DNA of 64,000 bases. Source: Ferroplasma acidarmanus Fer1 (GTDB taxonomy: Archaea > Thermoplasmatota > Thermoplasmata > Thermoplasmatales > Thermoplasmataceae). The notes below the pieces were generated by a model. The model made no database searches. It was given only the letters and a program-made list of their open reading frames with translations, and was not told where the DNA came from. Positions 1 to 64,000 of this stretch are shown here, in pieces (the first letter of the stretch is position 1; every line of letters begins with the position of its first letter). The stretch lies in NCBI RefSeq assembly GCF_000152265.2, contig NC_021592.1:62001-126000 (forward strand), read 5' to 3'. A program made the translations under genes and the position numbers.

Positions 1-572
1 ATCTTGTCAATACCTCTTTTCAGGTCTGATTGGACAGCCTTCTTGCTTATTCCAAGTTCACTGGCCAATCCGTCCAGGTTAATCCCTCTCTGAAATTCAA
101 AATAACCATTTTTAAATGCAATATACAATACTTCTTTTTGCCTTAAAGTCAGCTCCTCCGGCAGTTTAGTTACACTTTCCACATAATTGTAATTAATTCC
201 ATCTATTGATTGGTCAAGAGTTTCCAGGGCCTTCTTATTTTTAAGTAAAATTTTATACTGTACTTTTAAATTTTCTAATATCTTAACCGAGGTTATTATT
301 GAGCCTGATAAGGCAACTGCCCTGCATATTTCGCAGCTATGTGTTTCTAACCAGGTCTTATCTCTCTGGTTTTCATAAATAGTGATTTTGTCATCTTTTA
401 TGCTTTCGCGGATTTTCTTATAATTTTCAATTCCCATAAGGTGATTTGTACTGCCTGCAGAAGGATTTATCTGGAATATTCTGACCTTTAAATTTAATGG
501 TGCCAATTTTTTTAATACGTCGCAGGATGGTTTTTCCGCCGTCAGTGTTATTTCTATAAGATGCCCTTTCAT
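1..572 (-). CDS. HTH_10-type (bacterio-opsin activator-like) transcriptional regulator, C-terminus cut by window edge
   Basis: The reverse strand reads open from an ATG at 572 to base 1 with no stop, giving about 190 residues. The N-terminal half is a small sensor-like region containing a Cys-x2-Cys pair (SCEIC). The C-terminal part starts with TLRQKEVLYIAFKNGYF and continues into LASELGISKKAVQSDLKRG, which is the typical layout of the HTH_10 domain of archaeal Bat-like regulators. A TATA-like TTTATAAATG lies about 30 nt before the ATG, so the mRNA probably has little or no leader. Family membership rests on the HTH motif; ligand and targets cannot be read from the sequence. Confidence 0.8.
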   Translation of the reverse strand, partial: MKGHLIEITLTAEKPSCDVLKKLAPLNLKVRIFQINPSAGSTNHLMGIENYKKIRESIKDDKITIYENQRDKTWLETHSCEICRAVALSGSIITSVKILENLKVQYKILLKNKKALETLDQSIDGINYNYVESVTKLPEELTLRQKEVLYIAFKNGYFEFQRGINLDGLASELGISKKAVQSDLKRGIDK

Positions 573-728
573 GTTGATTATATATAATGTTCATTTATAA
601 ATAATATCATTTATTATGAAAACATATTAAAACATTTTAATATTCCTGGAAAGTGCTATTCTCCGGGTTGATGGCCACTATACGTATCTATAGGTTGATA
701 ATTTTAGTATCGTACGTTATTTGATAAT

Positions 729-763
729 CCAGACAGATAATTTGTTAATGCTTATCTGTTTGG
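729..763. other. 12-bp inverted repeat (hairpin or operator)
   Basis: CCAGACAGATAA (729-740) and TTATCTGTTTGG (752-763) pair at 11 of 12 positions across an 11-nt loop. It lies downstream of the hypothetical gene ending at 839 and upstream of the HTH_10 gene starting at 572, both on the minus strand. It could end the first transcript or be an operator for the second; nothing here decides between them. Confidence 0.4.
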
Positions 764-838
764 ATATAGCTAAATAAACGATTTTATTAAATCACCCGTA
801 TCATTTATTATTTGTTCAGATATATAATAATTTATTTT

Positions 839-1237
839 TCATAATAATATTTCAGCTGAACTTTTGTTCATTGCATCATAAATTTTTAGGAAGAAATCAA
901 TATTATCATGATTATAATTCTCTGAGTTAATGTCGTTGATAACACGTACCAATTCCATAGTTAATTCACTAATTTGAGTTAACCCGAGTGACATCGTCAG
1001 CTCACGTACTGTTCTGTCCAGTAATTCGCCATTTATATTTGAATGAGTGAACTGAGTTGAAGCTGCATTTCTAAGTAAATTTAATAATAATATGCCACTG
1101 TTTAAATATTCTCTGTATTTTGATTGATTTTTATTTTTTATTAATTGCTCAATTGAATAGGCACAATCAAGAGCAACCATAGATAAATTGAAACTATCAG
1201 AATTTATTTTTGTTAAGTACCACTTATTTTTCTGCAT
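839..1237 (-). CDS. Hypothetical helical protein, 132 aa
   Basis: I do not recognise this protein. It is predicted to be mostly alpha-helical, soluble, without signal peptide or membrane segment. The start at 1237 is preferred over the in-frame start at 1279 because a TATA-like TATTTATATATTTT sits about 28 nt before it, fitting the leaderless pattern of the region. It is divergent from the ATPase gene at 1504. The helical character with LLNLLRNAASTQFTHSN loosely recalls HEPN or four-helix folds, but no catalytic motif is visible. Confidence 0.55.
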   Translation of the reverse strand: MQKNKWYLTKINSDSFNLSMVALDCAYSIEQLIKNKNQSKYREYLNSGILLLNLLRNAASTQFTHSNINGELLDRTVRELTMSLGLTQISELTMELVRVINDINSENYNHDNIDFFLKIYDAMNKSSAEILL

Positions 1238-1474
1238 TATAAATGCACATTTTTGTAAAATATATAAATACTTAGGCAAAATTTTTGATTGCGTATATTA
1301 GAGCCATGGAAGCTCCCTCCATCAGGTGAATAATGTTTTACCGTAACGGTTTTATTAGCTACCATTGCTTTATGCATAATTACATGTTTGATAAGACTAC
1401 GAAATTGTATGGAGCAGTCTTTAAATTTCTGTGCAGTTGTAATGAACAATAGTTTTCATTAGCAATGAATAGAC

Positions 1475-1486
1475 TTAAATATATAC
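1475..1486 (+). promoter_or_regulatory. TATA box of the ATPase gene at 1504
   Basis: TTAAATATATAC is centred about 24 nt before the ATG at 1504. In archaea this spacing puts the transcription start at or next to the start codon, giving a leaderless mRNA. Confidence 0.6.
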
Positions 1487-1503
1487 CATGCAATATATAA
1501 GGA

Positions 1504-2721
1504 ATGATTCTAAAGGAAACATTAAAGAGAGTAGTAAATGCACAGAGGGATGATCTGAAAGCCTTTGAATATGGAACTACCAGAGAGAAACTAGAAGATA
1601 TCAATCTAGATATGCCATACGCAATAATATTATCCGGCATACGCAGATGCGGTAAAAGTACATTATTGCACCAGTATATCAGCAATATTGATAATTATTA
1701 TTACTTAAATTTTGAAGATGCCCGGCTTAATGATTTTGATAGCAACGATTTTGAAAAACTTGATGATGTCTTTAAAGAACTGTTTAAAGAATGTAATTAT
1801 TATATGTTTGATGAGATTCAAAACATTGATAAATGGGAAGTTTTTGTTAGGCAACAATTGGACATAGACAAAAGGTTTCTCATTACAGGCTCAAATGCAT
1901 CACTATTAAGTAAAGAGCTGGGAACAAAACTTACAGGCAGGCATATCAATATTGAACTTTTTCCATTCTCGTTTAAAGAGTTTTTATCCCTGGAAAATTT
2001 AGAGGCAAACACTGAATCATTCATGAAATATTTACAGGAAGGTGGATTTCCGGAATATTTGAAGTATAAAAAGGAAGAAATACTAAGAGAATTATTCATT
2101 GATATAATAGAGCGGGATATAGTTGCCAGGCATCAATTACGCGATTCAAAACTATTAAAAAATATTGCTTTATATTTATTGACAAACACAGGAAATGAAT
2201 TTTCTTATAATAAACTCAAAAAAACTTTTAACCTGGGTTCTGTAAACACTGTAATTTCATTCATTCATTATCTAGAAGATTCTTATTTACTATTTACAAT
2301 TCCAAAATTTGATTATTCGTTTAAAAAACAGATAATGAATCAGAAGAAGGTATATTGTATAGATAATAAGCTTATACTGGCAAACTCAGCATCATTTTCC
2401 ATGGATTATGGCAGATTACTGGAAAATTCTGTATTTTTATTTATACGCAGAACTTATAAAGAGATATTCTATTATAAAGGTAATAATGAATGTGATTTCA
2501 TAGTTAAAGAGAAAAATAATATAAAAATGGCAGTACAGGTAACATCTGAATTAAATGTGGATAATAAGAAAAGGGAAATTGATGGAATAATAGAAGCTGT
2601 TAAGAAGTTCAATCTTTCCACCGGTTTAATAATCACACTGGATCAGGAAGATGCCTTTGAAATAGAAAACAAAAAAATACTGGTAAAACCGGTATGGAAA
2701 TGGATGCTGGAAAGGATATAA
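1504..2721 (+). CDS. AAA_14/DUF4143-type P-loop ATPase
   Basis: 405 aa. The Walker A motif SGIRRCGKS is at about residues 44-52 and Walker B (YYMFDEIQ) at about 99-106. These mark the archaeal and bacterial ATPase family with an N-terminal AAA_14 domain, a central winged-helix region (about 215-270) and a C-terminal DUF4143 domain related to PD-(D/E)xK nucleases. The nuclease-like stretch NECDFIVK...VQVTSE (about 325-345) keeps an acidic residue but lacks the usual E-x-K lysine, so nuclease activity is doubtful. The start is supported by the TATA box at 1475-1486. These proteins are common, patchily distributed and of unknown role. A different P-loop ATPase, with a DUF234 C-terminus, lies at 10897. 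Confidence 0.9.
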   Translation: MILKETLKRVVNAQRDDLKAFEYGTTREKLEDINLDMPYAIILSGIRRCGKSTLLHQYISNIDNYYYLNFEDARLNDFDSNDFEKLDDVFKELFKECNYYMFDEIQNIDKWEVFVRQQLDIDKRFLITGSNASLLSKELGTKLTGRHINIELFPFSFKEFLSLENLEANTESFMKYLQEGGFPEYLKYKKEEILRELFIDIIERDIVARHQLRDSKLLKNIALYLLTNTGNEFSYNKLKKTFNLGSVNTVISFIHYLEDSYLLFTIPKFDYSFKKQIMNQKKVYCIDNKLILANSASFSMDYGRLLENSVFLFIRRTYKEIFYYKGNNECDFIVKEKNNIKMAVQVTSELNVDNKKREIDGIIEAVKKFNLSTGLIITLDQEDAFEIENKKILVKPVWKWMLERI

Positions 2722-2895
2722 GTATGATTAACAAATTATACCTGGTAAGTGTTTGTCAATACATTTGAATATTCCCGTAGAGTACAGAGAATAGATAATA
2801 TTTTGTATTCTACAGACCACCAGTCGCTGGACCTTATAATTAGTTTACAGAATAATGTTTTAATAGTGATGTCTCTTTTTTTAATGTTGATTCAG

Positions 2896-3306
2896 ATGGA
2901 AACTACGATTAGATTTGCCGAGACGAAAGATCTTGAATCATTGCTGAAAATAGACAGACTTGCCCACCAGGAATTTCCAGATTGGTGGGACTGTCTTGAG
3001 GCAAGTGAAATGAAAAAGCTGATAGGTAAGTCAAAGTTCAATGTGCTGGTAGCTGTTGTAGATGGAGGAATCGTTGGGTTCCTGAGAGGGTCGCTTTTGG
3101 AAAAGAACAGGCTTTACGTAGATGACATATTTGTCCTTAAGGAGCTGAGAGGTCAGGGCCTGGGAAAACAAATGATGAACCTTTTCCTCGAGGAATGGAA
3201 GGGAAAGGCAGTCTCGGTAGGATTGCACACCAAAGATTTCAATGTAAAGAAGTTCGAAAAGATGGGTTTCAAGAAGAAGATGAACTTTATGTACAGAAAA
3301 CTATAG
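2896..3306 (+). CDS. GNAT-family N-acetyltransferase
   Basis: 136 aa. The acetyl-CoA-binding motif A is clear (DIFVLKELRGQGLGKQMM, with the R/Q-x-x-G-x-G signature), preceded by the GFLRGSLL strand typical of RimI-like GNAT enzymes and followed by MGFKKK near the C-terminus. The frame stays open upstream to a GTG at 2749, but that extra stretch is low-complexity and unlike GNAT, so the ATG at 2896 just before TTIRFAETKDL is chosen. The acceptor substrate (protein N-terminus, lysine or small molecule) cannot be predicted. It follows the ATPase gene on the same strand with a 174-bp gap. Confidence 0.85.
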   Translation: METTIRFAETKDLESLLKIDRLAHQEFPDWWDCLEASEMKKLIGKSKFNVLVAVVDGGIVGFLRGSLLEKNRLYVDDIFVLKELRGQGLGKQMMNLFLEEWKGKAVSVGLHTKDFNVKKFEKMGFKKKMNFMYRKL

Positions 3307-3628
3307 CTTCACCGATGTATTTTAAAACGTTAAGAGTTGTTTTACAGGACTTTCTACACCCTATCAGAAGCTATAAATATCGGGTTATTTATAATTAATA
3401 ACAATCTGAACGCATATAAATACGAAAAAATTTCAGTTAATATTTTTTATTAATGTACATGCCAGGTAAGACGCATCAGAATAAAATATTCAATTGAATT
3501 GTTATTTTCATATGCTTAGATAATCCCGGCCAGATATTTTGATGAATCGGCGATGTAGAGACTTACCGCATATAGAAAAATTCTATCGGATATTACCATG
3601 GAATAAACTAAAAACAAATATGTTGTAA
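3307..3628. other. Intergenic region between convergent genes, nothing found
   Basis: 322 bp, AT-rich, between the 3' ends of the GNAT gene (+) and the M48-like gene (-). No open frame with coding character, RNA or strong hairpin was seen. Confidence 0.5.
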
Positions 3629-4600
3629 TTAATCTATAACATCAAGGTTTTCTATGCGCTTTTTAGCATTCATTTTCTGTTTTGCCTTTAAACGGTCATA
3701 CTGCCTCTGTGTCATCATTGTTGCAGGTTCCCGGTCATTCTCTCTATTAATAAGTGAAATCAGGGCCATCCTGTTGCCGTTATGTGAGAGTATTTGCTTA
3801 TCTACAGCAATATTTCCTTTCATGGCTACACGGGAAAATATTAAGGGAATCAAAAGAATAACTATAAAAAGCCCTAATTCTGCCCCGATAAAATATAGAG
3901 TATATACCGGAGCAACGTTCATGTCCACTACATATAAAGCAATATAGGCGTCGAATAAAAATGTAACAAGAGAGAATGCAAAGTTTACTGTTTTCCGGCC
4001 TGTTTTTAATAATTTTTTGTAGTATATTTCCAGCATTAACATATCCAGTTCGTCATCATTTAAGGATTCCAAAGCGTGTTTATAGATGATGATTTTCCAT
4101 GGTTCATCATCAGTACTTCCACCAAACATAAGGCCAACACCTGCTTTTGTATACACTTCAGGTGCATTGGTTCCAAGCATAGACTGCAACCTTGAGGTTA
4201 AATCACTATTGAATTCTAATCCTTCCTGTTTCTTGCCCCTGCTAAAGAGGATAAAAAGAGGAATGGACATTAGTACAAGGTCTGCAGGGATTAGCAGTAA
4301 TAATGCCTCTATTGTATGGAAGGTAATAATGACAAAAATGGATTCAAGCATTATATAGGCCATTATAAAGAAAAGCCCCAGCGACCTGGCCAGCCTTTTT
4401 CCACTCATTCTTAATTTTCTTGCCGAGGTAAAACTGATTAACGTGAATATGGCTGCAATAGCTGGAGGCAAAATAAACACCGATACTGTGTCACGGTATA
4501 TTCCCGGCAAGGATAGGATCAGAAAAGTAAAAACTCCTACAAATAAGCCAGTAGCAATCAGGAACATGACATACTTAAAATTGCTAATTAATTTTACCAT
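3629..4600 (-). CDS. M48 (HtpX/Ste24-like) membrane protein lacking the zinc-binding motif
   Basis: 323 aa with four hydrophobic segments before and two after a central soluble part, the layout of HtpX-like M48 metalloproteases. The stretch HALESLNDDELDMLMLEIYY aligns with the family pattern in which an L-x-x-D/E-E-L helix leads into HExxH. Here the expected HExxH reads L-E-I-Y-Y (about residues 190-194), so both zinc-binding histidines are missing. The downstream E-x-x-x-D zinc ligand region (IAVDKQILSHNGNRMALISLI) also lacks the glutamate. The fold assignment is by pattern, not search. The ATG at 4600 is chosen because a TTTATATG box lies about 27 nt upstream; in-frame ATGs at 4615 and 4624 are alternatives. 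Confidence 0.65.
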   Translation of the reverse strand: MVKLISNFKYVMFLIATGLFVGVFTFLILSLPGIYRDTVSVFILPPAIAAIFTLISFTSARKLRMSGKRLARSLGLFFIMAYIMLESIFVIITFHTIEALLLLIPADLVLMSIPLFILFSRGKKQEGLEFNSDLTSRLQSMLGTNAPEVYTKAGVGLMFGGSTDDEPWKIIIYKHALESLNDDELDMLMLEIYYKKLLKTGRKTVNFAFSLVTFLFDAYIALYVVDMNVAPVYTLYFIGAELGLFIVILLIPLIFSRVAMKGNIAVDKQILSHNGNRMALISLINRENDREPATMMTQRQYDRLKAKQKMNAKKRIENLDVID

Positions 4601-5037
4601 TGAGATATAAATCATTATTTGCATATAAATTTTTTGACCGGTGGATTTTAATTGTTATGCCAGCTGACTGCGATTTCATTTCAGACAACTGCTATGAAAA
4701 TATTTAGTTTCAGTATTAAATATCAGTTTACGTATATACATATATTAGGATTTATCCGGTTTCCATAGATTTAATTCCATAGCTATTTCGAGCAGGATAT
4801 TTCTAGCCGCTTGCCTTTCAGGAACACACAAGTCTAGTTCAAACCAGTTTTGCTAAATTATCAACCACTGAAAATATTTGCTGGGTTAAACATGCAAGTA
4901 TCAAAATTTTTCTGCTAAACTCGTAGTAATAACCCCGGTATGGTGTGAAAATAGTATGATAATATTTATTTATATACAGATAGTTGAACAAATTATTGCA
5001 TTAATTTAATCATACCGTTCAAAGTTTCTGAATTTGA
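4601..5037. other. Divergent intergenic region with TATA boxes
   Basis: 437 bp. It holds the promoter of the M48-like gene at its left end and a TTTATTTATATACAG box at about 4966-4980 facing right, probably the promoter of the cassette beginning at 5038. Nothing else was recognised. Confidence 0.5.
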
Positions 5038-5166
5038 ATGGAGTGCACAAGACCCCATAGAAGTTGGTATATGGGAATGAACGTAGATTATGATCTTATC
5101 TGGTCTTTTCTAATGGCGATTCCTGTAACCATAATCTTTATACTTGTATTTACATTACTTAATTGA
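5038..5166 (+). CDS. Very small membrane peptide, first ORF of the HEPN cassette
   Basis: 42 codons from the ATG at 5038, with in-frame ATGs at 5071 and 5077 that would give 31 or 29 aa. The C-terminal half, LIWSFLMAIPVTIIFILVFTLL, is a single strong transmembrane helix. The stop is only 6 nt before the next gene at 5173, which supports co-transcription. I know no family for it. The tight coupling and clean transmembrane helix argue for a real gene; the short length keeps confidence moderate. Confidence 0.45.
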   Translation: MECTRPHRSWYMGMNVDYDLIWSFLMAIPVTIIFILVFTLLN

Positions 5167-5172
5167 TAATAG

Positions 5173-5829
5173 ATGGATTATGAATTTAATCATGCTGTAA
5201 ATTTTATAATTATCGTTGACGAGCCCGTGGATATATTTAACCTATTCACACGCAGCGATGATAAAGCATTTAAAGAAGCATTCACGTTCCCGGCTCCAAC
5301 CAATAATGTCAATCAAAACTTTTCTTTCAGTGCCCAGCTTAACCAGAATTTTACATTAAAGAAAATTATTGAAGGAATAGATTTGGCGATTTTTAACATT
5401 AATTATGGTAAAAAAATTAGAGGGGCTTTTAGAATTTCAACAAATGTGAACAATTCAAATATAAGTTCTAATGAACAAATCTTTTCTAAACTCAAAGATT
5501 TAGTGACCAATTTACAATATACCAATGTATTTGCTTATGAAATCTCTATTACCGGAATAATAAATTATAAAAATTATGAAGAGTTTAAACAGGTAGAAAA
5601 TTTGCAAACAATGTCGTCCCCAAAATATAGATCAATTAAAATCATAGACGGTGCAGATACCAGTACAGATCTAAGGGAGCAATATATAAGTGAAATAGAT
5701 ATTGAACAAAATGTGATCGAGCCAGGCAAATCTAACCTGCTGGCCGTATACAGGACTCCTGACTTCCATATTGACTCGTTAACCAGATTACTGGCTGATA
5801 TAGGGAAAATTGTAAATATGATTAGATAA
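5173..5829 (+). CDS. Hypothetical protein, 218 aa (HEPN cassette)
   Basis: Not recognised. It looks soluble, with mixed alpha/beta character: an N-terminal strand VNFIIIVDEPVDIF, a central region rich in Asn and Phe, a strand YEISITGIINY at about residues 120-135, and a C-terminal helix LTRLLADIGKIVNMI. No catalytic motif is visible. It sits 6 nt after a tiny membrane ORF and 16 nt before the next gene, so it is probably the second gene of a four-gene operon ending in a HEPN protein. It may be a structural or antitoxin-like partner; that is inference from context only. Confidence 0.7.
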   Translation: MDYEFNHAVNFIIIVDEPVDIFNLFTRSDDKAFKEAFTFPAPTNNVNQNFSFSAQLNQNFTLKKIIEGIDLAIFNINYGKKIRGAFRISTNVNNSNISSNEQIFSKLKDLVTNLQYTNVFAYEISITGIINYKNYEEFKQVENLQTMSSPKYRSIKIIDGADTSTDLREQYISEIDIEQNVIEPGKSNLLAVYRTPDFHIDSLTRLLADIGKIVNMIR

Positions 5830-5845
5830 TAATTAAGTGATAATA

Positions 5846-6343
5846 ATGGAAAACATTTCACCATACATTGACTTTGATACGCCATCATCTATTCCGGTGA
5901 ATAGTGGTTATGATGAAGAGTTTAATAATCGGGAGATAATAATGAAAAATGTATTCGCCATTGGATATGACAAAGATGATAATAATATATCATCAGTCGT
6001 TCAACCAGATGATAAAGCTTTCCTAACCGAGATATTAATCAAATGTGTGAATTCAATAGCTTATATAAATAACCCTGCAGAGTTCCGTGAACTTCTAAGT
6101 ATTGCCCAAATGGAAGAATTGTTTAATTTATTAGTATATTATTTTACCTATTACATGGCAACTTATGGAACCCCAGCAATTGAAGTTGTGCTGGATGAAA
6201 ATTCCTCACCTTCATATTTAAAGCTCCTAATTCCAGATTGCAACTGGGAAGAATGGGATGTACTTGATAAAAACTTACTGGCAAGAGAGAATTTACTTAA
6301 AGGATATTTAATGATAGGATGTATAAAGGGATTAATAGAATAA
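5846..6343 (+). CDS. Hypothetical protein, 165 aa (HEPN cassette)
   Basis: Not recognised. The N-terminal 25 residues are acidic and probably disordered, followed by helical segments (FLTEILIKCVNSIAYI, MEELFNLLVYYFTYYMATYG) and an acidic PDCNWEEWDVLDKNLL motif near residue 140. The overall charge is acidic, as expected of a protein that binds a basic or RNA-binding partner, but this is weak. The ATG at 5846 is preferred to a GTG at 5837. Its 3' end overlaps the HEPN gene by 25 nt, showing that the two are translated from one message. Confidence 0.7.
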   Translation: MENISPYIDFDTPSSIPVNSGYDEEFNNREIIMKNVFAIGYDKDDNNISSVVQPDDKAFLTEILIKCVNSIAYINNPAEFRELLSIAQMEELFNLLVYYFTYYMATYGTPAIEVVLDENSSPSYLKLLIPDCNWEEWDVLDKNLLARENLLKGYLMIGCIKGLIE

Positions 6344-6765
6344 ACACACTTAATCCGGCCAGGTTACTAGACGGCATTGATGTGGAGACTACTGATGAAC
6401 TTTTGATCCGCAGAAGCATAAGCACCATGTATATGTCACTGTTTAATTTCTGGGCTGCTATTGAGTATTATCAAAATAACCAAATTGGCAATGGTAAGGG
6501 TAAGGCGTTTACGAACGATGATTTTACAATGACACGGTTTGAAAAAAGCTTTATAGGGATAGGTAGTAAATATATATTCACCCTTTCTAATTACCGCAAC
6601 GCGTGTGATCATAGATTGGAAAATCCAGCCAGGGTAACCTCATATAATACGGAATCAATAGGATCAGAAAGAGTGCCTATTAATAATAAATCCTTAAGAA
6701 AAGCCCATGAAAGTTTCATCCATATTCTAGAAGTGCTGAAAAATAAGGTGGATGAGGGGATTTGA
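6319..6765 (+). CDS. HEPN-like protein with R-N-x3-H motif
   Basis: 148 aa, all-helical. The sequence YRNACDH (R93, N94, H98) matches the R-(polar)-x3-H signature of catalytically active HEPN ribonucleases, placed in the last third of the protein before a final helix, as in HEPN toxins and HEPN effectors. It overlaps the upstream gene by 25 nt and ends the cassette 5038-6765. HEPN proteins act in toxin-antitoxin, abortive-infection and CRISPR-associated systems by cutting RNA, and this one is not beside a MNT nucleotidyltransferase, its usual partner. Assignment is from the motif and helical character; a chance motif is possible. Confidence 0.6.
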   Translation: MYKGINRINTLNPARLLDGIDVETTDELLIRRSISTMYMSLFNFWAAIEYYQNNQIGNGKGKAFTNDDFTMTRFEKSFIGIGSKYIFTLSNYRNACDHRLENPARVTSYNTESIGSERVPINNKSLRKAHESFIHILEVLKNKVDEGI

Positions 6766-7137
6766 CTATATTATTTCTGGCGTTGCCTGCATTTTTATTT
6801 ATATTTTAGCTGGAATGCCATGCAAATTTTTTTAAATATGTTTTAATTATTATACCACGGATACAACTGTAATCCATATCTGCTATGGAACTTATGCCTA
6901 TTGTATTATAATTATCTATTATTTTAGTTAAGTTATTATAAGACCTTTTAAATATTTCAGATATTATAAATTTTTTATTTCACATCGTTGATATTATAAT
7001 ATTTACATATACAGATGGTAAATATTACTACACCCAGTAAAAAAATTTAAATAAATATTCACAATAATAGTTTAGAATTAAGTAATTTCTGTATTTTGAA
7101 CCCTGATATGGATTCTTTAAGTGTAAAAGGTGGTTAT
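6766..7137. other. AT-rich intergenic region upstream of the MFS gene
   Basis: 372 bp with several TATA-like runs (for example near 7000-7050), the likely promoter area of the MFS gene. No ORF or RNA was recognised. Confidence 0.4.
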
Positions 7138-8376
7138 ATGGATAATTTTAATAAACTGGATACCGGAAAGATAGGGTTTCAACAGAAGAAGTTATTTACA
7201 CTGTCCTCTATGGGCATATTCCTGGATGGCTATGATCTGTCAATAATAACAATGGCCATACTGGTTATACCTGCACAATTGGATTTCACAAAAATGGAAT
7301 ATATATTTGTTGATATTTCATCCTTTGTTGGAATGCTTATCGGAGCGCCTGTACTCGGATTATTATCCGACAGAATAGGAAGAAAGAAGATTTTCGGGCT
7401 GGACCTGATATTCTTCGTTGTTTTTGCCATAACAGCTGGCTTATCAAATAATTTTATTGAATTGTTTTTATCAAGGTTTTTAATGGGAATAGGCATTGGC
7501 GGCGATTATCCAATAAGTTCAACAATGATGGCAGAGTTTTCACCTAAGAAATCAAGAGGCAAATTATTAATTTCAATGGTAGGCATGTACTGGTTAGGTG
7601 CTTTTGTTTCGTCTTTTGTTAATTATATATTTGTGATTAATGCATATTTCTGGAGATATACGTTTATAATAGGCGGCCTGATAGCTATACCTGTAATATT
7701 ATTAAGGTTTAAAATACCTGAATCCCCGAGGTGGCTCTTATCAAAGGAGAAAGATTATAAGAAATATAATAAGAAATCCCCTAAATTCTATACAATGCTA
7801 ATATTTGTTTTGCTTGCATGGTTTGTCTTTGATGTTGCGGCATATGGATTAGGATTTTATTATCCAGTCATTTTCAGTGCACTGGGATTCAAGGATCAGT
7901 TCAGGCAAATAGCTGAGATCAGCATGTTAATATCGGTAGGTGGCATTTCAGGCTACTTAATTGCTTTGCCCTTAGCAGACAAACTTGGCAGAAGATTTTT
8001 AATTATAGCTGGATTTTTTATTATGTCGGTGCTTTTAATTCTAGGGTCAGTAATAAAAATAACAGGATTATATGCAGTTCCATTTTATTTTCTATTTGTT
8101 CTCTTTGAGCAATGGGTAGGTGCTGTGACATTATTCTATCCTACGGAAATATTCGACACTTCTATAAGATCAAGCGTCCAGGGGCTTGCAACATCTGTTT
8201 CAAGGGTAGGTGCAATAATGGGTATAGTTTTATTTCCTTTATTCCCACTTTTTAAATCCTTATCAATATTTGCCGCCTTTTCGGTTTTAGGTTTATTTGT
8301 AGTTATATTTTTAGCACCTGAAACGAAGAATAAATCACTTGAACAGAATGTAGAGGCTTATACAGCATCTAAATAA
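7138..8376 (+). CDS. MFS permease, phosphate/metabolite:proton symporter type
   Basis: 412 aa, about 12 membrane helices. Motif A (SDRIGRKK) lies between helices 2 and 3, GIGIGGDYPISSTMMAEF in helix 4 resembles the PHS and MHS symporter subfamilies, and PESPRWLL after helix 6 is the sugar-porter-type signature. The second half repeats motif A as ADKLGRRF. The ATG at 7138 is chosen because AAAGGTGG precedes it by about 6 nt as a ribosome site; in-frame starts at 7096 (TTG) and 7108 (ATG) are alternatives. The substrate is uncertain: phosphate, a sugar or an organic acid. Confidence 0.85.
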   Translation: MDNFNKLDTGKIGFQQKKLFTLSSMGIFLDGYDLSIITMAILVIPAQLDFTKMEYIFVDISSFVGMLIGAPVLGLLSDRIGRKKIFGLDLIFFVVFAITAGLSNNFIELFLSRFLMGIGIGGDYPISSTMMAEFSPKKSRGKLLISMVGMYWLGAFVSSFVNYIFVINAYFWRYTFIIGGLIAIPVILLRFKIPESPRWLLSKEKDYKKYNKKSPKFYTMLIFVLLAWFVFDVAAYGLGFYYPVIFSALGFKDQFRQIAEISMLISVGGISGYLIALPLADKLGRRFLIIAGFFIMSVLLILGSVIKITGLYAVPFYFLFVLFEQWVGAVTLFYPTEIFDTSIRSSVQGLATSVSRVGAIMGIVLFPLFPLFKSLSIFAAFSVLGLFVVIFLAPETKNKSLEQNVEAYTASK

Positions 8377-8384
8377 ATTTTAAT

Positions 8385-8446
8385 TTATTTTTGCAAACAG
8401 GGTAACCCCATTGTATATGAATAAAAATAAAGTGCTATTTTTTACG
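8385..8446. repeat. Diverged direct repeat, left copy
   Basis: This 62-bp segment matches 9463-9526 at roughly 50 positions, with shared cores CAAACAGG, TATATGAATA and AAGTGCTATTTTTT. It begins 8 bp after the MFS stop codon. The two copies bracket the VapBC module. Function unknown; it could be a recombination scar, a small mobile-element relic or a shared 3' regulatory structure. Confidence 0.65.
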
Positions 8447-8724
8447 ATCCATTCGCAGAAAATCTACAGACTCACCAGTAGATCAAATGTCACCATCGGC
8501 GTGGCTGTTTAACTGAACTATATTTGGTACAGGAGATTAGTTCCTCGGTACCTGGAGCAATTCAGGAATTCAGAGATCTAAAGTAATATCAATGTTATGG
8601 AGACTATTTATTAAATTTCAGAAAAATCTCTGCGTTCTCACCAGTATAATAACAATTTGTAGTTATATTATAGGTATAGTATGTATTACAAAAATTCTTA
8701 AGTATATGTAGTATATATTATAAT

Positions 8725-8952
8725 ATGAATAAGTATACGACACTATCAGCGAAAATTACTAAAGAAGATAGAGAAGAATTAAGAAAACTGGGTATAAATC
8801 CGACTGAAATTATTAGAAAAGCCATTCACGATGAAATTAAAAGGGCCAGGGATAATGAGCTAATGGAAAAAATGAAAAAAGTTGCTCCCGTGCTATCGAA
8901 ATTAAAAATGGATGAATTGGTAAAAGACATTAGAGAGGATAGGGAAAGATGA
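8725..8952 (+). CDS. vapB: VapB-type antitoxin
   Basis: 75 aa, highly charged and helical. The N-terminus KYTTLSAKITKEDREELRKLGINPTEIIRKAI resembles the strand-helix-helix DNA-binding region of archaeal VapB antitoxins, followed by a charged tail that would wrap the toxin. It overlaps the downstream PIN toxin gene by 4 bp (ATGA), the classic arrangement. A TTAAGTATATG box lies about 25 nt before the ATG. The operon is probably autoregulated, as is usual for this family. Confidence 0.85.
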   Translation: MNKYTTLSAKITKEDREELRKLGINPTEIIRKAIHDEIKRARDNELMEKMKKVAPVLSKLKMDELVKDIREDRER

Positions 8953-9332
8953 ATATATTGGATACCTCCTCAATATTTAACCTGTTCCGGCGTGGCAAGT
9001 ATACAGAAATCCTGGATAATGCGACTATACCTCTTGCAATTTATGAAGTTGGAAATGTTTTATGGAAAAACAGTAATGTTAAGAATACAATATCAAAGGA
9101 AGAGGCAAAAGATATTGGTTCGGTTTTGTTTGAATTAATTAATTCTATAGAACAGGTTATTCCTACATGGTCTTCTGTTTTGTCCCTTGCTTTAACAGAG
9201 GGGCTGACATTCTACGATTCGTCATTTCTTGGAGCTTCAATTGAAAGAGGTTATGGTCTGATAACTGATGATATAAAACTATTTAGAATAGCAAGTATCA
9301 GGATAGCAGTAAAGATGACCAAAGACCTTTAA
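8949..9332 (+). CDS. vapC: VapC-type PIN-domain ribonuclease toxin
   Basis: 127 aa, the usual PIN toxin length. The acidic catalytic residues are all present: D5 in NILDTSSI, E33 in IYEVGN, D90 in FYDSSFL and D107/D108 in LITDD. VapC toxins are Mg-dependent endoribonucleases, often cutting tRNA or rRNA, and are held inactive by VapB. The gene overlaps vapB by 4 bp, so the two are translationally coupled. The module sits inside a roughly 1-kb segment between two direct repeats. Confidence 0.93.
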   Translation: MNILDTSSIFNLFRRGKYTEILDNATIPLAIYEVGNVLWKNSNVKNTISKEEAKDIGSVLFELINSIEQVIPTWSSVLSLALTEGLTFYDSSFLGASIERGYGLITDDIKLFRIASIRIAVKMTKDL

Positions 9333-9462
9333 TTAAATATAATTCCGTTCATTAAGGGGATAAAATATATATTTTTCTGGCGAAGAAATATGCAAATCAA
9401 TAAAATATTGAGTCGATAAAATTACTGTGAAAGAAACTCAAATGAGTATTATATCAATAACT

Positions 9463-9526
9463 TTATTTTTCCAAACAGGATGACCCGATTATATATGAAT
9501 ACAGCAAAAGTGCTATTTTTTATACG
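9463..9526. repeat. Diverged direct repeat, right copy
   Basis: This is the second copy of the 62-bp repeat at 8385-8446, with a 2-bp insertion (TTTATACG against TTTACG) near its right end. It lies 130 bp after the VapC stop. The rest of the 9333-9664 interval holds no gene that I can recognise. Confidence 0.65.
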
Positions 9527-9664
9527 TTGCTAATCAAATACCGGAATTTACAAATCGTAGGAAATAGGAAAAACCGATAAGTTATATTGCCATTTGACAT
9601 TTTAATCCAGCATTCCTAAATGCCCAATCAAAATTTTTAAGCCATAATAGATAATAGTGTTTTT

Positions 9665-9895
9665 ATGAAAAATTCAGGCAATACTGCATATATCATAGAT
9701 TCAAAAAGGACGCCCATAGGTAAAAGGAATGGAAGTTTAAAAGATGTGCATCCCGTGGACCTTCTGGGCAATCTAACCAGAGATACTCTTGCAATTAATA
9801 AAATAGATCCTCATTGAATTGATGACGTGATAACAGGCTGTGTTGACCAGGTAGGAAACCAGGGTGCGGATATTGCAAGAAATTCAATTTGCATC
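9665..9895 (+). pseudogene. Remnant of an acetyl-CoA acetyltransferase (thiolase) N-terminus
   Basis: From the ATG at 9665 the frame reads AYIIDSKRTPIGKRNGSLKD...VDLLGN, the typical thiolase N-terminus. A TGA stop interrupts at 9815-9817, after which the same frame resumes with IDDVITGCVDQVGNQGADIARNS, again thiolase-like. Similarity ends near 9895, before the region of the catalytic cysteine. The remaining 80 percent of the gene is absent, so this is a truncated and nonsense-mutated relic. Confidence 0.85.
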
Positions 9896-10149
9896 ATGGT
9901 ATTATTATAAATTATAATATGGAAAAGGTTGAAACCGTTAATGGCATTCAAATTCAATATGTTAAATTATTGAATTTTCTACTGAATTCTAATACTTACC
10001 TGCTGGACTTATTTCATAATAAGTGAGATATAAATGAGTTGATGAGGTTTATTTTATACATTTGAGCTGCACAGATTAAATCTGCCCTTTAAGTGGGCAT
10101 TTATTTGGAAAATGTAAAAATGCGTTATTATTCATTTCCTAGCCTTTCA

Positions 10150-10536
10150 TTACTTGTCTACACTATTAATTGTCCTCTTAATGCCAAGCATGACGGCATA
10201 ATTGCTTATTATTCCAATTGCCAGTAACATATGCAAATATGGAATATATGTTGAGTAGAAGCTATTTGTTTTAAGTATGATAAATCCTGACCCGATTATA
10301 CCGGTTATAACTATCAACAAAATATTAACTATTGCAAGATGGGCAAGTCTGATTATATTTTTAGTGTACACGTAAGATAAAATTGACATGATAAAGAGAA
10401 GTACACCCAGTGATATATGTAAAATTAAAATTTCAGAATTTGCAGGGTTTGCAATCTGTGAGAGATAAAATCCAACCATAATTTGTATGAGAGTAATACC
10501 GGAAGTAGCCCATAAAACGCGTTCAATTTTGTCCAA
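10150..10536 (-). CDS. Four-helix membrane protein with conserved-looking histidines
   Basis: 128 aa with four transmembrane helices. Histidines lie within or at the ends of helices 2, 3 and 4 (LHISLG, LAHLA, LHMLLAIG), and the pattern H-I-x-L-G ... T-G-x-x-G ... H-M-L-L-A resembles half of the CtaA/COX15 heme A synthase fold. Heme binding is therefore possible but not shown. The family is not named with confidence. It stands alone on the minus strand, between the thiolase relic and the DUF234-type ATPase gene. Confidence 0.7.
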   Translation of the reverse strand: MDKIERVLWATSGITLIQIMVGFYLSQIANPANSEILILHISLGVLLFIMSILSYVYTKNIIRLAHLAIVNILLIVITGIIGSGFIILKTNSFYSTYIPYLHMLLAIGIISNYAVMLGIKRTINSVDK

Positions 10537-10896
10537 ACTTCATTACCAGAATCCTTATATGATCAGGATAATTAAATGTATACTTTATCCAGAATTCTAG
10601 CAACTATGTTTTATGCTTGTATAAATTTTGCAGCAGGCCAGAATAATGTTTGTCAATGTAATTTTTTTTATTGAAATACATAAAACGAAAGCCCTCAATA
10701 TAAAGCAAATGTAATAGGGAGCATTCAAATGCTAAAATCCACACTTGCTAAAGGAGTTGCAGTAATAATAGTATTGGAGTTCACTACCGGTGATAACGTT
10801 GCCTCTTCAGGGCCCTCAGTGTTCACTTTGCATGCATCCCTGTCTACGTACACTTGGAATGTAAAACTTTTAATACACTTTTACATTATTCAAAGT

Positions 10897-12276
10897 ATGA
10901 TACCTGAAAGAATGTTTGTTGATAGAATAAATGAATTACAGAATTTAGAAGATTTGAGCAATGAAAATAGAGCCCAATTAATTCTGATATATGGTAGAAG
11001 GAGAATTGGAAAAACTACTTTACTGTATGAATTTTTAAAAAATAAAGACAACGCTCTGTTTTTTATGGCAGATGCGAGTGAAAACATCCTGGATACATTT
11101 TCTGATATAGCATCTGAAAAGTTCAATAATGTGAGATTTCAAAACTGGGATAATTTTTTTGATTTCCTCTATTCTAAATCGAAAGAGAATAGATTTATTG
11201 TAGTAATAGATGAATTTCAGTATTTAACAGCGGTTTTAAAATCCTGGCCAACGATATTGCAAAGGCATTGGGAAAAATTGAAGACCACGAAAATATTCCT
11301 GGTTCTTTCAGGTTCCCTGGTATCCTCAATATACAGAATTGCCATGGGATACGGCTCTGCATTATATGGCAGAAAAACCGGTGAGATGAATATAAAGCCT
11401 TTGAATTTTATCGATACGGGAAGTTTTTTTAACACAGATATAAATAATCTGGTTAAAATATATATGATTCTGGGTGGTGTCCCACGATATCTTGAGGAAT
11501 TTGATTCCGGAAATATATATAATAATATAATCAAAAAAATTCTTAATAAAAATTCATTTTTGTATAATGAACCTCTAAATTTATTACATGAGGAGTTTAA
11601 GGATTTAACATCTTATTTTGCAGTTCTGGATACAATAGGATCAGGTGCAACTACTTTTAATGAAATTTCGGTAAAATCCAGGATAGCACAGAATAAACTA
11701 TCTAAGGTTCTTGATGTATTAATACGGGCCGAGTTAATAGCAAGGGAGGAATCGATAATTAAAAGTAATGTCAGGAATATTCACAGTTACTATATTAAGG
11801 ATAATCTTTTTAACTTCTGGTTTAAATTCGTTTACCCTTTCCGTAGTTTGCTGGAAATGAATAATGAAGAAGTAGTTATTTCTAAAATTAAAAGTGAGAT
11901 AAATACATTATTCGGCCATAGATTTGAATTCATAGCCCGGGATTTATTATTGCATAATCAAGATAAATTACCATTTGCCATATCCTATATAGGCCGATCC
12001 TGGGGAAAACTTAAAAATAAGGTAGGCAATAATTCTAATTATGAATTTGATGTGGTGATACAGGACGCCAAAAAATACTATACCGGAATATTTGAAGTAA
12101 AATATAAAAAATTGAGCTATGGAGATGCATATAAAATAATAAAGAACATGCAAGAAATATATAACAATATAAGTGTGAATAGCCATCCTGTATTCGGTAT
12201 AATTGCGAAGAATGTAGAAAACAAAGAACTTCTCAGGCAAAATGGTTATTATGTATTTGATCTGGATGATTTATAA
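10897..12276 (+). CDS. Archaeal P-loop ATPase with C-terminal DUF234 nuclease-like domain
   Basis: 459 aa. Walker A is GRRRIGKT (33-40) and Walker B is VVIDEFQ (about 102-108). The C-terminal DUF234 region keeps an intact PD-(D/E)xK-like core, YEFDVVIQ followed by GIFEVKYK, so nuclease activity is plausible. The frame stays open upstream to 10729, but that part has no family similarity, and a TTTAATAC box about 25 nt before the ATG at 10897 supports this start. These archaeal ATPases are common in Thermoplasmatales and Sulfolobales and their role is unknown. Confidence 0.88.
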   Translation: MIPERMFVDRINELQNLEDLSNENRAQLILIYGRRRIGKTTLLYEFLKNKDNALFFMADASENILDTFSDIASEKFNNVRFQNWDNFFDFLYSKSKENRFIVVIDEFQYLTAVLKSWPTILQRHWEKLKTTKIFLVLSGSLVSSIYRIAMGYGSALYGRKTGEMNIKPLNFIDTGSFFNTDINNLVKIYMILGGVPRYLEEFDSGNIYNNIIKKILNKNSFLYNEPLNLLHEEFKDLTSYFAVLDTIGSGATTFNEISVKSRIAQNKLSKVLDVLIRAELIAREESIIKSNVRNIHSYYIKDNLFNFWFKFVYPFRSLLEMNNEEVVISKIKSEINTLFGHRFEFIARDLLLHNQDKLPFAISYIGRSWGKLKNKVGNNSNYEFDVVIQDAKKYYTGIFEVKYKKLSYGDAYKIIKNMQEIYNNISVNSHPVFGIIAKNVENKELLRQNGYYVFDLDDL

Positions 12277-12495
12277 TGCTAAATTTATTTATGAATTCTA
12301 GTTTTAAGATTGCTCCATAATGTTAAATGCCAACAAAGAATATAACATTAGAATAATGTATCTAAAGGCCTAGGCAGATTGAGAGCATACCGTATTTTTT
12401 GGAAATTTCACCAATTTGGTTCAATACAGGTGATATTATCATTCCCTGCAATTATAGTAGAAATATTAATATAAAAAATTTATATAATTATATGA

Positions 12496-13164
12496 ATGTA
12501 TGATCCTGAAAGAATTAAAGTCAATGTTAAAGAAAAACGGGAGAAAAATAAAACGATAGCCGTTAAACTCTTTATATCTGCTATTTTAATTTATATTGTA
12601 ATGTTTTCAGTTGAGGCTATTACTTCTAAAAATCTAATAATCCATTATGCGTTAATTCCAATATTAATTGGTTTTTCAATAGTAATTATAACCTCAGTTA
12701 AATTAATAAATAAAATTAATATAAAACTCAATAAAAAAATAGAAAATCATGCCAAAACAAAACTAATCGAGGGTTTTGTATTATTATCAATAATTATTAG
12801 TTTTTCAGTTTATTATTTATTAAGTAAAAATAGTATAACACTTTATATTTTAGTGGCTCTTTTACTAATTTGTTCAATAATAATATCCAAAATGATGAAT
12901 ATATTTTATAAACTTCTTAATTCAGGGATAATATCAATAAATACTAATTTTAATAAAAATATAAAATATTCTACATTAGTGGACATTGGCGGTATACTAC
13001 TAATACTGTCTATTGCGAATATTATAATATTATTAATATCTGAAATGAGTGGATTCTTGAATTTATTTTCAATAACAATAATAGCAATATTTTCTGCAAT
13101 AATTGTTTTATTAGCATTTTATATGTATAAATCATATAATTATAAATTATTCAAAATCAATTAA
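12496..13164 (+). CDS. Polytopic membrane protein, 222 aa, unknown function
   Basis: Six predicted membrane helices in three pairs, with a basic N-terminus (KVNVKEKREKNK) and basic loops, suggesting the N-terminus is cytoplasmic. No family motif is recognised and composition is strongly biased to Ile, Leu, Asn and Lys. A TTAATATAAAAAAT box about 25 nt before the ATG supports the start. Neighbours give no clue to function. Confidence 0.7.
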   Translation: MYDPERIKVNVKEKREKNKTIAVKLFISAILIYIVMFSVEAITSKNLIIHYALIPILIGFSIVIITSVKLINKINIKLNKKIENHAKTKLIEGFVLLSIIISFSVYYLLSKNSITLYILVALLLICSIIISKMMNIFYKLLNSGIISINTNFNKNIKYSTLVDIGGILLILSIANIIILLISEMSGFLNLFSITIIAIFSAIIVLLAFYMYKSYNYKLFKIN

Positions 13165-13323
13165 ATTATATTTAAATTGCTATCCATTTATAAATAATAC
13201 TCCTTCAGGGATACATACTATTGGTTTTCTGAATATTATGTATAATTATATATGTGTTTTCTATATTTTATTATCTCCTTTATTCTCACAAATTATTAAA
13301 ATTTAAAAAATATTTAAAAATAT

Positions 13324-14358
13324 TTATGCTTTTACTGAGTGCTTTATTCTGTCGACAAATACATATGTATTAATTAAAGCGTACACCCATAATATCATTA
13401 AAACTATCCAGATGAAAATAAATACATCACCTAAGAATGGAATTTTTAAAGCGCTTTCAAGTTTTATTGTGGATGTTGCAAACAAACCTAAAGGAAATCC
13501 ATATGCCCATACTGACAAATATCCGAATGTTGTTTTCCTGAATATCAATATGAAAACCACAATGAAATTCCAGACTTCAAATCCATATAATAATATTGAA
13601 ATAAATTCTACAGTTCCGAAATTTAAGGTAATATCTCCTATTACTTTGCCAAATGACATTATTGATAACAGATTAATTATTATTAAGCTTGAAACACCTA
13701 CAGGAAGCATCGCAGTAGGCAATGTGGAATCTGATTTATTCGAAACATGGCCCGATAATGCAATCGAGCCTATAAAGATGTACAGGAAAAAGAATATACC
13801 CAGGCCCATTAACACCAGGAAATAAATGGTTTCTGCTATATCTCCGTGGTAATATCCCATTAAGGGTGTTGCCAGGAAAATACTTGTACCGATAGATAGT
13901 GGAGGTATTATTATAGCATAATTTATCTCATTTTTGTCTATTTCCTTTGTATATAATCTATAACCAAGCAATATTCCTAGAACCAGTGCAAGGAAATAGC
14001 TGAAAAAGTAATTATATAAAGATACTTCTGCTAAAAGTTTTGACATTCCTATTAAATCTATTAATATATGATCCATTATGAATAATATAATGGGAATTAA
14101 GGCTATGAAACTTAATCTCGTTAAGTTATTCCAGTGTAAATATTTTTTATCATGTATTGTAAGCCCCCTTATAGCCCAGAGAATAAATATTACGATAAAC
14201 ATTATAATTCCAAGCCCAAAGAACACCTCTCCTGTATATTTTAAGTCAATATTCACTAAATACTTTGATACTAAAAAGAAAACCTGGGAAACTGCAAGTG
14301 TTGCTATTACCATACCGAACCATTCTGAACCGAAAATGTAAAGAATTTTGTTTTTCAT
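13324..14358 (-). CDS. TDT-family (TehA/SLAC1-like) transporter
   Basis: 344 aa with about ten membrane helices. SEWFGMVIATLAV at the start, PTAMLPVGVSSLII in the middle and VWAYGFPLGLFATST in helix 9 are the recurring signatures of the TDT family, which includes TehA (tellurite resistance), Mae1 (malate) and plant SLAC1 anion channels. The substrate is probably an anion such as sulfite, nitrate, chloride or a dicarboxylate. It is divergent from a TetR-type gene with two operator palindromes between them, so TetR control is likely. A second, IS-broken TDT gene lies at 51967. Confidence 0.85.
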   Translation of the reverse strand: MKNKILYIFGSEWFGMVIATLAVSQVFFLVSKYLVNIDLKYTGEVFFGLGIIMFIVIFILWAIRGLTIHDKKYLHWNNLTRLSFIALIPIILFIMDHILIDLIGMSKLLAEVSLYNYFFSYFLALVLGILLGYRLYTKEIDKNEINYAIIIPPLSIGTSIFLATPLMGYYHGDIAETIYFLVLMGLGIFFFLYIFIGSIALSGHVSNKSDSTLPTAMLPVGVSSLIIINLLSIMSFGKVIGDITLNFGTVEFISILLYGFEVWNFIVVFILIFRKTTFGYLSVWAYGFPLGLFATSTIKLESALKIPFLGDVFIFIWIVLMILWVYALINTYVFVDRIKHSVKA

Positions 14359-14368
14359 CTTACTCTAT

Positions 14369-14414
14369 TGACTGTATAGTCAGTAATTATATAAGTATTT
14401 TGACTAACTGGTCA
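14369..14414. promoter_or_regulatory. Two TetR-type operator palindromes
   Basis: TGACTGTATAGTCA (14369-14382) is a palindrome with perfect 5-bp arms, and TGACTAACTGGTCA (14401-14414) follows 32 bp later, itself inside the longer TTTGAC-6-GTCAAA palindrome. Both share TGAC-6-GTCA. They lie in the 89-bp gap between the TDT transporter and the TetR gene, next to both promoters, as expected for a self-regulating TetR repressor that also controls its divergent neighbour. Confidence 0.75.
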
Positions 14415-14447
14415 AATATTATTTATATAAATAAAGAATAACTGGGT

Positions 14448-14986
14448 ATGAAAGAATTAAAGAAAGATTTAATTCTAGAATCAGCAATTAAAAATTTTGC
14501 AATTAACGGCTATGAAGCATCTATGGATGAAATAGCATATGATGCAAAAGTTAGCAAGGGTTTACTTTTTTTCTATTATAAAAGCAAAGAAAATTTAATA
14601 ATTGACGCTGCTATAAAATCTGTTCCATTAGATGTGCTTAATTACATAGAAACAAAGAATACAGTGATATCCATTCGATATTATATGACCTGGGTACAAG
14701 ATTTTTAGATTCGTATAAGAATCAGGACCTCAGAAATCTTTTTCTTTATACAATAAGCAATAAGAATAAGTATCCTGAAATAAAGGAAAAACTTAAGGAG
14801 CTATGTTTTACAAACTTCGATGAAATTTTCAGTAAAATCAAAAATATATCTAATCTTGATTTTTCATTAGCTAAGAAAAGGTCTTTTTTCGGTTCACTTC
14901 TATGCTATCTTATATGGTGGGATGACAATGACCAGAATATAGAAAATTATGTAGAAGACCTTGTAAACGGATTTCTGAATAAATAA
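14448..14986 (+). pseudogene. TetR-family regulator with one frameshift
   Basis: The first 65 or so codons encode a typical TetR helix-turn-helix (ILESAIKNFAINGYEASMDEIAYDAKVSKGLLFFYYKSKENL). The frame then hits a TAG at 14706. The ligand-binding half continues in another frame (NKEYSDIHSILYDLGTRFLDSYKN to LVNGFLNK, stop at 14984-14986). One missing A in the AAA run at 14650-14652 explains the break exactly: with AAAA the two halves join into a protein of about 179 aa. So it is a recent single-base deletion or a sequence error. The operators upstream are intact. Confidence 0.85.
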
Positions 14987-15068
14987 ATATTTTAGTTGTA
15001 TATTTATTACACAACTATCCTCTATATTATACGTATAGTATAATGGATATAAACCTATGACCACGCTT

Positions 15069-15719
15069 TTATTTTCGGCCCACTTTTAATATTAGTTCTA
15101 TCAAAGAATCGACCTGCTTAAAGAATACTTTTTCCATTTCCAATTCTTGCATTATACCTTCTAAACCACTATAGGACGGTGTATAATAAGGATATATATC
15201 CGTAGCATACCAGTAATCAAAAGTTTTGTCAATCATAGAAGGCCTATTCTTATTTTTTGCCACGCCTATAATTGTTTTAATTAAAGATAGCTGTCTATCT
15301 ATGATAATATCTATATCATCGTTAGAATTTGCAGTATGAAACATAATCCATCTTTTTATATTTTTTAAAATATGTGAATCACTAATATTATTTGAATGAA
15401 TTTTGGCGATTTCTACACTAAACCTGATATCACTTGGAAATGTTAAATAAACAATGTTATTATCGACTAAATACTCTGAGAGAGATGCCAATGCAGTTCT
15501 TTTATTACCATCAATAAATGGATGGCACCGGATGATTCTCATAAACAAGACTGCTGCTTTGTCATATATAGTAGGATAAATATCGCTATTGTTAAAATTA
15601 TCATTCATGCGGTAAACAATACTTTTTATTGCGTTAATATTAAGATAATTAGAATCTATAGAATAATTCTTAGCAATCTTCTCATGTATCTCTATAATAT
15701 TTTTGTATGTAAATTTCAT
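15069..15719 (-). CDS. Fic/Doc-family protein
   Basis: 216 aa. The motif HPFIDGNKRTA (66-76) is the complete Fic active-site loop, with catalytic His66, phosphate-binding Gly-Asn and Arg74. The N-terminal 120 residues match Doc-like proteins, and about 90 further residues form a helical C-terminal extension not seen in P1 Doc. Fic proteins transfer AMP, phosphate or other groups to target proteins; Doc phosphorylates EF-Tu. A 34-codon ORF lies 8 nt upstream on the same strand and may be its antitoxin. No inhibitory S/T-x3-E-G/N motif was found in either protein. Confidence 0.85.
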   Translation of the reverse strand: MKFTYKNIIEIHEKIAKNYSIDSNYLNINAIKSIVYRMNDNFNNSDIYPTIYDKAAVLFMRIIRCHPFIDGNKRTALASLSEYLVDNNIVYLTFPSDIRFSVEIAKIHSNNISDSHILKNIKRWIMFHTANSNDDIDIIIDRQLSLIKTIIGVAKNKNRPSMIDKTFDYWYATDIYPYYTPSYSGLEGIMQELEMEKVFFKQVDSLIELILKVGRK

Positions 15720-15727
15720 TTAAAAAA

Positions 15728-15832
15728 TTATAATTTTGAAAGTCTATCCATAACTGACTTATACATCGGGTTTTCATTCAGCATTAAATCCATGTATTTA
15801 TCCACCATTTCCTTTGTTATTTTAGTTTCCAT
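15728..15832 (-). CDS. Tiny ORF, candidate antitoxin of the Fic protein
   Basis: 34 codons, METKITKEMVDKYMDLMLNE then a short tail, predicted as one charged helix followed by a second short helix. It ends 8 nt before the Fic start codon, so the two are probably co-transcribed. Its size and position recall the small antitoxins of Doc-like toxins, but the sequence does not match Phd, and the S/T-x3-E-G/N motif of VbhA-type inhibitors is absent. Real coding is likely because of the spacing, but the function is inferred. Confidence 0.5.
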   Translation of the reverse strand: METKITKEMVDKYMDLMLNENPMYKSVMDRLSKL

Positions 15833-16128
15833 ATTTTTCACTATAAACTCTTATAACTTTTATATTTAAATATATTTCTATAAAAATGTAGATACAAGAA
15901 TAATACTTCCAGTAATGTCGCTCTATATCTTTGTCTCTTGAGTCCCATTAATAGATCTATATCTATATTTTTAATAGCTGGTATGTTAATATCAGTATTT
16001 GCTATATTTTGTAACTTCCTTACTCAAAAGAGATATTTTCCTATGCTGTTTGATCATTAGATTCGTTGACGAAGAGAGTTTATATTTACACATAATTATG
16101 TACATAACCAGGTCAATCAATTATCTAT

Positions 16129-16263
16129 ATGCAGATTAAAGGTCACCGAATTATCGCTTTTATTATATTATTTTTCATCGCTTTATTTTATTGCTTAATA
16201 TTAATAGTCCAACATTTTAATAAATTTACTTCCTGGTATTATAAAAGTCTTAAAATGTGTTAA
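16129..16263 (+). CDS. Candidate small single-pass membrane protein, 44 aa
   Basis: From the ATG at 16129 the frame encodes a basic start (MQIKGHR), one hydrophobic helix (IIAFIILFFIALFYCLILIV) and a basic, aromatic tail. A GTTTATATTTAC box at about 16079-16090 would allow a short leader. It lies in a 465-bp gap and converges on the MFS gene. No family is known. The basic-hydrophobic-basic pattern is what a small membrane protein would show, but AT-rich spacer DNA can also produce it. Confidence 0.35.
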   Translation: MQIKGHRIIAFIILFFIALFYCLILIVQHFNKFTSWYYKSLKMC

Positions 16264-16297
16264 TATTATAATAAAAAAGCAGGTAACAGAGTTTGAT

Positions 16298-17497
16298 TCA
16301 CCTTTCCCCAACTTTAGTCGTTTCCTGTGCTCCAGTTGTCCTAACTTTAAGAAATGGTGCCAGTATCATCGCTACAACTTCTATAGCCAGTACCACTGAA
16401 ACACCGACTGTTATTGTAGCAAGGCTTCCAAATTCCGGTCCAAGGAATACTGGTATGAAAGCCACTCCTAAATTCGTAAACACACTGTACATGGATGTTG
16501 CGAATCCTGCCTGTGCTGGATCTGAGACATATCTAGTAGTCAGCGTCATAGCCATCGACCAGTAAGCGTTTCCGAAGATACCGAAGAAGAAATAGCCGGC
16601 CCCAATTAATATTATAATTGTGGAATAGGACAGGCTCACTGTCATCACAGCGGTAAATATGAACATCAGTACACCGGTAGTAATTAATCCTGTACGTATT
16701 CTATTGTACTTCTCGAATACTGGAGGCAGTATTAATGCACCAAGGGCAGAACCCAGGAAGGCAAGGCCACCCAGAAGGCCGCCGTAAGCGAGTGCCTGGG
16801 CAGTAGCCATATGGTGCAACAGCAGGACTGTAGAACCCAGTGACCCGAACATTACAGACATAGCTGATATTGCAAGGCCTATATACCAGTTTTTAACCAT
16901 TCCTATCCTGAAAGCTCCTCTCAGTGACCTGCCCTTATAAGATGTTGGATAGCCACGTATTCCAGGTACGAGCCATATAACGGCTATTATAGCGAGGATA
17001 ACTGGAATCCACATAGCGCCCCTGAGTCCCAGTGCAGTAAAAATGCCTGGCCCAAAGAAAGACCCGAATGCCATCCCGAGGAAAAGCATGCCTACACTGA
17101 TACCTATTACCGTGTGTGACCTGTCATGGAAAAGTGAATCTGCAACACTTCCTACAGGAGCCATAGCCAGCGGGTAAGCTGCTGCTGCTATTATCCCGGT
17201 TACCAGGAAAGATAAGTAATCCGGTGACAATGCTCTCCCGATCAAGCCTATTATGGACAATCCTGCAGCTGTGTAAAGTGAACTTTTAACTGTGAATTTA
17301 GCCGACAACCATCCGGCAAGCAACCCCAGTATAACCATAGTATAACCGTAGGTTGAAACTAAAAGGAGTATAGAACTTAAACCTACGCTAAATGAACTGC
17401 TAAGTTCCGGTACCAGTGGTGCAAGTATAAACCACCCAAATCCTATTGTAAATAACAGGAACCAGTATGATAAAAGTTTAAACCATTTTTCATCCAT
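16298..17497 (-). CDS. MFS transporter
   Basis: 399 aa with twelve predicted membrane helices. It begins with a long helix pair (FTIGFGWFILAPLVPELSSS) and has an NNP/OFA-like GWLSAKFTVKSS loop in place of a canonical motif A. The C-terminal tail is hydrophilic and ends ETTKVGER. GC content is visibly higher than in the adjacent genes. The likely role is uptake or export of a small organic molecule; the substrate is not predictable. It lies 191 bp downstream of the bcp gene on the same strand. Confidence 0.85.
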   Translation of the reverse strand: MDEKWFKLLSYWFLLFTIGFGWFILAPLVPELSSSFSVGLSSILLLVSTYGYTMVILGLLAGWLSAKFTVKSSLYTAAGLSIIGLIGRALSPDYLSFLVTGIIAAAAYPLAMAPVGSVADSLFHDRSHTVIGISVGMLFLGMAFGSFFGPGIFTALGLRGAMWIPVILAIIAVIWLVPGIRGYPTSYKGRSLRGAFRIGMVKNWYIGLAISAMSVMFGSLGSTVLLLHHMATAQALAYGGLLGGLAFLGSALGALILPPVFEKYNRIRTGLITTGVLMFIFTAVMTVSLSYSTIIILIGAGYFFFGIFGNAYWSMAMTLTTRYVSDPAQAGFATSMYSVFTNLGVAFIPVFLGPEFGSLATITVGVSVVLAIEVVAMILAPFLKVRTTGAQETTKVGER

Positions 17498-17688
17498 GTA
17501 AGGGAATAATTACTCTATATAAATGTTTAAGTGTATCATCCGTTCCTCTGAATGTACGAAAATATATTAATTTGTAATCATATTTTACCCTGGTATCAGC
17601 GGTTTTGTATATTCGGTTAAAATTATATGAAATAGACATTATATTCGGATTCAAATTTAACCTGCAGGACAAATAAAAATCAATACAT

Positions 17689-18180
17689 TCATTCCTGTGC
17701 AGAAGCCTCTGGACTATTTTTCTCCTGAGTGGAACTTATTTCCTTGAGTGTCTTAATTGCAAAATCTATGTGGCTTTTCGGATCCATCTGGGAGTTATGT
17801 ACGCCCCTGATAATGCCTTGCTTATCAATAATATATGTTATCCTTGCCGGGATTAAGAACCCTTTAGCATCATATGCTTCCCTTATGCTTTTATTCTTAT
17901 CGCTTAACAGTGTAAACTGCAGTTTATAGTGGTCTTTAAAAGATTTTTGCTTCTCTTCGCTATCTGAACTCACACCAAGCACAATTGCTCCCAATGGCTT
18001 AATTGCATCCCAGTTGTCCCTGAAACATTTTGCCTCGGCAGTACATCCTGGGGTCTCAGCTTTTGGATAAAAATACAATACAACAGGTGATTTCCCTCTG
18101 AAATCTGCAAGAGAAACTGTTTTCCCCAGCTCATCGTTTGCTTTGAAATCCGGTGCCTTATCCCCAATTTTAAGTGCCAT
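17689..18180 (-). CDS. bcp: Peroxiredoxin, Bcp/PrxQ type
   Basis: 163 aa. The peroxidatic site P-K-A-E-T-P-G-C-T holds Thr43 and Cys46, and Cys52 is placed as the resolving cysteine (C-x5-C, one longer than the common C-x4-C). The order GDKAPDF, YFYPKAETPGCT, VLGVSSDS, FLIPARITYIID is typical of Bcp. It reduces hydrogen peroxide and organic peroxides, useful in an iron-rich acid habitat. The C-terminus has an extra Ser/Glu/Gln-rich tail. The left end of an IS element lies only 12-24 bp before the start codon, and the apparent TATA box overlaps that IS end. Confidence 0.93.
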   Translation of the reverse strand: MALKIGDKAPDFKANDELGKTVSLADFRGKSPVVLYFYPKAETPGCTAEAKCFRDNWDAIKPLGAIVLGVSSDSEEKQKSFKDHYKLQFTLLSDKNKSIREAYDAKGFLIPARITYIIDKQGIIRGVHNSQMDPKSHIDFAIKTLKEISSTQEKNSPEASAQE

Positions 18181-18194
18181 GTTATATCATGTGT

Positions 18195-18207
18195 AAGTAT
18201 AATTTAA
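18195..18207 (-). promoter_or_regulatory. TATA box of bcp overlapping an IS terminus
   Basis: Read on the minus strand, TTAAATTATACTT is centred about 21-24 nt before the bcp ATG at 18180. The terminal inverted repeat of the IS1634-like element begins at or just outside this box, so the insertion either provided or rewired the promoter. Confidence 0.5.
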
Positions 18208-19738
18208 GCCTTAACTATTAGTTTTTTACGTTATAGATCATCTTTATTCTTTCTATCAATGTAATAGTGAGTTAGTGTTTTACGGGGTTTATTACCACAT
18301 TAGATTAGAGAAATATTTATATACATATTACGTATATATACGTTATATGAATAATATGCCAGACTGGGTACTGGAACATAAGGGCAAAGGGATAGAAATA
18401 AGGAGATTCGGTGACAGGTATTATGCATATGAATCGTCAAGCAGGTATGACAAGGATCTCAAAAGAGCAAGGAAAGTTACAGGCAAATACCTTGGTGTTG
18501 TAACACCTGCAGGGATAATAAAGAAGAGCGATGTTTCGGGCATAAGGGGAGACTATGAATATGGAAATATTGCATTACTGTATGGAATAGCAGGGAAGAC
18601 AGTACTCCCGGTACTGAAGCAGGTATTTCCATACATGTACGACAGGATAATAATATATGTTATCCTCAGGGATATACAGCCACTTCCAATGAAATCTTTA
18701 AGGTATTTATATGAGAAAACATACCTTTCAAGAATGTATAGGGAATCCATGTCTCCCGGGTCTATTTCCGGAATGCTGTCATCACTGCCACAGGAAGGCA
18801 TGGTAAATGCAATGGGGAAGCTCACGGAGAAGGGAGAATATGTTTTAATGGATTCAACAGCCATATTCTCCAGATCGGATAATATATCATTCCTGGAACC
18901 CGGCCATAATTCTAAGGAGATACACCTGCCACAGATCAATGTTATGATGTTATTCTCATCAACAAGGACTCTACCCACATTTATAAGGGTACTTCCAGGG
19001 TCAATAAGGGATGTGTCAGCTATGGCAAATACAATAGACATGGCAGGTATTGAGAAATGCGTTATAGTTGCTGACAAGGGTTTCTTCTCCGCAGACAATA
19101 TTAAAAAGCTAAAGAAGAGGCACCTGAGCTACATAATACCATTGAGGAGGAATTCTTCCCTTGTACCTGATACTGATGATTTCCTTGGTGTATTCATGTA
19201 CAATGGGAAACCAGTAAAGTACTGGAAGCCTGAGAATGGTGTTTACATGTTTGAGGACCCTGTTCTAAAATCAGAGGAAGAGAGGGACTATCTCATAAGG
19301 ATTCATGACAATATAAGGCCTAAATCATCATACTATGACCATTCTGGTGACTTTGGAAAGCTTTACCTCCTTTCCGATATCAATGATGAACCAGAAAGGA
19401 TATACAGATTGTACAAAGATCGTGAATACGTTGAATACGCTTTTAATGTGTACAAGAACGATCTTGAGGCAGATAGATCATATATAAGGGACGACCACAT
19501 GCTTTCAGCATACATGTTCCTTAATTTACTATCACTGTACCTGCATTTCCAGGTACTTAACATGATAGATGGAAAATACAGTGTAAAGGATGTTCTCCTG
19601 ATACTTTCAAGGATAAAAATATACAATACAGGGAAAACTGAGATGGTAAGTGAAATACCTAAGAAGGCAAAGGAGCTTATATCAAAATTAGGGATAGACC
19701 TGGACATATTACGTAAAAAATGAAGAGTTAAGGTTTAA
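18204..19738 (+). mobile_element. IS1634-like insertion sequence
   Basis: The element is about 1.54 kb with one transposase gene. The terminal inverted repeats are 18204-18231 and, reversed, 19711-19738. The left reads TTAAGCCTTAACTATTAG then TTTTTTACG, the right TTAAACCTTAACTCTTCA then TTTTTTACG, about 24 of 27 matching. Weaker similarity continues outward to about 18192 and 19750, so the true ends may be there. No clear target duplication was found. The right repeat overlaps the transposase 3' end. Confidence 0.8.
18347..19723 (+). CDS. IS1634-like DDE transposase
   Basis: 458 aa. The catalytic triad is visible: Asp in VLMDSTAIF, Asp in VIVADKGFF, and Glu in YKDREYVEYAFNVYK, which fits the Y-(2)-R-(3)-E-(6)-K signature of IS4-superfamily transposases exactly. 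The N-terminus (GIEIRRFGDRYYAYESS...YLGVV) is the one seen in IS1634-family enzymes. The ATG at 18347 is preferred, with AAATATTTATATAC about 30 nt upstream; 18356 is an alternative. The gene appears intact and the element could be active. A homologue lacking the triad lies at 32768. Confidence 0.92.
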   Translation: MNNMPDWVLEHKGKGIEIRRFGDRYYAYESSSRYDKDLKRARKVTGKYLGVVTPAGIIKKSDVSGIRGDYEYGNIALLYGIAGKTVLPVLKQVFPYMYDRIIIYVILRDIQPLPMKSLRYLYEKTYLSRMYRESMSPGSISGMLSSLPQEGMVNAMGKLTEKGEYVLMDSTAIFSRSDNISFLEPGHNSKEIHLPQINVMMLFSSTRTLPTFIRVLPGSIRDVSAMANTIDMAGIEKCVIVADKGFFSADNIKKLKKRHLSYIIPLRRNSSLVPDTDDFLGVFMYNGKPVKYWKPENGVYMFEDPVLKSEEERDYLIRIHDNIRPKSSYYDHSGDFGKLYLLSDINDEPERIYRLYKDREYVEYAFNVYKNDLEADRSYIRDDHMLSAYMFLNLLSLYLHFQVLNMIDGKYSVKDVLLILSRIKIYNTGKTEMVSEIPKKAKELISKLGIDLDILRKK

Positions 19739-20257
19739 GCTTATGCTTCATTAAAAATTGGACGAAAGTTGATTGTATTGTATACCATTTTGATAGTGAT
19801 ACAAGTAAATTATAAATAGAAATCTACATTCGTTTTCAATATTCATATTAAGGATTCGAGATCAATGAAGTGTGATTAAAGATAAAAATTATAATTGAGG
19901 TAAAAAAAGCAGGAACAATATCTGTTAAATAATTTTTAAAGATTTCGCTGTTCTTGTACTGCAAGATTAAATAACAGATAAGTGGCACAAAAAATATTGT
20001 TGTTGTTAGCGAAAGCCGAATATTTTCAATAAGTTCAAATTATTCTCTAAGCAGATAAAAACAAAATTCCCCGAGTTGTTTTTTACTTCGGAATACTTAT
20101 TTTTATTCCATATTGTATATGGAAGAAGCTCTGTATATGACTATTACTATAGAAATTCAAAAATCTATTTCCTATATCATACAACATATTGTCAGCTTTA
20201 TCGCAATTTTCATTTTTAACATTATATTTTGATATCTACAGTTTTTTAAATGATAAA
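19739..20257. other. Intergenic region, one imperfect inverted repeat
   Basis: 519 bp between the IS element and the acyl-CoA ligase. ATCTGTTAAATAAT near 19919 and ATTAAATAACAGAT near 19966 form a 12-of-14 inverted repeat. No ORF with coding character or RNA gene was recognised. Confidence 0.4.
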
Positions 20258-21937
20258 TTATAGTTTATTCTTTAACCTGTCTCTAATATATTCTGCCATA
20301 TGGTATGCGTCTGTTGTTACCGCCTCATTTTTTAATTTATATTTTTCAATCCTTCCGGTAGGAGTTTTTGGAAGGGAGTCAAGAAAGCGAATATAATTGG
20401 GGATCCAGTAAGGTGGCATATTATTCAAGCAATATTCAATTATATTTTCTGGTTTTAACTCACTATTGTTTCTCGATAGTGCTACCATAACCTCATCTTC
20501 TCCAAGGTTTGATGGAACGGGATAAACAGCAACTTCTAACACTCCATCCATTTTTAGAATAGTTTGTTCAACTTCGAATGACGATATATTCTCACCCCTC
20601 CTGCGTATCGAATCCTTAGATCGGTCAACAAAATAGATATATCCGTTATTATCATATTTTCCAAGATCGCCTGTATGAAACCATAATCCGGTAAATGCCT
20701 GTAGTGATTCCTTTTGCATTTTATAATATTCCAGAAAAGTAACCCATGGTAACTTCGGCCGGATCACTATTTCACCGATTGCACCTGTTACTACAGGAAA
20801 CCCAGATTCATCTATTATAGCGACTTCGTATGGCGGTGTTGCTTTACCACAACTACCCGGAGGATTGATACCGTTAACGACCTCACTATATGGGGAAGTT
20901 ACAGGAATTCCTGCCTCTGTGCCTCCATATCCACCGGTAATTTTTATTCCAAACCTATTCTCTGCAGTAGTCCAGACCTCCCTTGATGAATAAGCAATAG
21001 CGATAATGGTTCCGTGTTGCTTCTCCTCAGCAGACGGATTTTGTTTAATCAACATTTCAAAGATGGGGCCTACAGCATGGAAATGAGTTATTTGATAACC
21101 AACAATATCTTTCCAGAAAGTGGATGGATTAAATTTTTCAACGAGATATACGGTAGAGTTTGAAAGAATTGAGGATATGATAGCCAGGTCCAGTGCCATT
21201 ATATGAAACAATGGAAGATACACATATATTCTGCTGTCAGAAGCAACACCACCTGCATCAATCATATCCAGCGCTGTAGCTATAAACTGCGAATTGCTTT
21301 CAACAACGACTTTTGACCGCCCGGTTGTACCGGAGGTTAATATCATTGCAGATGGGTCTTTGCCGGTCAGATCAGGGAGTTTAATTTTAATATTCTTTGA
21401 TATATTATCATTTAAGAGATTAGAGAAATTTTCTACATTTCCTTCTATTTTGTTGGTGTCTTCATTTGAATTCCCTATAATAAAAACAGATTGGATATTG
21501 GAAAGTGACAATTGGACGTTTATAAAATTTTTAGCAAGACGGGAATCCAGAATAACTGATAGGGCATCCGTCATCTGAAAATTATATACAAGTGGCTCTT
21601 TAACAAAAGATGTGTTTACTGTAACAGGTATACAACCTGCCTTCAAAATTCCAAAATATGCCAGTATCCATTCTGGAGAATTCAGGGCAAATATAGCAAT
21701 TTTGTTCCCCTTTTTAAATCCCCTTGACAATAGATTAATAGCTATATTATTTGATAGTAGGTCTATCTGTGCATATGTATATTTTCTACCATCCTGAAAA
21801 ATAAGGCAGATCTTACGGTCATTTTCTTCTGCTTTTTTCCTAATCAATTCAGGAATGGATTTATAGCGTTTTAAGGCCTCTACATATATGCGTTCATTAA
21901 AAAAGCCTTTTTTAGAAGTTGGGTCTGGAGGAAACAT
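20258..21937 (-). CDS. Acyl-CoA synthetase (AMP-forming), CaiC/fatty-acid ligase type
   Basis: 559 aa with the adenylate-forming enzyme motifs in order: MILTSGTTGRSKVV (A3, about 198-211), GYGGTEAG (A5), WFHTGDLGKYDNNGYIYFVDR (A7/A8), RRRGENISSFEVE hinge, and PKTPTGRIEKYKL with the catalytic Lys at about 532 (A10). It activates a carboxylic acid to its CoA thioester through an acyl-adenylate. The RRRGEN hinge is typical of the crotonobetaine/carnitine and medium-chain acyl-CoA ligase group. The substrate is uncertain. The gene is single, flanked by long gaps. Confidence 0.92.
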   Translation of the reverse strand: MFPPDPTSKKGFFNERIYVEALKRYKSIPELIRKKAEENDRKICLIFQDGRKYTYAQIDLLSNNIAINLLSRGFKKGNKIAIFALNSPEWILAYFGILKAGCIPVTVNTSFVKEPLVYNFQMTDALSVILDSRLAKNFINVQLSLSNIQSVFIIGNSNEDTNKIEGNVENFSNLLNDNISKNIKIKLPDLTGKDPSAMILTSGTTGRSKVVVESNSQFIATALDMIDAGGVASDSRIYVYLPLFHIMALDLAIISSILSNSTVYLVEKFNPSTFWKDIVGYQITHFHAVGPIFEMLIKQNPSAEEKQHGTIIAIAYSSREVWTTAENRFGIKITGGYGGTEAGIPVTSPYSEVVNGINPPGSCGKATPPYEVAIIDESGFPVVTGAIGEIVIRPKLPWVTFLEYYKMQKESLQAFTGLWFHTGDLGKYDNNGYIYFVDRSKDSIRRRGENISSFEVEQTILKMDGVLEVAVYPVPSNLGEDEVMVALSRNNSELKPENIIEYCLNNMPPYWIPNYIRFLDSLPKTPTGRIEKYKLKNEAVTTDAYHMAEYIRDRLKNKL

Positions 21938-22388
21938 AGAGAATTAATTGCTGTAAGTATATTAAATTTCCTTACTGTACAATTTGTTTTCTATTAAGTT
22001 GGATCTAATAATATTAACTTATTGATGTAAAGTAGGGAAGTACCTTTTTTACGTTCCCGGGAAGGAAAGCCTGTTGGCTTTGGCTGTAGGAGTATGTCAG
22101 CATCATGTAATAGAATTTTTAATGCTTGGGAAAGCGTATACACTTATACGATTTGCCCGGAAGTTAATACAGGATTTATGCTGGAAATGCCTATACACTT
22201 GACAAACAGATTACAAATGGTAACAATCCATTAAATATTCATATGTATTGAGAACTCAGGGCATAAATAAGGAAATTGTTTAAGAATTCCGGTTTTTTTG
22301 AAATGATAGATAAACACCCGGGAATAAATATATACAATATAAAATTACTGACTAAAAGTTGTAATATAAGGAATACTAGTTGTAACTA
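21938..22388. other. Intergenic region, nothing assigned
   Basis: 451 bp. The stretch 22050-22110 is less AT-rich than its surroundings and may be a relic, perhaps of an insertion-sequence end, but I could not match it. No ORF or RNA was recognised. Confidence 0.35.
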
Positions 22389-23300
22389 TCAAGCTTTAAG
22401 TAACTTCTCCATAATCCCCCTGTTACCTGTAACAATATCCTCTTTCTTATCTATTATATTAACACGGGATAAGTTGTCAAGGTAGACATCGAACTTATAA
22501 TCTTCCATTTTTGTATTGTACATATAGTTATAAAATTCATTGAGTTCGTTTTCATTTACCGTAATATTTTTTCCAAGTTTGGATACGTTATAATAGAGAG
22601 AATTTGCTATTTTTAAATATGGGCTGAGCGATCTTATCCCGATATCGTTGTATAAATAATCATATCCGTGAAGTAAGGAATAGTCGAATAGGTCCATAAC
22701 AGGATTTTTTGATTTTATCTCGATTAACTTAGCCTGTTCTCCAATACTAAATTTATAAGTTTCGCCATCTACTGTTATTTTTATTATTCCTAGTTGCTCA
22801 AGAAATTTAGCATATTTTATGAGTTTATTATTGGAAGTCCGATTTTTGATATCCATAGAACCTTTGTTATATACTTTCGTTATGATTTCCTTAATAGGCA
22901 TATAAAATACAGATGTGGCCGGGAGTTCCGAAAATTTATTATTGGATATTTTAAATAATAATATTTCAGATTTCTTTATTTTAACACTTTTTGCGATCTC
23001 TATACTCTTTTCAATCTTCCTGGAGTTCAACCCCGTGAATTTCATAATTCTGTCATTAATTTCGACTTTAATTTCGGCTATATGGTTATAATTATCAAAC
23101 CTGAGCATTCTTTTATTATTATCAAGTATTTCGTATGGCAAACTTGCATTAATGAAAAAACTGCTATTTTCCATCTTGTTAGTATACAAAAATTGGCCGT
23201 AATAATCATGTATAAAATTATTTGCAATACTTATTTTTTCTTTAGTTCCTATTTTATATTCTCTACTAATATACATTTCTTTATTCAAATTAATCACCAT
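22389..23300 (-). CDS. Hypothetical protein, 303 aa, second gene of an unknown pair
   Basis: Not recognised. Soluble, alpha/beta, strongly Lys/Asn/Ile rich. A central part (IKEIITKVYNKGSMDIKNRTSNNKLIKYAKFLEQLGIIKITVDGE) reads like a winged-helix domain, with a helix, a turn, a recognition helix and a beta wing. The start codon is one nt past the upstream gene's stop (TGA-T-ATG), so translation is coupled. The pair follows a TnpB gene on the same strand and may be cargo carried with it, or a small regulatory or defence unit. That reading is from context only. Confidence 0.7.
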   Translation of the reverse strand: MVINLNKEMYISREYKIGTKEKISIANNFIHDYYGQFLYTNKMENSSFFINASLPYEILDNNKRMLRFDNYNHIAEIKVEINDRIMKFTGLNSRKIEKSIEIAKSVKIKKSEILLFKISNNKFSELPATSVFYMPIKEIITKVYNKGSMDIKNRTSNNKLIKYAKFLEQLGIIKITVDGETYKFSIGEQAKLIEIKSKNPVMDLFDYSLLHGYDYLYNDIGIRSLSPYLKIANSLYYNVSKLGKNITVNENELNEFYNYMYNTKMEDYKFDVYLDNLSRVNIIDKKEDIVTGNRGIMEKLLKA

Positions 23301-23301
23301 A

Positions 23302-23997
23302 TCATAAGTATTTGTCCAGGCTCGAATTCACATCAAATTCAAGTGTAACTATTTTTCTATCATCATCCAGGCCATCATATCTCAAAGTTAACAGAGTATT
23401 AATATCATTTTCATTAATGATAATTACACTCTTACCATATAAATCAGTAATGCTATTTATATTTATTACTTTTTCTTCTAAATTTCCCAAGGGCATATTT
23501 GGATCTATTATTATGTTTTTATCTTTATCTTCTGTTGTTAACAAAGATATGCAATGCTGGGAAATAGTATTTCTTGAAGGTGGCTCAGCTGTTGTATAAT
23601 ACTCTAACATATAATTATTGATTTTAAGGAATTTATAATATTGGGAGTATGATATGCATATAGTAAAAATATGATTCCTTGATTTCGGCAAAGGTAACTG
23701 TCTGAGGGATTCATATTCATCTAACAATTGTAAGTTTAATTTTGGCAAACTTAATTTCTGTTTTTCCGCAATAGAGTTAACTCTATTGGATAGTTTCGAT
23801 AGTCTTCCAGGTTCAATTTTTGAACCCATTGAAGGAGTAAAACCAATATTTCTAGCTATATCATCAAGTGTTATAATTTCATTGTTAGTATTCTTAAGAT
23901 TTGAAATAATCTCCGAATTTATCTGTAAATATAAAGAATTTGGTGCACAAAAAGTAATATTGTTTTTATGATTGTAGAATAGCTTTGATACAGTCAT
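23302..23997 (-). CDS. Hypothetical protein, 231 aa, first gene of an unknown pair
   Basis: Not recognised. The segment EIITLDDIARNIGFTPSMGSKIEPGRLSKLSN at about residues 40-70 resembles a helix-turn-helix. The remainder is mixed alpha/beta with strands such as KSVIIINEND and RKIVTLEFDV. It begins 23 nt after the TnpB stop and is coupled to the 303-aa protein downstream. Composition is as AT-rich as the TnpB gene, which fits joint acquisition. Confidence 0.65.
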   Translation of the reverse strand: MTVSKLFYNHKNNITFCAPNSLYLQINSEIISNLKNTNNEIITLDDIARNIGFTPSMGSKIEPGRLSKLSNRVNSIAEKQKLSLPKLNLQLLDEYESLRQLPLPKSRNHIFTICISYSQYYKFLKINNYMLEYYTTAEPPSRNTISQHCISLLTTEDKDKNIIIDPNMPLGNLEEKVININSITDLYGKSVIIINENDINTLLTLRYDGLDDDRKIVTLEFDVNSSLDKYL

Positions 23998-24020
23998 TTA
24001 AATATAATAGTCATTTATCA

Positions 24021-25556
24021 TTAATATATTTTTATTTCGTGTGGATATATAATCTCTGAATAATAATCCGAAACCCAATAGACCTTTGCCCCCAATTTTG
24101 TTGGCTGGCTTCGACCGTTGTCTTGACATGCGTCGGGCGTTACAATTAATAAGTGAACTACCTCATGTAAAGCATAGAGGCTTCCTGCTTCATTGACCAT
24201 GCTTAACTTCACATAGGGGCTAATACTTAACCCTTCAAAGCCAGAGGCAATAATCTCCACAGGCGTTAGTTCCCTACGCTCCATAGGTACATTTAAATTT
24301 ATATTATATTTCTTAAAATAATTATTTAATTTTTTATTTTTAATTTTTAATAATTCATTTAATTTTATTATTCCATAATAAATCATATTCAATGCAGAAT
24401 TATAATCCCTATCTATAATAAAACCACAATTAGTACATTTATATATCCTTTCATCTAATTTTATATTATATTTATTATGGCAATTAGAGCATTCCTTTGT
24501 AGTAGGAATAAAACGATCTATAAGTATAAGTGTTGATGCCTTATGTTTAAGTGCATCGATTATTCCACCTATACCTGTAGATTCTATTTTTTTGCCAAAG
24601 AGATGCTGCCATCCGGATATATTGTCGTTCTGTGTTACTACTATATCATAATTGAATGTTAGATAATGGGTTATTTTGTTTATAGTATCTTTTCTTTTGT
24701 TCGTTGTTTTAGTTTGCTCTCTGTTTAATTTATTTTTGTTTTTATAATAATTCTTGGATTGCTCTCTACTGAGTTTATTCTTTGAATTGGTTCCTTCTAC
24801 ATATCTGGCTTTTCTTGATAATGACCTTTGCAGTCTTATTTCTCTTTTGGATTTTGGTATATTATAGTTTAATATTGAGCCATTAGAGCATGTTAACTGA
24901 TTCTTTATTCCTAAATCAAATGATAATATTTTTTGATTATTAACAGGTTTTTCTAAAATGTATTTATTTTTATATGCTGTTATGTTGATATAATAATTAT
25001 TGTTATTATTATTGATTAACAATGCACTTGCCGGTTCATAATAGCATTCTAAGTTATCTAATCCATTTACTTTTAATAACTGCTTTATGCCCTGTATTTT
25101 AATATAATTATTATTTATTATTTTATATGTTATAGTATATTGATTCAATGGTATTGATGTTATAAATGATTTAAATTTCAATTTTCCAACTTTAGAGCCC
25201 TTTTCTTTTAATTTATGAAGACCTCTTATATTGTCCATTGCCCTGTTAATAATTTCCTCCTTCATCTGTGATGATAAATATGTTAATTCCCTTGTTTCAT
25301 AATGGTCTTTAACATATACATTTACATTCTTTATTTTAGGATCTATATTAAAAATATCATTGTTGAATTCTTTGTTTATAACATAATTATATAGCCATTT
25401 AGCTTCTAAAAAGATTGTGTTTAATGTTTTAATACTTTTATTATTTAATTTATCATTGTCTATTTTTAGTTTAAGAACGATTACATTCTGTGTTTTTCTT
25501 CTTTCTCTTGTTATTCTTAACGAATTTTTAATTTTATTTCTCTTTGTTTCTATCAT
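24021..25556 (-). CDS. tnpB: TnpB-family (IS200/IS605 OrfB, IS1341-type) RNA-guided nuclease homologue
   Basis: 511 aa. The RuvC-I motif is LSFDLGIKNQLT and the zinc finger ECSNCHNKYNIKLDERIYKCTNCG is complete with four cysteines, followed by RuvC-III IDRDYNSALNM. RuvC-II, usually with a Glu, reads VVTQNDNISGWQ, where Asp appears in its place. No TnpA transposase is nearby, so this is a stand-alone TnpB. The C-terminus, after the MERRELTPVEI motif, runs about 80 residues beyond the usual end through EAGS; that part probably spans the element's right end and its guide-RNA region. It is divergent from the MFS gene at 25944. Confidence 0.88.
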   Translation of the reverse strand: MIETKRNKIKNSLRITRERRKTQNVIVLKLKIDNDKLNNKSIKTLNTIFLEAKWLYNYVINKEFNNDIFNIDPKIKNVNVYVKDHYETRELTYLSSQMKEEIINRAMDNIRGLHKLKEKGSKVGKLKFKSFITSIPLNQYTITYKIINNNYIKIQGIKQLLKVNGLDNLECYYEPASALLINNNNNNYYINITAYKNKYILEKPVNNQKILSFDLGIKNQLTCSNGSILNYNIPKSKREIRLQRSLSRKARYVEGTNSKNKLSREQSKNYYKNKNKLNREQTKTTNKRKDTINKITHYLTFNYDIVVTQNDNISGWQHLFGKKIESTGIGGIIDALKHKASTLILIDRFIPTTKECSNCHNKYNIKLDERIYKCTNCGFIIDRDYNSALNMIYYGIIKLNELLKIKNKKLNNYFKKYNINLNVPMERRELTPVEIIASGFEGLSISPYVKLSMVNEAGSLYALHEVVHLLIVTPDACQDNGRSQPTKLGAKVYWVSDYYSEIIYPHEIKIY

Positions 25557-25943
25557 ACTTTCTTCTATTAATTTTATTATATCAATTTAATATATAAATT
25601 ATTTCCATTTATTTCTTTATTTCCAGAAATTCATCCACATCGTAAACTCAGTGGCTTTCTTTCTGGTAGAATGATTTGTAAAAATTATCAACGTTTTTAT
25701 CATTTAATATTATGCCCTATATACCCCTAGTAAATTCATCTGACACATTGAATAAACTCAATTTAGAATTCGGTATTATTTTACGGAAGGAGGTTCAAAT
25801 AATTCTGCAGGCCAATAGCATTTGAAGTAATATTTTCTACTTTATAAACTTTATAAATAATTAAATTTATTATATTATAAAGTATAAAATATTATGTGCT
25901 TATTGATTTCAAATATGGCAAATTCTCTCGAAGAGGTGATATA
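25557..25943. other. Divergent promoter region between tnpB and an MFS gene
   Basis: 387 bp. TATA-like ATTATATTATAAAGTATAAA lies at about 25868-25888, which would start the MFS message near 25895-25910 and leave a leader carrying the GAGGTGAT ribosome site at 25933-25940. Nothing else recognised. Confidence 0.5.
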
Positions 25944-27170
25944 ATGCAGAAGAATTTTTTCTATCTTATTTTATCAACTTTGATTGCAAACATTGCCTCC
26001 AGTATACTATATATAGGAATAACCTGGTATGTTCTGACATCTGTGAACGGTGAAATATTATACGGCTCCATTGTTTTAACCGCCACCATCACAGGTTTTG
26101 CAATATCAAATTTTATAGGGAAAATCATAGACAGGTACAATAAAAAGAAAATTTTCATTCGATTGCATCTCATTGTTTCACTGTTATTTCTCCTCATATT
26201 TTTATTATTAATTAGAAATATTGAATTCGGTATTGCAACGCTTTTCGTTTCATATATGATATTATCAGTGTATTCCATGTTTTACTGGAATATAATATTA
26301 TCAATAACACAGCAAATCTTTAGTATAAAGGAATATAAGTCCATAAACAGCAAAATGGAAATTATCGGGCAAATATCCTCTGTATTTTCTATAATAGCAG
26401 GATTTATAATTTATTCAGTAAATTTTTTATTTATAATAATTGCATGTTCCATTGCCTTTGCAATAAGTGCTATGACGTTCAAAAAAATTAAGATTATTGA
26501 GGCTGAAAAAAATAATATAAGCAATTCAACTTTCAGTGGATTCACTTATCTTAAGAATAATAAATATTTATTCTTTCTCTTATTTGCATTATACACTCCA
26601 TTTATAGCAATTATTATAGGGAATTTTACACAACCGGCTTTTGTCGTTAACGTATTAAATGGCACACCGGTTATAATAGGTGCAATGGAAAGTATCTACG
26701 CGATATCAGCCGTTATCACTTCATTGCTAATACCAAAAATGAATGAAAAAAATGAGTTCGTATTGATAGTTATTTCTATGATTGTATTTTCAGTTGGAAC
26801 AATAGCTATGGGATTAATTAAAATTGTTATTATATTTCTGGGCCTTGAAGCAATTCAGGGATATGGAAATCCGGCAATACGCATAATAAGAAAAACAATA
26901 ATGATGAAAACTATACCTAAAAAATTTATAGGCCGTGTGTATGGTTCTCTGGAGACAATTTCATATATGGCCAGGATAGCATTTCTTGCAATTTTCATAT
27001 TAATAATAAAATACACAGGGTCGGGAATTTTAATTGCAATACAGGGCATTTTTGTGCTGGCTTTTGTTTTTGTTGTAATATATTCCTTCAGGAAAATGCA
27101 GATTAAAGCACAACCGGATAAAAATCCAAAAAGGTTCTATTTGTCTGGATATTATCAAAAACATAGATGA
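25944..27170 (+). CDS. MFS transporter, DHA3/MFS_3 (multidrug or siderophore export) type
   Basis: 408 aa, twelve helices. GKIIDRYNKKK is a motif A variant and the overall pattern (AFAISAMTFKKIKI, then a second half beginning TYLKNNKYLFFLLF) is that of DHA3-type exporters such as EntS and MefA. The ATG at 25944 is fixed by a perfect AGAGGTGAT ribosome site 4 nt upstream, one of the few leadered genes here. The frame stays open upstream to a GTG at 25896, which is rejected on this ground. Export of a drug, siderophore or toxic metabolite is likely. Confidence 0.87.
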   Translation: MQKNFFYLILSTLIANIASSILYIGITWYVLTSVNGEILYGSIVLTATITGFAISNFIGKIIDRYNKKKIFIRLHLIVSLLFLLIFLLLIRNIEFGIATLFVSYMILSVYSMFYWNIILSITQQIFSIKEYKSINSKMEIIGQISSVFSIIAGFIIYSVNFLFIIIACSIAFAISAMTFKKIKIIEAEKNNISNSTFSGFTYLKNNKYLFFLLFALYTPFIAIIIGNFTQPAFVVNVLNGTPVIIGAMESIYAISAVITSLLIPKMNEKNEFVLIVISMIVFSVGTIAMGLIKIVIIFLGLEAIQGYGNPAIRIIRKTIMMKTIPKKFIGRVYGSLETISYMARIAFLAIFILIIKYTGSGILIAIQGIFVLAFVFVVIYSFRKMQIKAQPDKNPKRFYLSGYYQKHR

Positions 27171-27200
27171 AATTCAGTGCCTGATACTTCTATATCCGGT

Positions 27201-27830
27201 TTAAAATATTTCTTTGTTAGTATCCTGATTAAAAGTTTGATCATTTAAAGCAGGCTTTGCTTCACCTGGAAGTTTCGCAAATGCTATTATGAGAAATATT
27301 ATTCCAATGAATATCAGGATAATGCCTATAACTATGATAGTAAGAATTATACCAATAAGTAGTAGCAGTGCCGCGGTATGAAACTCATGTATTCCGGTTA
27401 ATTTTCCTACACTGTCGTATGCCAGATATTGAAAAATTATAGAAACGAAGCTTGGCACCAGTACCAGAACTACTATAAGCAAGAATATAGAAATTAGTGA
27501 CACATAAAAAGTAGATGTACTACTGGTACTTGATGCAGAGTTAAATATGGGTATGAGTAACAGAAATAATGATATTCCTGCTACAATTGCTAATATGATA
27601 CCTGAAATCAGGCTGTATAGCATATACTTAAACGGCGTCTGATTGCTATAATAGTTAGATATAGATTTAACTGCAAGGAAAAGTAAAATTAATCCGATAA
27701 TCGAGATAATAAGCCCCAATCCATGAAATATAATATCTGCGGGACCGCCGATAAATTCGAGGATTATACCTATAATTCCATATGTACGCGCCGATTCCAG
27801 TTCCTGAATTTTTTGTGTATTCGTATTTAT
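27201..27830 (-). CDS. DUF996-family membrane protein, apparently starting at an ATA codon
   Basis: 209 aa if read from the ATA at 27830. Four or five membrane helices; LTGIHEFHTAALLLLIGIILTIIVIG followed by IAFAKLP matches the DUF996 pattern. The first conventional start in frame, a TTG at 27719, would remove the first helix, ARTYGIIGIILEFIGGPADIIFHG, which has family character. The frame is open to 27830 and beyond, without any ATG, GTG or TTG upstream of 27719. A TTTATAATA box lies about 23 nt before the ATA, the normal leaderless spacing. Either ATA is used, or the start codon has been lost. Function of DUF996 is unknown. Confidence 0.75.
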   Translation of the reverse strand: MNTNTQKIQELESARTYGIIGIILEFIGGPADIIFHGLGLIISIIGLILLFLAVKSISNYYSNQTPFKYMLYSLISGIILAIVAGISLFLLLIPIFNSASSTSSTSTFYVSLISIFLLIVVLVLVPSFVSIIFQYLAYDSVGKLTGIHEFHTAALLLLIGIILTIIVIGIILIFIGIIFLIIAFAKLPGEAKPALNDQTFNQDTNKEIF

Positions 27831-27906
27831 GGTATGATAATTGTTATTATAAATTATTGTTCTAAAATTACCTATATTTTAAATAATATTAAAATGATAA
27901 TGATTT

Positions 27907-28263
27907 ATGATAGAGGACTTATATAAAAAATGGGAACATAATAAATTATCAGATAGTGATTTTCAGGATGATTTATCTGGATTTGGGGATTTTATAACAA
28001 AATTATATGATGATTTAAAAATTGATTTAATCGCTGATTTAACTCCATATAAAGCTTATTTTAACATTTTAAAAGTGAATGGCTTCGTGAATTCAATACT
28101 GAGTAAGCGGCCGGACCTGATTTCTACCTTATCTTCCTGGTTTGAGAGGGAAAAGGGCGATATAGAGAGAATAGCTAAGAAAATTGGGGTGTTATACTTT
28201 AGCATATCAATGAGCATCCCGGGAGGGATGGGCGTATCAATGACCTTCCAGCCAAATATGTGA
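27907..28263 (+). CDS. Hypothetical protein, 118 aa
   Basis: Not recognised. Mostly helical and charged (MIEDLYKKWEHNKLSDSDFQDDLSGFGDFI), ending in a more hydrophobic, Gly/Met-rich tail (SIPGGMGVSMTFQPNM). It is divergent from the DUF996 gene, with a TTTAAATAATATTAAA run about 25 nt before its ATG. The tail may be membrane-associated. Confidence 0.6.
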   Translation: MIEDLYKKWEHNKLSDSDFQDDLSGFGDFITKLYDDLKIDLIADLTPYKAYFNILKVNGFVNSILSKRPDLISTLSSWFEREKGDIERIAKKIGVLYFSISMSIPGGMGVSMTFQPNM

Positions 28264-28409
28264 AATCTGTAGCACTTACCTTTTCCTTATCATGCATTGT
28301 TATCAATGATTCAACCTAATATGTAGCTTTGTAACAGTGAAATAAAGCAGGATAAAAATTCTTATTAGCAGATATATTAAAATATTTCCATATATTGAAC
28401 TATAAATCA

Positions 28410-29666
28410 ATGGATAATAAAAAACTTATTGCATTCCGGTCACTTATAATTGCTGCGGGCGCAACTGTGGCAGCCTCCTTTGTCGGCGTATATGGCGTCA
28501 TGATCGGAGCAACAGCAGCAGAAATGGGATGGCTGCAATCTTCATCAAATTCATTAAGCAATTTAGGGCAGATTCTCTGGGGAAGGATAAGTGATAGGGT
28601 TGGCAAAAGAAAACCATTTCTTGTGAGTGGAAGTGTTATACTTGCTGTGCTATGGTTTTTGCTTCCTTACTCCAGAACTCCGGTTAATTTAATAGTCCTG
28701 TATTCCCTGATATCAATATTTTCTGCAATGATAACGGTTAACTGGTATTCATTTATAGCGGATAATATTATATCAGAACGTGGCCGATTTTTAACACTCA
28801 TAAATGATATAGCATCTGCCGGTACAATTGTGTCCTTGATAGCAATGGTTTTTATCCTGGCTAAATACCCGGATGATGTTGTAATACCTTTCAGTACCGC
28901 TGCAGCCTCATATGTTATCTCTGCAGTTACTGTGTTCAAATTCAAGGAATCCAAAAGCAAGAGTGTTATGACCCGCAATTTATACAAAACCTTGAAAAAT
29001 TTAAAAAATAACAATGCGTTTTATAAATACTTCAGGGCTACAAATATTCAATCATTTTTCTGGTCAATGGCATGGCCCATGTTCCCAATAACGATAGTTT
29101 CAATAATGCATTTTTCACTGGAAATTGTTGCTGTATTAACGATATCATCAACATTAACCATGTTACTAACACAGTATATTATCGGGAAATTTATAGATAA
29201 GGTTAATCGTGTGCCAATTATATTTTTGAACAGGATAATGCTGAGCGGGATACCATTAATGTATGCATTTTTTAATATTCTGCCATTATTTATATTGCTG
29301 GAAATTTATAGCGGCTTTATCGGCTCAATTCAGAATACGGTTACAACGTCATATACTCTGGATATTGTGCCACAGAATAACAAGGCTGAATATATATCAA
29401 TATTAAACGGGTTCAATGGCATGGTTTATTTCTTCGGAGCACTAACTGGCGGTTATCTTTTAACTTTATTCCTGTCTATAGAACCTTTAAAGATTGCACT
29501 CCTACTATCATATTTAATAGTCTTTGCAGGAAGATTTCTGTCTTCTTTCCTTTTCAGGGGATTGATTGAAGAAAATTCAGGTGGCAGAAATAATAGCGTA
29601 TTATCAATACTATTTAAGCCAAAGGGAGCAGGTTCTCCATCAGGTGCAGTAATACATCCGAGATGA
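28410..29666 (+). CDS. MFS transporter
   Basis: 418 aa with twelve helices. Motif A is GRISDRVGKRKPF between helices 2 and 3, and the second half carries GKFIDKVNRVP at the equivalent place. The ATG at 28410 is preferred over a TTG at 28395 because of AAATATTTCCATATA about 25 nt upstream. The C-terminal tail (FKPKGAGSPSGAVIHPR) is hydrophilic. Substrate unknown. Confidence 0.85.
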   Translation: MDNKKLIAFRSLIIAAGATVAASFVGVYGVMIGATAAEMGWLQSSSNSLSNLGQILWGRISDRVGKRKPFLVSGSVILAVLWFLLPYSRTPVNLIVLYSLISIFSAMITVNWYSFIADNIISERGRFLTLINDIASAGTIVSLIAMVFILAKYPDDVVIPFSTAAASYVISAVTVFKFKESKSKSVMTRNLYKTLKNLKNNNAFYKYFRATNIQSFFWSMAWPMFPITIVSIMHFSLEIVAVLTISSTLTMLLTQYIIGKFIDKVNRVPIIFLNRIMLSGIPLMYAFFNILPLFILLEIYSGFIGSIQNTVTTSYTLDIVPQNNKAEYISILNGFNGMVYFFGALTGGYLLTLFLSIEPLKIALLLSYLIVFAGRFLSSFLFRGLIEENSGGRNNSVLSILFKPKGAGSPSGAVIHPR

Positions 29667-29876
29667 TTAGAAATAAATGTTTATTGCGGGTTGGTCAATT
29701 GACAGCGGGAAGCACTACACCTACCCCATTGAGATAATAGTAAGCACTCATTCTGATATTCTCTTGTAATTCCTATTACCTTTCGTATCCGGTTATCTGT
29801 AAAGGAAGCATCAGGTACAACTTCTATGATTCATTACAGTATCATGCAATGGTTCCCGGGATGTCATATATTGAGT

Positions 29877-30377
29877 TTATAAGTTATCCATATTTATGTT
29901 TGAATTACTTAAATCCTGGTAATCAGCATGGAAATACGTTGGCTTCAGTGTTGCGTCCTGTATAGTTATGTTTCCGCTTATTACCCCAGTAATCAAGGTA
30001 ATTGGAGTTAATATCCCATCAACAAGAGTATCAATCACGGAGAAACCCAGGGAATTCGACCACAGATTAAGTCCTGTAAGATTTCCGGTTGTTGCGGTTA
30101 TATTGACTTTCCCATTTGATGCAATTATATGTATAAGCGACAGGGATGTGAGGTTGGCACTTACTGCCGTTATGTGGTATGTCCCATTTAATTCGGGAGT
30201 AATAACACCATAGTGCAATGTTATGCTTGTAATATTCATATACGCCGGCTGGGATCCAGAATTTGAGGCTGAATACTGATTGCCTGATGTACCGGTACTG
30301 TATGGTACAAAAATAATGGATGATAAGAGAATAACTGCCACTACTGGCACAACTATTAGATATTTTTTATTTACCAT
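29877..30377 (-). CDS. Cell-surface protein with N-terminal membrane anchor, sequon-rich
   Basis: 166 aa. A basic start (MVNKKY) and one hydrophobic helix (LIVVPVVAVILLSSIIFV) form a signal anchor. The rest is Ser/Thr/Asn rich with repeated short beta strands and at least six N-x-S/T sequons, suggesting an exported N-glycosylated beta-solenoid-like protein. It overlaps the ligase gene's 3' end by 11 bp, so it is the third gene of an operon with that ligase and a second surface protein. Function unknown. Confidence 0.7.
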   Translation of the reverse strand: MVNKKYLIVVPVVAVILLSSIIFVPYSTGTSGNQYSASNSGSQPAYMNITSITLHYGVITPELNGTYHITAVSANLTSLSLIHIIASNGKVNITATTGNLTGLNLWSNSLGFSVIDTLVDGILTPITLITGVISGNITIQDATLKPTYFHADYQDLSNSNINMDNL

Positions 30378-32058
30378 TATCTCCACCGCGCAGAGCCTTC
30401 TTATCAACTTTTCCAACAAGGGTTAGCGGAAGTTCGTCCCTGAATTCTATTATTTTCGGTACTTTATAAACTGCCAGCCTTTCTTTGCAGAAATTTATTA
30501 TCTCAGCATCAGTCAGTGAACTATCCTTTTTTACAATAAATGCCTTTACAGTTTCACCGCGATGTGCATCTTTCACCCCTATAACAGCACACTCAGAAAC
30601 TTTCGGATTTTCATATATAACTTCTTCAACTTCCCTTGGATATATGTTATAGCCGCCTGCTATAATTAAATCCTTTTCACGGTCGACGATATATACGTAA
30701 CCATCTTCATCCATCTTTGCAATATCACCGGTATGCAGCCACCCATCTACCATTGTTTTTGCATTTTCATCAGGCCTGTTCCAGTACCCTTTCATAACCT
30801 GCGGACCTTTGATTACTAGTTCTCCAGGTTCATTAAGAGGCATTTCAGTTACTCCATCCTCTGTTGAAACTATTTTTTCATATGTATTGGATACAGGCAA
30901 GCCTACAGAACCAAATCTCCTGTATTTTTCCCTATCATCCTCAACCAGCGGTGTAACATTGGCAACAGGCGAACATTCACTTAACCCGTATCCTTCAACG
31001 AGAATTGCACCGGTCATTGATTCAAAATTCTTTTGCAGTTCTACCGGCAATGGAGATGCCCCTGAAATACATATTTTTACATTGTCAATATGGTATTTCT
31101 TAACATCCTTATATGTAATTATTCCATGGTAAAGTGTGGGTATTCCCGGAAATGCTACAGGCTTTTTCTTATCTATTATTTTTAATGCAGTCTTAATATC
31201 CCTGGGATCCGGTATAAGGATAATTTTAGAACCCTGCAGCAATGGTGTCAACATTGCCGTCATCATGCCGTATACATGGAAAAAGGGTATTGATGATAGA
31301 TAGGAAATGTTTTTCTTATATTTGTCAGGCATGTATTCAATTATCTGATATGCGTTTGAAATTAAATTTTTATGTGTAAGTATTGCAGCCTTTGGCAATC
31401 CGGTAGTGCCTCCTGTATACTGAAGCAGGGCAGGGTCATTTTCCGGGTCTATATCAGCTTCCTTTGATGGTAATTTAGATTTTTTAGGCACCTTGCATAA
31501 ATATATATTGTCTGCTACAGGTATCTTCTTATGTTCTTTTTTAATCAATGTATATAACTGTGATACAACCGGTGGCAGGTAATATTGAACCTTCACGACA
31601 AGAATTCTTTTCAATTTAGCCGGATATAATGGCAATGCCTTGTCTATAAAATCATCCATTACTATAAGTGTATTTGCCCCTGAATCCTTTATTTCAAATT
31701 CCAGTTCTCGCATTGTATACAATGGATTTACCTGTACAATAATAGCACCAAGTTTAACAATCGCAAAGAAATATGTTATGTACTGCGGTATGTTAGGCAG
31801 CATAACTGCAATTCTGTCACCTTTGGTGATACCTAACTCCCCCAACCTCACAGAAATAGAATCGATTGTTTTCTTTCAGGCTACTGTATGTTATTTTTTT
31901 GCCCATGAAATCTATTGCAATATTATCTTTATTTTTTTCAACTGAGTCAGAGAATGCTCTGTATATGCTTATATCCGTATTTCAATAGTTCTCCTTACCC
32001 AAGGAGGGTAACTTTTCTGTAAAGCTTCATCAAGGCTGTTAACCTTTACTTCAATCAT
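30367..32058 (-). pseudogene. Long-chain acyl-CoA ligase (FadD-like) with two frameshifts near the N-terminus
   Basis: From 31851 down to 30367 the frame encodes 494 aa with all adenylation motifs: LQYTGGTTGLPKAA, GYGLSE, GWLHTGDIAKMDEDGYVYIVDREKD, AGGYNIYPREVEE and LVGKVDKKAL. The missing N-terminus lies upstream in two other frames: MIEVKVNSLDEALQKSYPPW from 32058, then ISIYRAFSDSVEKNKDN...GKKITYSSLKE. Removing one A from the AAAA run at about 31869-31872 and adding one base near 31973-31985 restores one frame of about 563 aa. The ATG overlaps the upstream gene's stop by 4 bp. It is either a recently inactivated gene or carries sequence errors; an internal ATG could still make a truncated enzyme. 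Confidence 0.85.
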
Positions 32059-32627
32059 TTTATCACCATTCTATTATCTCCCATCATTATGTGGGCCGCC
32101 AGGAATGAAAAGCCAAGGTTTAGATTGCTCATACTGAAAGACCCTGCCTTCTGGTATGATGCATTTATAGTCACATTTGTCTGGGTTATCTGGTTAGCTG
32201 TTATTGTGAAATGGGGATTTTCAGATATAGTTAGATTCACGTATGACGTGTTTGTGGCATATATATGGTATGCGTATAAAGTAACATTGGTACCTACCGC
32301 ACAGGGCGAAGTAATTGTCGTGGATGTTGTGGAATTGATGTATTTTGTAAGTACCATACTGGAAATAACGACTTTGCTCATAGTCACCTTATATTCAGTA
32401 ACACCACTGACATTTATAGTTTGTATCTCCGGGTTAATTAAGGTCATTTTAGATGCTTTAATAGAGAAATCAGTCAAGCTTATAGACTTTGCGGTTACTG
32501 TTCCTGATGTTACTGCTGCATATGAAACACCGGAAACTATGCTAATTGCAGCTAAAGCAATTGCAATAGTAATTAATTTATTCCTCCTTGCGTGGATATT
32601 TTTTGTATTGTCAATAAATCTTGATAT
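32055..32627 (-). CDS. Secreted or surface protein, apparently starting at an ATA codon
   Basis: 190 aa if started at ATA 32627. The N-terminus (SRFIDNTKNIHARRNK then LITIAIALAAISIVSGVSYA) is a clear signal sequence with a twin-Arg basic region. The mature part is rich in Ser, Thr, Asn and short beta strands with many sequons, like the protein at 29877. The perfect ribosome site GGTGAT (32632-32637) lies 4 nt before the ATA, and the next upstream codon in frame is a TAA stop. The only conventional start inside, TTG at 32477, would delete the signal sequence. Its stop overlaps the ligase ATG by 4 bp, and TTTATATAAG near 32670 is the likely TATA box. Confidence 0.75.
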   Translation of the reverse strand: MSRFIDNTKNIHARRNKLITIAIALAAISIVSGVSYAAVTSGTVTAKSISLTDFSIKASKMTLINPEIQTINVSGVTEYKVTMSKVVISSMVLTKYINSTTSTTITSPCAVGTNVTLYAYHIYATNTSYVNLTISENPHFTITANQITQTNVTINASYQKAGSFSMSNLNLGFSFLAAHIMMGDNRMVIK

Positions 32628-32767
32628 TTATATCACCTTTTACAGTAAATTATTATTAGGGACTTATATAAACATGACTGCAGGGAAGTTATCACTCTTA
32701 ATTAGTGCTTAGAAAGCTCTATTTCACTATAATAACATTAATTAACCATATGCATTTATATTTACTT

Positions 32768-34093
32768 ATGGAAGAAGGAAGTGGGCATATAGAAGTAAAG
32801 AAAATAAAGGGGAAACTGTATGCGTATTACACGGTAAATAAATGGGATAAAAGAACAAAAAAGGAAATTAAAAAAAGCAAGTATATGGGGAAGGTAAAAG
32901 ATGGTAGGATAATACAGAAAGATTTTGTATTGCCAGAAAAATCTCTGCAATATGGAGATATTGCATTATTAATGGATCTTAATAAGGATTTAGTCATTAA
33001 AATACTAAGAGGTTTCACAAAATATAAAACGGAAATTATTGTCCTTGCTTTTATAATTTCATTATATGGCTCACCATTAGCATTTTCTAAATATTACTAT
33101 AAAAGAACGTTCTTATCATATATATGGCCGAGAGTCAGGCTCAATGAGGAAAATATCCCGGGCATTTTAAAAGAGCTTTCCAGTGAACGGAATTTGTATG
33201 AAAGTATGACTGTTATAGAAGAAAATATGCTATTGATGCATATAGAAATATCCATAAATGTACAAACCCTGAATAAAAATAGCGCAAGCCCGGTAATAAT
33301 AGATATATTGATTGATGCTTTGACGTTAAAAGTAATAAATGTTAAGCATATGGCTGGAGTCAATGATTCGGTTGGCCAATTTATAGATCTTTGTGATCGA
33401 ATTGCGAGGAATAACGGCGTAATAATCCCTGAGGGTAAATATTATAATAAGAAAAATCTTAAAATTTTACTGGATGGCAAAAGAAATTTTATAATGGAAA
33501 TAGAGGAAGCCCAGTTGCCAAAAATTAAGAAAATGTTAAAGATAGATAAGTTATTGCTAAAACGGGAATATAATGAATTGTTAAAACATGATTTATATTA
33601 TACGAAATACAGCTCAGGGAATATATTTTATTACTTTTTTTACGACAAAATTCTTAATGGAAGGGAAATTGTTGAGGCAAATGCAAATGTAAAAATTGTA
33701 CTGTCAAATCTTGATATAAATCAGAACCTGATCTATCAGGCCATAAACATAAGAAATTTTCTCTATAAAAAATTGCTATATTCCAGATACAGAATATACA
33801 ATGACAGTATTTATTTAAAAAATAATATGTCCGTAGATGGCTATCTCATACTCAATTCAATAGCCCTGGAAATGTATTTACTATTGTACAGGTATTCTGA
33901 CTTCATTTATCCATACAGGAGCAAATATATAGATACTCTGCTACTTGAACTGTCCGGAGTTGATTTGTTTTTAATCAAGAATCATTTATACTTGCCTAAA
34001 ATTACCAAAAATATTGATAAGAAATTAAATTCTATTAATAAAGACATAAACATAAAAGATTTTGAATCCTTGATGCTTTACAGAAAAATGTAA
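32768..34093 (+). CDS. Transposase-derived protein (IS1634-like) without DDE residues
   Basis: 441 aa, uninterrupted. It aligns by eye along its length with the intact transposase at 18347: the N-terminal HIEVKKIKGKLYAYYTV...YMGKVKDGRI, QYGDIALLMDLNKD, HMAGVNDSVGQFIDLCDRI, and a C-terminal SVDGYLILNSIALEMYLLLY. All three catalytic positions differ: LMDST becomes LMHIE (His158), VADKG becomes IPEGK (Glu222), and the signature Glu in Y-R-E-K becomes Tyr. The frame is long and open with Lys/Ile/Asn-rich codon use like its neighbours, so it may have been kept for a new job, such as DNA binding. Starts at 32750 or 32768 are possible. No terminal repeats were found. Confidence 0.7.
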   Translation: MEEGSGHIEVKKIKGKLYAYYTVNKWDKRTKKEIKKSKYMGKVKDGRIIQKDFVLPEKSLQYGDIALLMDLNKDLVIKILRGFTKYKTEIIVLAFIISLYGSPLAFSKYYYKRTFLSYIWPRVRLNEENIPGILKELSSERNLYESMTVIEENMLLMHIEISINVQTLNKNSASPVIIDILIDALTLKVINVKHMAGVNDSVGQFIDLCDRIARNNGVIIPEGKYYNKKNLKILLDGKRNFIMEIEEAQLPKIKKMLKIDKLLLKREYNELLKHDLYYTKYSSGNIFYYFFYDKILNGREIVEANANVKIVLSNLDINQNLIYQAINIRNFLYKKLLYSRYRIYNDSIYLKNNMSVDGYLILNSIALEMYLLLYRYSDFIYPYRSKYIDTLLLELSGVDLFLIKNHLYLPKITKNIDKKLNSINKDINIKDFESLMLYRKM

Positions 34094-34336
34094 TTCAGTG
34101 TAACAATGCAGAATATGCTTTAAAGGCTAACTACATTTCACCTGGAAATGCCAGGCAGTTCGGACCTAATTTTTTTATTTAAGCTATATATTAAGGAAAT
34201 ATTCCAGAAACATAGAAATATGAACAGAACCAGCTGGATTTACCATATATTATCAATATAATTTGCCCGGGTAAATGCGTGTAATAGCTGCAAGAGCACA
34301 GGTAAAATTTAATAGATATACAGATATTAATATCAG

Positions 34337-35746
34337 ATGAATGTTGATGATTTGTTTATTTACGATTTAAAATATGGAAAACTCAATGGCCAGTTAATTA
34401 ATGGTGAATTTTACGCCATAGACGGGGAGTATATGAATGAAGATTTGCCAGGCATACTGGAGAGGCTTTAGGATTACGGATATGTAATTGAACAGGGCTC
34501 AGTATTCGATTTAAAATGCAAGTACTGTGGTGGGGACAAATTTTTGGTAGTCCCATTTTCTGAATCCGGCAATATCCCCGTGGATATGGATAAATCTCCA
34601 CCTGGTCCGGATAATCTAAAGGAGGTTTACATATGCAGGGACTGCAGAAAAATTAATATTCCGGGTGGTGAATGGGATAAACATAAAAAATATTTAATAA
34701 AAGATGTGGTAAACAATGTGGCAGATGCACTGCATGAATTTACAAAAATACTGGATGAAAATAAATTAACATACGAAATACCTTCCATGATAACATGTAA
34801 ATCAAGAAGCCATATTTTCAGTGTAAAAATAAGGGCAGATTATGATTACTTTATTGATATGTATTCACATGCTGATTTCAGGGAAGTACTGGAAAATACA
34901 GAGTTATTCAAATCTGAATTTCCTTCCAGAAAAATAGCCATTTTTAATATATCTGATGAATTTTCCGATAGAGATACCGGCAGCGAAATTGAATATTACA
35001 GTGCGGCCAGCAAAGACGACCTTGTCCTGAAATTGAGACAGTATGTAAATAAACTTATAACTTCTAAGGAGTACAGGTTTGGCATAGATGAATTTGACAA
35101 TATTTTGTTATACGGGCTGGAAGAAAATAATGTATACGGCATTGAGACATTTTCATCCGGGAACACTTTGTATTTCCTCTCCAAATTCCTGATGCAGGGA
35201 GCGTTGAACGGTCAGAACGGACTCTATATAACCACAAGGTATTCCCCGGAGTATATATTAAAAATCGCTGATAGTTTTGGCATAAATATAAAGCAGCTGG
35301 TAAACGACAAAAAGATATTCATATTCGACGGTAACTCCTCCCTGGAGAAATTCCAGCACAGTGAATCTGACATATGGAAGATCAGGGACCACATATCAAA
35401 GGTTATATCTGAAATTGGCAAATATATTACTAAATACAATATAAAAAGGCTGGTTATAGACTCAATAGAGCCACTTGAAATTAGTCCGGGTGAGGATAGT
35501 ATAAGATATCTTTTCAACGAACTGAAAAATCTTGACTGTGTGACCATGGCAACGAAATATATCAATAATATAAATTCAAATTCAATAGAGGATATGTATT
35601 TTACAGGAATAGTTGAAATTGGAACGGTAATTGATTTAAATTCCATTAAAAATATTATTGTGATAAAAAAATTCATGATAAGGGATAATTCCAGGAGACT
35701 GGTTGAATACAATATAACAGACAAAAATACCCTCGAAATAAAGTGA
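34337..35746 (+). pseudogene. KaiC/RecA-like protein with zinc ribbon, interrupted by an in-frame TAG
   Basis: From the ATG at 34337 the frame runs 44 codons (MNVDDLFIYDLKYGKL...ILERL), meets TAG at 34469-34471, then continues in the same frame to 35746. After the stop come a four-Cys zinc ribbon (CKYC...CRDC), a central domain, and a KaiC-like core: YGIDEFDNILLYGLEENNVYGIE, FLMQGALNGQNGLYITTRYSPEYILKIADSFGI, and LVIDSIEPL. The place of Walker A reads ETFSSGNTL without G-K-T/S, so ATP binding is doubtful even without the stop. A TATA-like AAATTTAATAGATATA lies before the ATG. A shorter product could start inside, for example at the TTG or ATG codons after 34540. Confidence 0.75.
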
Positions 35747-35751
35747 CATGC

Positions 35752-37326
35752 ATGGGGAAGAAACCGTATTTTATTGTATTTCTCTCCATAATTTTCATCG
35801 TGCTATATTTATATTTTCTGGTAATTTCACTTATATCACTGGATTAAACTATAGCAACAAAATTTCTTACTGTATTGCTCATATTGATAAATGGTTTTTT
35901 TATCATGCATACTCTGGAATATTTATATTATTATTTGATAGCATCATCAAAATATGAGCAACAGTGGCATATATTTATACAACATATGCCTGCTTTTTTA
36001 TACTAACTTGACCCCTATTATTTGATAGCATCATCAAAATATGAGCAATCAGTGGCATATTATTTCAGCAGATATTTTCCATTCACCACAACTGTGTTTA
36101 TCGCCTGTTACAACGAACCGGTGGACGTTCTTGAAAATACCATATTCAGCATAAAGCAGATGTGCAAACGTGGAAATGGTTCACCGTATATTCTTGACGA
36201 CTCAACAGATAAAAAGACCATAGAGGATATTAAAGACCTGGCACTACGATACAGGATTGGCTACATACACAGGGATAACAGAAGAGGATACAAGGCTGGT
36301 GCATTGAATGATGCGCTAAAAATAACAGATTCAAAATATTTTGCAGTATTTGATGCAGATCAGGAACCACTGCAGGAATTTCTGACAGAATTAATTCCAA
36401 TAATGGAAGACAACGATGACCTGTCCATAATCCAGGTACCACAGAAATATGTAAACAATAATACTCCTGTAGCTAAAGGTGCCAACGATATTCAGGAAGT
36501 ATTTTATAACTTTATAACTGAGGGAAAAAGCCTTGAAAATAGCATGTTCTCATGCGGTTCCAATGTTATATACAGAACTGAAACAATAAAAAGTATCGGG
36601 GGATTTAATGAAAAGAATGTTACAGAAGACCTGGCAACATCAATTAAATTGCATGAAAGCGGGTACCATAGCATATATTATAACAGGCCCCTTGCTTACG
36701 GTGAGGCACCACAAACACTTAATTCTTATTTTATACAGCAATCCAGATGGTCACAGGGTTCCATAGGCATTTTTTTTCAGGTAATAAAATTGTTATTTAG
36801 AAGAAAGAAGCTGACTTTAAGGCAAAAAACAGGATATTTTGTTTCTACATCCTGGTACTTCGTCGGTGTTGTAAATATGCTTATGCTTGTATTCCCATTG
36901 CTATTTATATTTTTTAATATTGTATCCATAATTACTCCTGAAAACTATATATTTATATTCGCATTTTATATAATATTCAACTTCTTTGCATTTTCTTCGT
37001 CTGTTTACAGCGTGGAGAAATCAATAATTCCGGTAATGCGGAATATGTCCCTTACATTTATATCCAGCCCGATATTTATTAAGTCAGCAGTCTTTGCATT
37101 GATTGGAAAAAAGACTTCATTTAAAGTTACACCAAAAGAAGATTCTTCCAGAATTCCGTTAAAAGGTGTATGGGCACAGCTTTTAATATTTTTTATAACC
37201 GGTATAGGGTTAATTTACTCGGTATACAGATACCTGATTTCAGGGACTCTGGAGTATTTATTAAATGGAATTTTTATGCTATATTTCTTTTCTTTAAGCT
37301 CTACCCTGTTTTATTATAACAGATAA
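35752..37326 (+). pseudogene. GT2 membrane glycosyltransferase (cellulose-synthase-like) with two in-frame stops and an 87-bp duplication
   Basis: One frame runs 525 codons from the ATG at 35752, 6 bp after the KaiC-like gene. It begins with a membrane helix (FIVFLSIIFIVLYLYFLVISLI), meets TAA at 35845, continues with a second helix, then meets TAA at 36004 inside an 87-bp insertion flanked by 42-bp direct repeats. From 36022 the catalytic part is intact: LDDST, DADQEP (DxD), TEDLATS and QQSRW, the D-D-D-QxxRW set of processive GT2 enzymes, then about five C-terminal helices. A TTG at 36022 could start a product of 434 aa without the first two helices. Such enzymes build extracellular polysaccharide. 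Confidence 0.85.
35931..36060. repeat. 42-bp direct repeat pair inside the GT2 gene
   Basis: The segment starting TTATTTGATAGCATCATC occurs at 35931-35972 and again at 36018-36060, with only one extra T in the second copy. The two copies start 87 bp apart, a multiple of three, so both are in the GT2 frame. The DNA between them carries a TAA. Confidence 0.9.
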
Positions 37327-37484
37327 CTTAAACCTCTTTTCCCAGAAAGTATCTGGAATATGCGCTATATTTTCCGGCACATAATAATTTTATGTTATAA
37401 ACTTATTAATTATCATACCAGTTTCCTATATTTAACCATTATGCATGACCATGTCATATTTATTCTATGATTTAATTTTTAATT

Positions 37485-38534
37485 ATGGATGAGAATGTCA
37501 ATAAAATCCTTAAAAAACACTGCAATAAAATATCTAAAGAATCAAAGGTTGAAGGAATAGGCATAGACAGCTATTCCAGGAAATTTAACCTATCAGCACA
37601 TCTATCCATTTTAGCAACTGGAATAATTAAAAAGAATGACCTTACAGATATAGCATATAACAATGGAATAAGCAAATCACAGCTGTCAAAGCTTAACAAT
37701 AAAAGGCCATACAGTATATTTGAAAAGGTATTTTACAGTATTCTGAGGCCCTTTATAAAGGCACACAGGTATGATATATACCATGATTATATTGACAGAT
37801 TATACAGTGTTCTGGCAATAGATTCTACATTTATAGAAACAATGGTTAAGGGTTCAGGCATCTATCAGAGGGGGGAAAGGAGAAATGGAATAAAAATACA
37901 TACTGCAGCCATTGCAAGCCCCTATCCTTTGCCATTGAAGGCAATAATTACACCTGCAAATGTACATGATTCTAAAGTATTTGATGATCTGCTGGAATAT
38001 ATCAATGAATACATATCTGGCAATACAGTATTAACATTTGATTTAGGGTACTATAATCTTGGCAGGTTCATGGAGTTAAAGGAAAAAGGTATAAATTTTG
38101 TTTCAAGGATAAAGAAGAATGCTGATTATACTGTAATAAAGGAGGAAACATTCAATTCTAAGATTGTAAGGTTTAGAAATGGATTGGAATTAAGATTGGT
38201 ATCACTGGATATTAATAATAGGAAAAGGGAATATATAACAGATATACTGGACCTTCCTGAAATATACATTTATTATATCTACATGAGAAGATGGGTAATA
38301 GAGAAAATATTTGAAAATATGAAAAGGATTTTAAAAATAACACATTTAATATCAAGGGATTTAAATGGAATTATAAACCAGGTATTTGCAACTCTTATTT
38401 CCTATATTGTACTGTTGATATTGCAATCATCAATGAATATATACCATACTCCTGCGGAAATAGTAAGGTCAATAAGGAACAGTAAAGAGCTTGATATTGG
38501 CCATGATTACATGAGCAATTTCAATAAAATATAA
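37485..38534 (+). CDS. IS4-type DDE transposase
   Basis: 349 aa. The triad is Asp in AIDSTFIE, Asp in TFDLGYYNLG and Glu in YMRRWVIEKIFENMK, an exact Y-(2)-R-(3)-E-(6)-K signature of the IS4 superfamily. The N-terminal 90 residues contain a helix-turn-helix-like part (LTDIAYNNGISKSQLSKL). The gene looks intact. I compared 160 bp on each side and did not find convincing terminal inverted repeats, so element ends are not given. It lies between the decayed GT2 gene and the CARF-PIN gene. Confidence 0.9.
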   Translation: MDENVNKILKKHCNKISKESKVEGIGIDSYSRKFNLSAHLSILATGIIKKNDLTDIAYNNGISKSQLSKLNNKRPYSIFEKVFYSILRPFIKAHRYDIYHDYIDRLYSVLAIDSTFIETMVKGSGIYQRGERRNGIKIHTAAIASPYPLPLKAIITPANVHDSKVFDDLLEYINEYISGNTVLTFDLGYYNLGRFMELKEKGINFVSRIKKNADYTVIKEETFNSKIVRFRNGLELRLVSLDINNRKREYITDILDLPEIYIYYIYMRRWVIEKIFENMKRILKITHLISRDLNGIINQVFATLISYIVLLILQSSMNIYHTPAEIVRSIRNSKELDIGHDYMSNFNKI

Positions 38535-38551
38535 TAGCAATAAATTAAATC

Positions 38552-38573
38552 GGGCTTACTTAATAGTAAGCCC
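38552..38573 (+). terminator. Perfect 9-bp hairpin after the IS4 transposase gene
   Basis: GGGCTTACT (38552-38560), loop TAAT, AGTAAGCCC (38565-38573), followed by TTACCCC. It lies 18 bp after the transposase stop and probably protects or ends that transcript, or shields the downstream gene from read-through. Confidence 0.6.
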
Positions 38574-38791
38574 TTACCCCTTCCATCAGGCAATATTATG
38601 ATCTTAATTTTTTATAATAATTTTTCCATTGGATTTACAACCAGCAATCAGAGAATTTTAATTATAATTCCATTGCTCGACAATAATTGTCATAGCAACA
38701 CTGTGTAAATTGATGTTATCTTTATGAAATTGCAAATGATCAGATATAAATATTGGAAATCTGTATGTAATTATATAAAATATTTTGTCAT

Positions 38792-38803
38792 AATTTATAT
38801 ACT
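38792..38803 (+). promoter_or_regulatory. TATA box of the CARF-PIN gene
   Basis: AATTTATATACT is centred 25 nt before the ATG at 38822, matching a leaderless transcript and supporting that start over an upstream TTG at 38813. Confidence 0.6.
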
Positions 38804-38821
38804 TTAACATTATTGCTCTTT

Positions 38822-40222
38822 ATGAGTTTTAAGGCTCTTGTTTTATTTGGTTCATCTACAGATTTACTTGAATCTTCTTTTTCTTCCACTTTGCGCCTTG
38901 TTGAATCCTTCGATATAGATTCTGTCAAAATTTTATATTCATCATTTGCAGAAGATCAATGCATTAAATTAAAAGAACTACTTCAGAAAGTCCTGAAGGA
39001 CAAATACATAACTATAACTGGTGAACAAATTAATGAAAACAGTTATGAAACACAATTCAACGAATTAATAGATAGCAACACTATCCTAAGCCCTACATCA
39101 GGTTCAAAGTTTTATGCTTTCGTATCCACAAAAATAGCAGTGGAGAAAAACACAACTATAATCCATACCATGTTTCCTTTCGGGCCGTGGAAGGGAATGT
39201 TTTACCCCTTTGTTCCCAGATTCTTCCAGCCAGTAAAAACAATAAATGGAGACATACAACCTCAAGAAAAAGTAAGGAATATATTCGACAATGAGGAAGC
39301 AGTTAAAAAGAGCATCAGCGGGTTTACCTATCAGAAACTCGGAGCGTCTAAAATAAGTTTCAGGGTGGGCAATATGGCATTAAAATTAAACTTAAACAAC
39401 CCGCTGAATTATTATGATGGAACACCAAATGTTTCAACCTCTCTGGGAATAAGCAAAAATGGGGCTATGTCCTTAAACAAAAGCGATTCTGACAGTATAA
39501 TTAAATTCCAGTTTGAAAATAAAGCTAAAAATTTTAACTTATCTTACAATAAAGATGGTGAATTCAGGCAAATTGAAAGGGGGGCTTTTCAGGATATGAA
39601 AAATTTAATTAAAATAGCGATAGATGCCGATCTGGAAAATCTCAATAAGGATAACTCAGGAAGAAATGCTATATCACCTGCAGATATTATCGGGCTTCTA
39701 GGGTTCGAAGATATAAAAGTTGAAGGTGAAAATCTAATGGAACGGCCCGTAGAAAATCTCGGAGATCAGGTTAAAGGCATTGTTGTGGACACAAATCTTG
39801 TTTACTCTGGCATCTTAATGTACAAGGGCATGAAAATGATGATTCCATACTGTACCTATGTTGAAATAGCCAACAGAAGATCAGAATTGCTAAAATATGA
39901 CGCGGATAACAGAATTAAATATGTATATGGCACGTTTCTCTGGGAAAGTTTAACCGAATTGATGAATCGCAATCAAATGCTGCGTACCGAGGCTTTTTTC
40001 TGTGATGGAGTTATTCCAATGATTGACCCGCTTCTGATAAAAGACTGTGCAATAGTGACCAGGGACGAGGGTGCTTACAGACACTGGCTGGACATTTTCC
40101 CGAGAAATGTTATGGTAATGAAAGCTACACAGAATGTGTCTGAAAATCGGGCAAAAATTGTATTTGCTTTAATGTTGCTTTCTTCAATGATAAGGGAATT
40201 AAAATTCTCCAATTATAATTGA
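38822..40222 (+). CDS. CARF-like ligand-binding domain fused to a C-terminal PIN nuclease
   Basis: 466 aa. Residues 2-140 form a Rossmann-like series of strands and helices (KALVLFGSS, VKILYSS, YITITGEQI, ILSPTSGSKFYAFVSTKIA, TIIHTMF); the SPTSGSK turn sits where CARF domains have their T/S-G-G-T/S-K ligand loop. Residues 170-310 are a middle region. Residues 315-450 are a PIN domain with Asp323 (VVDTN), Glu348 (CTYVEIANRR), Asp402 (MIDPLLIKD) and Asp415 (IVTRDEG). CARF proteins bind cyclic oligoadenylates in type III CRISPR immunity and switch on attached nucleases. There is no cas gene or array in this window. It is convergent with the TPR gene. PIN assignment is strong; CARF is by pattern only. 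Confidence 0.65.
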   Translation: MSFKALVLFGSSTDLLESSFSSTLRLVESFDIDSVKILYSSFAEDQCIKLKELLQKVLKDKYITITGEQINENSYETQFNELIDSNTILSPTSGSKFYAFVSTKIAVEKNTTIIHTMFPFGPWKGMFYPFVPRFFQPVKTINGDIQPQEKVRNIFDNEEAVKKSISGFTYQKLGASKISFRVGNMALKLNLNNPLNYYDGTPNVSTSLGISKNGAMSLNKSDSDSIIKFQFENKAKNFNLSYNKDGEFRQIERGAFQDMKNLIKIAIDADLENLNKDNSGRNAISPADIIGLLGFEDIKVEGENLMERPVENLGDQVKGIVVDTNLVYSGILMYKGMKMMIPYCTYVEIANRRSELLKYDADNRIKYVYGTFLWESLTELMNRNQMLRTEAFFCDGVIPMIDPLLIKDCAIVTRDEGAYRHWLDIFPRNVMVMKATQNVSENRAKIVFALMLLSSMIRELKFSNYN

Positions 40223-40252
40223 GTTATAGATTATTTCTTAATTATAAGAAAA

Positions 40253-41803
40253 TTAATTTAAATTATTACAATGTTTATTAAAATAATCTTCTAAAAATTC
40301 TGAAATTTTAGAATTTTCAAAGTCCATGTATTGATTAATTATCATGCACACATCCTCCTTTGAATCAATGCCTTCAAGTATTTTTGTAGCTTCTTCAGTC
40401 CTGTTAACTGCAGATAATATGCATGCCTTTTCTATAGCGTATAAAGCATGTATAATATTTTCTTCTTTATCAGGAAGAGTGTTCAGCAATTGAATTATTT
40501 TCTCATGATAATTCTTTGTGATTGAATCTTCTATTGCCGGATTCAATATATCGGAGATATCTTCAATATCATCTTCCATTTCAACAGCCCTGCCAAGGTA
40601 TTCAACAGCTTTATCGTATAAGCCCATGTTAGCATAAACAGTGTAATATGCCCTTTCTATTTCAGGGCCTTTATCCAGTTTTGAAATCCTGTTCAGAATA
40701 TCTACAGGTTCATCTTTTACACCATTATGGGAAAGCTCAATTGCATAATTAATTCCGTATTGTATAGAATCCGGTTGTTTATCGTATAGTGTTTTAATTG
40801 GCAGCAATGCATCTGCATGTTCCCCTTTTTCAGAGAGGGCATAGAATTTATAAAAGATAAAAGTTTCTTCCTCAGGGTATTTTCTGGCATTTTCCTCTAT
40901 AATGGATAATGCAAGGTCATATTGTGCGGTTGTTACAAGCATCTTTATATATTCTTCATTGGCCTCAATATTGTTGTTTCTTTTTATATATTCCTTAAAT
41001 ATACCGTTACCCATATCGTATTTCTGTTCAATATAGTACACTTTTGCAAGATTAGATGCCATGTCAAGATTATCTAAAGCGCTATTATAGAAATCTTTAG
41101 CAATTTTCTCAGCATTATCCATATCCCCATTATCGAGTAGAAAATCGGTAATTCTTACCAGGTAATCCGTATCAGCAGTATTTTTAAAAGCATCTAATAG
41201 AGCCTTGGTAAATTCAAATGCACCTCCTGTTGCCAGTTTAAGCTCAACCATCAGGTCATTTGTGATTTTATCGTTTTTCCTGAAACGCAGGGACAATTTT
41301 AATTCTCTTTCTGCCATTTTATAGTTTCCAGCATCAAGGTATAGTTCCGCCAGGTCTCTGTGCCCATCCGGATCAGATGGGTTTTTCTCCAGGGATAACC
41401 TGTATGCGGATATTGCATCTTCTGTCCTTCCTAAATTGTTAAGTGCCTTTGCACGGTTATAATAGGAAAATTCATAATCATTATCGACTTTTATTGCCTT
41501 GTCCGCAAGTTCAAGAGCTTTTTCATCTTCTCCCATCTGCAAATAACATAAACTTTCCATGGAGTAATGTGATGCGTCACCGGGGTCCAGTGTTTCTATA
41601 AACTCCAGTTCCTTTATAGTTTCCTCAAAATCGCCGCTGTGGAATAATATATCAGATTTGAAATCATGGAGATCAACGTTCCTGGGCAATATTGAAATTG
41701 CCCGGTTTATGGCTTCTAATGCTCCGGCGAAATCATCAGCCTCAAATAATTTCTGGGCTTTCTCTGTCAGTTCATAAACATTTTTATTATCAGTGCGAAA
41801 CAT
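40253..41803 (-). CDS. TPR-repeat protein
   Basis: 516 aa made almost entirely of tetratricopeptide-type helical hairpins; typical units include ALEAINRAISILPRNVDLHD, ALELADKAIKVDNDYEFSYY and AISAYRLSLEKNPSDPDGHRDLAELYLDAG. No signal peptide or membrane helix is present, so it is cytoplasmic. It most likely acts as a scaffold for protein complexes. It is the only gene of its transcription unit, converging on the CARF-PIN gene with a 30-bp gap. Confidence 0.9.
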   Translation of the reverse strand: MFRTDNKNVYELTEKAQKLFEADDFAGALEAINRAISILPRNVDLHDFKSDILFHSGDFEETIKELEFIETLDPGDASHYSMESLCYLQMGEDEKALELADKAIKVDNDYEFSYYNRAKALNNLGRTEDAISAYRLSLEKNPSDPDGHRDLAELYLDAGNYKMAERELKLSLRFRKNDKITNDLMVELKLATGGAFEFTKALLDAFKNTADTDYLVRITDFLLDNGDMDNAEKIAKDFYNSALDNLDMASNLAKVYYIEQKYDMGNGIFKEYIKRNNNIEANEEYIKMLVTTAQYDLALSIIEENARKYPEEETFIFYKFYALSEKGEHADALLPIKTLYDKQPDSIQYGINYAIELSHNGVKDEPVDILNRISKLDKGPEIERAYYTVYANMGLYDKAVEYLGRAVEMEDDIEDISDILNPAIEDSITKNYHEKIIQLLNTLPDKEENIIHALYAIEKACILSAVNRTEEATKILEGIDSKEDVCMIINQYMDFENSKISEFLEDYFNKHCNNLN

Positions 41804-41918
41804 AGAACTTAATTTATGAATGCATTATTATGTTTTCTAATAACCTGAGTTCAATTTTTTTCCCCTGCATGGTAAAAGTTATATCTAACAGAAATTGAAA
41901 TTTTCCAGTGCCACAGGA

Positions 41919-42404
41919 TTAAATAAAAATATAATCCATCATCTCTTTTGATATTCCCGTCTCTTTTGCATAATTTTCAACATCATTTGATAATATTATT
42001 TCATGTGCATTTTTCATAGCAATATCCTGCTGTTCCTGATTAATATTTTTCCACCGGGAAAATAAGAGTATTTCTTCATTGGAATTGTGCTCTGTTAGAG
42101 TTTTATAAAATAGGGGCAACCGTACATTGAATAAAGGATTCTCACTTAATTTCCATTTATATAAATTATTGAACAGTGTTTCTATCAATTTATGATCTGC
42201 AATAAGAGTACTTATTAATTTTGATGTGGAACTGTCGTTCTCTTTTAATAAGGGAAATACAACAGTTTCTTCAATGTTAACATGAATATTTAATAGGAAT
42301 TTATTGAAATCTATTAATTCAGCGCTGCCTTTCTGGAGTATATTATTATAAGCTATTATTCTGATTCCAGAATGTTCGACCATAAGCAATTCTACTGTAT
42401 CCAT
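41919..42404 (-). CDS. Hemerythrin-like (HHE) domain protein
   Basis: 161 aa from the ATG at 42404. The metal ligands are placed as in HHE domains: His11, His41, Glu45, His71, His106 and Glu110, able to hold a diiron centre. Such proteins sense or bind O2, NO or iron. It follows the ArsR-type regulator on the same strand with a 29-bp gap, so they are probably co-transcribed; the regulator and a divergent MFS gene suggest a response to redox or metal stress. An upstream in-frame ATG at 42455 would overlap the regulator gene and is rejected. Confidence 0.85.
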   Translation of the reverse strand: MDTVELLMVEHSGIRIIAYNNILQKGSAELIDFNKFLLNIHVNIEETVVFPLLKENDSSTSKLISTLIADHKLIETLFNNLYKWKLSENPLFNVRLPLFYKTLTEHNSNEEILLFSRWKNINQEQQDIAMKNAHEIILSNDVENYAKETGISKEMMDYIFI

Positions 42405-42433
42405 TAATATACATTCTACTGGCACTATAAAAG

Positions 42434-43165
42434 TTATGGTATTACACCAAACCATGATTCGAGCGGTTTGATTATGTCAATTACCCTTGTATTTCTGTAT
42501 ATTTTAATATAATTTTGATTTATAAGAGCTTTCATAATTTCCGATCCAAGGGCTCCGCCAAGATGGTATTCTTTTTCTGTTAAATCCATGCACCCATAAG
42601 CAAATATTCTTCCATGCTTTTTCTGCACAGGTATATTCACTCCCAGCCTGGTTAGTATAATTTCTCCGGAATCTGTCAATTCATATTCAGGCTTATCATT
42701 CTTAATGGATATCCATTTCCTGGATAACAATAATTTTAATAACATAACCCCGGATTGCCCGGCCATATGATCATAACACCTTCTGCCCTTCTGAAATTGT
42801 TTATGTGAATCGAATTCCGGTAAATTATCCACAGTTACAGATGTTGCAATGTTGTCAAGCCATGATGTTAATGACTCTATGGATTCTGGTATAATTTTAT
42901 AATATTTTTCTCTGCCTACCTGCCATCCATGGACTATTCCATAATTCTGGAGTATCGATAACTGTGCAGATATTTTCGGCTGTGATACATTGAAGGTGCT
43001 GGATAATTGGTTAACGTTCAATTTGCCTTTTGAAAGCAATAAAATAATGCGCAACCTGACCGGATTTGATAAACAATAGAATAGCCGATCAGGCAATGAT
43101 TTTGCACCAGGGTTATGATTTGAATCGTATTTGCCCTTTTTACTAACATTCTCCAAATTTTTCAA
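42434..43165 (-). CDS. ArsR-family winged-helix regulator
   Basis: 243 aa. The winged helix is at residues 28-95 (LSNPVRLRIILLLSKGKLNVNQLSSTFNVSQPKISAQLSILQNYGIV then a wing GWQVGREKYY). The C-terminal half carries RRCYDHMAGQSGVMLL, a Cys-Tyr-Asp-His-x-Ala-Gly motif recurrent in a group of ArsR proteins and possibly a metal or redox site. It is divergent from the MFS gene at 43270 and probably controls it and the downstream hemerythrin gene. Confidence 0.88.
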   Translation of the reverse strand: MKNLENVSKKGKYDSNHNPGAKSLPDRLFYCLSNPVRLRIILLLSKGKLNVNQLSSTFNVSQPKISAQLSILQNYGIVHGWQVGREKYYKIIPESIESLTSWLDNIATSVTVDNLPEFDSHKQFQKGRRCYDHMAGQSGVMLLKLLLSRKWISIKNDKPEYELTDSGEIILTRLGVNIPVQKKHGRIFAYGCMDLTEKEYHLGGALGSEIMKALINQNYIKIYRNTRVIDIIKPLESWFGVIP

Positions 43166-43240
43166 TCCTCTATATTGTCTAGTATAATTATATGTATAAT
43201 AACTTGCCTATACATAAGAATTTCAGTATATATCGTTCCA

Positions 43241-43261
43241 TATAATATATTCAATATTATA
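43241..43261. promoter_or_regulatory. Palindrome overlapping the MFS promoter, possible ArsR operator
   Basis: TATAATAT (43241-43248) and ATATTATA (43254-43261) form a perfect 8-bp inverted repeat with a 5-nt centre, ending 8 bp before the MFS start codon. It overlaps the expected TATA position, so a bound regulator would block initiation. AT-rich palindromes also arise by chance. Confidence 0.4.
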
Positions 43262-43269
43262 CAATCTTC

Positions 43270-44478
43270 ATGGGAAACAGCTATAAGCAGGAAATAAATG
43301 AAAAAGCAAATAGAAAATATGGATTGATTGTTGCACTCCTTATTTTCGCTATTATGGTAGTATCTAACATACCAACACCGCTGTATGCATTGTACGCAAT
43401 TAAGTTCAATTTCGGGTCTCTAGCAATAGCAGGCATATTCGCAATCTATGTGGTATTTCTTATTCCATCTTTATTATTCTGGGGCCAGTATTCCGATGTA
43501 AAAGGCGGGAAAATCCCCATTATTCTCGGAATTATTTTTGAGATTGCAGGCATTATAGCTTTTTTACTAGCAGGGAATATATCAGAACTATTCCTGGCCC
43601 GGGCTTTTCAGGGCTTAGCAAGTGGTGCAATATCAGGGCCTGCCAGTGCCTTATTATTTCATTATCGTGGCAAGGCAGGTGCAATTTTAACATCTGTCTC
43701 AACATCGTCTGGAACTGCAGTAGGGCCACTATTAGGCGGGGTTATGGCTGAATATCTTCCATTTCATTTGAAGTTAGTATATATTCTATCATTAATAATT
43801 ATCATAATTCCAGTCGCCCGTATTGCTCCTATGATAAATAAATCAATAGTAAAAAGGCAATCCAATCATAATGTTTTTGAATTTCATTTTCCAAAACTGG
43901 ATATGGAAGAGAAGAATCTATTTACATTAAGTGCAGCCACAGCATTTATTGCATGGTCTATAACTGCATTCTATATGTCTATGTCACCGCTTTACATCAT
44001 AAGGTTACTGGGCATTTCCAATATAGCCATAACAGGGCTAATAGTGTTTTTGATGCTGGGGATAGCCTCAATAATGCAGATTTTATCCATGAAAAGTACT
44101 ATATTTTCTTCCTTGCTCACCGGTATAATATCCCTTATTATTGCAATTGCTCTTATTGTAATATCGTTCCCATTTAAATCCATGGATATTTTTATTGTGG
44201 CAACCATTATGACTGGAATCGGGCAGGGATTTGCTTTTACCGGAGCCACAAGGGAAATTAGAACAATTTCACCTCCATTAAAAATGGGTGGGGTTTTATC
44301 AAATTATTATATCATAATATATTTTGGGGTAGGAATCCCCACAGTTATTTTAGGGCTCATAGACATGATTTCTGGATTATTCAGTGGAATTCTTTATTAT
44401 GGCTCCTCCCTGATAATTTGTTCACTTATAATTATAATATTCCTGCATAAGTATAGGATAAAAATTGCAATAGATTGA
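43270..44478 (+). CDS. MFS transporter divergent from an ArsR regulator
   Basis: 402 aa, twelve membrane helices. Motif A is GQYSDVKGGKIP, and FLARAFQGLASGAISGPASALLF in helix 4 plus SGTAVGPLLGGVMAEYL in helix 5 (motif C-like) point to an antiporter of the drug-export type. Gene arrangement suggests control by the ArsR protein at 42434. Substrate unknown. Confidence 0.87.
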   Translation: MGNSYKQEINEKANRKYGLIVALLIFAIMVVSNIPTPLYALYAIKFNFGSLAIAGIFAIYVVFLIPSLLFWGQYSDVKGGKIPIILGIIFEIAGIIAFLLAGNISELFLARAFQGLASGAISGPASALLFHYRGKAGAILTSVSTSSGTAVGPLLGGVMAEYLPFHLKLVYILSLIIIIIPVARIAPMINKSIVKRQSNHNVFEFHFPKLDMEEKNLFTLSAATAFIAWSITAFYMSMSPLYIIRLLGISNIAITGLIVFLMLGIASIMQILSMKSTIFSSLLTGIISLIIAIALIVISFPFKSMDIFIVATIMTGIGQGFAFTGATREIRTISPPLKMGGVLSNYYIIIYFGVGIPTVILGLIDMISGLFSGILYYGSSLIICSLIIIIFLHKYRIKIAID

Positions 44479-44744
44479 CATTATTATAACATTTTTAGGT
44501 AATACCCATAATTTCGTTAAAACATAAACATATCAGACCTGTTAAGAACACTCTATCTATCTTTAATGTGTTATAGGCACTTTTCATTTATTGTCTTCTT
44601 TACCTTTGTTGCCTGTAGAAATTTATCAGGTCATTTAATTCAATTAAACCTCCGGACTCATTTATTATGGATTAAGGTTTCTCGTGTGAAATCCTTGTTA
44701 TACAAGATATATACTATTAAAATAAAATTTATATCTAGTTGATA

Positions 44745-45500
44745 TTATTTTCTGGAAAAAAGCACCCTGTTGTCCAGATACTGCCATATTACTCCGGTGG
44801 AGCTAAATCCAGCATGGTTGAGTATATCTATATGTTCCTCAAGGCTAACATTTTGATCGTGCGATCCTGAAAGGTAGCGCTTTGACCTTTCCATTAATTC
44901 TTCCCTAAATACCCCGCTATTTAATATGTATTCCCACCATTCTTCCCAGTTCATAGCCTTTTCCCTGGAAATATTAAGTGCGGATATCTTATTTCTTATT
45001 TTTGAATACATCTCATGCAGGTAAACAGAATCACTGTTACTCCTGAAATGGTCGCCGTCCATGAAAATTCCACCATCTTTCAGGAGTTTATAGAAATTTT
45101 CGTATACGTTTGATAAGTTATTGCGCGGTATCCAGTGCAATGCAGTTGTGGATACTATTGCATCAAATCCCTCGTCTGCAAGGTCCTTTGCCCATGCATT
45201 TCCTTTAAGGTCATATTCGAGTATCTTTACCCTGGATCCATATATAGATGCATTGCTTTTTGCGAGCGCCAACAGTACCGGGTCATAATCTATTGAGTAT
45301 ATTCTGGCATCCTTGAATCTTCTGGCGAGCCTGACGGTGAATGAAGCAGGTCCACATCCAGCATCCAGTATTCTATTAACTTCTGGATGTGTTTCTTCTA
45401 TTACATCCATCATAAATGAAAATCGTTCTTCTCTCATTTCTATAAGTGCGCTTTGCTGCAATTCCCAGCTTGATAGGAATTCATCATAATTTATCACCAT
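44745..45500 (-). CDS. Class I SAM-dependent methyltransferase
   Basis: 251 aa. Motif I (ILDAGCGPASFTVRLA, about 45-60), the acidic residue after beta-2 (IYSIDYD) and the motif FDAIVSTTALHWI resemble the trans-aconitate/UbiE-like methyltransferase group. The Cys and His pattern gives no metal site. The ATG at 45500 is chosen over a TTG at 45506. It is a single gene; 88 bp upstream lies the end of the IS256 element. Substrate unknown, probably a small molecule. Confidence 0.88.
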   Translation of the reverse strand: MVINYDEFLSSWELQQSALIEMREERFSFMMDVIEETHPEVNRILDAGCGPASFTVRLARRFKDARIYSIDYDPVLLALAKSNASIYGSRVKILEYDLKGNAWAKDLADEGFDAIVSTTALHWIPRNNLSNVYENFYKLLKDGGIFMDGDHFRSNSDSVYLHEMYSKIRNKISALNISREKAMNWEEWWEYILNSGVFREELMERSKRYLSGSHDQNVSLEEHIDILNHAGFSSTGVIWQYLDNRVLFSRK

Positions 45501-45622
45501 ATACAATAGATAATAAAATGTAAATTAAATTTTACTAATGATGTTAAGAATTCTATATGTTTATAAGTTTCTCAATATTCACGGTTAGGTTGTGTATGTA
45601 ATTTTGTGTAAATATAAACCCC

Positions 45623-45657
45623 CCTGTTATCAATGAATTTAATCATTAAATAACAGG
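45623..45657. other. Hairpin inside the left end of the IS256 element
   Basis: CCTGTTAT (45623-45630) and ATAACAGG (45650-45657) are a perfect 8-bp inverted repeat with a 19-nt loop, between the left terminal repeat and the transposase start. The right end lacks it. A second shared stretch, AAGGATACC, follows it on the left (45659-45667) and abuts the terminal repeat on the right. Confidence 0.6.
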
Positions 45658-45693
45658 AAAGGATACCTCTTTTGAGCAGAGAGGTAACAAAAT

Positions 45694-46854
45694 ATGGAAA
45701 ATACAGATATAAACATATCGGCTCTTTTGAATGTAGATATAGATAAAATACTCAAGCAAACAATAAAGGAGAAAATAGAGAAATTAATGGAAATAGAGTT
45801 AAATGCATATTTAGAGGAAAATCCAGGAATAAAGAATGGGAAATACAAAAGGGATTTAAAGACAAAGTATGGTGAAATAAAACAATTAAATGTTCCCAGA
45901 GACAGGGATAGCAATTTCCATACACAGGTAATAGAACCATATAACAGATCAATAGGAATGGAAGATCTTATAGTATCAATGTATTCCAATGGAATATCTA
46001 CAAGGAGAATAGCAGGTATAATGGAGGATATTTTAGGGAATAAATATTCTAAATCTACTATATCCAGAATAACAGATTTAACCATAGAAGAGGTTTATAA
46101 ATTTATTAACAGGCCATTGGACAAAAGGTATATAGCAGTATTCTTAGATGGATTATTCTTCTATTTAAGAAGGGGAAATGTAGATAAAGAGCCTGTTATA
46201 TTTGCATTAGGAATAAAAGAAACAGGAGAGTATGAAGTATTAGGGTTCTATTTAACAGTTAAAGAATCACATAATGCATACAAGGAAGTACTTGAAGATC
46301 TGTATAATAGAGGATTAAAGGAGCCATTGTTAATTGTAGCAGATGGAATAAAGAATTTAGATGAGGAAGTAATGGAAATATATCCCCGATCAGAATTCCA
46401 ATTGTGTACAATACACTATGCAAGGGGATTAAAATCCAATGTAAGGGAGAAAGATATTGATGAAATAACAATAGATGCGAATAAGATGTTTAAATGTGAT
46501 AATAAGGAAGAAGCTATAATAAGATTTAATGATTTTAAATACAAATGGAAGAGTAAGTATCCTAAAGTTATATACAATACTGAAAAGAATCTAGGTAAAT
46601 TATTAAGATTCTATAATTATCCTGTAAATATAAGGAAATCATTGAAATCTACCAATGCCATAGAGAGATTTAACGGAGAAGTAAGGAGAAGGGTAAAAAC
46701 AATATCATCATTCCCTGATGAAGATTCAGCAATGAAGGTATTCTATTATAAGTCAATAGAATACAATTCAAAGCATGCATTCAGGAAGATGAACGGATAC
46801 TATAAATGCAAGGATGAAATAAAGGAAATGTTTCAGAAGCGGTATCCTTTATAA
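45694..46854 (+). CDS. IS256-family (mutator-type) transposase
   Basis: 386 aa. Catalytic residues are Asp in VFLDGLFF, Asp in LIVADGIKNL and Glu in STNAIERFNGEVRRR, with the C-x2-H motif QLCTIHYARG between the second Asp and the Glu, all characteristic of IS256. The reading frame is intact. GAGAGGTAACAAA before the ATG offers a ribosome site. Confidence 0.95.
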   Translation: MENTDINISALLNVDIDKILKQTIKEKIEKLMEIELNAYLEENPGIKNGKYKRDLKTKYGEIKQLNVPRDRDSNFHTQVIEPYNRSIGMEDLIVSMYSNGISTRRIAGIMEDILGNKYSKSTISRITDLTIEEVYKFINRPLDKRYIAVFLDGLFFYLRRGNVDKEPVIFALGIKETGEYEVLGFYLTVKESHNAYKEVLEDLYNRGLKEPLLIVADGIKNLDEEVMEIYPRSEFQLCTIHYARGLKSNVREKDIDEITIDANKMFKCDNKEEAIIRFNDFKYKWKSKYPKVIYNTEKNLGKLLRFYNYPVNIRKSLKSTNAIERFNGEVRRRVKTISSFPDEDSAMKVFYYKSIEYNSKHAFRKMNGYYKCKDEIKEMFQKRYPL

Positions 46855-47003
46855 ATACACAGAATTCTGGACACAATCCACGGTTATAGCCTGACCTGAT
46901 CATTAAATTATCGTATAATGTTCTCTTATAGTAAAGATTATACGTGTATATAATAAACCAATTCTAAAAAAGCTTATATACATTAGTGTCATACTAATTT
47001 CAT

Positions 47004-48566
47004 ATGGTAGATAATAAAACAAAGCAATATTCTAACCGTCTGATGACCGGGCAGGTTGGAACATGGGGCGCAATAGCTGAGGAAATATCCGCTATGGCAC
47101 CTGCATGCGATTCAATAGCGTTTGTTGTATCATCCGCTGTCTTTGCATTTTTCCTTACGCCATTATCCTTTATTATTGCGACATTGACAATGTTCCTTGA
47201 AGTAAATACTTTATACCATCTGTCAAAGAGGCATGCCAGTGCGGGCGGATACTATGGATATATAGCAAATGCATTTGGGCCAGTTCCAGCAATAAGCGCA
47301 GGATTGATGTATCCAATGTACCAGACAGTTAGTACGGCAGCTATTCCGGTATTCGTAGCAGGTGTAGTCCTCCCTGGCGTTGTAATGTATTTTCTTGGAG
47401 TGGGAATGCCAGCATGGATATGGATACCTTTTATCCTGGCATTTATTATAGTCCCTATTGTCATTGCCATTGTCGGGATAAGGCCACAGATGAAATACAT
47501 ACGTGTAGCTGGATTCTTTGAGATTATTTTCCTTGCTGTGCTTTCAGCTATTATAATTATAAAGGCGCCGGACAACACATTGAATGTATTCAATCCTTTT
47601 GCGTGGCCCCAGTACAGTTCATGGTTTGCCCCTGAAGGAGGGGTTTTTACCGGAGTAGGGCTGGGAATGATATTCGGGCTTACCAGCTTTATTGGATATG
47701 GTGGCTCTGCACCGCTTGGCGAGGAAGCCACAAATCCTAAGGCAATTACAAGATCACTTACTTTTGGCCTTTTTATTGTAGGCATAGTAATGACAGAAGT
47801 AGCATATGCACAGATAGTTGGTTGGGGAATACCCCTGATGCAAACATTCAGTTCAAGTGGAATTCCTGGAATTATTGTTGCAACTACGTATACTGGAATA
47901 GTAGGTGGTGTGATGTTTGCACTGGTGGCATTCAATTCAGCCTTTTCTGATGGCGTTGCAATGCAGGCAAACGCGGGACGTGTTTATTTTGCTATGGGCA
48001 GGGATGGGATTATTCCAAAATTCTTTTCATTTATACATAAAAAATATGTTACGCCTTCAAAGGCATTAATATTCGTAGGTGTGGTTTCATCCATAGTGGC
48101 GGTGCTATCCACTTTCATTGTTGCTATGGGTGCAGGCGTAAGCCCCTATGCCCTGATGGATAATAAGGCAAGTGACCCTGTAATAATAAAAGCCCTCACA
48201 GATACATTCCAGTTTCTCACAACCATGGCTCTCGCCGGATTAATTATAACCCATATTCTTCTTAATACGAGTGTAATGACAATGTTTAGAAGATTAAAAG
48301 AGAAACACACCGGAATACGTGATATCGTATTACATATGACCCAGCATTATCTATTCCCTTCCATAGCAACCGTAATATTTATCTTCGTTCTTTATGAGTC
48401 ACTTGTACCACCGGTGTATCCCATTACATATGCTATACTTATCATAGGTGTTTATACAGTGTTTTCGGTAGTATACGCACTTTATATAAAATATAAAAAG
48501 CCGGAGCTGGCAAAAAAAGCAGGTAAGTATGTAAATATTGTAGATGAAGAACACGATAAAAGTTAG
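47004..48566 (+). CDS. APC-family amino-acid permease
   Basis: 520 aa with about twelve helices. GTWGAIAEEISAMAPACDSIAFV near the start and RHASAGGYYGYIANAFGPVPA after helix 2 are the conserved first and second parts of APC transporters, and FIGYGGSAPLGEEATNPKAITRSL in the helix 6-7 region is the standard APC loop with the acidic residue. It imports amino acids or amines, probably with protons. It converges with the ABC ATPase gene, overlapping by 4 bp at the stop codons. Confidence 0.92.
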   Translation: MVDNKTKQYSNRLMTGQVGTWGAIAEEISAMAPACDSIAFVVSSAVFAFFLTPLSFIIATLTMFLEVNTLYHLSKRHASAGGYYGYIANAFGPVPAISAGLMYPMYQTVSTAAIPVFVAGVVLPGVVMYFLGVGMPAWIWIPFILAFIIVPIVIAIVGIRPQMKYIRVAGFFEIIFLAVLSAIIIIKAPDNTLNVFNPFAWPQYSSWFAPEGGVFTGVGLGMIFGLTSFIGYGGSAPLGEEATNPKAITRSLTFGLFIVGIVMTEVAYAQIVGWGIPLMQTFSSSGIPGIIVATTYTGIVGGVMFALVAFNSAFSDGVAMQANAGRVYFAMGRDGIIPKFFSFIHKKYVTPSKALIFVGVVSSIVAVLSTFIVAMGAGVSPYALMDNKASDPVIIKALTDTFQFLTTMALAGLIITHILLNTSVMTMFRRLKEKHTGIRDIVLHMTQHYLFPSIATVIFIFVLYESLVPPVYPITYAILIIGVYTVFSVVYALYIKYKKPELAKKAGKYVNIVDEEHDKS

Positions 48567-49300
48567 ATTCTCCTGTGATAATCAGGAGAATATTTTATTA
48601 ATTCTTTTGTGAAATCATTTAGTGGGTCATTCATTATCTTATCAGTATAATTTTCCTCTATTATTTTTCCGTGGTTCAGAATATAGACATAGTCTGAAGC
48701 AAAAGCAATCCTGTTAATATCGTGGTCTATATAAATTATTGAAATGGTTTTCTTCAACTGCTTGAGAAAATTTAATGTTTTAAAGAGCGTAATTGAATCC
48801 ATCATGGAAAAGGCTTCATCCAGGACTATAAACTCAGGTTCTGGGATTATTGATATAGCTAAGGCAAGTTTCTGCAGTTCTCCCCCGGACAATGAATGCC
48901 CGTAACGGTCCTTGTAAATGCTATAATCCATCCCTGCGATCTCCAGCTTTTTAATGGCATCGCTCATTTCTACATTATTGATGCTTGCAGCGGTTGCAAG
49001 ATGCCATTCTACAGTTTTTACAGGATTCATTGATGTGTACGGGTCCTGGAATACATACCTGACAGACCCGAGGGTTCTAACCAGTGAACTATTGTAAAGG
49101 ATTTGCCCTGCATAATCAGTATCGTAGCCGGTTATTATGTTAGCCAGTGTTGTCTTTCCAGATCCTGATGCTCCTGTAATCCCGCTGATATTATTGTTCC
49201 GGAATGTTGTGGATATATTATCAAGTGCATATAAATCATGATATTTCATATATCCTGATCTTATCTTATAAACTTTTGATATGCCATCAAGCTGTATCAT
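48563..49300 (-). CDS. Peptide/nickel-type ABC ATPase (DppF-like)
   Basis: 245 aa. Walker A GASGSGKT (43-50), Q-loop FQDPYTSMNP typical of the oligopeptide transporter group, signature LSGGELQKLALA (137-148), Walker B FIVLDEA (157-163) and the H-loop His193 (YIDHD) are all present. It overlaps the partner ATPase gene upstream by 14 bp. Together they would form the ATPase pair of a peptide importer, but no permease or binding protein gene is next to them, so they must work with components coded elsewhere or be an orphan pair. Confidence 0.9.
   Translation of the reverse strand: MIQLDGISKVYKIRSGYMKYHDLYALDNISTTFRNNNISGITGASGSGKTTLANIITGYDTDYAGQILYNSSLVRTLGSVRYVFQDPYTSMNPVKTVEWHLATAASINNVEMSDAIKKLEIAGMDYSIYKDRYGHSLSGGELQKLALAISIIPEPEFIVLDEAFSMMDSITLFKTLNFLKQLKKTISIIYIDHDINRIAFASDYVYILNHGKIIEENYTDKIMNDPLNDFTKELIKYSPDYHRRI
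48567..48591. terminator. Perfect 9-bp hairpin between convergent genes
   Basis: ATTCTCCTG (48567-48575), loop of 7 nt, CAGGAGAAT (48583-48591), followed by ATTTTATT on the plus strand. It starts right after the APC permease stop and lies within the last codons of the convergent ABC gene, so it can act on both transcripts. Confidence 0.6.
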
Positions 49301-50189
49301 TTTTCCACCCCGGATAATTTATGCAGCGTACTCCATGGTTATTTATAGTTCTGTATTCAATCTGTGATTCACATTCTTTAGTCCAGTACCTGCAATTATT
49401 GATAAATACGCATCCACCATATTTTTTATTATTTATTTCGATATATTCTCTATTGCGGTTTGAATATAATGGCACATATTTCAGTAGTGTGTCAGTATAT
49501 GGGTGGAATGGTCCATCAAGTATGCTTGAATATTCACCATCCTCTATTATTTCACCACCATAGAGTATGTAAACTCTGTCACACACCTGGAACAATGCGT
49601 TTACATCGTTGCTGGAAAAAAGTACAGAAGCTTTCTTTTTAATAGTTTTTAACATAATAAGAAGGTTATATGTAGATATTGAATCAAGCCCTGTTGTAGG
49701 CTCATCCAGCACCAGCAATTCAGGATTTGTAAGCAAAGCCATGGCAATAACCACACGATGCCTCATTCCATCACTTAACTGGATAGCCTTCATATTAAAT
49801 ATTTCAGGGTCAAGGTTCAGTTCTTTGAATAATAACCGGACATATTCCTTATCAAAGGATTTCCAGTCATAAAGCTTGCCTATCTGAAAATTTACCGTTT
49901 TGAGTGGCTTAAGGCTGTTAAAAGAATCCTGTTTAACGTAAATAGCCACACGCCTGTATTTGCCATAATTTTCCTTCCGGTATATGCTTTTTCCATTATA
50001 CAGAACATCTCCTTCACTGGCATATATATCTCCCATAATGGATTTCATAAGTGTGGTTTTTCCTGAACCATTTGCACCCAGTACACCAACTATTTCATGG
50101 TCTGCAACATGCATATTGATATTTTTTAAAATCTCTGTATATTTTTTATCACTATAATAGCCAGAATGAAGGTTGTTGACCTGAAGCAT
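49287..50189 (-). CDS. Peptide-type ABC ATPase (DppD-like) with altered H-loop and signature
   Basis: 300 aa. Walker A GANGSGKT (38-45), Walker B LLVLDEPTTGLD (158-169) and a C-terminal Cys-rich tail (GGCVFINNCRYW...C...C) typical of OppD/DppD proteins are seen. Two key sites deviate: the signature reads LSDGMRHR, not LSGGxxQR, and the H-loop reads FSSNDVNAL, with Asn194 for the switch histidine. One of the two composite sites in the heterodimer is therefore probably inactive. It is the first gene of the two-gene operon, with TATA-like DNA before 50189. Confidence 0.88.
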   Translation of the reverse strand: MLQVNNLHSGYYSDKKYTEILKNINMHVADHEIVGVLGANGSGKTTLMKSIMGDIYASEGDVLYNGKSIYRKENYGKYRRVAIYVKQDSFNSLKPLKTVNFQIGKLYDWKSFDKEYVRLLFKELNLDPEIFNMKAIQLSDGMRHRVVIAMALLTNPELLVLDEPTTGLDSISTYNLLIMLKTIKKKASVLFSSNDVNALFQVCDRVYILYGGEIIEDGEYSSILDGPFHPYTDTLLKYVPLYSNRNREYIEINNKKYGGCVFINNCRYWTKECESQIEYRTINNHGVRCINYPGWKNDTA

Positions 50190-50745
50190 AAAAGTTAATC
50201 AGGGGAGTATATATAAATATTAGTAATATACTAATAGTTAAGTCAGGATTTTTTAGAAAGTGCTTTCAATCCACCTTGATCATTATCATTAAAATATTTT
50301 TCTAATTTCAATTAGACTAATCTGAATTAGACTAAAATAAATTTCATTGTTTATTTTTATAATAAAAAACCCCAGCATTTTCTTAACAATTCCAGTGATT
50401 TCAATATATGGTAAAGACTCTGGATTTTTATTATTTAATGCATTAAAGTGCCAGGTATCTTAACAACTGGAGATTTTTAACCAACTTATATTGCATTTTT
50501 GCTTCCTCCTGCCTAATATGGTGTGGAGATTAATACAGTGTCACAGATTCTATTACGGATATATCATCTCCGGAGTCTCCAGAGAGCAGAGCATTATTCG
50601 TTTAGCATAATATGTCTTAACATACATGGAATTTAGGTTATGAATATATAAGTGCAACCATAAGAAAGATTTGTTCAAATAGAAAATTGATTTTGTGATT
50701 AACCTGTTAACTAAATATCTTTATACGCATATATAATTCTACCGT
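50190..50745. other. Divergent intergenic region with a short tandem repeat
   Basis: 556 bp. AATTAGACTAA occurs twice at 50310-50320 and 50325-50335, a possible regulator site. CTTTATACGC at about 50719-50728 is the probable TATA box of the gene at 50746. No ORF or RNA recognised. Confidence 0.45.
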
Positions 50746-51336
50746 GTGGTACAGAGCGAAACACATGGCATAACACTGGACAGTAGATTTAACATGAAAA
50801 ATTCATTTATACGTGGATTTTCCATGCTCATAGTCCCACCAGTGCTGCTTATTATAATTTTACTTGCTCATAATTTCTATTCCCTGGAGTATTTTCACGT
50901 GGTTGCAGGATCAATGTGGACGGGGATGGACCTCATACTGGGAATATTTTTTTCCTATGTTATGAGGGGATTGGATAATTTCGAGAAAACCAGAATTTCC
51001 ATGAGGTTAACTCCAACAATGCTGTATTTTATGCCCGCAATATCAGCATCAACAATCACAGCCGGCATATATACAGCAATGGCACTACACATACCATTTT
51101 CATCTCCATATATCATAGCTGCTCTTGTTATATCTGCAATTCTCTTTATTGAAGGCATAGGGATTTTCCTGCCAAACGAACTCCGTGTTTATAACGAAAT
51201 TCTACATGGTGCAAAGAACACAGAAAAAATTGTGCGGTTAACAATGTTAAACCTTAAATTATCTCTGGTACAGGTAATATTCCAGATCACTATAATTTTG
51301 ATTATGGCACATTTTTCAGTGCGGGTGAATTTTTGA
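50746..51336 (+). CDS. Membrane protein of an HV-x-G-x-W-T-G family, copy 1
   Basis: 196 aa with four or five helices. The motif YFHVVAGSMWTGMDLILGIFF in helix 2, followed by RLTPTMLYFMPAISA, is repeated in the next gene, so the two are paralogues and probably form a heteromer. The helix histidine and tryptophan recall membrane proteins of the DUF2269 type, but I cannot name the family firmly. A GTG at 50746 is taken as start because a TATA-like element lies 25 nt before; an ATG at 50794 is the alternative. Confidence 0.7.
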   Translation: MVQSETHGITLDSRFNMKNSFIRGFSMLIVPPVLLIIILLAHNFYSLEYFHVVAGSMWTGMDLILGIFFSYVMRGLDNFEKTRISMRLTPTMLYFMPAISASTITAGIYTAMALHIPFSSPYIIAALVISAILFIEGIGIFLPNELRVYNEILHGAKNTEKIVRLTMLNLKLSLVQVIFQITIILIMAHFSVRVNF

Positions 51337-51887
51337 ATAATTCAAAAAATATTGGCCATGAAATACGTATGGGAGTTATTGCACTGGTAGTACCTGCAAT
51401 AGCGTTTATAGCGGCACTTATAATTCCAGGAATTTTAATTCTTGACTATGTTCACGTCCTTTTTGGTGCCTTATGGACAGGTGTTGATGTCTTCATGGGG
51501 CTAATATTCTTTATTGTGCTTTCAGGGATGGAAGATAAAATCAGATCTGACATTTCCTTTAGATTAATTCCTATGCTCTTATATTTTATTCCTGCAATGT
51601 CCGTATTCACGCCTTTACTTGGCTTCACCCTTGCCATGAGGGAAAACATATTCAGGTTAGATTACCTGTTCATAGCAATCATAACAATTTCAATTATCCT
51701 CGCAGTGGTGTCCTTTGCTGTAATTGTTCCCGCAATATACAGTATTTATACGGGATTTAAAAGCAATAATGTTGATGAAAGCAGGAATGGGAAATTATTA
51801 ATGCGTATTGCAAAGGCTGCATCCCTACAGATGGTTTTACAAATTATTATTATAAGCTTAATGGCATATATCGTTGTTTTTATTTAA
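51333..51887 (+). CDS. Membrane protein of an HV-x-G-x-W-T-G family, copy 2
   Basis: 184 aa, paralogue of the preceding gene: YVHVLFGALWTGVDVFMGLIFF and RLIPMLLYFIPAMSV align with it. The start is a TTG at 51333 overlapping the upstream stop by 4 bp, with GGGTGA 5-9 nt before it as a ribosome site. The two membrane proteins and the broken TDT transporter downstream (80-bp gap) may once have worked together, for example in export of a weak acid or anion. Confidence 0.7.
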   Translation: MNNSKNIGHEIRMGVIALVVPAIAFIAALIIPGILILDYVHVLFGALWTGVDVFMGLIFFIVLSGMEDKIRSDISFRLIPMLLYFIPAMSVFTPLLGFTLAMRENIFRLDYLFIAIITISIILAVVSFAVIVPAIYSIYTGFKSNNVDESRNGKLLMRIAKAASLQMVLQIIIISLMAYIVVFI

Positions 51888-52511
51888 ACTTTTTAGTTAC
51901 AGTAGATAACATAGCTGAATATGGACTAATATAAAGCTTTAAATGATTTTTTTAATTTCTGAATAAATGGCATCAAAGAAATTTAACATACCTGTATCCG
52001 CATTTTCCTCTGTTATGGGTATGGAAATTTCCTCCATTGCATTTCATTTTCATAGATTGGCAGCTATATCTGGATTCTTAGAATACCTTGGGGTTATAGT
52101 CTATGTATTTTTAGTTGTATATTTTATCTTTATGCTGGTGTACCGCAAAAAAATAATAAAGAATAAAACAATGGTCCCTGCATCTTTCGCGTTTGCGGCA
52201 GGCAGCAGCGTGCTTGGTTCTAGATTGTATATGGGCGGCTTCATATTTTTCTCAAAAATACTATTGTTAATTGCAATAATTTTCATAATTTATCTAGGTT
52301 TCCTGTTACTGGCAAAGACCATCAGAAAAAGAGAAATTCCTGAAATTTATTTTATGTTTATGCCCTTTATAGGCGTGTTAAGCCTCTCAAATCTGTTCAC
52401 ACATCTGCATGGAGCTTTTAATCCTGCAATATCAATATGGGTTCCGGTATCACTTTTTATCATAGGAAATCTATCATGGATTATAACAATTTTAAGTTTT
52501 ATAAATTATAA

Positions 52512-53510
52512 TAGAGTGTCTCACATTTCATAAAATATCAGACAAATGTCGAACATTATTAACAAAAAAACAATAATGGGATATGCCCTCACAGCAAATC
52601 CCATTGATTATGGAAATCATAGATAATATTGTTTCGCCTGATGACAGGAAAAGAAAGTACACAGATAGACAGATATTGAAGGTACTGATAGTTTTACAGA
52701 TTTTCAATATATCTTATAGATCAGCCAGAATATTCCTCACAAACCATGAGGAATATATCAGAATGGCTGGTATCACAGAAATACCAAGCTTCCAGACCCT
52801 TTCAAGGAGGGCAAGGATGATAGACCTCCATGCTATAAACAACGAAATTACCTATCTTTATTCAGTTGAATCCATAGCTGCAATAGATTCATTTATAATC
52901 CATACATGCAAGCATTCAACTGCAATGAGGAGAAAAGTATGGGGTAATTATAAAGACCCTGTATCTGGATGGTCAAAGACCACAAAGGGATGGTCTTATG
53001 GTAGAAAATGCCATATGTCAATAGATATAGATTCTCTCATTATAATGGAATGGCTTATTACAAAGGGAAATATGCATGATTCACATGTGTCGCATGATAT
53101 GGTGGATTCTGTGAGAGACTTCTCATATATTCTTGCAGATTCAGCTTACGATGCATCAGATATTTATGATTATATATTTGAAAATACACATGCTCTACCT
53201 GTAATTGATACCAATAAGAGAAGAGGGATAGTAGATAATAGATTACCAGTAAACAGGAAAATAGGCATTGACCTGAGAAAAGAATATGCTTCAATGTATC
53301 CTCTTAGGTGGGAAATAGAACGTACCTTCAGCATACTTGAAGAGATTATGAAAGCAGAGTATATCTGGTACACTGTGAACAGGGACTATGATACTGCAAT
53401 TGGATTAAAGGCCATTGCATACAATCTCATGGTAATATCAAACAGGGTACTGGGAGAAAAACCAAGGAGGATAATGAAAATCGTCAATTGTTAAAATGTG
53501 AGACACCCTA
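52512..53510 (+). mobile_element. 999-bp IS4/IS5-like insertion sequence with 9-bp target duplication
   Basis: The ends are TAGAGTGTCTCACATTT (52512-52528) and, reversed, TAGGGTGTCTCACATTT (53494-53510): a 17-bp inverted repeat with one mismatch. AAATTATAA flanks both sides (52503-52511 and 53511-53519). It carries one transposase gene and interrupts a TDT transporter gene. Confidence 0.95.
52583..53494 (+). CDS. DDE transposase of the 999-bp element
   Basis: 303 aa. The triad is Asp in AAIDSFII, Asp in ILADSAYDA and Glu in YPLRWEIERTFSILEE, an R-(3)-E arrangement as in the IS4/IS5 superfamily. KRKYTDRQILKVLIVLQIFN at the N-terminus is the usual DNA-binding start. The frame is intact and ends at the inner edge of the right terminal repeat. 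With near-perfect terminal repeats, the element looks capable of movement. Confidence 0.92.
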   Translation: MPSQQIPLIMEIIDNIVSPDDRKRKYTDRQILKVLIVLQIFNISYRSARIFLTNHEEYIRMAGITEIPSFQTLSRRARMIDLHAINNEITYLYSVESIAAIDSFIIHTCKHSTAMRRKVWGNYKDPVSGWSKTTKGWSYGRKCHMSIDIDSLIIMEWLITKGNMHDSHVSHDMVDSVRDFSYILADSAYDASDIYDYIFENTHALPVIDTNKRRGIVDNRLPVNRKIGIDLRKEYASMYPLRWEIERTFSILEEIMKAEYIWYTVNRDYDTAIGLKAIAYNLMVISNRVLGEKPRRIMKIVNC

Positions 53511-53996
53511 AAATTATAAGAAATATTTCAACTATAAGAGTTTAAATGGATTTTATATGATCTATGCAGGGATATCTTCCCTAACAACGGTATCCGGAAC
53601 ACTGATAATAGAAAATTATGGGTTACATGGCAATAGCTTCTATGTATTGATTCATTGGATTGTAACAGTGGATTATGCCTATTCTGTGGGTTTATCCGTG
53701 TTTTTAATTCTATTTTCTATCCTGAAAATAATCAAAAACAGTATTGATTTAAATTATAAAATATCTATTTGGGGAGCAGTATTCCCATTTGGCGTGCTTT
53801 CAAGTGCCTCATATCTTACAGGCAGATATAACCATATAAATATTCTTTCTTTCCTGTCATTATTCTATGTTTCAGTAGCATTATCCCTTATAATAATAGG
53901 AATTATACAGATTATAGTCTTACTGGGCAAAGGTAAACCCTAATAGATAAGAGAGACTCATTATTACTGGAAATAAAGAATATGGATGCATTATAT

Positions 53997-54986
53997 TTAT
54001 GGCCGGGATATGCTATCTCTTAATCCCTTAATGTATCCTATAGAATATATTCTTCCGGAATATGAATATCCTGGAACTAACTCAATATCCCCTTCCAGGG
54101 TTGGTGTATGGTCAACTCTCATTATGCCATTGTAATTTATATCATTATATGCCTTCATGCATGCAGCCATATCGGTCCTGCCTTCGTTTATCAGGCTTTC
54201 CTGGTAATTATATTTATTTCCGTTTACATCCCTGAAATGCACAAAAAATATTCTGTCATTGAAATGCCTTATTGCAGAAGGAAGGTTATCAGTCATAAGG
54301 GTGAAATTACCCTGGCAAAGTGTTATGCCATTATATTTGCTTCTATTTAATTCTAACAGTTTATCATATGATTCTATAGAATTCATTATTCTATCAATCC
54401 CCCTGAAGTTTTCTATGGGCGGGTCATCGGGATGCATTGCCAGCTTCACATCGTTTTCCTCAGCTACCGGGATAATATTGTCAAGAAAATATTTTAGATT
54501 TTTCCATAATTCATCTTTTCCAATCTTTCCCATCACCGGTGGTTCTATATTTTTTATGTCATTATAGTCAAAGCCAGATACATACTCACCATTTTTTCCT
54601 ATAATATCTGATTTTGTCCTCGACCATCCTGACCCGGCCATCCAGTTATAACACCAGATTTTTATGTTCAATTCACCCATGTTTTCTATCATTTTAGAAA
54701 TATAATCGATTTCTTTTTCCCTGTCGCTGTTGCCATACATAATTCCATTCATCGGAGGGTTGTCTTCAATGGCAATCAAGTTTAATCCACTGTCCTGCAA
54801 CATATTCATGTATTTCATCAGGGGGTAATAATCCCAGGGCTCGTCTTCTGTAGACTTTCTCCAATCATTATAATTCCTTGGCAATACTCCTACTGCGTCA
54901 TTAACCCCTATCTGTTTTAATATTTTCCAGAATCTATCTGGTTTTGATTCCAGTATAATTTCTGCCAGTTTAAAATTCAATGCCAT
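53997..54986 (-). CDS. uxuA: Mannonate dehydratase
   Basis: 329 aa, a TIM-barrel protein of the UxuA type. Recognisable are the region [14 protein letters not shown] near the start, [10 protein letters not shown] in the middle (His and Asp for metal and substrate), LCQGNF, HFRDVNG and DHTPTL near the end. It dehydrates D-mannonate to 2-keto-3-deoxygluconate, which feeds the archaeal Entner-Doudoroff-type route. It is the second gene of an operon with an SDR oxidoreductase that could supply mannonate, so hexuronate catabolism is the likely role. Confidence 0.9.
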
Positions 54987-55050
54987 AATATGTTAATGTG
55001 AATAAATTATTAAATTATCGTGGCGCAACATTAATATTTATTCCCGTTTC

Positions 55051-55827
55051 TTATTCGTCAGGTGTGCTTATAGGTGCTTTTATGCTTAAACCCCCATCCA
55101 CCATTATTGATGCTCCGGTTATAAATGACGACTGGTTTGATGCCAGAAATAATACTGTATTTGCAACTTCTTCAGGCTTTCCTATTCTTCCTAAAGGATG
55201 CTGCAAACCCCATTCCCTTATTTTTTCTTTAATTTTTTCTTCATTGTTGCCGACTTCCAGAATAGCTGCTTTCCTGACCAGAGGTGTATCTATTGTGGCT
55301 GGCAATACAGCATTGCATCTTATTTCAGGAGCATAATCCAGAGCTATGCTCTTTGTTAAACCTATTATCGCATGCTTTGATGTTACATATGCAGCTGCGT
55401 TTTTTGTTATAATATTTGCCTGGACTGATGAGATATTTATTATATTGCCACCATGGTTTTTTATCATTTCCTGAATGCAGTACTTTGATACATTATAAAC
55501 TCCTTTAACATTTATGTCCATAATTCGATCCCACATGCCTTCATCTGTTTTATCAAGACTTGCATACTCTTCTATCCCTGCGTTATTAACAAGAATATCT
55601 ATAGTATTAAATTTAGAAAGAATATTTTCAATGGTACTTTTTACATCGTTGCTACTGGAAACATCGCAATTATAGTAGGTAATTCGATCATCAGTATCTT
55701 CTGGAGTGTGCCTTGATATTGAGATAACCCGTGCACCTTCAACTGCAAATCCCAATGATATGGCCTTGCCAATACCTTTAGTTCCACCTGTAACAAGGAC
55801 ATTTTTACCTTTTAAATCATTATACAT
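55051..55827 (-). CDS. SDR-family oxidoreductase, probable fructuronate/mannonate reductase
   Basis: 258 aa. The NAD(P) motif TGGTKGIGKAI, the NNAGIEEY motif, the catalytic Ser in NISSVQA and the Y-x3-K pair in AYVTSKHA are all present, so it is a classical SDR enzyme. The gene lies 64 bp upstream of uxuA on the same strand, so the likely reaction is reduction of fructuronate to mannonate; this specific substrate is inferred from context. The ATG at 55827 is chosen over a TTG at 55836; CTTAAATATTTT lies upstream as TATA box. Confidence 0.88.
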   Translation of the reverse strand: MYNDLKGKNVLVTGGTKGIGKAISLGFAVEGARVISISRHTPEDTDDRITYYNCDVSSSNDVKSTIENILSKFNTIDILVNNAGIEEYASLDKTDEGMWDRIMDINVKGVYNVSKYCIQEMIKNHGGNIINISSVQANIITKNAAAYVTSKHAIIGLTKSIALDYAPEIRCNAVLPATIDTPLVRKAAILEVGNNEEKIKEKIREWGLQHPLGRIGKPEEVANTVLFLASNQSSFITGASIMVDGGLSIKAPISTPDE

Positions 55828-56092
55828 AGATAACAAATCTGATGAAAATATTTAAGGATGTGTTGAATTACATTTATAAAAAATCTAGGGTGAATTGTGG
55901 GGTTATTAAAATCCAGTGGTGTGTGAATTTCATTCCTGGCGCAGGAGACAGCGTATATAGCCTTTAGTATCAATAATCATATGGATAAATTTGTAAAGCA
56001 ATCTATAGTATTCTTAATATGTCAATAATGGTGCATTTTAATATTTGGTATAGAACATAATTAAATTATTATATAAAAAATAAATAATAAAT

Positions 56093-56698
56093 TTACTTCT
56101 TTTTACTGCCCAGGCCAGGGCCAAGTGGTATTCTTCCCGCATGATTACTGTTAGTAACTACGGCGAATGCAGTATATATAGCAAATGCTGCAGCCAGTAT
56201 TCCAAGATATCCTCCAATGTGAGTTATTATTACAACGCCTGACATTGCGCCGGCACCCAGGAAGAAGAACGTAAGCCAGAGGAACAGGAAAGTAAACATA
56301 AGTCCCATATTTAATCTGATTGCTGTTACAAACATATACAGGGTAAATACTCCCCACAGAATCAATGAAATACCAAGTGCCTCGTTAGTAACTGTGATAA
56401 CACCAAAATGGGCCGCAACCTCTAGAAATACGTACCATAGCCAGAATGCCCCATAAGTTGAGAAGGCAACAAAACCGAATTGTGACCCCCTTCTCATTTC
56501 CCATTGGCCTGCTATAAGCTGGGCGATGCCCCCGTAAGCAAAAGCAAAGGAAATTGCCATTCCAGTTCCACCCTTTGACCCAATAATTCCGGCATTGACA
56601 AAACTGAGCATAAATGTTGTCAGCGCAAAGCCAGTTAATCCAAGTGGTGCAGGGTCTACCTTAAAAACCGTTCCAAATACATTTTCAGTTTCATCCAT
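56093..56698 (-). CDS. satP: Acetate/succinate permease, GPR1/FUN34/SatP family
   Basis: 201 aa with six helices. DPAPLGLTGFALTTFMLSFVNAG is the family signature (N/D-P-A-P-L-G-L), and GGIAQLIAGQWEMRRG follows as in SatP. It transports acetate, probably with protons. It is divergent from the acetyl-CoA synthetase gene at 57300, which would activate the incoming acetate. Unlike most genes here it has a leader: GGGAGTG lies 5 nt before the ATG and a TTTATATAAAT box at about 56761-56771. Confidence 0.93.
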   Translation of the reverse strand: MDETENVFGTVFKVDPAPLGLTGFALTTFMLSFVNAGIIGSKGGTGMAISFAFAYGGIAQLIAGQWEMRRGSQFGFVAFSTYGAFWLWYVFLEVAAHFGVITVTNEALGISLILWGVFTLYMFVTAIRLNMGLMFTFLFLWLTFFFLGAGAMSGVVIITHIGGYLGILAAAFAIYTAFAVVTNSNHAGRIPLGPGLGSKKK

Positions 56699-57299
56699 AT
56701 TTACACTCCCTTATTTGCAACAATTCAACTTGATTGTTACAGTTAACGAAATTAATCATTATTTATATAAAAATTTATTGTATGGTACATTACTATATTG
56801 TTATTATTTTTTATAGCCTGTGCCAGTTCTCATTATACCACCTTCTCTGTGTTTCATAATACTATAAGAGCATCTGCAGCTAGCCAGGAGCATATTATAT
56901 AATCAACGAACTTAAATTGAGAACTGGAAATCCAAATCTTATATCCCGATTCTCAAAGGCACCATATAATATCAATCGATTTATACGAGATACACTAATA
57001 TTCAGCATAAAATTCATTCTCTGCTAGTAGTACTTTAAAATTTAATATTATATGTGAATAGTGCCTAACAATATTCAGCTTACATTTTCTTTTGAAAAAT
57101 TTACTGGAGACGAATTACACCGGGAATCTAATAACTAATTATCAGCATGTAGGTTCGATGGAGGAAAATTATATAAGTAAGTATTAGGAAAAAATACGTG
57201 TAAACGAGAAAAATTTACAAAAATTATCTATCTATTGACGTATTTATTTATATAGCCTATTTCACAAAATTTAAATATGTGTCAATCCTATATTTATCT
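56699..57299. promoter_or_regulatory. Divergent satP-acs regulatory region
   Basis: 601 bp, long for this genome. It contains the satP TATA box (56761-56771, minus strand) with a short leader, and the acs TATA box AATTTAAATATG (57268-57279), centred 26 nt before the acs ATG. The central 400 bp hold no ORF with coding character and may contain regulator sites; I could not define one. Confidence 0.5.
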
Positions 57300-59219
57300 A
57301 TGAAAGATACTTTGCCAATGGATGAAAAATACAAAGTGCACATGAGCAAATACTTTGAAGAATACGAAAGGTCTTTAAAAGATGTTAACGGATTCTGGAA
57401 TGAAAATGGACGGATAATAGACTGGTTTAAGCCGTTTGATAAAGTACTTGATGACTCTAAAAAACCATTTTACCGCTGGTTTATCAACGGAAAAACTAAT
57501 CTGTCATATAATTGCCTTGACAGGCACATACAGAACGAAAAGCGGAACAAAGTAGCGTTTATATGGGTTCCGGAGAAAGGAGAGGAAAAGGTTGTAACAT
57601 ATTTTGGATTATACAGGAGGGTCAATGCATTTGCCAGAGGATTATTAAACCTCGGTGTAAAAAAAGGAGATAAAATTACAATATACATGCCAATGATCCT
57701 TGAAGCACCAATAGCAATGCTGGCGTGTGCGAGAATAGGTGCGGTATTTAATGTTGTATTCTCCGGTTTCGGTGAACAGGCCCTGGCTGAGAGAATAAAT
57801 AATTCAAATTCTAAAACAATTATAACTGCTGACGGGGGATATAGAAAAGGCAATATTATACAGCTAAAAAATATTGTTGATAAGGCTATAGACCTTAGCA
57901 ATGGCGTGGACAATGTAATTGTAGTGAAAAACACACATACAGAAATAGACATGGAGCCGGACCGTGATTATTACTATGATGACATTATAGAAGATGGATA
58001 TGTAGAGCCCGAGCAAATGGATTCAAATGACCCATTATTTATTCTGTATACCTCAGGAACTACAGGAAAGCCCAAAGGTATTTTACATGCCAACGGAGGA
58101 TATCCTGTCTGGATTGCCAATACCTTAAAATGGGCATTTAATCCGAAAGACGAGGATAGATGGTGGTGTGCTGCTGATATTGGATGGATCACCGGGCATA
58201 GCTATATAGTGTTTGCACCTTTATTGCTTGGCTTAACGTCTGTAATGTATGAAGGGGCTATAGATTATCCAAAGCCAGACAGGATGTGGGAGATTATTGA
58301 AAGATATGGCGTTAACCTTTTATATACTTCACCGACGGCTATAAGGCTGTTAATGAAATATGGGGAAAAATATCCACTATCACATGATTTATCTTCCTTA
58401 AAGACCCTGGGCACAGTTGGCGAACCTATAAATCCTGCAGCATGGCACTGGTACTATGAAGTAATTGGAAAGAGCAGATGTCCCATAATTGATACCTACT
58501 GGCAGACTGAAACGGGCGGTTTCACAATATCACCTTCAGCCAGGCTAGGATTGCCCGATCTAAAACCAGGTTCGGCCACGTTCCCTATGCCCGGTATAGA
58601 TGCAGAAATCCTGGATGAAAATGGAAAGAATGTGAAGCCAGGGGAAAAGGGGTATATAGTAATTAAAAAGCCATGGCCCGGATTGATGCTCACAGTGAAT
58701 AATGATGATAAAAGGTACATCGACACATATTTCTCAAAATTCAAAGGCAAATATTTCATGGGTGACTATGCCATTCAGGATGATGATGGGTATTACTGGC
58801 TTCTGGGAAGATCGGATGAGGTTTTGAAGGTATCCGGGCACAGGATTGGTACCATTGAAGTAGAAGACGGTTTAGTATCCATGAAGGAAATAGCTGAAGC
58901 AGCTGTATTTGGCAAACCGGATACGGTAAAAGGAGATACCATCGTTGCATTTGCAACATTAAAAGATGGATATGAAAAATCCCCTGAATTAATAGAGAAT
59001 ATTAAAAAAAGGATAAGGAATAATCTCGGCCCAATTATGGTTCCGGAGGAAATTCACATAGTGAGTACAGTGCCGAAAACCAGAAGTGGAAAAATAATGA
59101 GGAGGGTAATTAAGGCAGTTTACCTGGATCAATTGCCAGGAGATATCAGCACACTGGAAAATGAAGCATCTGTTGAAGAAATAAAAAGGGCAGTGGACAT
59201 TATAAAGAAAGGAGAGTGA
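57300..59219 (+). CDS. acsA: Acetyl-CoA synthetase (AMP-forming)
   Basis: 639 aa, the normal length. Motifs: LYTSGTTGKPKGILHANGGY (P-loop-like A3), WWCAADIGWITGHSYIVFAPLL, DTYWQTETGGF (A5), GDYAIQDDDGYYWLLGRSDEVLKVSGHRIGT (A7/A8) and PKTRSGKIMRRV with the acetylatable Lys in RSGK near the C-terminus. The WITGHS and YWQTETG sequences are specific to acetyl/propionyl-CoA synthetases. It turns acetate, ATP and CoA into acetyl-CoA. The ATG at 57300 fits its TATA box; a GTG at 57279 is rejected. Confidence 0.95.
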   Translation: MKDTLPMDEKYKVHMSKYFEEYERSLKDVNGFWNENGRIIDWFKPFDKVLDDSKKPFYRWFINGKTNLSYNCLDRHIQNEKRNKVAFIWVPEKGEEKVVTYFGLYRRVNAFARGLLNLGVKKGDKITIYMPMILEAPIAMLACARIGAVFNVVFSGFGEQALAERINNSNSKTIITADGGYRKGNIIQLKNIVDKAIDLSNGVDNVIVVKNTHTEIDMEPDRDYYYDDIIEDGYVEPEQMDSNDPLFILYTSGTTGKPKGILHANGGYPVWIANTLKWAFNPKDEDRWWCAADIGWITGHSYIVFAPLLLGLTSVMYEGAIDYPKPDRMWEIIERYGVNLLYTSPTAIRLLMKYGEKYPLSHDLSSLKTLGTVGEPINPAAWHWYYEVIGKSRCPIIDTYWQTETGGFTISPSARLGLPDLKPGSATFPMPGIDAEILDENGKNVKPGEKGYIVIKKPWPGLMLTVNNDDKRYIDTYFSKFKGKYFMGDYAIQDDDGYYWLLGRSDEVLKVSGHRIGTIEVEDGLVSMKEIAEAAVFGKPDTVKGDTIVAFATLKDGYEKSPELIENIKKRIRNNLGPIMVPEEIHIVSTVPKTRSGKIMRRVIKAVYLDQLPGDISTLENEASVEEIKRAVDIIKKGE

Positions 59220-59523
59220 TTTGGGAAAAAATAAATCATTCCCCTTAAACCATGAACCATTGGATTTATTCCATTGTGTTTAGTGCCTTTTAAGGTTGCT
59301 GGCGATTCCGGGTATTCTATGGTTTACTTAGAACATTTTTGTATCTGAATATAATTGCCATACTGGACTCTGCCATCAGGATATTTTTTTATCTTTTTGA
59401 CCGGTTCATGATTTGTATGTAGGCAAATTCAAGAAGGATTAACATTAAATTATGTATTAATTTTCTGTGTCCCACAATTATCCGGTATCCCAAGTATTAA
59501 ATAGGGATTATAAATTTTATTTA
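59220..59523. other. Intergenic region, promoter only
   Basis: 304 bp. TATTAAATAG at 59495-59504 is placed as the TATA box of the aldo-keto reductase gene. Nothing else recognised. Confidence 0.45.
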
Positions 59524-60552
59524 ATGAAATATGTTAATGTTGGAAAATCCGGATTAAAAGTTTCTACAGTGGCCATAGGTACATGGCATCTGCCAGGGTC
59601 TGGGCAATTTGTTAATAAGGTTGAATCTGTAAATGAGGAAGAATTTAAGAAAATTTTCAAGAAAGCATATGATTTTGGAATAAATTTCTATGATACAGCA
59701 GATATTTACCATGGAAGGGTGGAAAATAATGAGGATTGCATAGAATGCACAGGCAACTCAGAAAGGGTTCTTGGTAATATTATAAAAGATTATGATAGGG
59801 AATCACTGGTTATATCTACAAAGGTAGCTGGACCTATGAATTATTATGTTAATTCATCCGGCCTATCCAGAAAACATATAATGCACGGTATTAAGAGTTC
59901 ACTGGAAAGGCTAAAAACAGATTATGTGGATTTATACCAGTTCCACTGGTCAGATAATGATACTCCATTAATCGAGACATTAAAGGCAATGAGCCATATA
60001 GTTGACCTTGACCTCTCCAGGTATATAGGCATGAGCAATGTTAATGCCTGTGATATCCCGGAGTTTATGAATTTGTCAGAAAAATATAATTTAAATAATT
60101 TTATAACAATGCAGGAGGCTTATAATATACTCGACAGGAAAATTGAGAATGATAAAATTTTATATGCACAGAGATACAACTTAGGCTTGCTTGCATATAT
60201 ACCACTTGACCAGGGAATACTTGCAGGGAAGTACTTAAACAATTACGGAAAAGGTTCCAGAATAACATACTATTCTGGGTTACAAAATGAAATAGATAGA
60301 ACATTGAATACGGTAAAAAAATTAAAGGAATTTGCGGATGAAAATGATATTACCCTATCCCAGCTTGCTATAGCATGGCTATTAAAAAGAGGTGCAGAAT
60401 TGAATATTAAGATTATACCGCTCCTGGGAATAACAAATATAAAATATCTGGACGACAATATAAATGCACTGAATGTGAACTTAAAGGATGAGGATATGAA
60501 ATATATAAACGAAATATCAAGTAGTTATGCTAATAGCAAGATAAACCATTAG
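59524..60552 (+). CDS. Aldo-keto reductase
   Basis: 342 aa TIM-barrel enzyme. The catalytic tetrad is visible: Asp and Tyr in FYDTADIYHG, Lys in VISTKVAG, and His in YQFHWSD. The C-terminal LSQLAIAWLLKRGAE...IIPLLGITN is the NADP-binding end. Such enzymes reduce aldehydes and sugars. A GTG at 59467 stays in frame, but the ATG at 59524 begins the family sequence (KYVNVGKSGLKVSTVAIG) and has a TATA box 24 nt before. Confidence 0.9.
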   Translation: MKYVNVGKSGLKVSTVAIGTWHLPGSGQFVNKVESVNEEEFKKIFKKAYDFGINFYDTADIYHGRVENNEDCIECTGNSERVLGNIIKDYDRESLVISTKVAGPMNYYVNSSGLSRKHIMHGIKSSLERLKTDYVDLYQFHWSDNDTPLIETLKAMSHIVDLDLSRYIGMSNVNACDIPEFMNLSEKYNLNNFITMQEAYNILDRKIENDKILYAQRYNLGLLAYIPLDQGILAGKYLNNYGKGSRITYYSGLQNEIDRTLNTVKKLKEFADENDITLSQLAIAWLLKRGAELNIKIIPLLGITNIKYLDDNINALNVNLKDEDMKYINEISSSYANSKINH

Positions 60553-60847
60553 TTTATAAAAAATAATACATTTTTAAGATGGTATATGCTCATCAATGTG
60601 GATTCAACTACAAAGTTAAATCAATATTCCGGGAACATTGCCATTATGGAGTTATGGTTAAAATCATAATGCAAAGTTGAAGTAGAAAAAAATAAAATGC
60701 ATAAAAATAAGACCATAAATAAATATGGCAGGATGAATACTGGAAGGTGAGTTTCCCTTTAAATGCAATTCAAAAACATATCTATAAATCAACTCTATAA
60801 AAATGTGGAAAGGATACATATTAATATTTTTATTAAATTATCTATAA

Positions 60848-62716
60848 ATGGTGGTTACTAGCAACGTTACAAGTTCCCCTGAAGAAACAGATAATAATTA
60901 TATAAAAATTCAAAACCATGGCGTAATATTCAATAACAGGACCGCTGCTTTGATAGGGGCTGATGGTACCATTGACTGGGCATGTTTTCCAAATTTTAAT
61001 TCCATACCTATTTTTGATTCTATATTAGATTATAAAAAGGGCGGCTATTTAATGGTAAAGCCACTGTGCAACACAACAATTAACCAGTATTACGAGGAAT
61101 TTACAAATATATTGATTACAGAATTCATAAAAGACAATAATATAATCTTGAAATTAACTGACTTTTTACCTGCATCAAAGTTTTCAACTACGAATTTTCC
61201 GGAAATACATAGATTTGTTGAAGCGTTAGATGACGTCACAATAAAATTATATTTTAAACCGTCGTTTAACTATGGGCAGGAAATACCTTCTATTGAAAAA
61301 GATAAAAATGGGTACTTATTTCATAGAACAGAGAGAAATATAGGGATATCAACAAATTTTAAGTTAAATAAAAATAAAACTATGGTTTATAATGATAATA
61401 TAAAATTAAATAAAGGTTCATTTCAGTGGATTGTAATATCAACAGACATTAACCATCTAAGCAACGTTGATGAGTATAAATCATATAAATTGCTGGAGTA
61501 CACAAGAAATTACTGGAAAAATTGGTCGAATACTATTTATTATCAGGGATTATATCACAAGTATATTGTTAGATCGGCACTGGCACTGAAGGGCTTATTT
61601 TATGAACCCACCGGTATGATGGTAGCAGCACCGACATCAAGTTTACCCGAATCCATAGGTGGTGAAAGAAACTGGGATTACCGGTTTACCTGGATAAGGG
61701 ACACTGCTTATGTAATAGAAGCATTATCACTGATCAGATTGAATGACGAAGCAACAAAATTTCTCTATGACTTACTGTATAGAATAAATAGGGACCAGAA
61801 ACTAAGAACGATATATTCTATTGACGACTCGGATACTACCGATGAAAAAATAATAGATTATTCCGGGTATATGAATTCGGCTCCGGTGCGTATTGGCAAT
61901 AAAGCTGGAGACCAGTTACAACTGGATCAATTCGGTTCAATTATAAATGCAATTTACCAGTTTAATCTGGCAGGAGGTATGGTTACCATACAATTGTGGG
62001 ATTTTGTCCTTTCCATATTAAATTCATTAAAATCAATTTGGAAGTATCCGGATTCATCAATATGGGAATTTAGAACGGAACCAAAGCAGTATGTATATTC
62101 AAAAATTATATCCTGGACTGCGTTTCATGAAGCAATTATAATGGGTAAAGCATTAGGTTATTCTGCACCGTATAATGAATGGAAACAGATAGAAGATGAA
62201 ATAAAAAATGATATATTAAAAAATGGATTTAATAGCGAAATTAATTCATTCACACAGTATTATGGCTCAACTAATGTAGATGCTTCACTTCTCAGAATTC
62301 CATTAACAGATTTTCTACCGGTTAATGATTATAGAATAACAGGAACTTTAAAAAAAATAGAAAGTGATCTGATGCATAACAATTACCTGTTTAAAAGGTA
62401 TAATGAGGATGATGGATTAAAGGGGGACGATAACGCATTTTTATTGCTGTCATTCTGGTATATAGAAGACCTGATAAAAATGAAAAAAATAAAGGATGCG
62501 AAAAACGCCCTGGAAACCATATTAAATTTATCAAATCATTTAATGTTATTTTCTGAAGAAATTGATTTGCAGACCCACGATTTCCTTGGAAATTTCCCCC
62601 AGGCAATTACACATTTAGGCGTAATAAGAGCCATTGTAAAACTGAATGAACAATTTTCAAATACCCAGAAATCCCCAATGGTCAATCATAAAAAATCAAA
62701 TTTAAAAATAGAATAA
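60848..62716 (+). CDS. GH15-family glucoamylase or trehalase
   Basis: 622 aa. The N-terminal beta-sandwich begins with NRTAALIGADGTIDWACFPNFNS, standard for archaeal GH15. The (alpha/alpha)6 barrel contains PESIGGERNWDYRFTWIRDTAYVIEAL and SSIWEFRTEPKQYVYSKIISW, the latter holding the general-acid Glu (IWE), and LFSEEID...LGNFPQAITHLGVI, the region of the general-base Glu. No signal peptide is present, so it is probably cytosolic. Related Thermoplasmatales enzymes include glucoamylases and a trehalase; the two cannot be told apart here. Confidence 0.92.
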   Translation: MVVTSNVTSSPEETDNNYIKIQNHGVIFNNRTAALIGADGTIDWACFPNFNSIPIFDSILDYKKGGYLMVKPLCNTTINQYYEEFTNILITEFIKDNNIILKLTDFLPASKFSTTNFPEIHRFVEALDDVTIKLYFKPSFNYGQEIPSIEKDKNGYLFHRTERNIGISTNFKLNKNKTMVYNDNIKLNKGSFQWIVISTDINHLSNVDEYKSYKLLEYTRNYWKNWSNTIYYQGLYHKYIVRSALALKGLFYEPTGMMVAAPTSSLPESIGGERNWDYRFTWIRDTAYVIEALSLIRLNDEATKFLYDLLYRINRDQKLRTIYSIDDSDTTDEKIIDYSGYMNSAPVRIGNKAGDQLQLDQFGSIINAIYQFNLAGGMVTIQLWDFVLSILNSLKSIWKYPDSSIWEFRTEPKQYVYSKIISWTAFHEAIIMGKALGYSAPYNEWKQIEDEIKNDILKNGFNSEINSFTQYYGSTNVDASLLRIPLTDFLPVNDYRITGTLKKIESDLMHNNYLFKRYNEDDGLKGDDNAFLLLSFWYIEDLIKMKKIKDAKNALETILNLSNHLMLFSEEIDLQTHDFLGNFPQAITHLGVIRAIVKLNEQFSNTQKSPMVNHKKSNLKIE

Positions 62717-63126
62717 TAGCTCAAATCGTCGAACAGTGATAGATATAATTAAATTATAATTCGATTAAAAATTATTGGGTATAATTTCATTGCTACACCA
62801 AGTAGATAATCAGGAGAACGGCAAAGTAATACTAAGAATATCGCCAATTTTCACCATTTAATATTAAGAGCGGGATATATTTAATATATTCACCTGATAT
62901 ATTGAATTAACTCCTTTTATAATTCAGTATTATTTGATATGGGAAATTAAGGCGATTCTATGGCTACATTGTATCTAAAATACTTTTGAGAACATTGCAA
63001 GTATTACATTTAAATAAAAGAACATTCGTATGTTTTCCCTATCCCACATACTGCATATTTAACCATAACGAATTCTGACACCGAGTCAACAAACAGTATA
63101 TATTGAAGAATTGAATCTCTGCGGAA
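62717..63126. other. Intergenic region, promoter only
   Basis: 410 bp. AGTATATATTG at 63095-63105 is the likely TATA box of the next gene. No ORF or RNA recognised. Confidence 0.45.
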
Positions 63127-64000
63127 ATGGCTGAAAGGAACGTTCCACTAATAACCGGCGCCTCAACTGTGAGAGGTTTTGGCTATTCTTCAATATGGAT
63201 TTACAGTTCCCTGTATATGCACGATATCCTGCATATATCCCTTCTATATGTTGGCATAATATTTACCGCAGGAGGCTTTATAGCAGCCCTGGTTAATATT
63301 TATGGAGGCGCAATATCTGACAGGGTGGGTTACAAGGGAACTATGATTTTTTCTTTTTCAATTTCCGTTGTCATATATGCAGTATTGAGTTTTGTTCCAG
63401 GAGTTTCACTTTCAGCTCTTCTATATCCTGTTGCTTTTATAATGTTCATGATTGCAAATGCGATAATGTCCCCTGCCTCCAATGCACTTATATCGCGTTC
63501 TTCAGATATACAGCTTAAGGGCTTTTCTATACTGAGGGTTGGAAATAATATAGGATGGGGTTTTGGCCCTGCAATAGGTGGATTTATTGAATCATTTGGG
63601 GGGTATCACCTGCTTTTTGTATTCGGGCTTATTATGGGTATAATTTCACTGGGAATTAGCCTGTTCCTCAAGAATGTAAAATATGATGGGAAAATCGGAA
63701 AGGTACCATTGACTACCAGCAACACATGGCTGATCCAGTTATCATTGATTGCCCTTCTGCTCTTTGTTGTCCAGTCCCAGGAAACTGTTACACTTACCAA
63801 TTATGCAACTATATTCCGATCTATTAAAATCTACCAGCTTGGCATAGTATACCTTACAAATGGTATATTCGTAATAGTGTTGCAGGGATTCATATATAAA
63901 ATTATCAGAAAAATAGGAAACTTTTCTTCCTTTGCAATAGGCTCTTTTGTTTATTCATTTGGCTTCTTTTCATATGCATTCGATACTGGAATTATCGGAA
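63127..64000 (+). CDS. MFS transporter, C-terminus cut by window edge
   Basis: The frame is open from the ATG at 63127 to the end of the window, 291 codons. The start carries TGASTVRGFGYSSIWIYSS and a first helix, motif A is GGAISDRVGYKGTM between helices 2 and 3, and GWGFGPAIGGFIESFG is the motif C region of helix 5, as in drug-export MFS proteins. A TATA-like box is 25 nt before the ATG. Substrate unknown. Confidence 0.88.
   Translation, partial: MAERNVPLITGASTVRGFGYSSIWIYSSLYMHDILHISLLYVGIIFTAGGFIAALVNIYGGAISDRVGYKGTMIFSFSISVVIYAVLSFVPGVSLSALLYPVAFIMFMIANAIMSPASNALISRSSDIQLKGFSILRVGNNIGWGFGPAIGGFIESFGGYHLLFVFGLIMGIISLGISLFLKNVKYDGKIGKVPLTTSNTWLIQLSLIALLLFVVQSQETVTLTNYATIFRSIKIYQLGIVYLTNGIFVIVLQGFIYKIIRKIGNFSSFAIGSFVYSFGFFSYAFDTGIIG

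Follow-up and report, generated by a model that had tools for sequence, protein, structure and literature searches.

CARF effectors are usually read as the output arms of type III CRISPR systems, and a constrained CARF nuclease gene in a genome with no detectable Cas10 raises the question of what activates it. Such a gene lies on the forward strand of the 64-kb stretch of DNA analysed here (the window), at 38822..40222 with the stop codon counted in the coordinates, and encodes a CARF–PIN protein of 466 aa (ATG at 38822, stop codon at 40220-40222). The open reading frame, its coordinates, the SPTSGSK motif at residues 90-96 and the acidic residues Asp323, Glu348, Asp402 and Asp415 are all as an earlier note on this DNA had described them. 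A TATA box, TTTATATA (38794-38801, forward strand), ends 20 nt before the ATG, and all six homologues carry a similar box at about the same distance from the start. This spacing is the one expected of a leaderless archaeal transcript and favours the ATG at 38822 over the TTG at 38813 as the start; the gene thus appears to be monocistronic, leaderless and transcribed from a promoter of its own.

The protein belongs to a catalogued fusion family. In PADLOC, it matches the CARF_m3--CARF_PIN profile at E 5.4e-43, with residues 15–457 aligned to model positions 14–375 of 397, a profile match far above chance level, and each half finds its counterpart alone, residues 1–152 matching the CARF part (E 8.8e-19) and residues 300–466 the PIN part (E 3.4e-21) of the same model. 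The C-terminal half also matches an independent CARF+PIN model, PDLC01182 (E 2.7e-7), and the N-terminal half a Csx1-type model, both from PADLOC. Pfam returned zero matches for the protein and NCBIfam nothing above cut-off, neither Csx1_HEPN nor Csx1_CARF was matched in profile searches, and sequence searches of the PDB yielded no matches. Comparison of the CARF half with a T. volcanium-like CARF in hhalign gave no signal, at an alignment depth too shallow for the result to be informative. Fusions of CARF and PIN domains were already described in 2014 (PMC4012209). The two-domain architecture is known and this exact family already catalogued, which leaves the protein less novel than the earlier note implied; what is new here is a set of further family members in an unusual genomic setting.

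The CARF domain (residues 1–150; 38822..39271, forward strand) is predicted to adopt a Rossmann fold. The full-length AlphaFold2 model, built on an alignment of only six homologues, has a mean pLDDT of 51, and most of residues 1–110 form an alternating strand/helix domain at pLDDT 70–89. The best Foldseek matches of this domain in the PDB are Sso2081 and Sis0455 (E 1e-5, probability 1.00), followed by SiRe_0806, Can2, Cdn1 and Card1, and the top 30 matches are mostly CARF proteins with a few NAD-binding Rossmann enzymes. Comparison of the predicted N-terminal fold with solved CARF domains, which had been proposed as a check, favours CARF over an unrelated fold. The putative ligand loop SPTSGSK (39089..39109, forward strand; residues 90–96) sits between a strand (87–90) and a helix (96–108). 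It takes the family form PT[S/A]GS[K/R] at residues 91–96, after strand 4, with P91, T92, G94 and S95 invariant across the six homologues, as is the segment FxxGxWxGM[FY]YPFVPR at residues 118–133.

The PIN-type domain (residues 318–466; 39773..40219, forward strand) carries D323, E348, D395, D402 and D415, all invariant in six homologues at identities down to 39%, in the motif order D-x-N / E / D / T-x-D. General PIN profiles from Pfam and NCBIfam gave no PIN-family match even to E 5-10, the PADLOC CARF+PIN models being the only ones to respond. A structure prediction of this domain alone reached a pLDDT of 47 and found no PIN match in the PDB, its order of elements being PIN-like by eye only, and was discarded for its low confidence. 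The fusion proposed by the earlier note is therefore borne out in its CARF half by both profile and N-terminal fold, and its PIN half is assigned by profile and motif, Pfam and structure comparison giving no match. Between the two domains lies a variable linker (residues 151–317; 39272..39772, forward strand), whose identity from genus to genus is only 18–22%, compared with 43–53% for the CARF and 57–62% for the PIN domain.

The gene is solitary wherever its surroundings could be compared. In the genus of the window it has glycosyltransferase and TPR-protein genes on its flanks, in a second genus its neighbours are a purine/cytosine-type permease on one side and scpB on the other, and in a third it lies near a contig end; no neighbour is common to all three genera, so that there is no conserved operon partner, and PADLOC detected no defence genes among the neighbours beyond generic TPR matches. 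KaiC-like, glycosyltransferase and TPR neighbours were considered as partners and rejected, as they are not conserved between genera. No cas genes or arrays occur near the gene in the window or on the contigs of the relatives. An insertion sequence with a DDE transposase of 349 aa (37414..38767, forward strand) lies upstream, separated from the TATA box by 26 bp. Its ends are near-matching (CATACCAGTTTCC / CATACAGATTTCC), it is bordered by a 7-bp target duplication (TAATTAT), and it is absent from the sister genome; the insertion is recent, and the promoter core of the CARF–PIN gene is intact. A second copy of the element, encoding the same protein, lies between the array and cas1 of the nearest cas locus (L009:1375-2424). 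Elsewhere in the window, a 386-aa ORF at 45694-46854, transposase-like by eye, was not recovered from the equivalent region of the sister genome, a further sign of recent mobile-element activity in the host strain.

The host assembly is complete (1,935,211 bases) and could be searched for sources of a cyclic nucleotide signal. It holds two cas1 loci, each with a CRISPR array and with ORFs that by eye resemble Cas6, Cas8, Cas7, Cas5, Cas3, Cas4 and Cas1, a gene content that makes both loci type I. The nearest cas genes found belong to one of these loci (contig 2.8-10 kb), about 90 kb upstream of the CARF–PIN gene, and no array was found within the 64-kb window, arrays having been sought in extracted stretches of the host genome; the absence of nearby cas genes and arrays that the earlier note reported is thus upheld. 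In the second type I locus (L012:6278-7821; G000:C1 about 1191278-1192821), the Cas4-like ORF is apparently shortened by the insertion of a 352-aa transposase and is without the C-terminal Cys-rich end present in the Cas4-like ORF of the first (L009:3675-4172).

Neither the Cas10 palm domain (PF22335) nor the type III RAMP domain (PF03787) was detected in the complete host genome, the latter search covering the genome of the window only; controls for both profiles, including M. jannaschii and S. acidocaldarius, were positive. The absence of Cas10 concerns profile-detectable Cas10, and a divergent Cas10 or an unrecognised cyclase could escape such a search. The earlier note had suggested that the protein might serve a distant type III locus; the genome-wide search that it proposed found no Cas10, and the two array-bearing cas loci of the genome are type I. 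With the Cas10, RAMP and mCpol searches of the 1.94-Mb assembly all empty, a distant type III locus is unsupported in this genome. Other signal makers fared no better as candidates. mCpol (PF18182) had no match in the host genome, its control matching once, below cut-off. A CBASS cyclase was rejected on a SMODS match of 21.7 bits, under the cut-off of 26.5, in a 427-aa frame that is probably a CCA-adding enzyme, a guess from its size. Among CARF proteins, Csx1_CARF had no match in the host genome, and Csa3-type CARF regulators gave below-cut-off matches in their HTH part only.

Among 117 genomes of the order, an intact CARF–PIN gene is present in six, spread over three genera and including two of the ten listed genomes of the window's own genus. 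Cas10 was detected in none of these six carriers and is present in six other genomes. Both genes being rare (6/117 each), chance alone would be expected to leave no genome with the two together (P = 0.72), and the distribution shows that Cas10 is not required for retention of the CARF–PIN gene, not that the two are mutually exclusive. Csx1, in the same order, shares a genome with Cas10 in three of six cases (P 0.001) and occurs without detected Cas10 in the other three carriers. One Cas10-bearing, Thermoplasma-like genome, G101, retains a stop-ridden and frame-shifted remnant of the CARF half of the family just downstream of an orphan Csx1 and about 170 kb from cas10 (L040:9095-9594 and 10250-11488), which ties this family historically to type III systems. 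A single-protein search of genome contigs found no relatives, an alignment-based genome scan returned the same MAGs only, and viral contigs, phages and plasmids contained no relatives. In another genome, 99% complete and with no Cas10 detected, an array of about 14 repeats lies beside a Csx1 match (G094, L068:7962-12499), and the same stretch holds a second Csx1_CARF-matching ORF and a CARF5-like ORF; either this is a further instance of CARF proteins occurring in the absence of Cas10, or the locus is type III and its Cas10 was missed.

The CARF–PIN gene bears the mark of purifying selection. Its dN/dS is about 0.23 (0.029/0.129) between the window and the sister genome (G060) and about 0.08 (0.113/1.34) between two members of the second genus, and is lowest in the PIN part. 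A known orphan CARF nuclease, VC1899 (DUF1887), resides in a genome without type III, is not regulated by cA4 and has been described as "cast adrift" (PMC7969007). The low dN/dS and the retained ligand loop speak against a decayed state of that kind for the present protein.

The best reading, held at a probability of roughly 0.55, is that the protein is a PIN ribonuclease gated by a ligand, with an activator that originates outside any type III system of the host's own. The N-terminal CARF domain, probably dimeric, would use the PT[S/A]GS[K/R] loop together with the GxWxGM[FY]YPFVPR segment to bind a small signal molecule, either of adenylate type or an oligonucleotide. Binding would rearrange the variable linker and switch on the C-terminal metal-dependent PIN nuclease, which may then cleave RNA of the cell or of a virus as part of a toxic response in defence or under stress. 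The activator could be an oligonucleotide derived from host or virus, or a cyclic oligoadenylate made by an incoming or not-yet-recognised synthase. A broader proposal, put forward only tentatively, is that CARF–PIN proteins form a stand-alone immunity or stress system, driven by a signal, nucleotide or RNA, whose synthesis does not involve Cas10, and kept by selection in archaea that lack type III. The earlier note's other suggestion, a separate nucleotide-signalled immunity protein, is likewise a possible reading: the protein is under constraint and has kept its ligand loop, but the searches turned up no activator and defence genes are not conserved beside it.

The main rival to a nuclease with a Cas10-independent activator is a leftover or portable type III effector, acquired from, or left behind by, a system since lost and still able to bind cyclic oligoadenylate, which would act only once a Cas10 system is acquired, regained or delivered by a mobile element. 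In its favour, CARF effectors make up the family, the Cas10-bearing G101 has a decayed copy beside an orphan Csx1, Csx1 itself persists without detected Cas10 in half of its carriers, and VC1899 is a published precedent for an orphan CARF nuclease (PMC7969007). However, intact genes whose loop and catalytic residues are under constraint occur in no fewer than five species-level genomes that lack Cas10, across three genera, and dN/dS is low, whereas a leftover without use would be expected to decay, as happened to the copy in G101; this account is accordingly viewed as possible but doubtful.

Two further explanations were weighed. RtcR, which lacks a Cas10 partner, has a divergent CARF domain that binds 5' tRNA halves bearing a 2',3'-cyclic phosphate (PMC7790460), a precedent that would account for Cas10-independence if the present CARF domain likewise bound RNA or tRNA fragments with 2',3'-cyclic phosphate ends and the PIN domain trimmed or destroyed damaged or foreign RNA. 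Such an RNA-damage sensor seems improbable, as none of the CARF–PIN neighbourhoods showed linkage to RNA-repair genes, the fold is matched best by cA4 ring nucleases and effectors, and the loop belongs to the type that binds cyclic oligoadenylate. Least probable is a housekeeping nuclease for tRNA or rRNA processing whose Rossmann domain has nothing to do with signalling: a chromosomal, solitary gene with its own promoter and a stable site within one genus would suit that role, but an enzyme essential for RNA processing would occur throughout the order rather than in only 6 of 117 genomes, and both profile and fold identify the N-terminal domain as CARF.

A CARF–PIN gene held under constraint in complete genomes that lack Cas10 would mean either that archaea make oligonucleotide alarm signals by a second route, as yet unknown, or that CARF sensors for RNA damage operate outside CRISPR. 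The protein is small and solitary and lends itself to direct ligand screening.

Among known systems, the closest is the catalogued family itself, CARF_m3--CARF_PIN (PADLOC PDLC01983/PDLC01984; PMC4012209), which has the same domain order and matches over the full length; in contrast to the family as catalogued, the present members stand alone, in genomes without detectable Cas10. The Crn1 ring nucleases Sso2081 and Sis0455, the best fold matches of the N-terminal domain, are stand-alone CARF enzymes that degrade cA4, whereas the present protein adds a PIN domain. Can2 and Card1 likewise join a CARF sensor to a nuclease and are Foldseek matches in the CARF part, though their effector is a PD-(D/E)xK rather than a PIN domain. 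The logic of a CARF-gated RNase is common to Csx1/Csm6, but these use a HEPN effector, for which the present protein gave no match, and in this order Csx1 tracks Cas10 while CARF–PIN does not. VC1899 differs in its ligand site, its pocket being unfavourable and the protein unresponsive to cA4 (PMC7969007), whereas the loop of the present protein is conserved between genera. RtcR, finally, shares with the present protein a CARF domain, which in RtcR works without Cas10 (PMC7790460), and differs in its output, RtcR being an AAA+/HTH transcription activator and the present protein a predicted nuclease.
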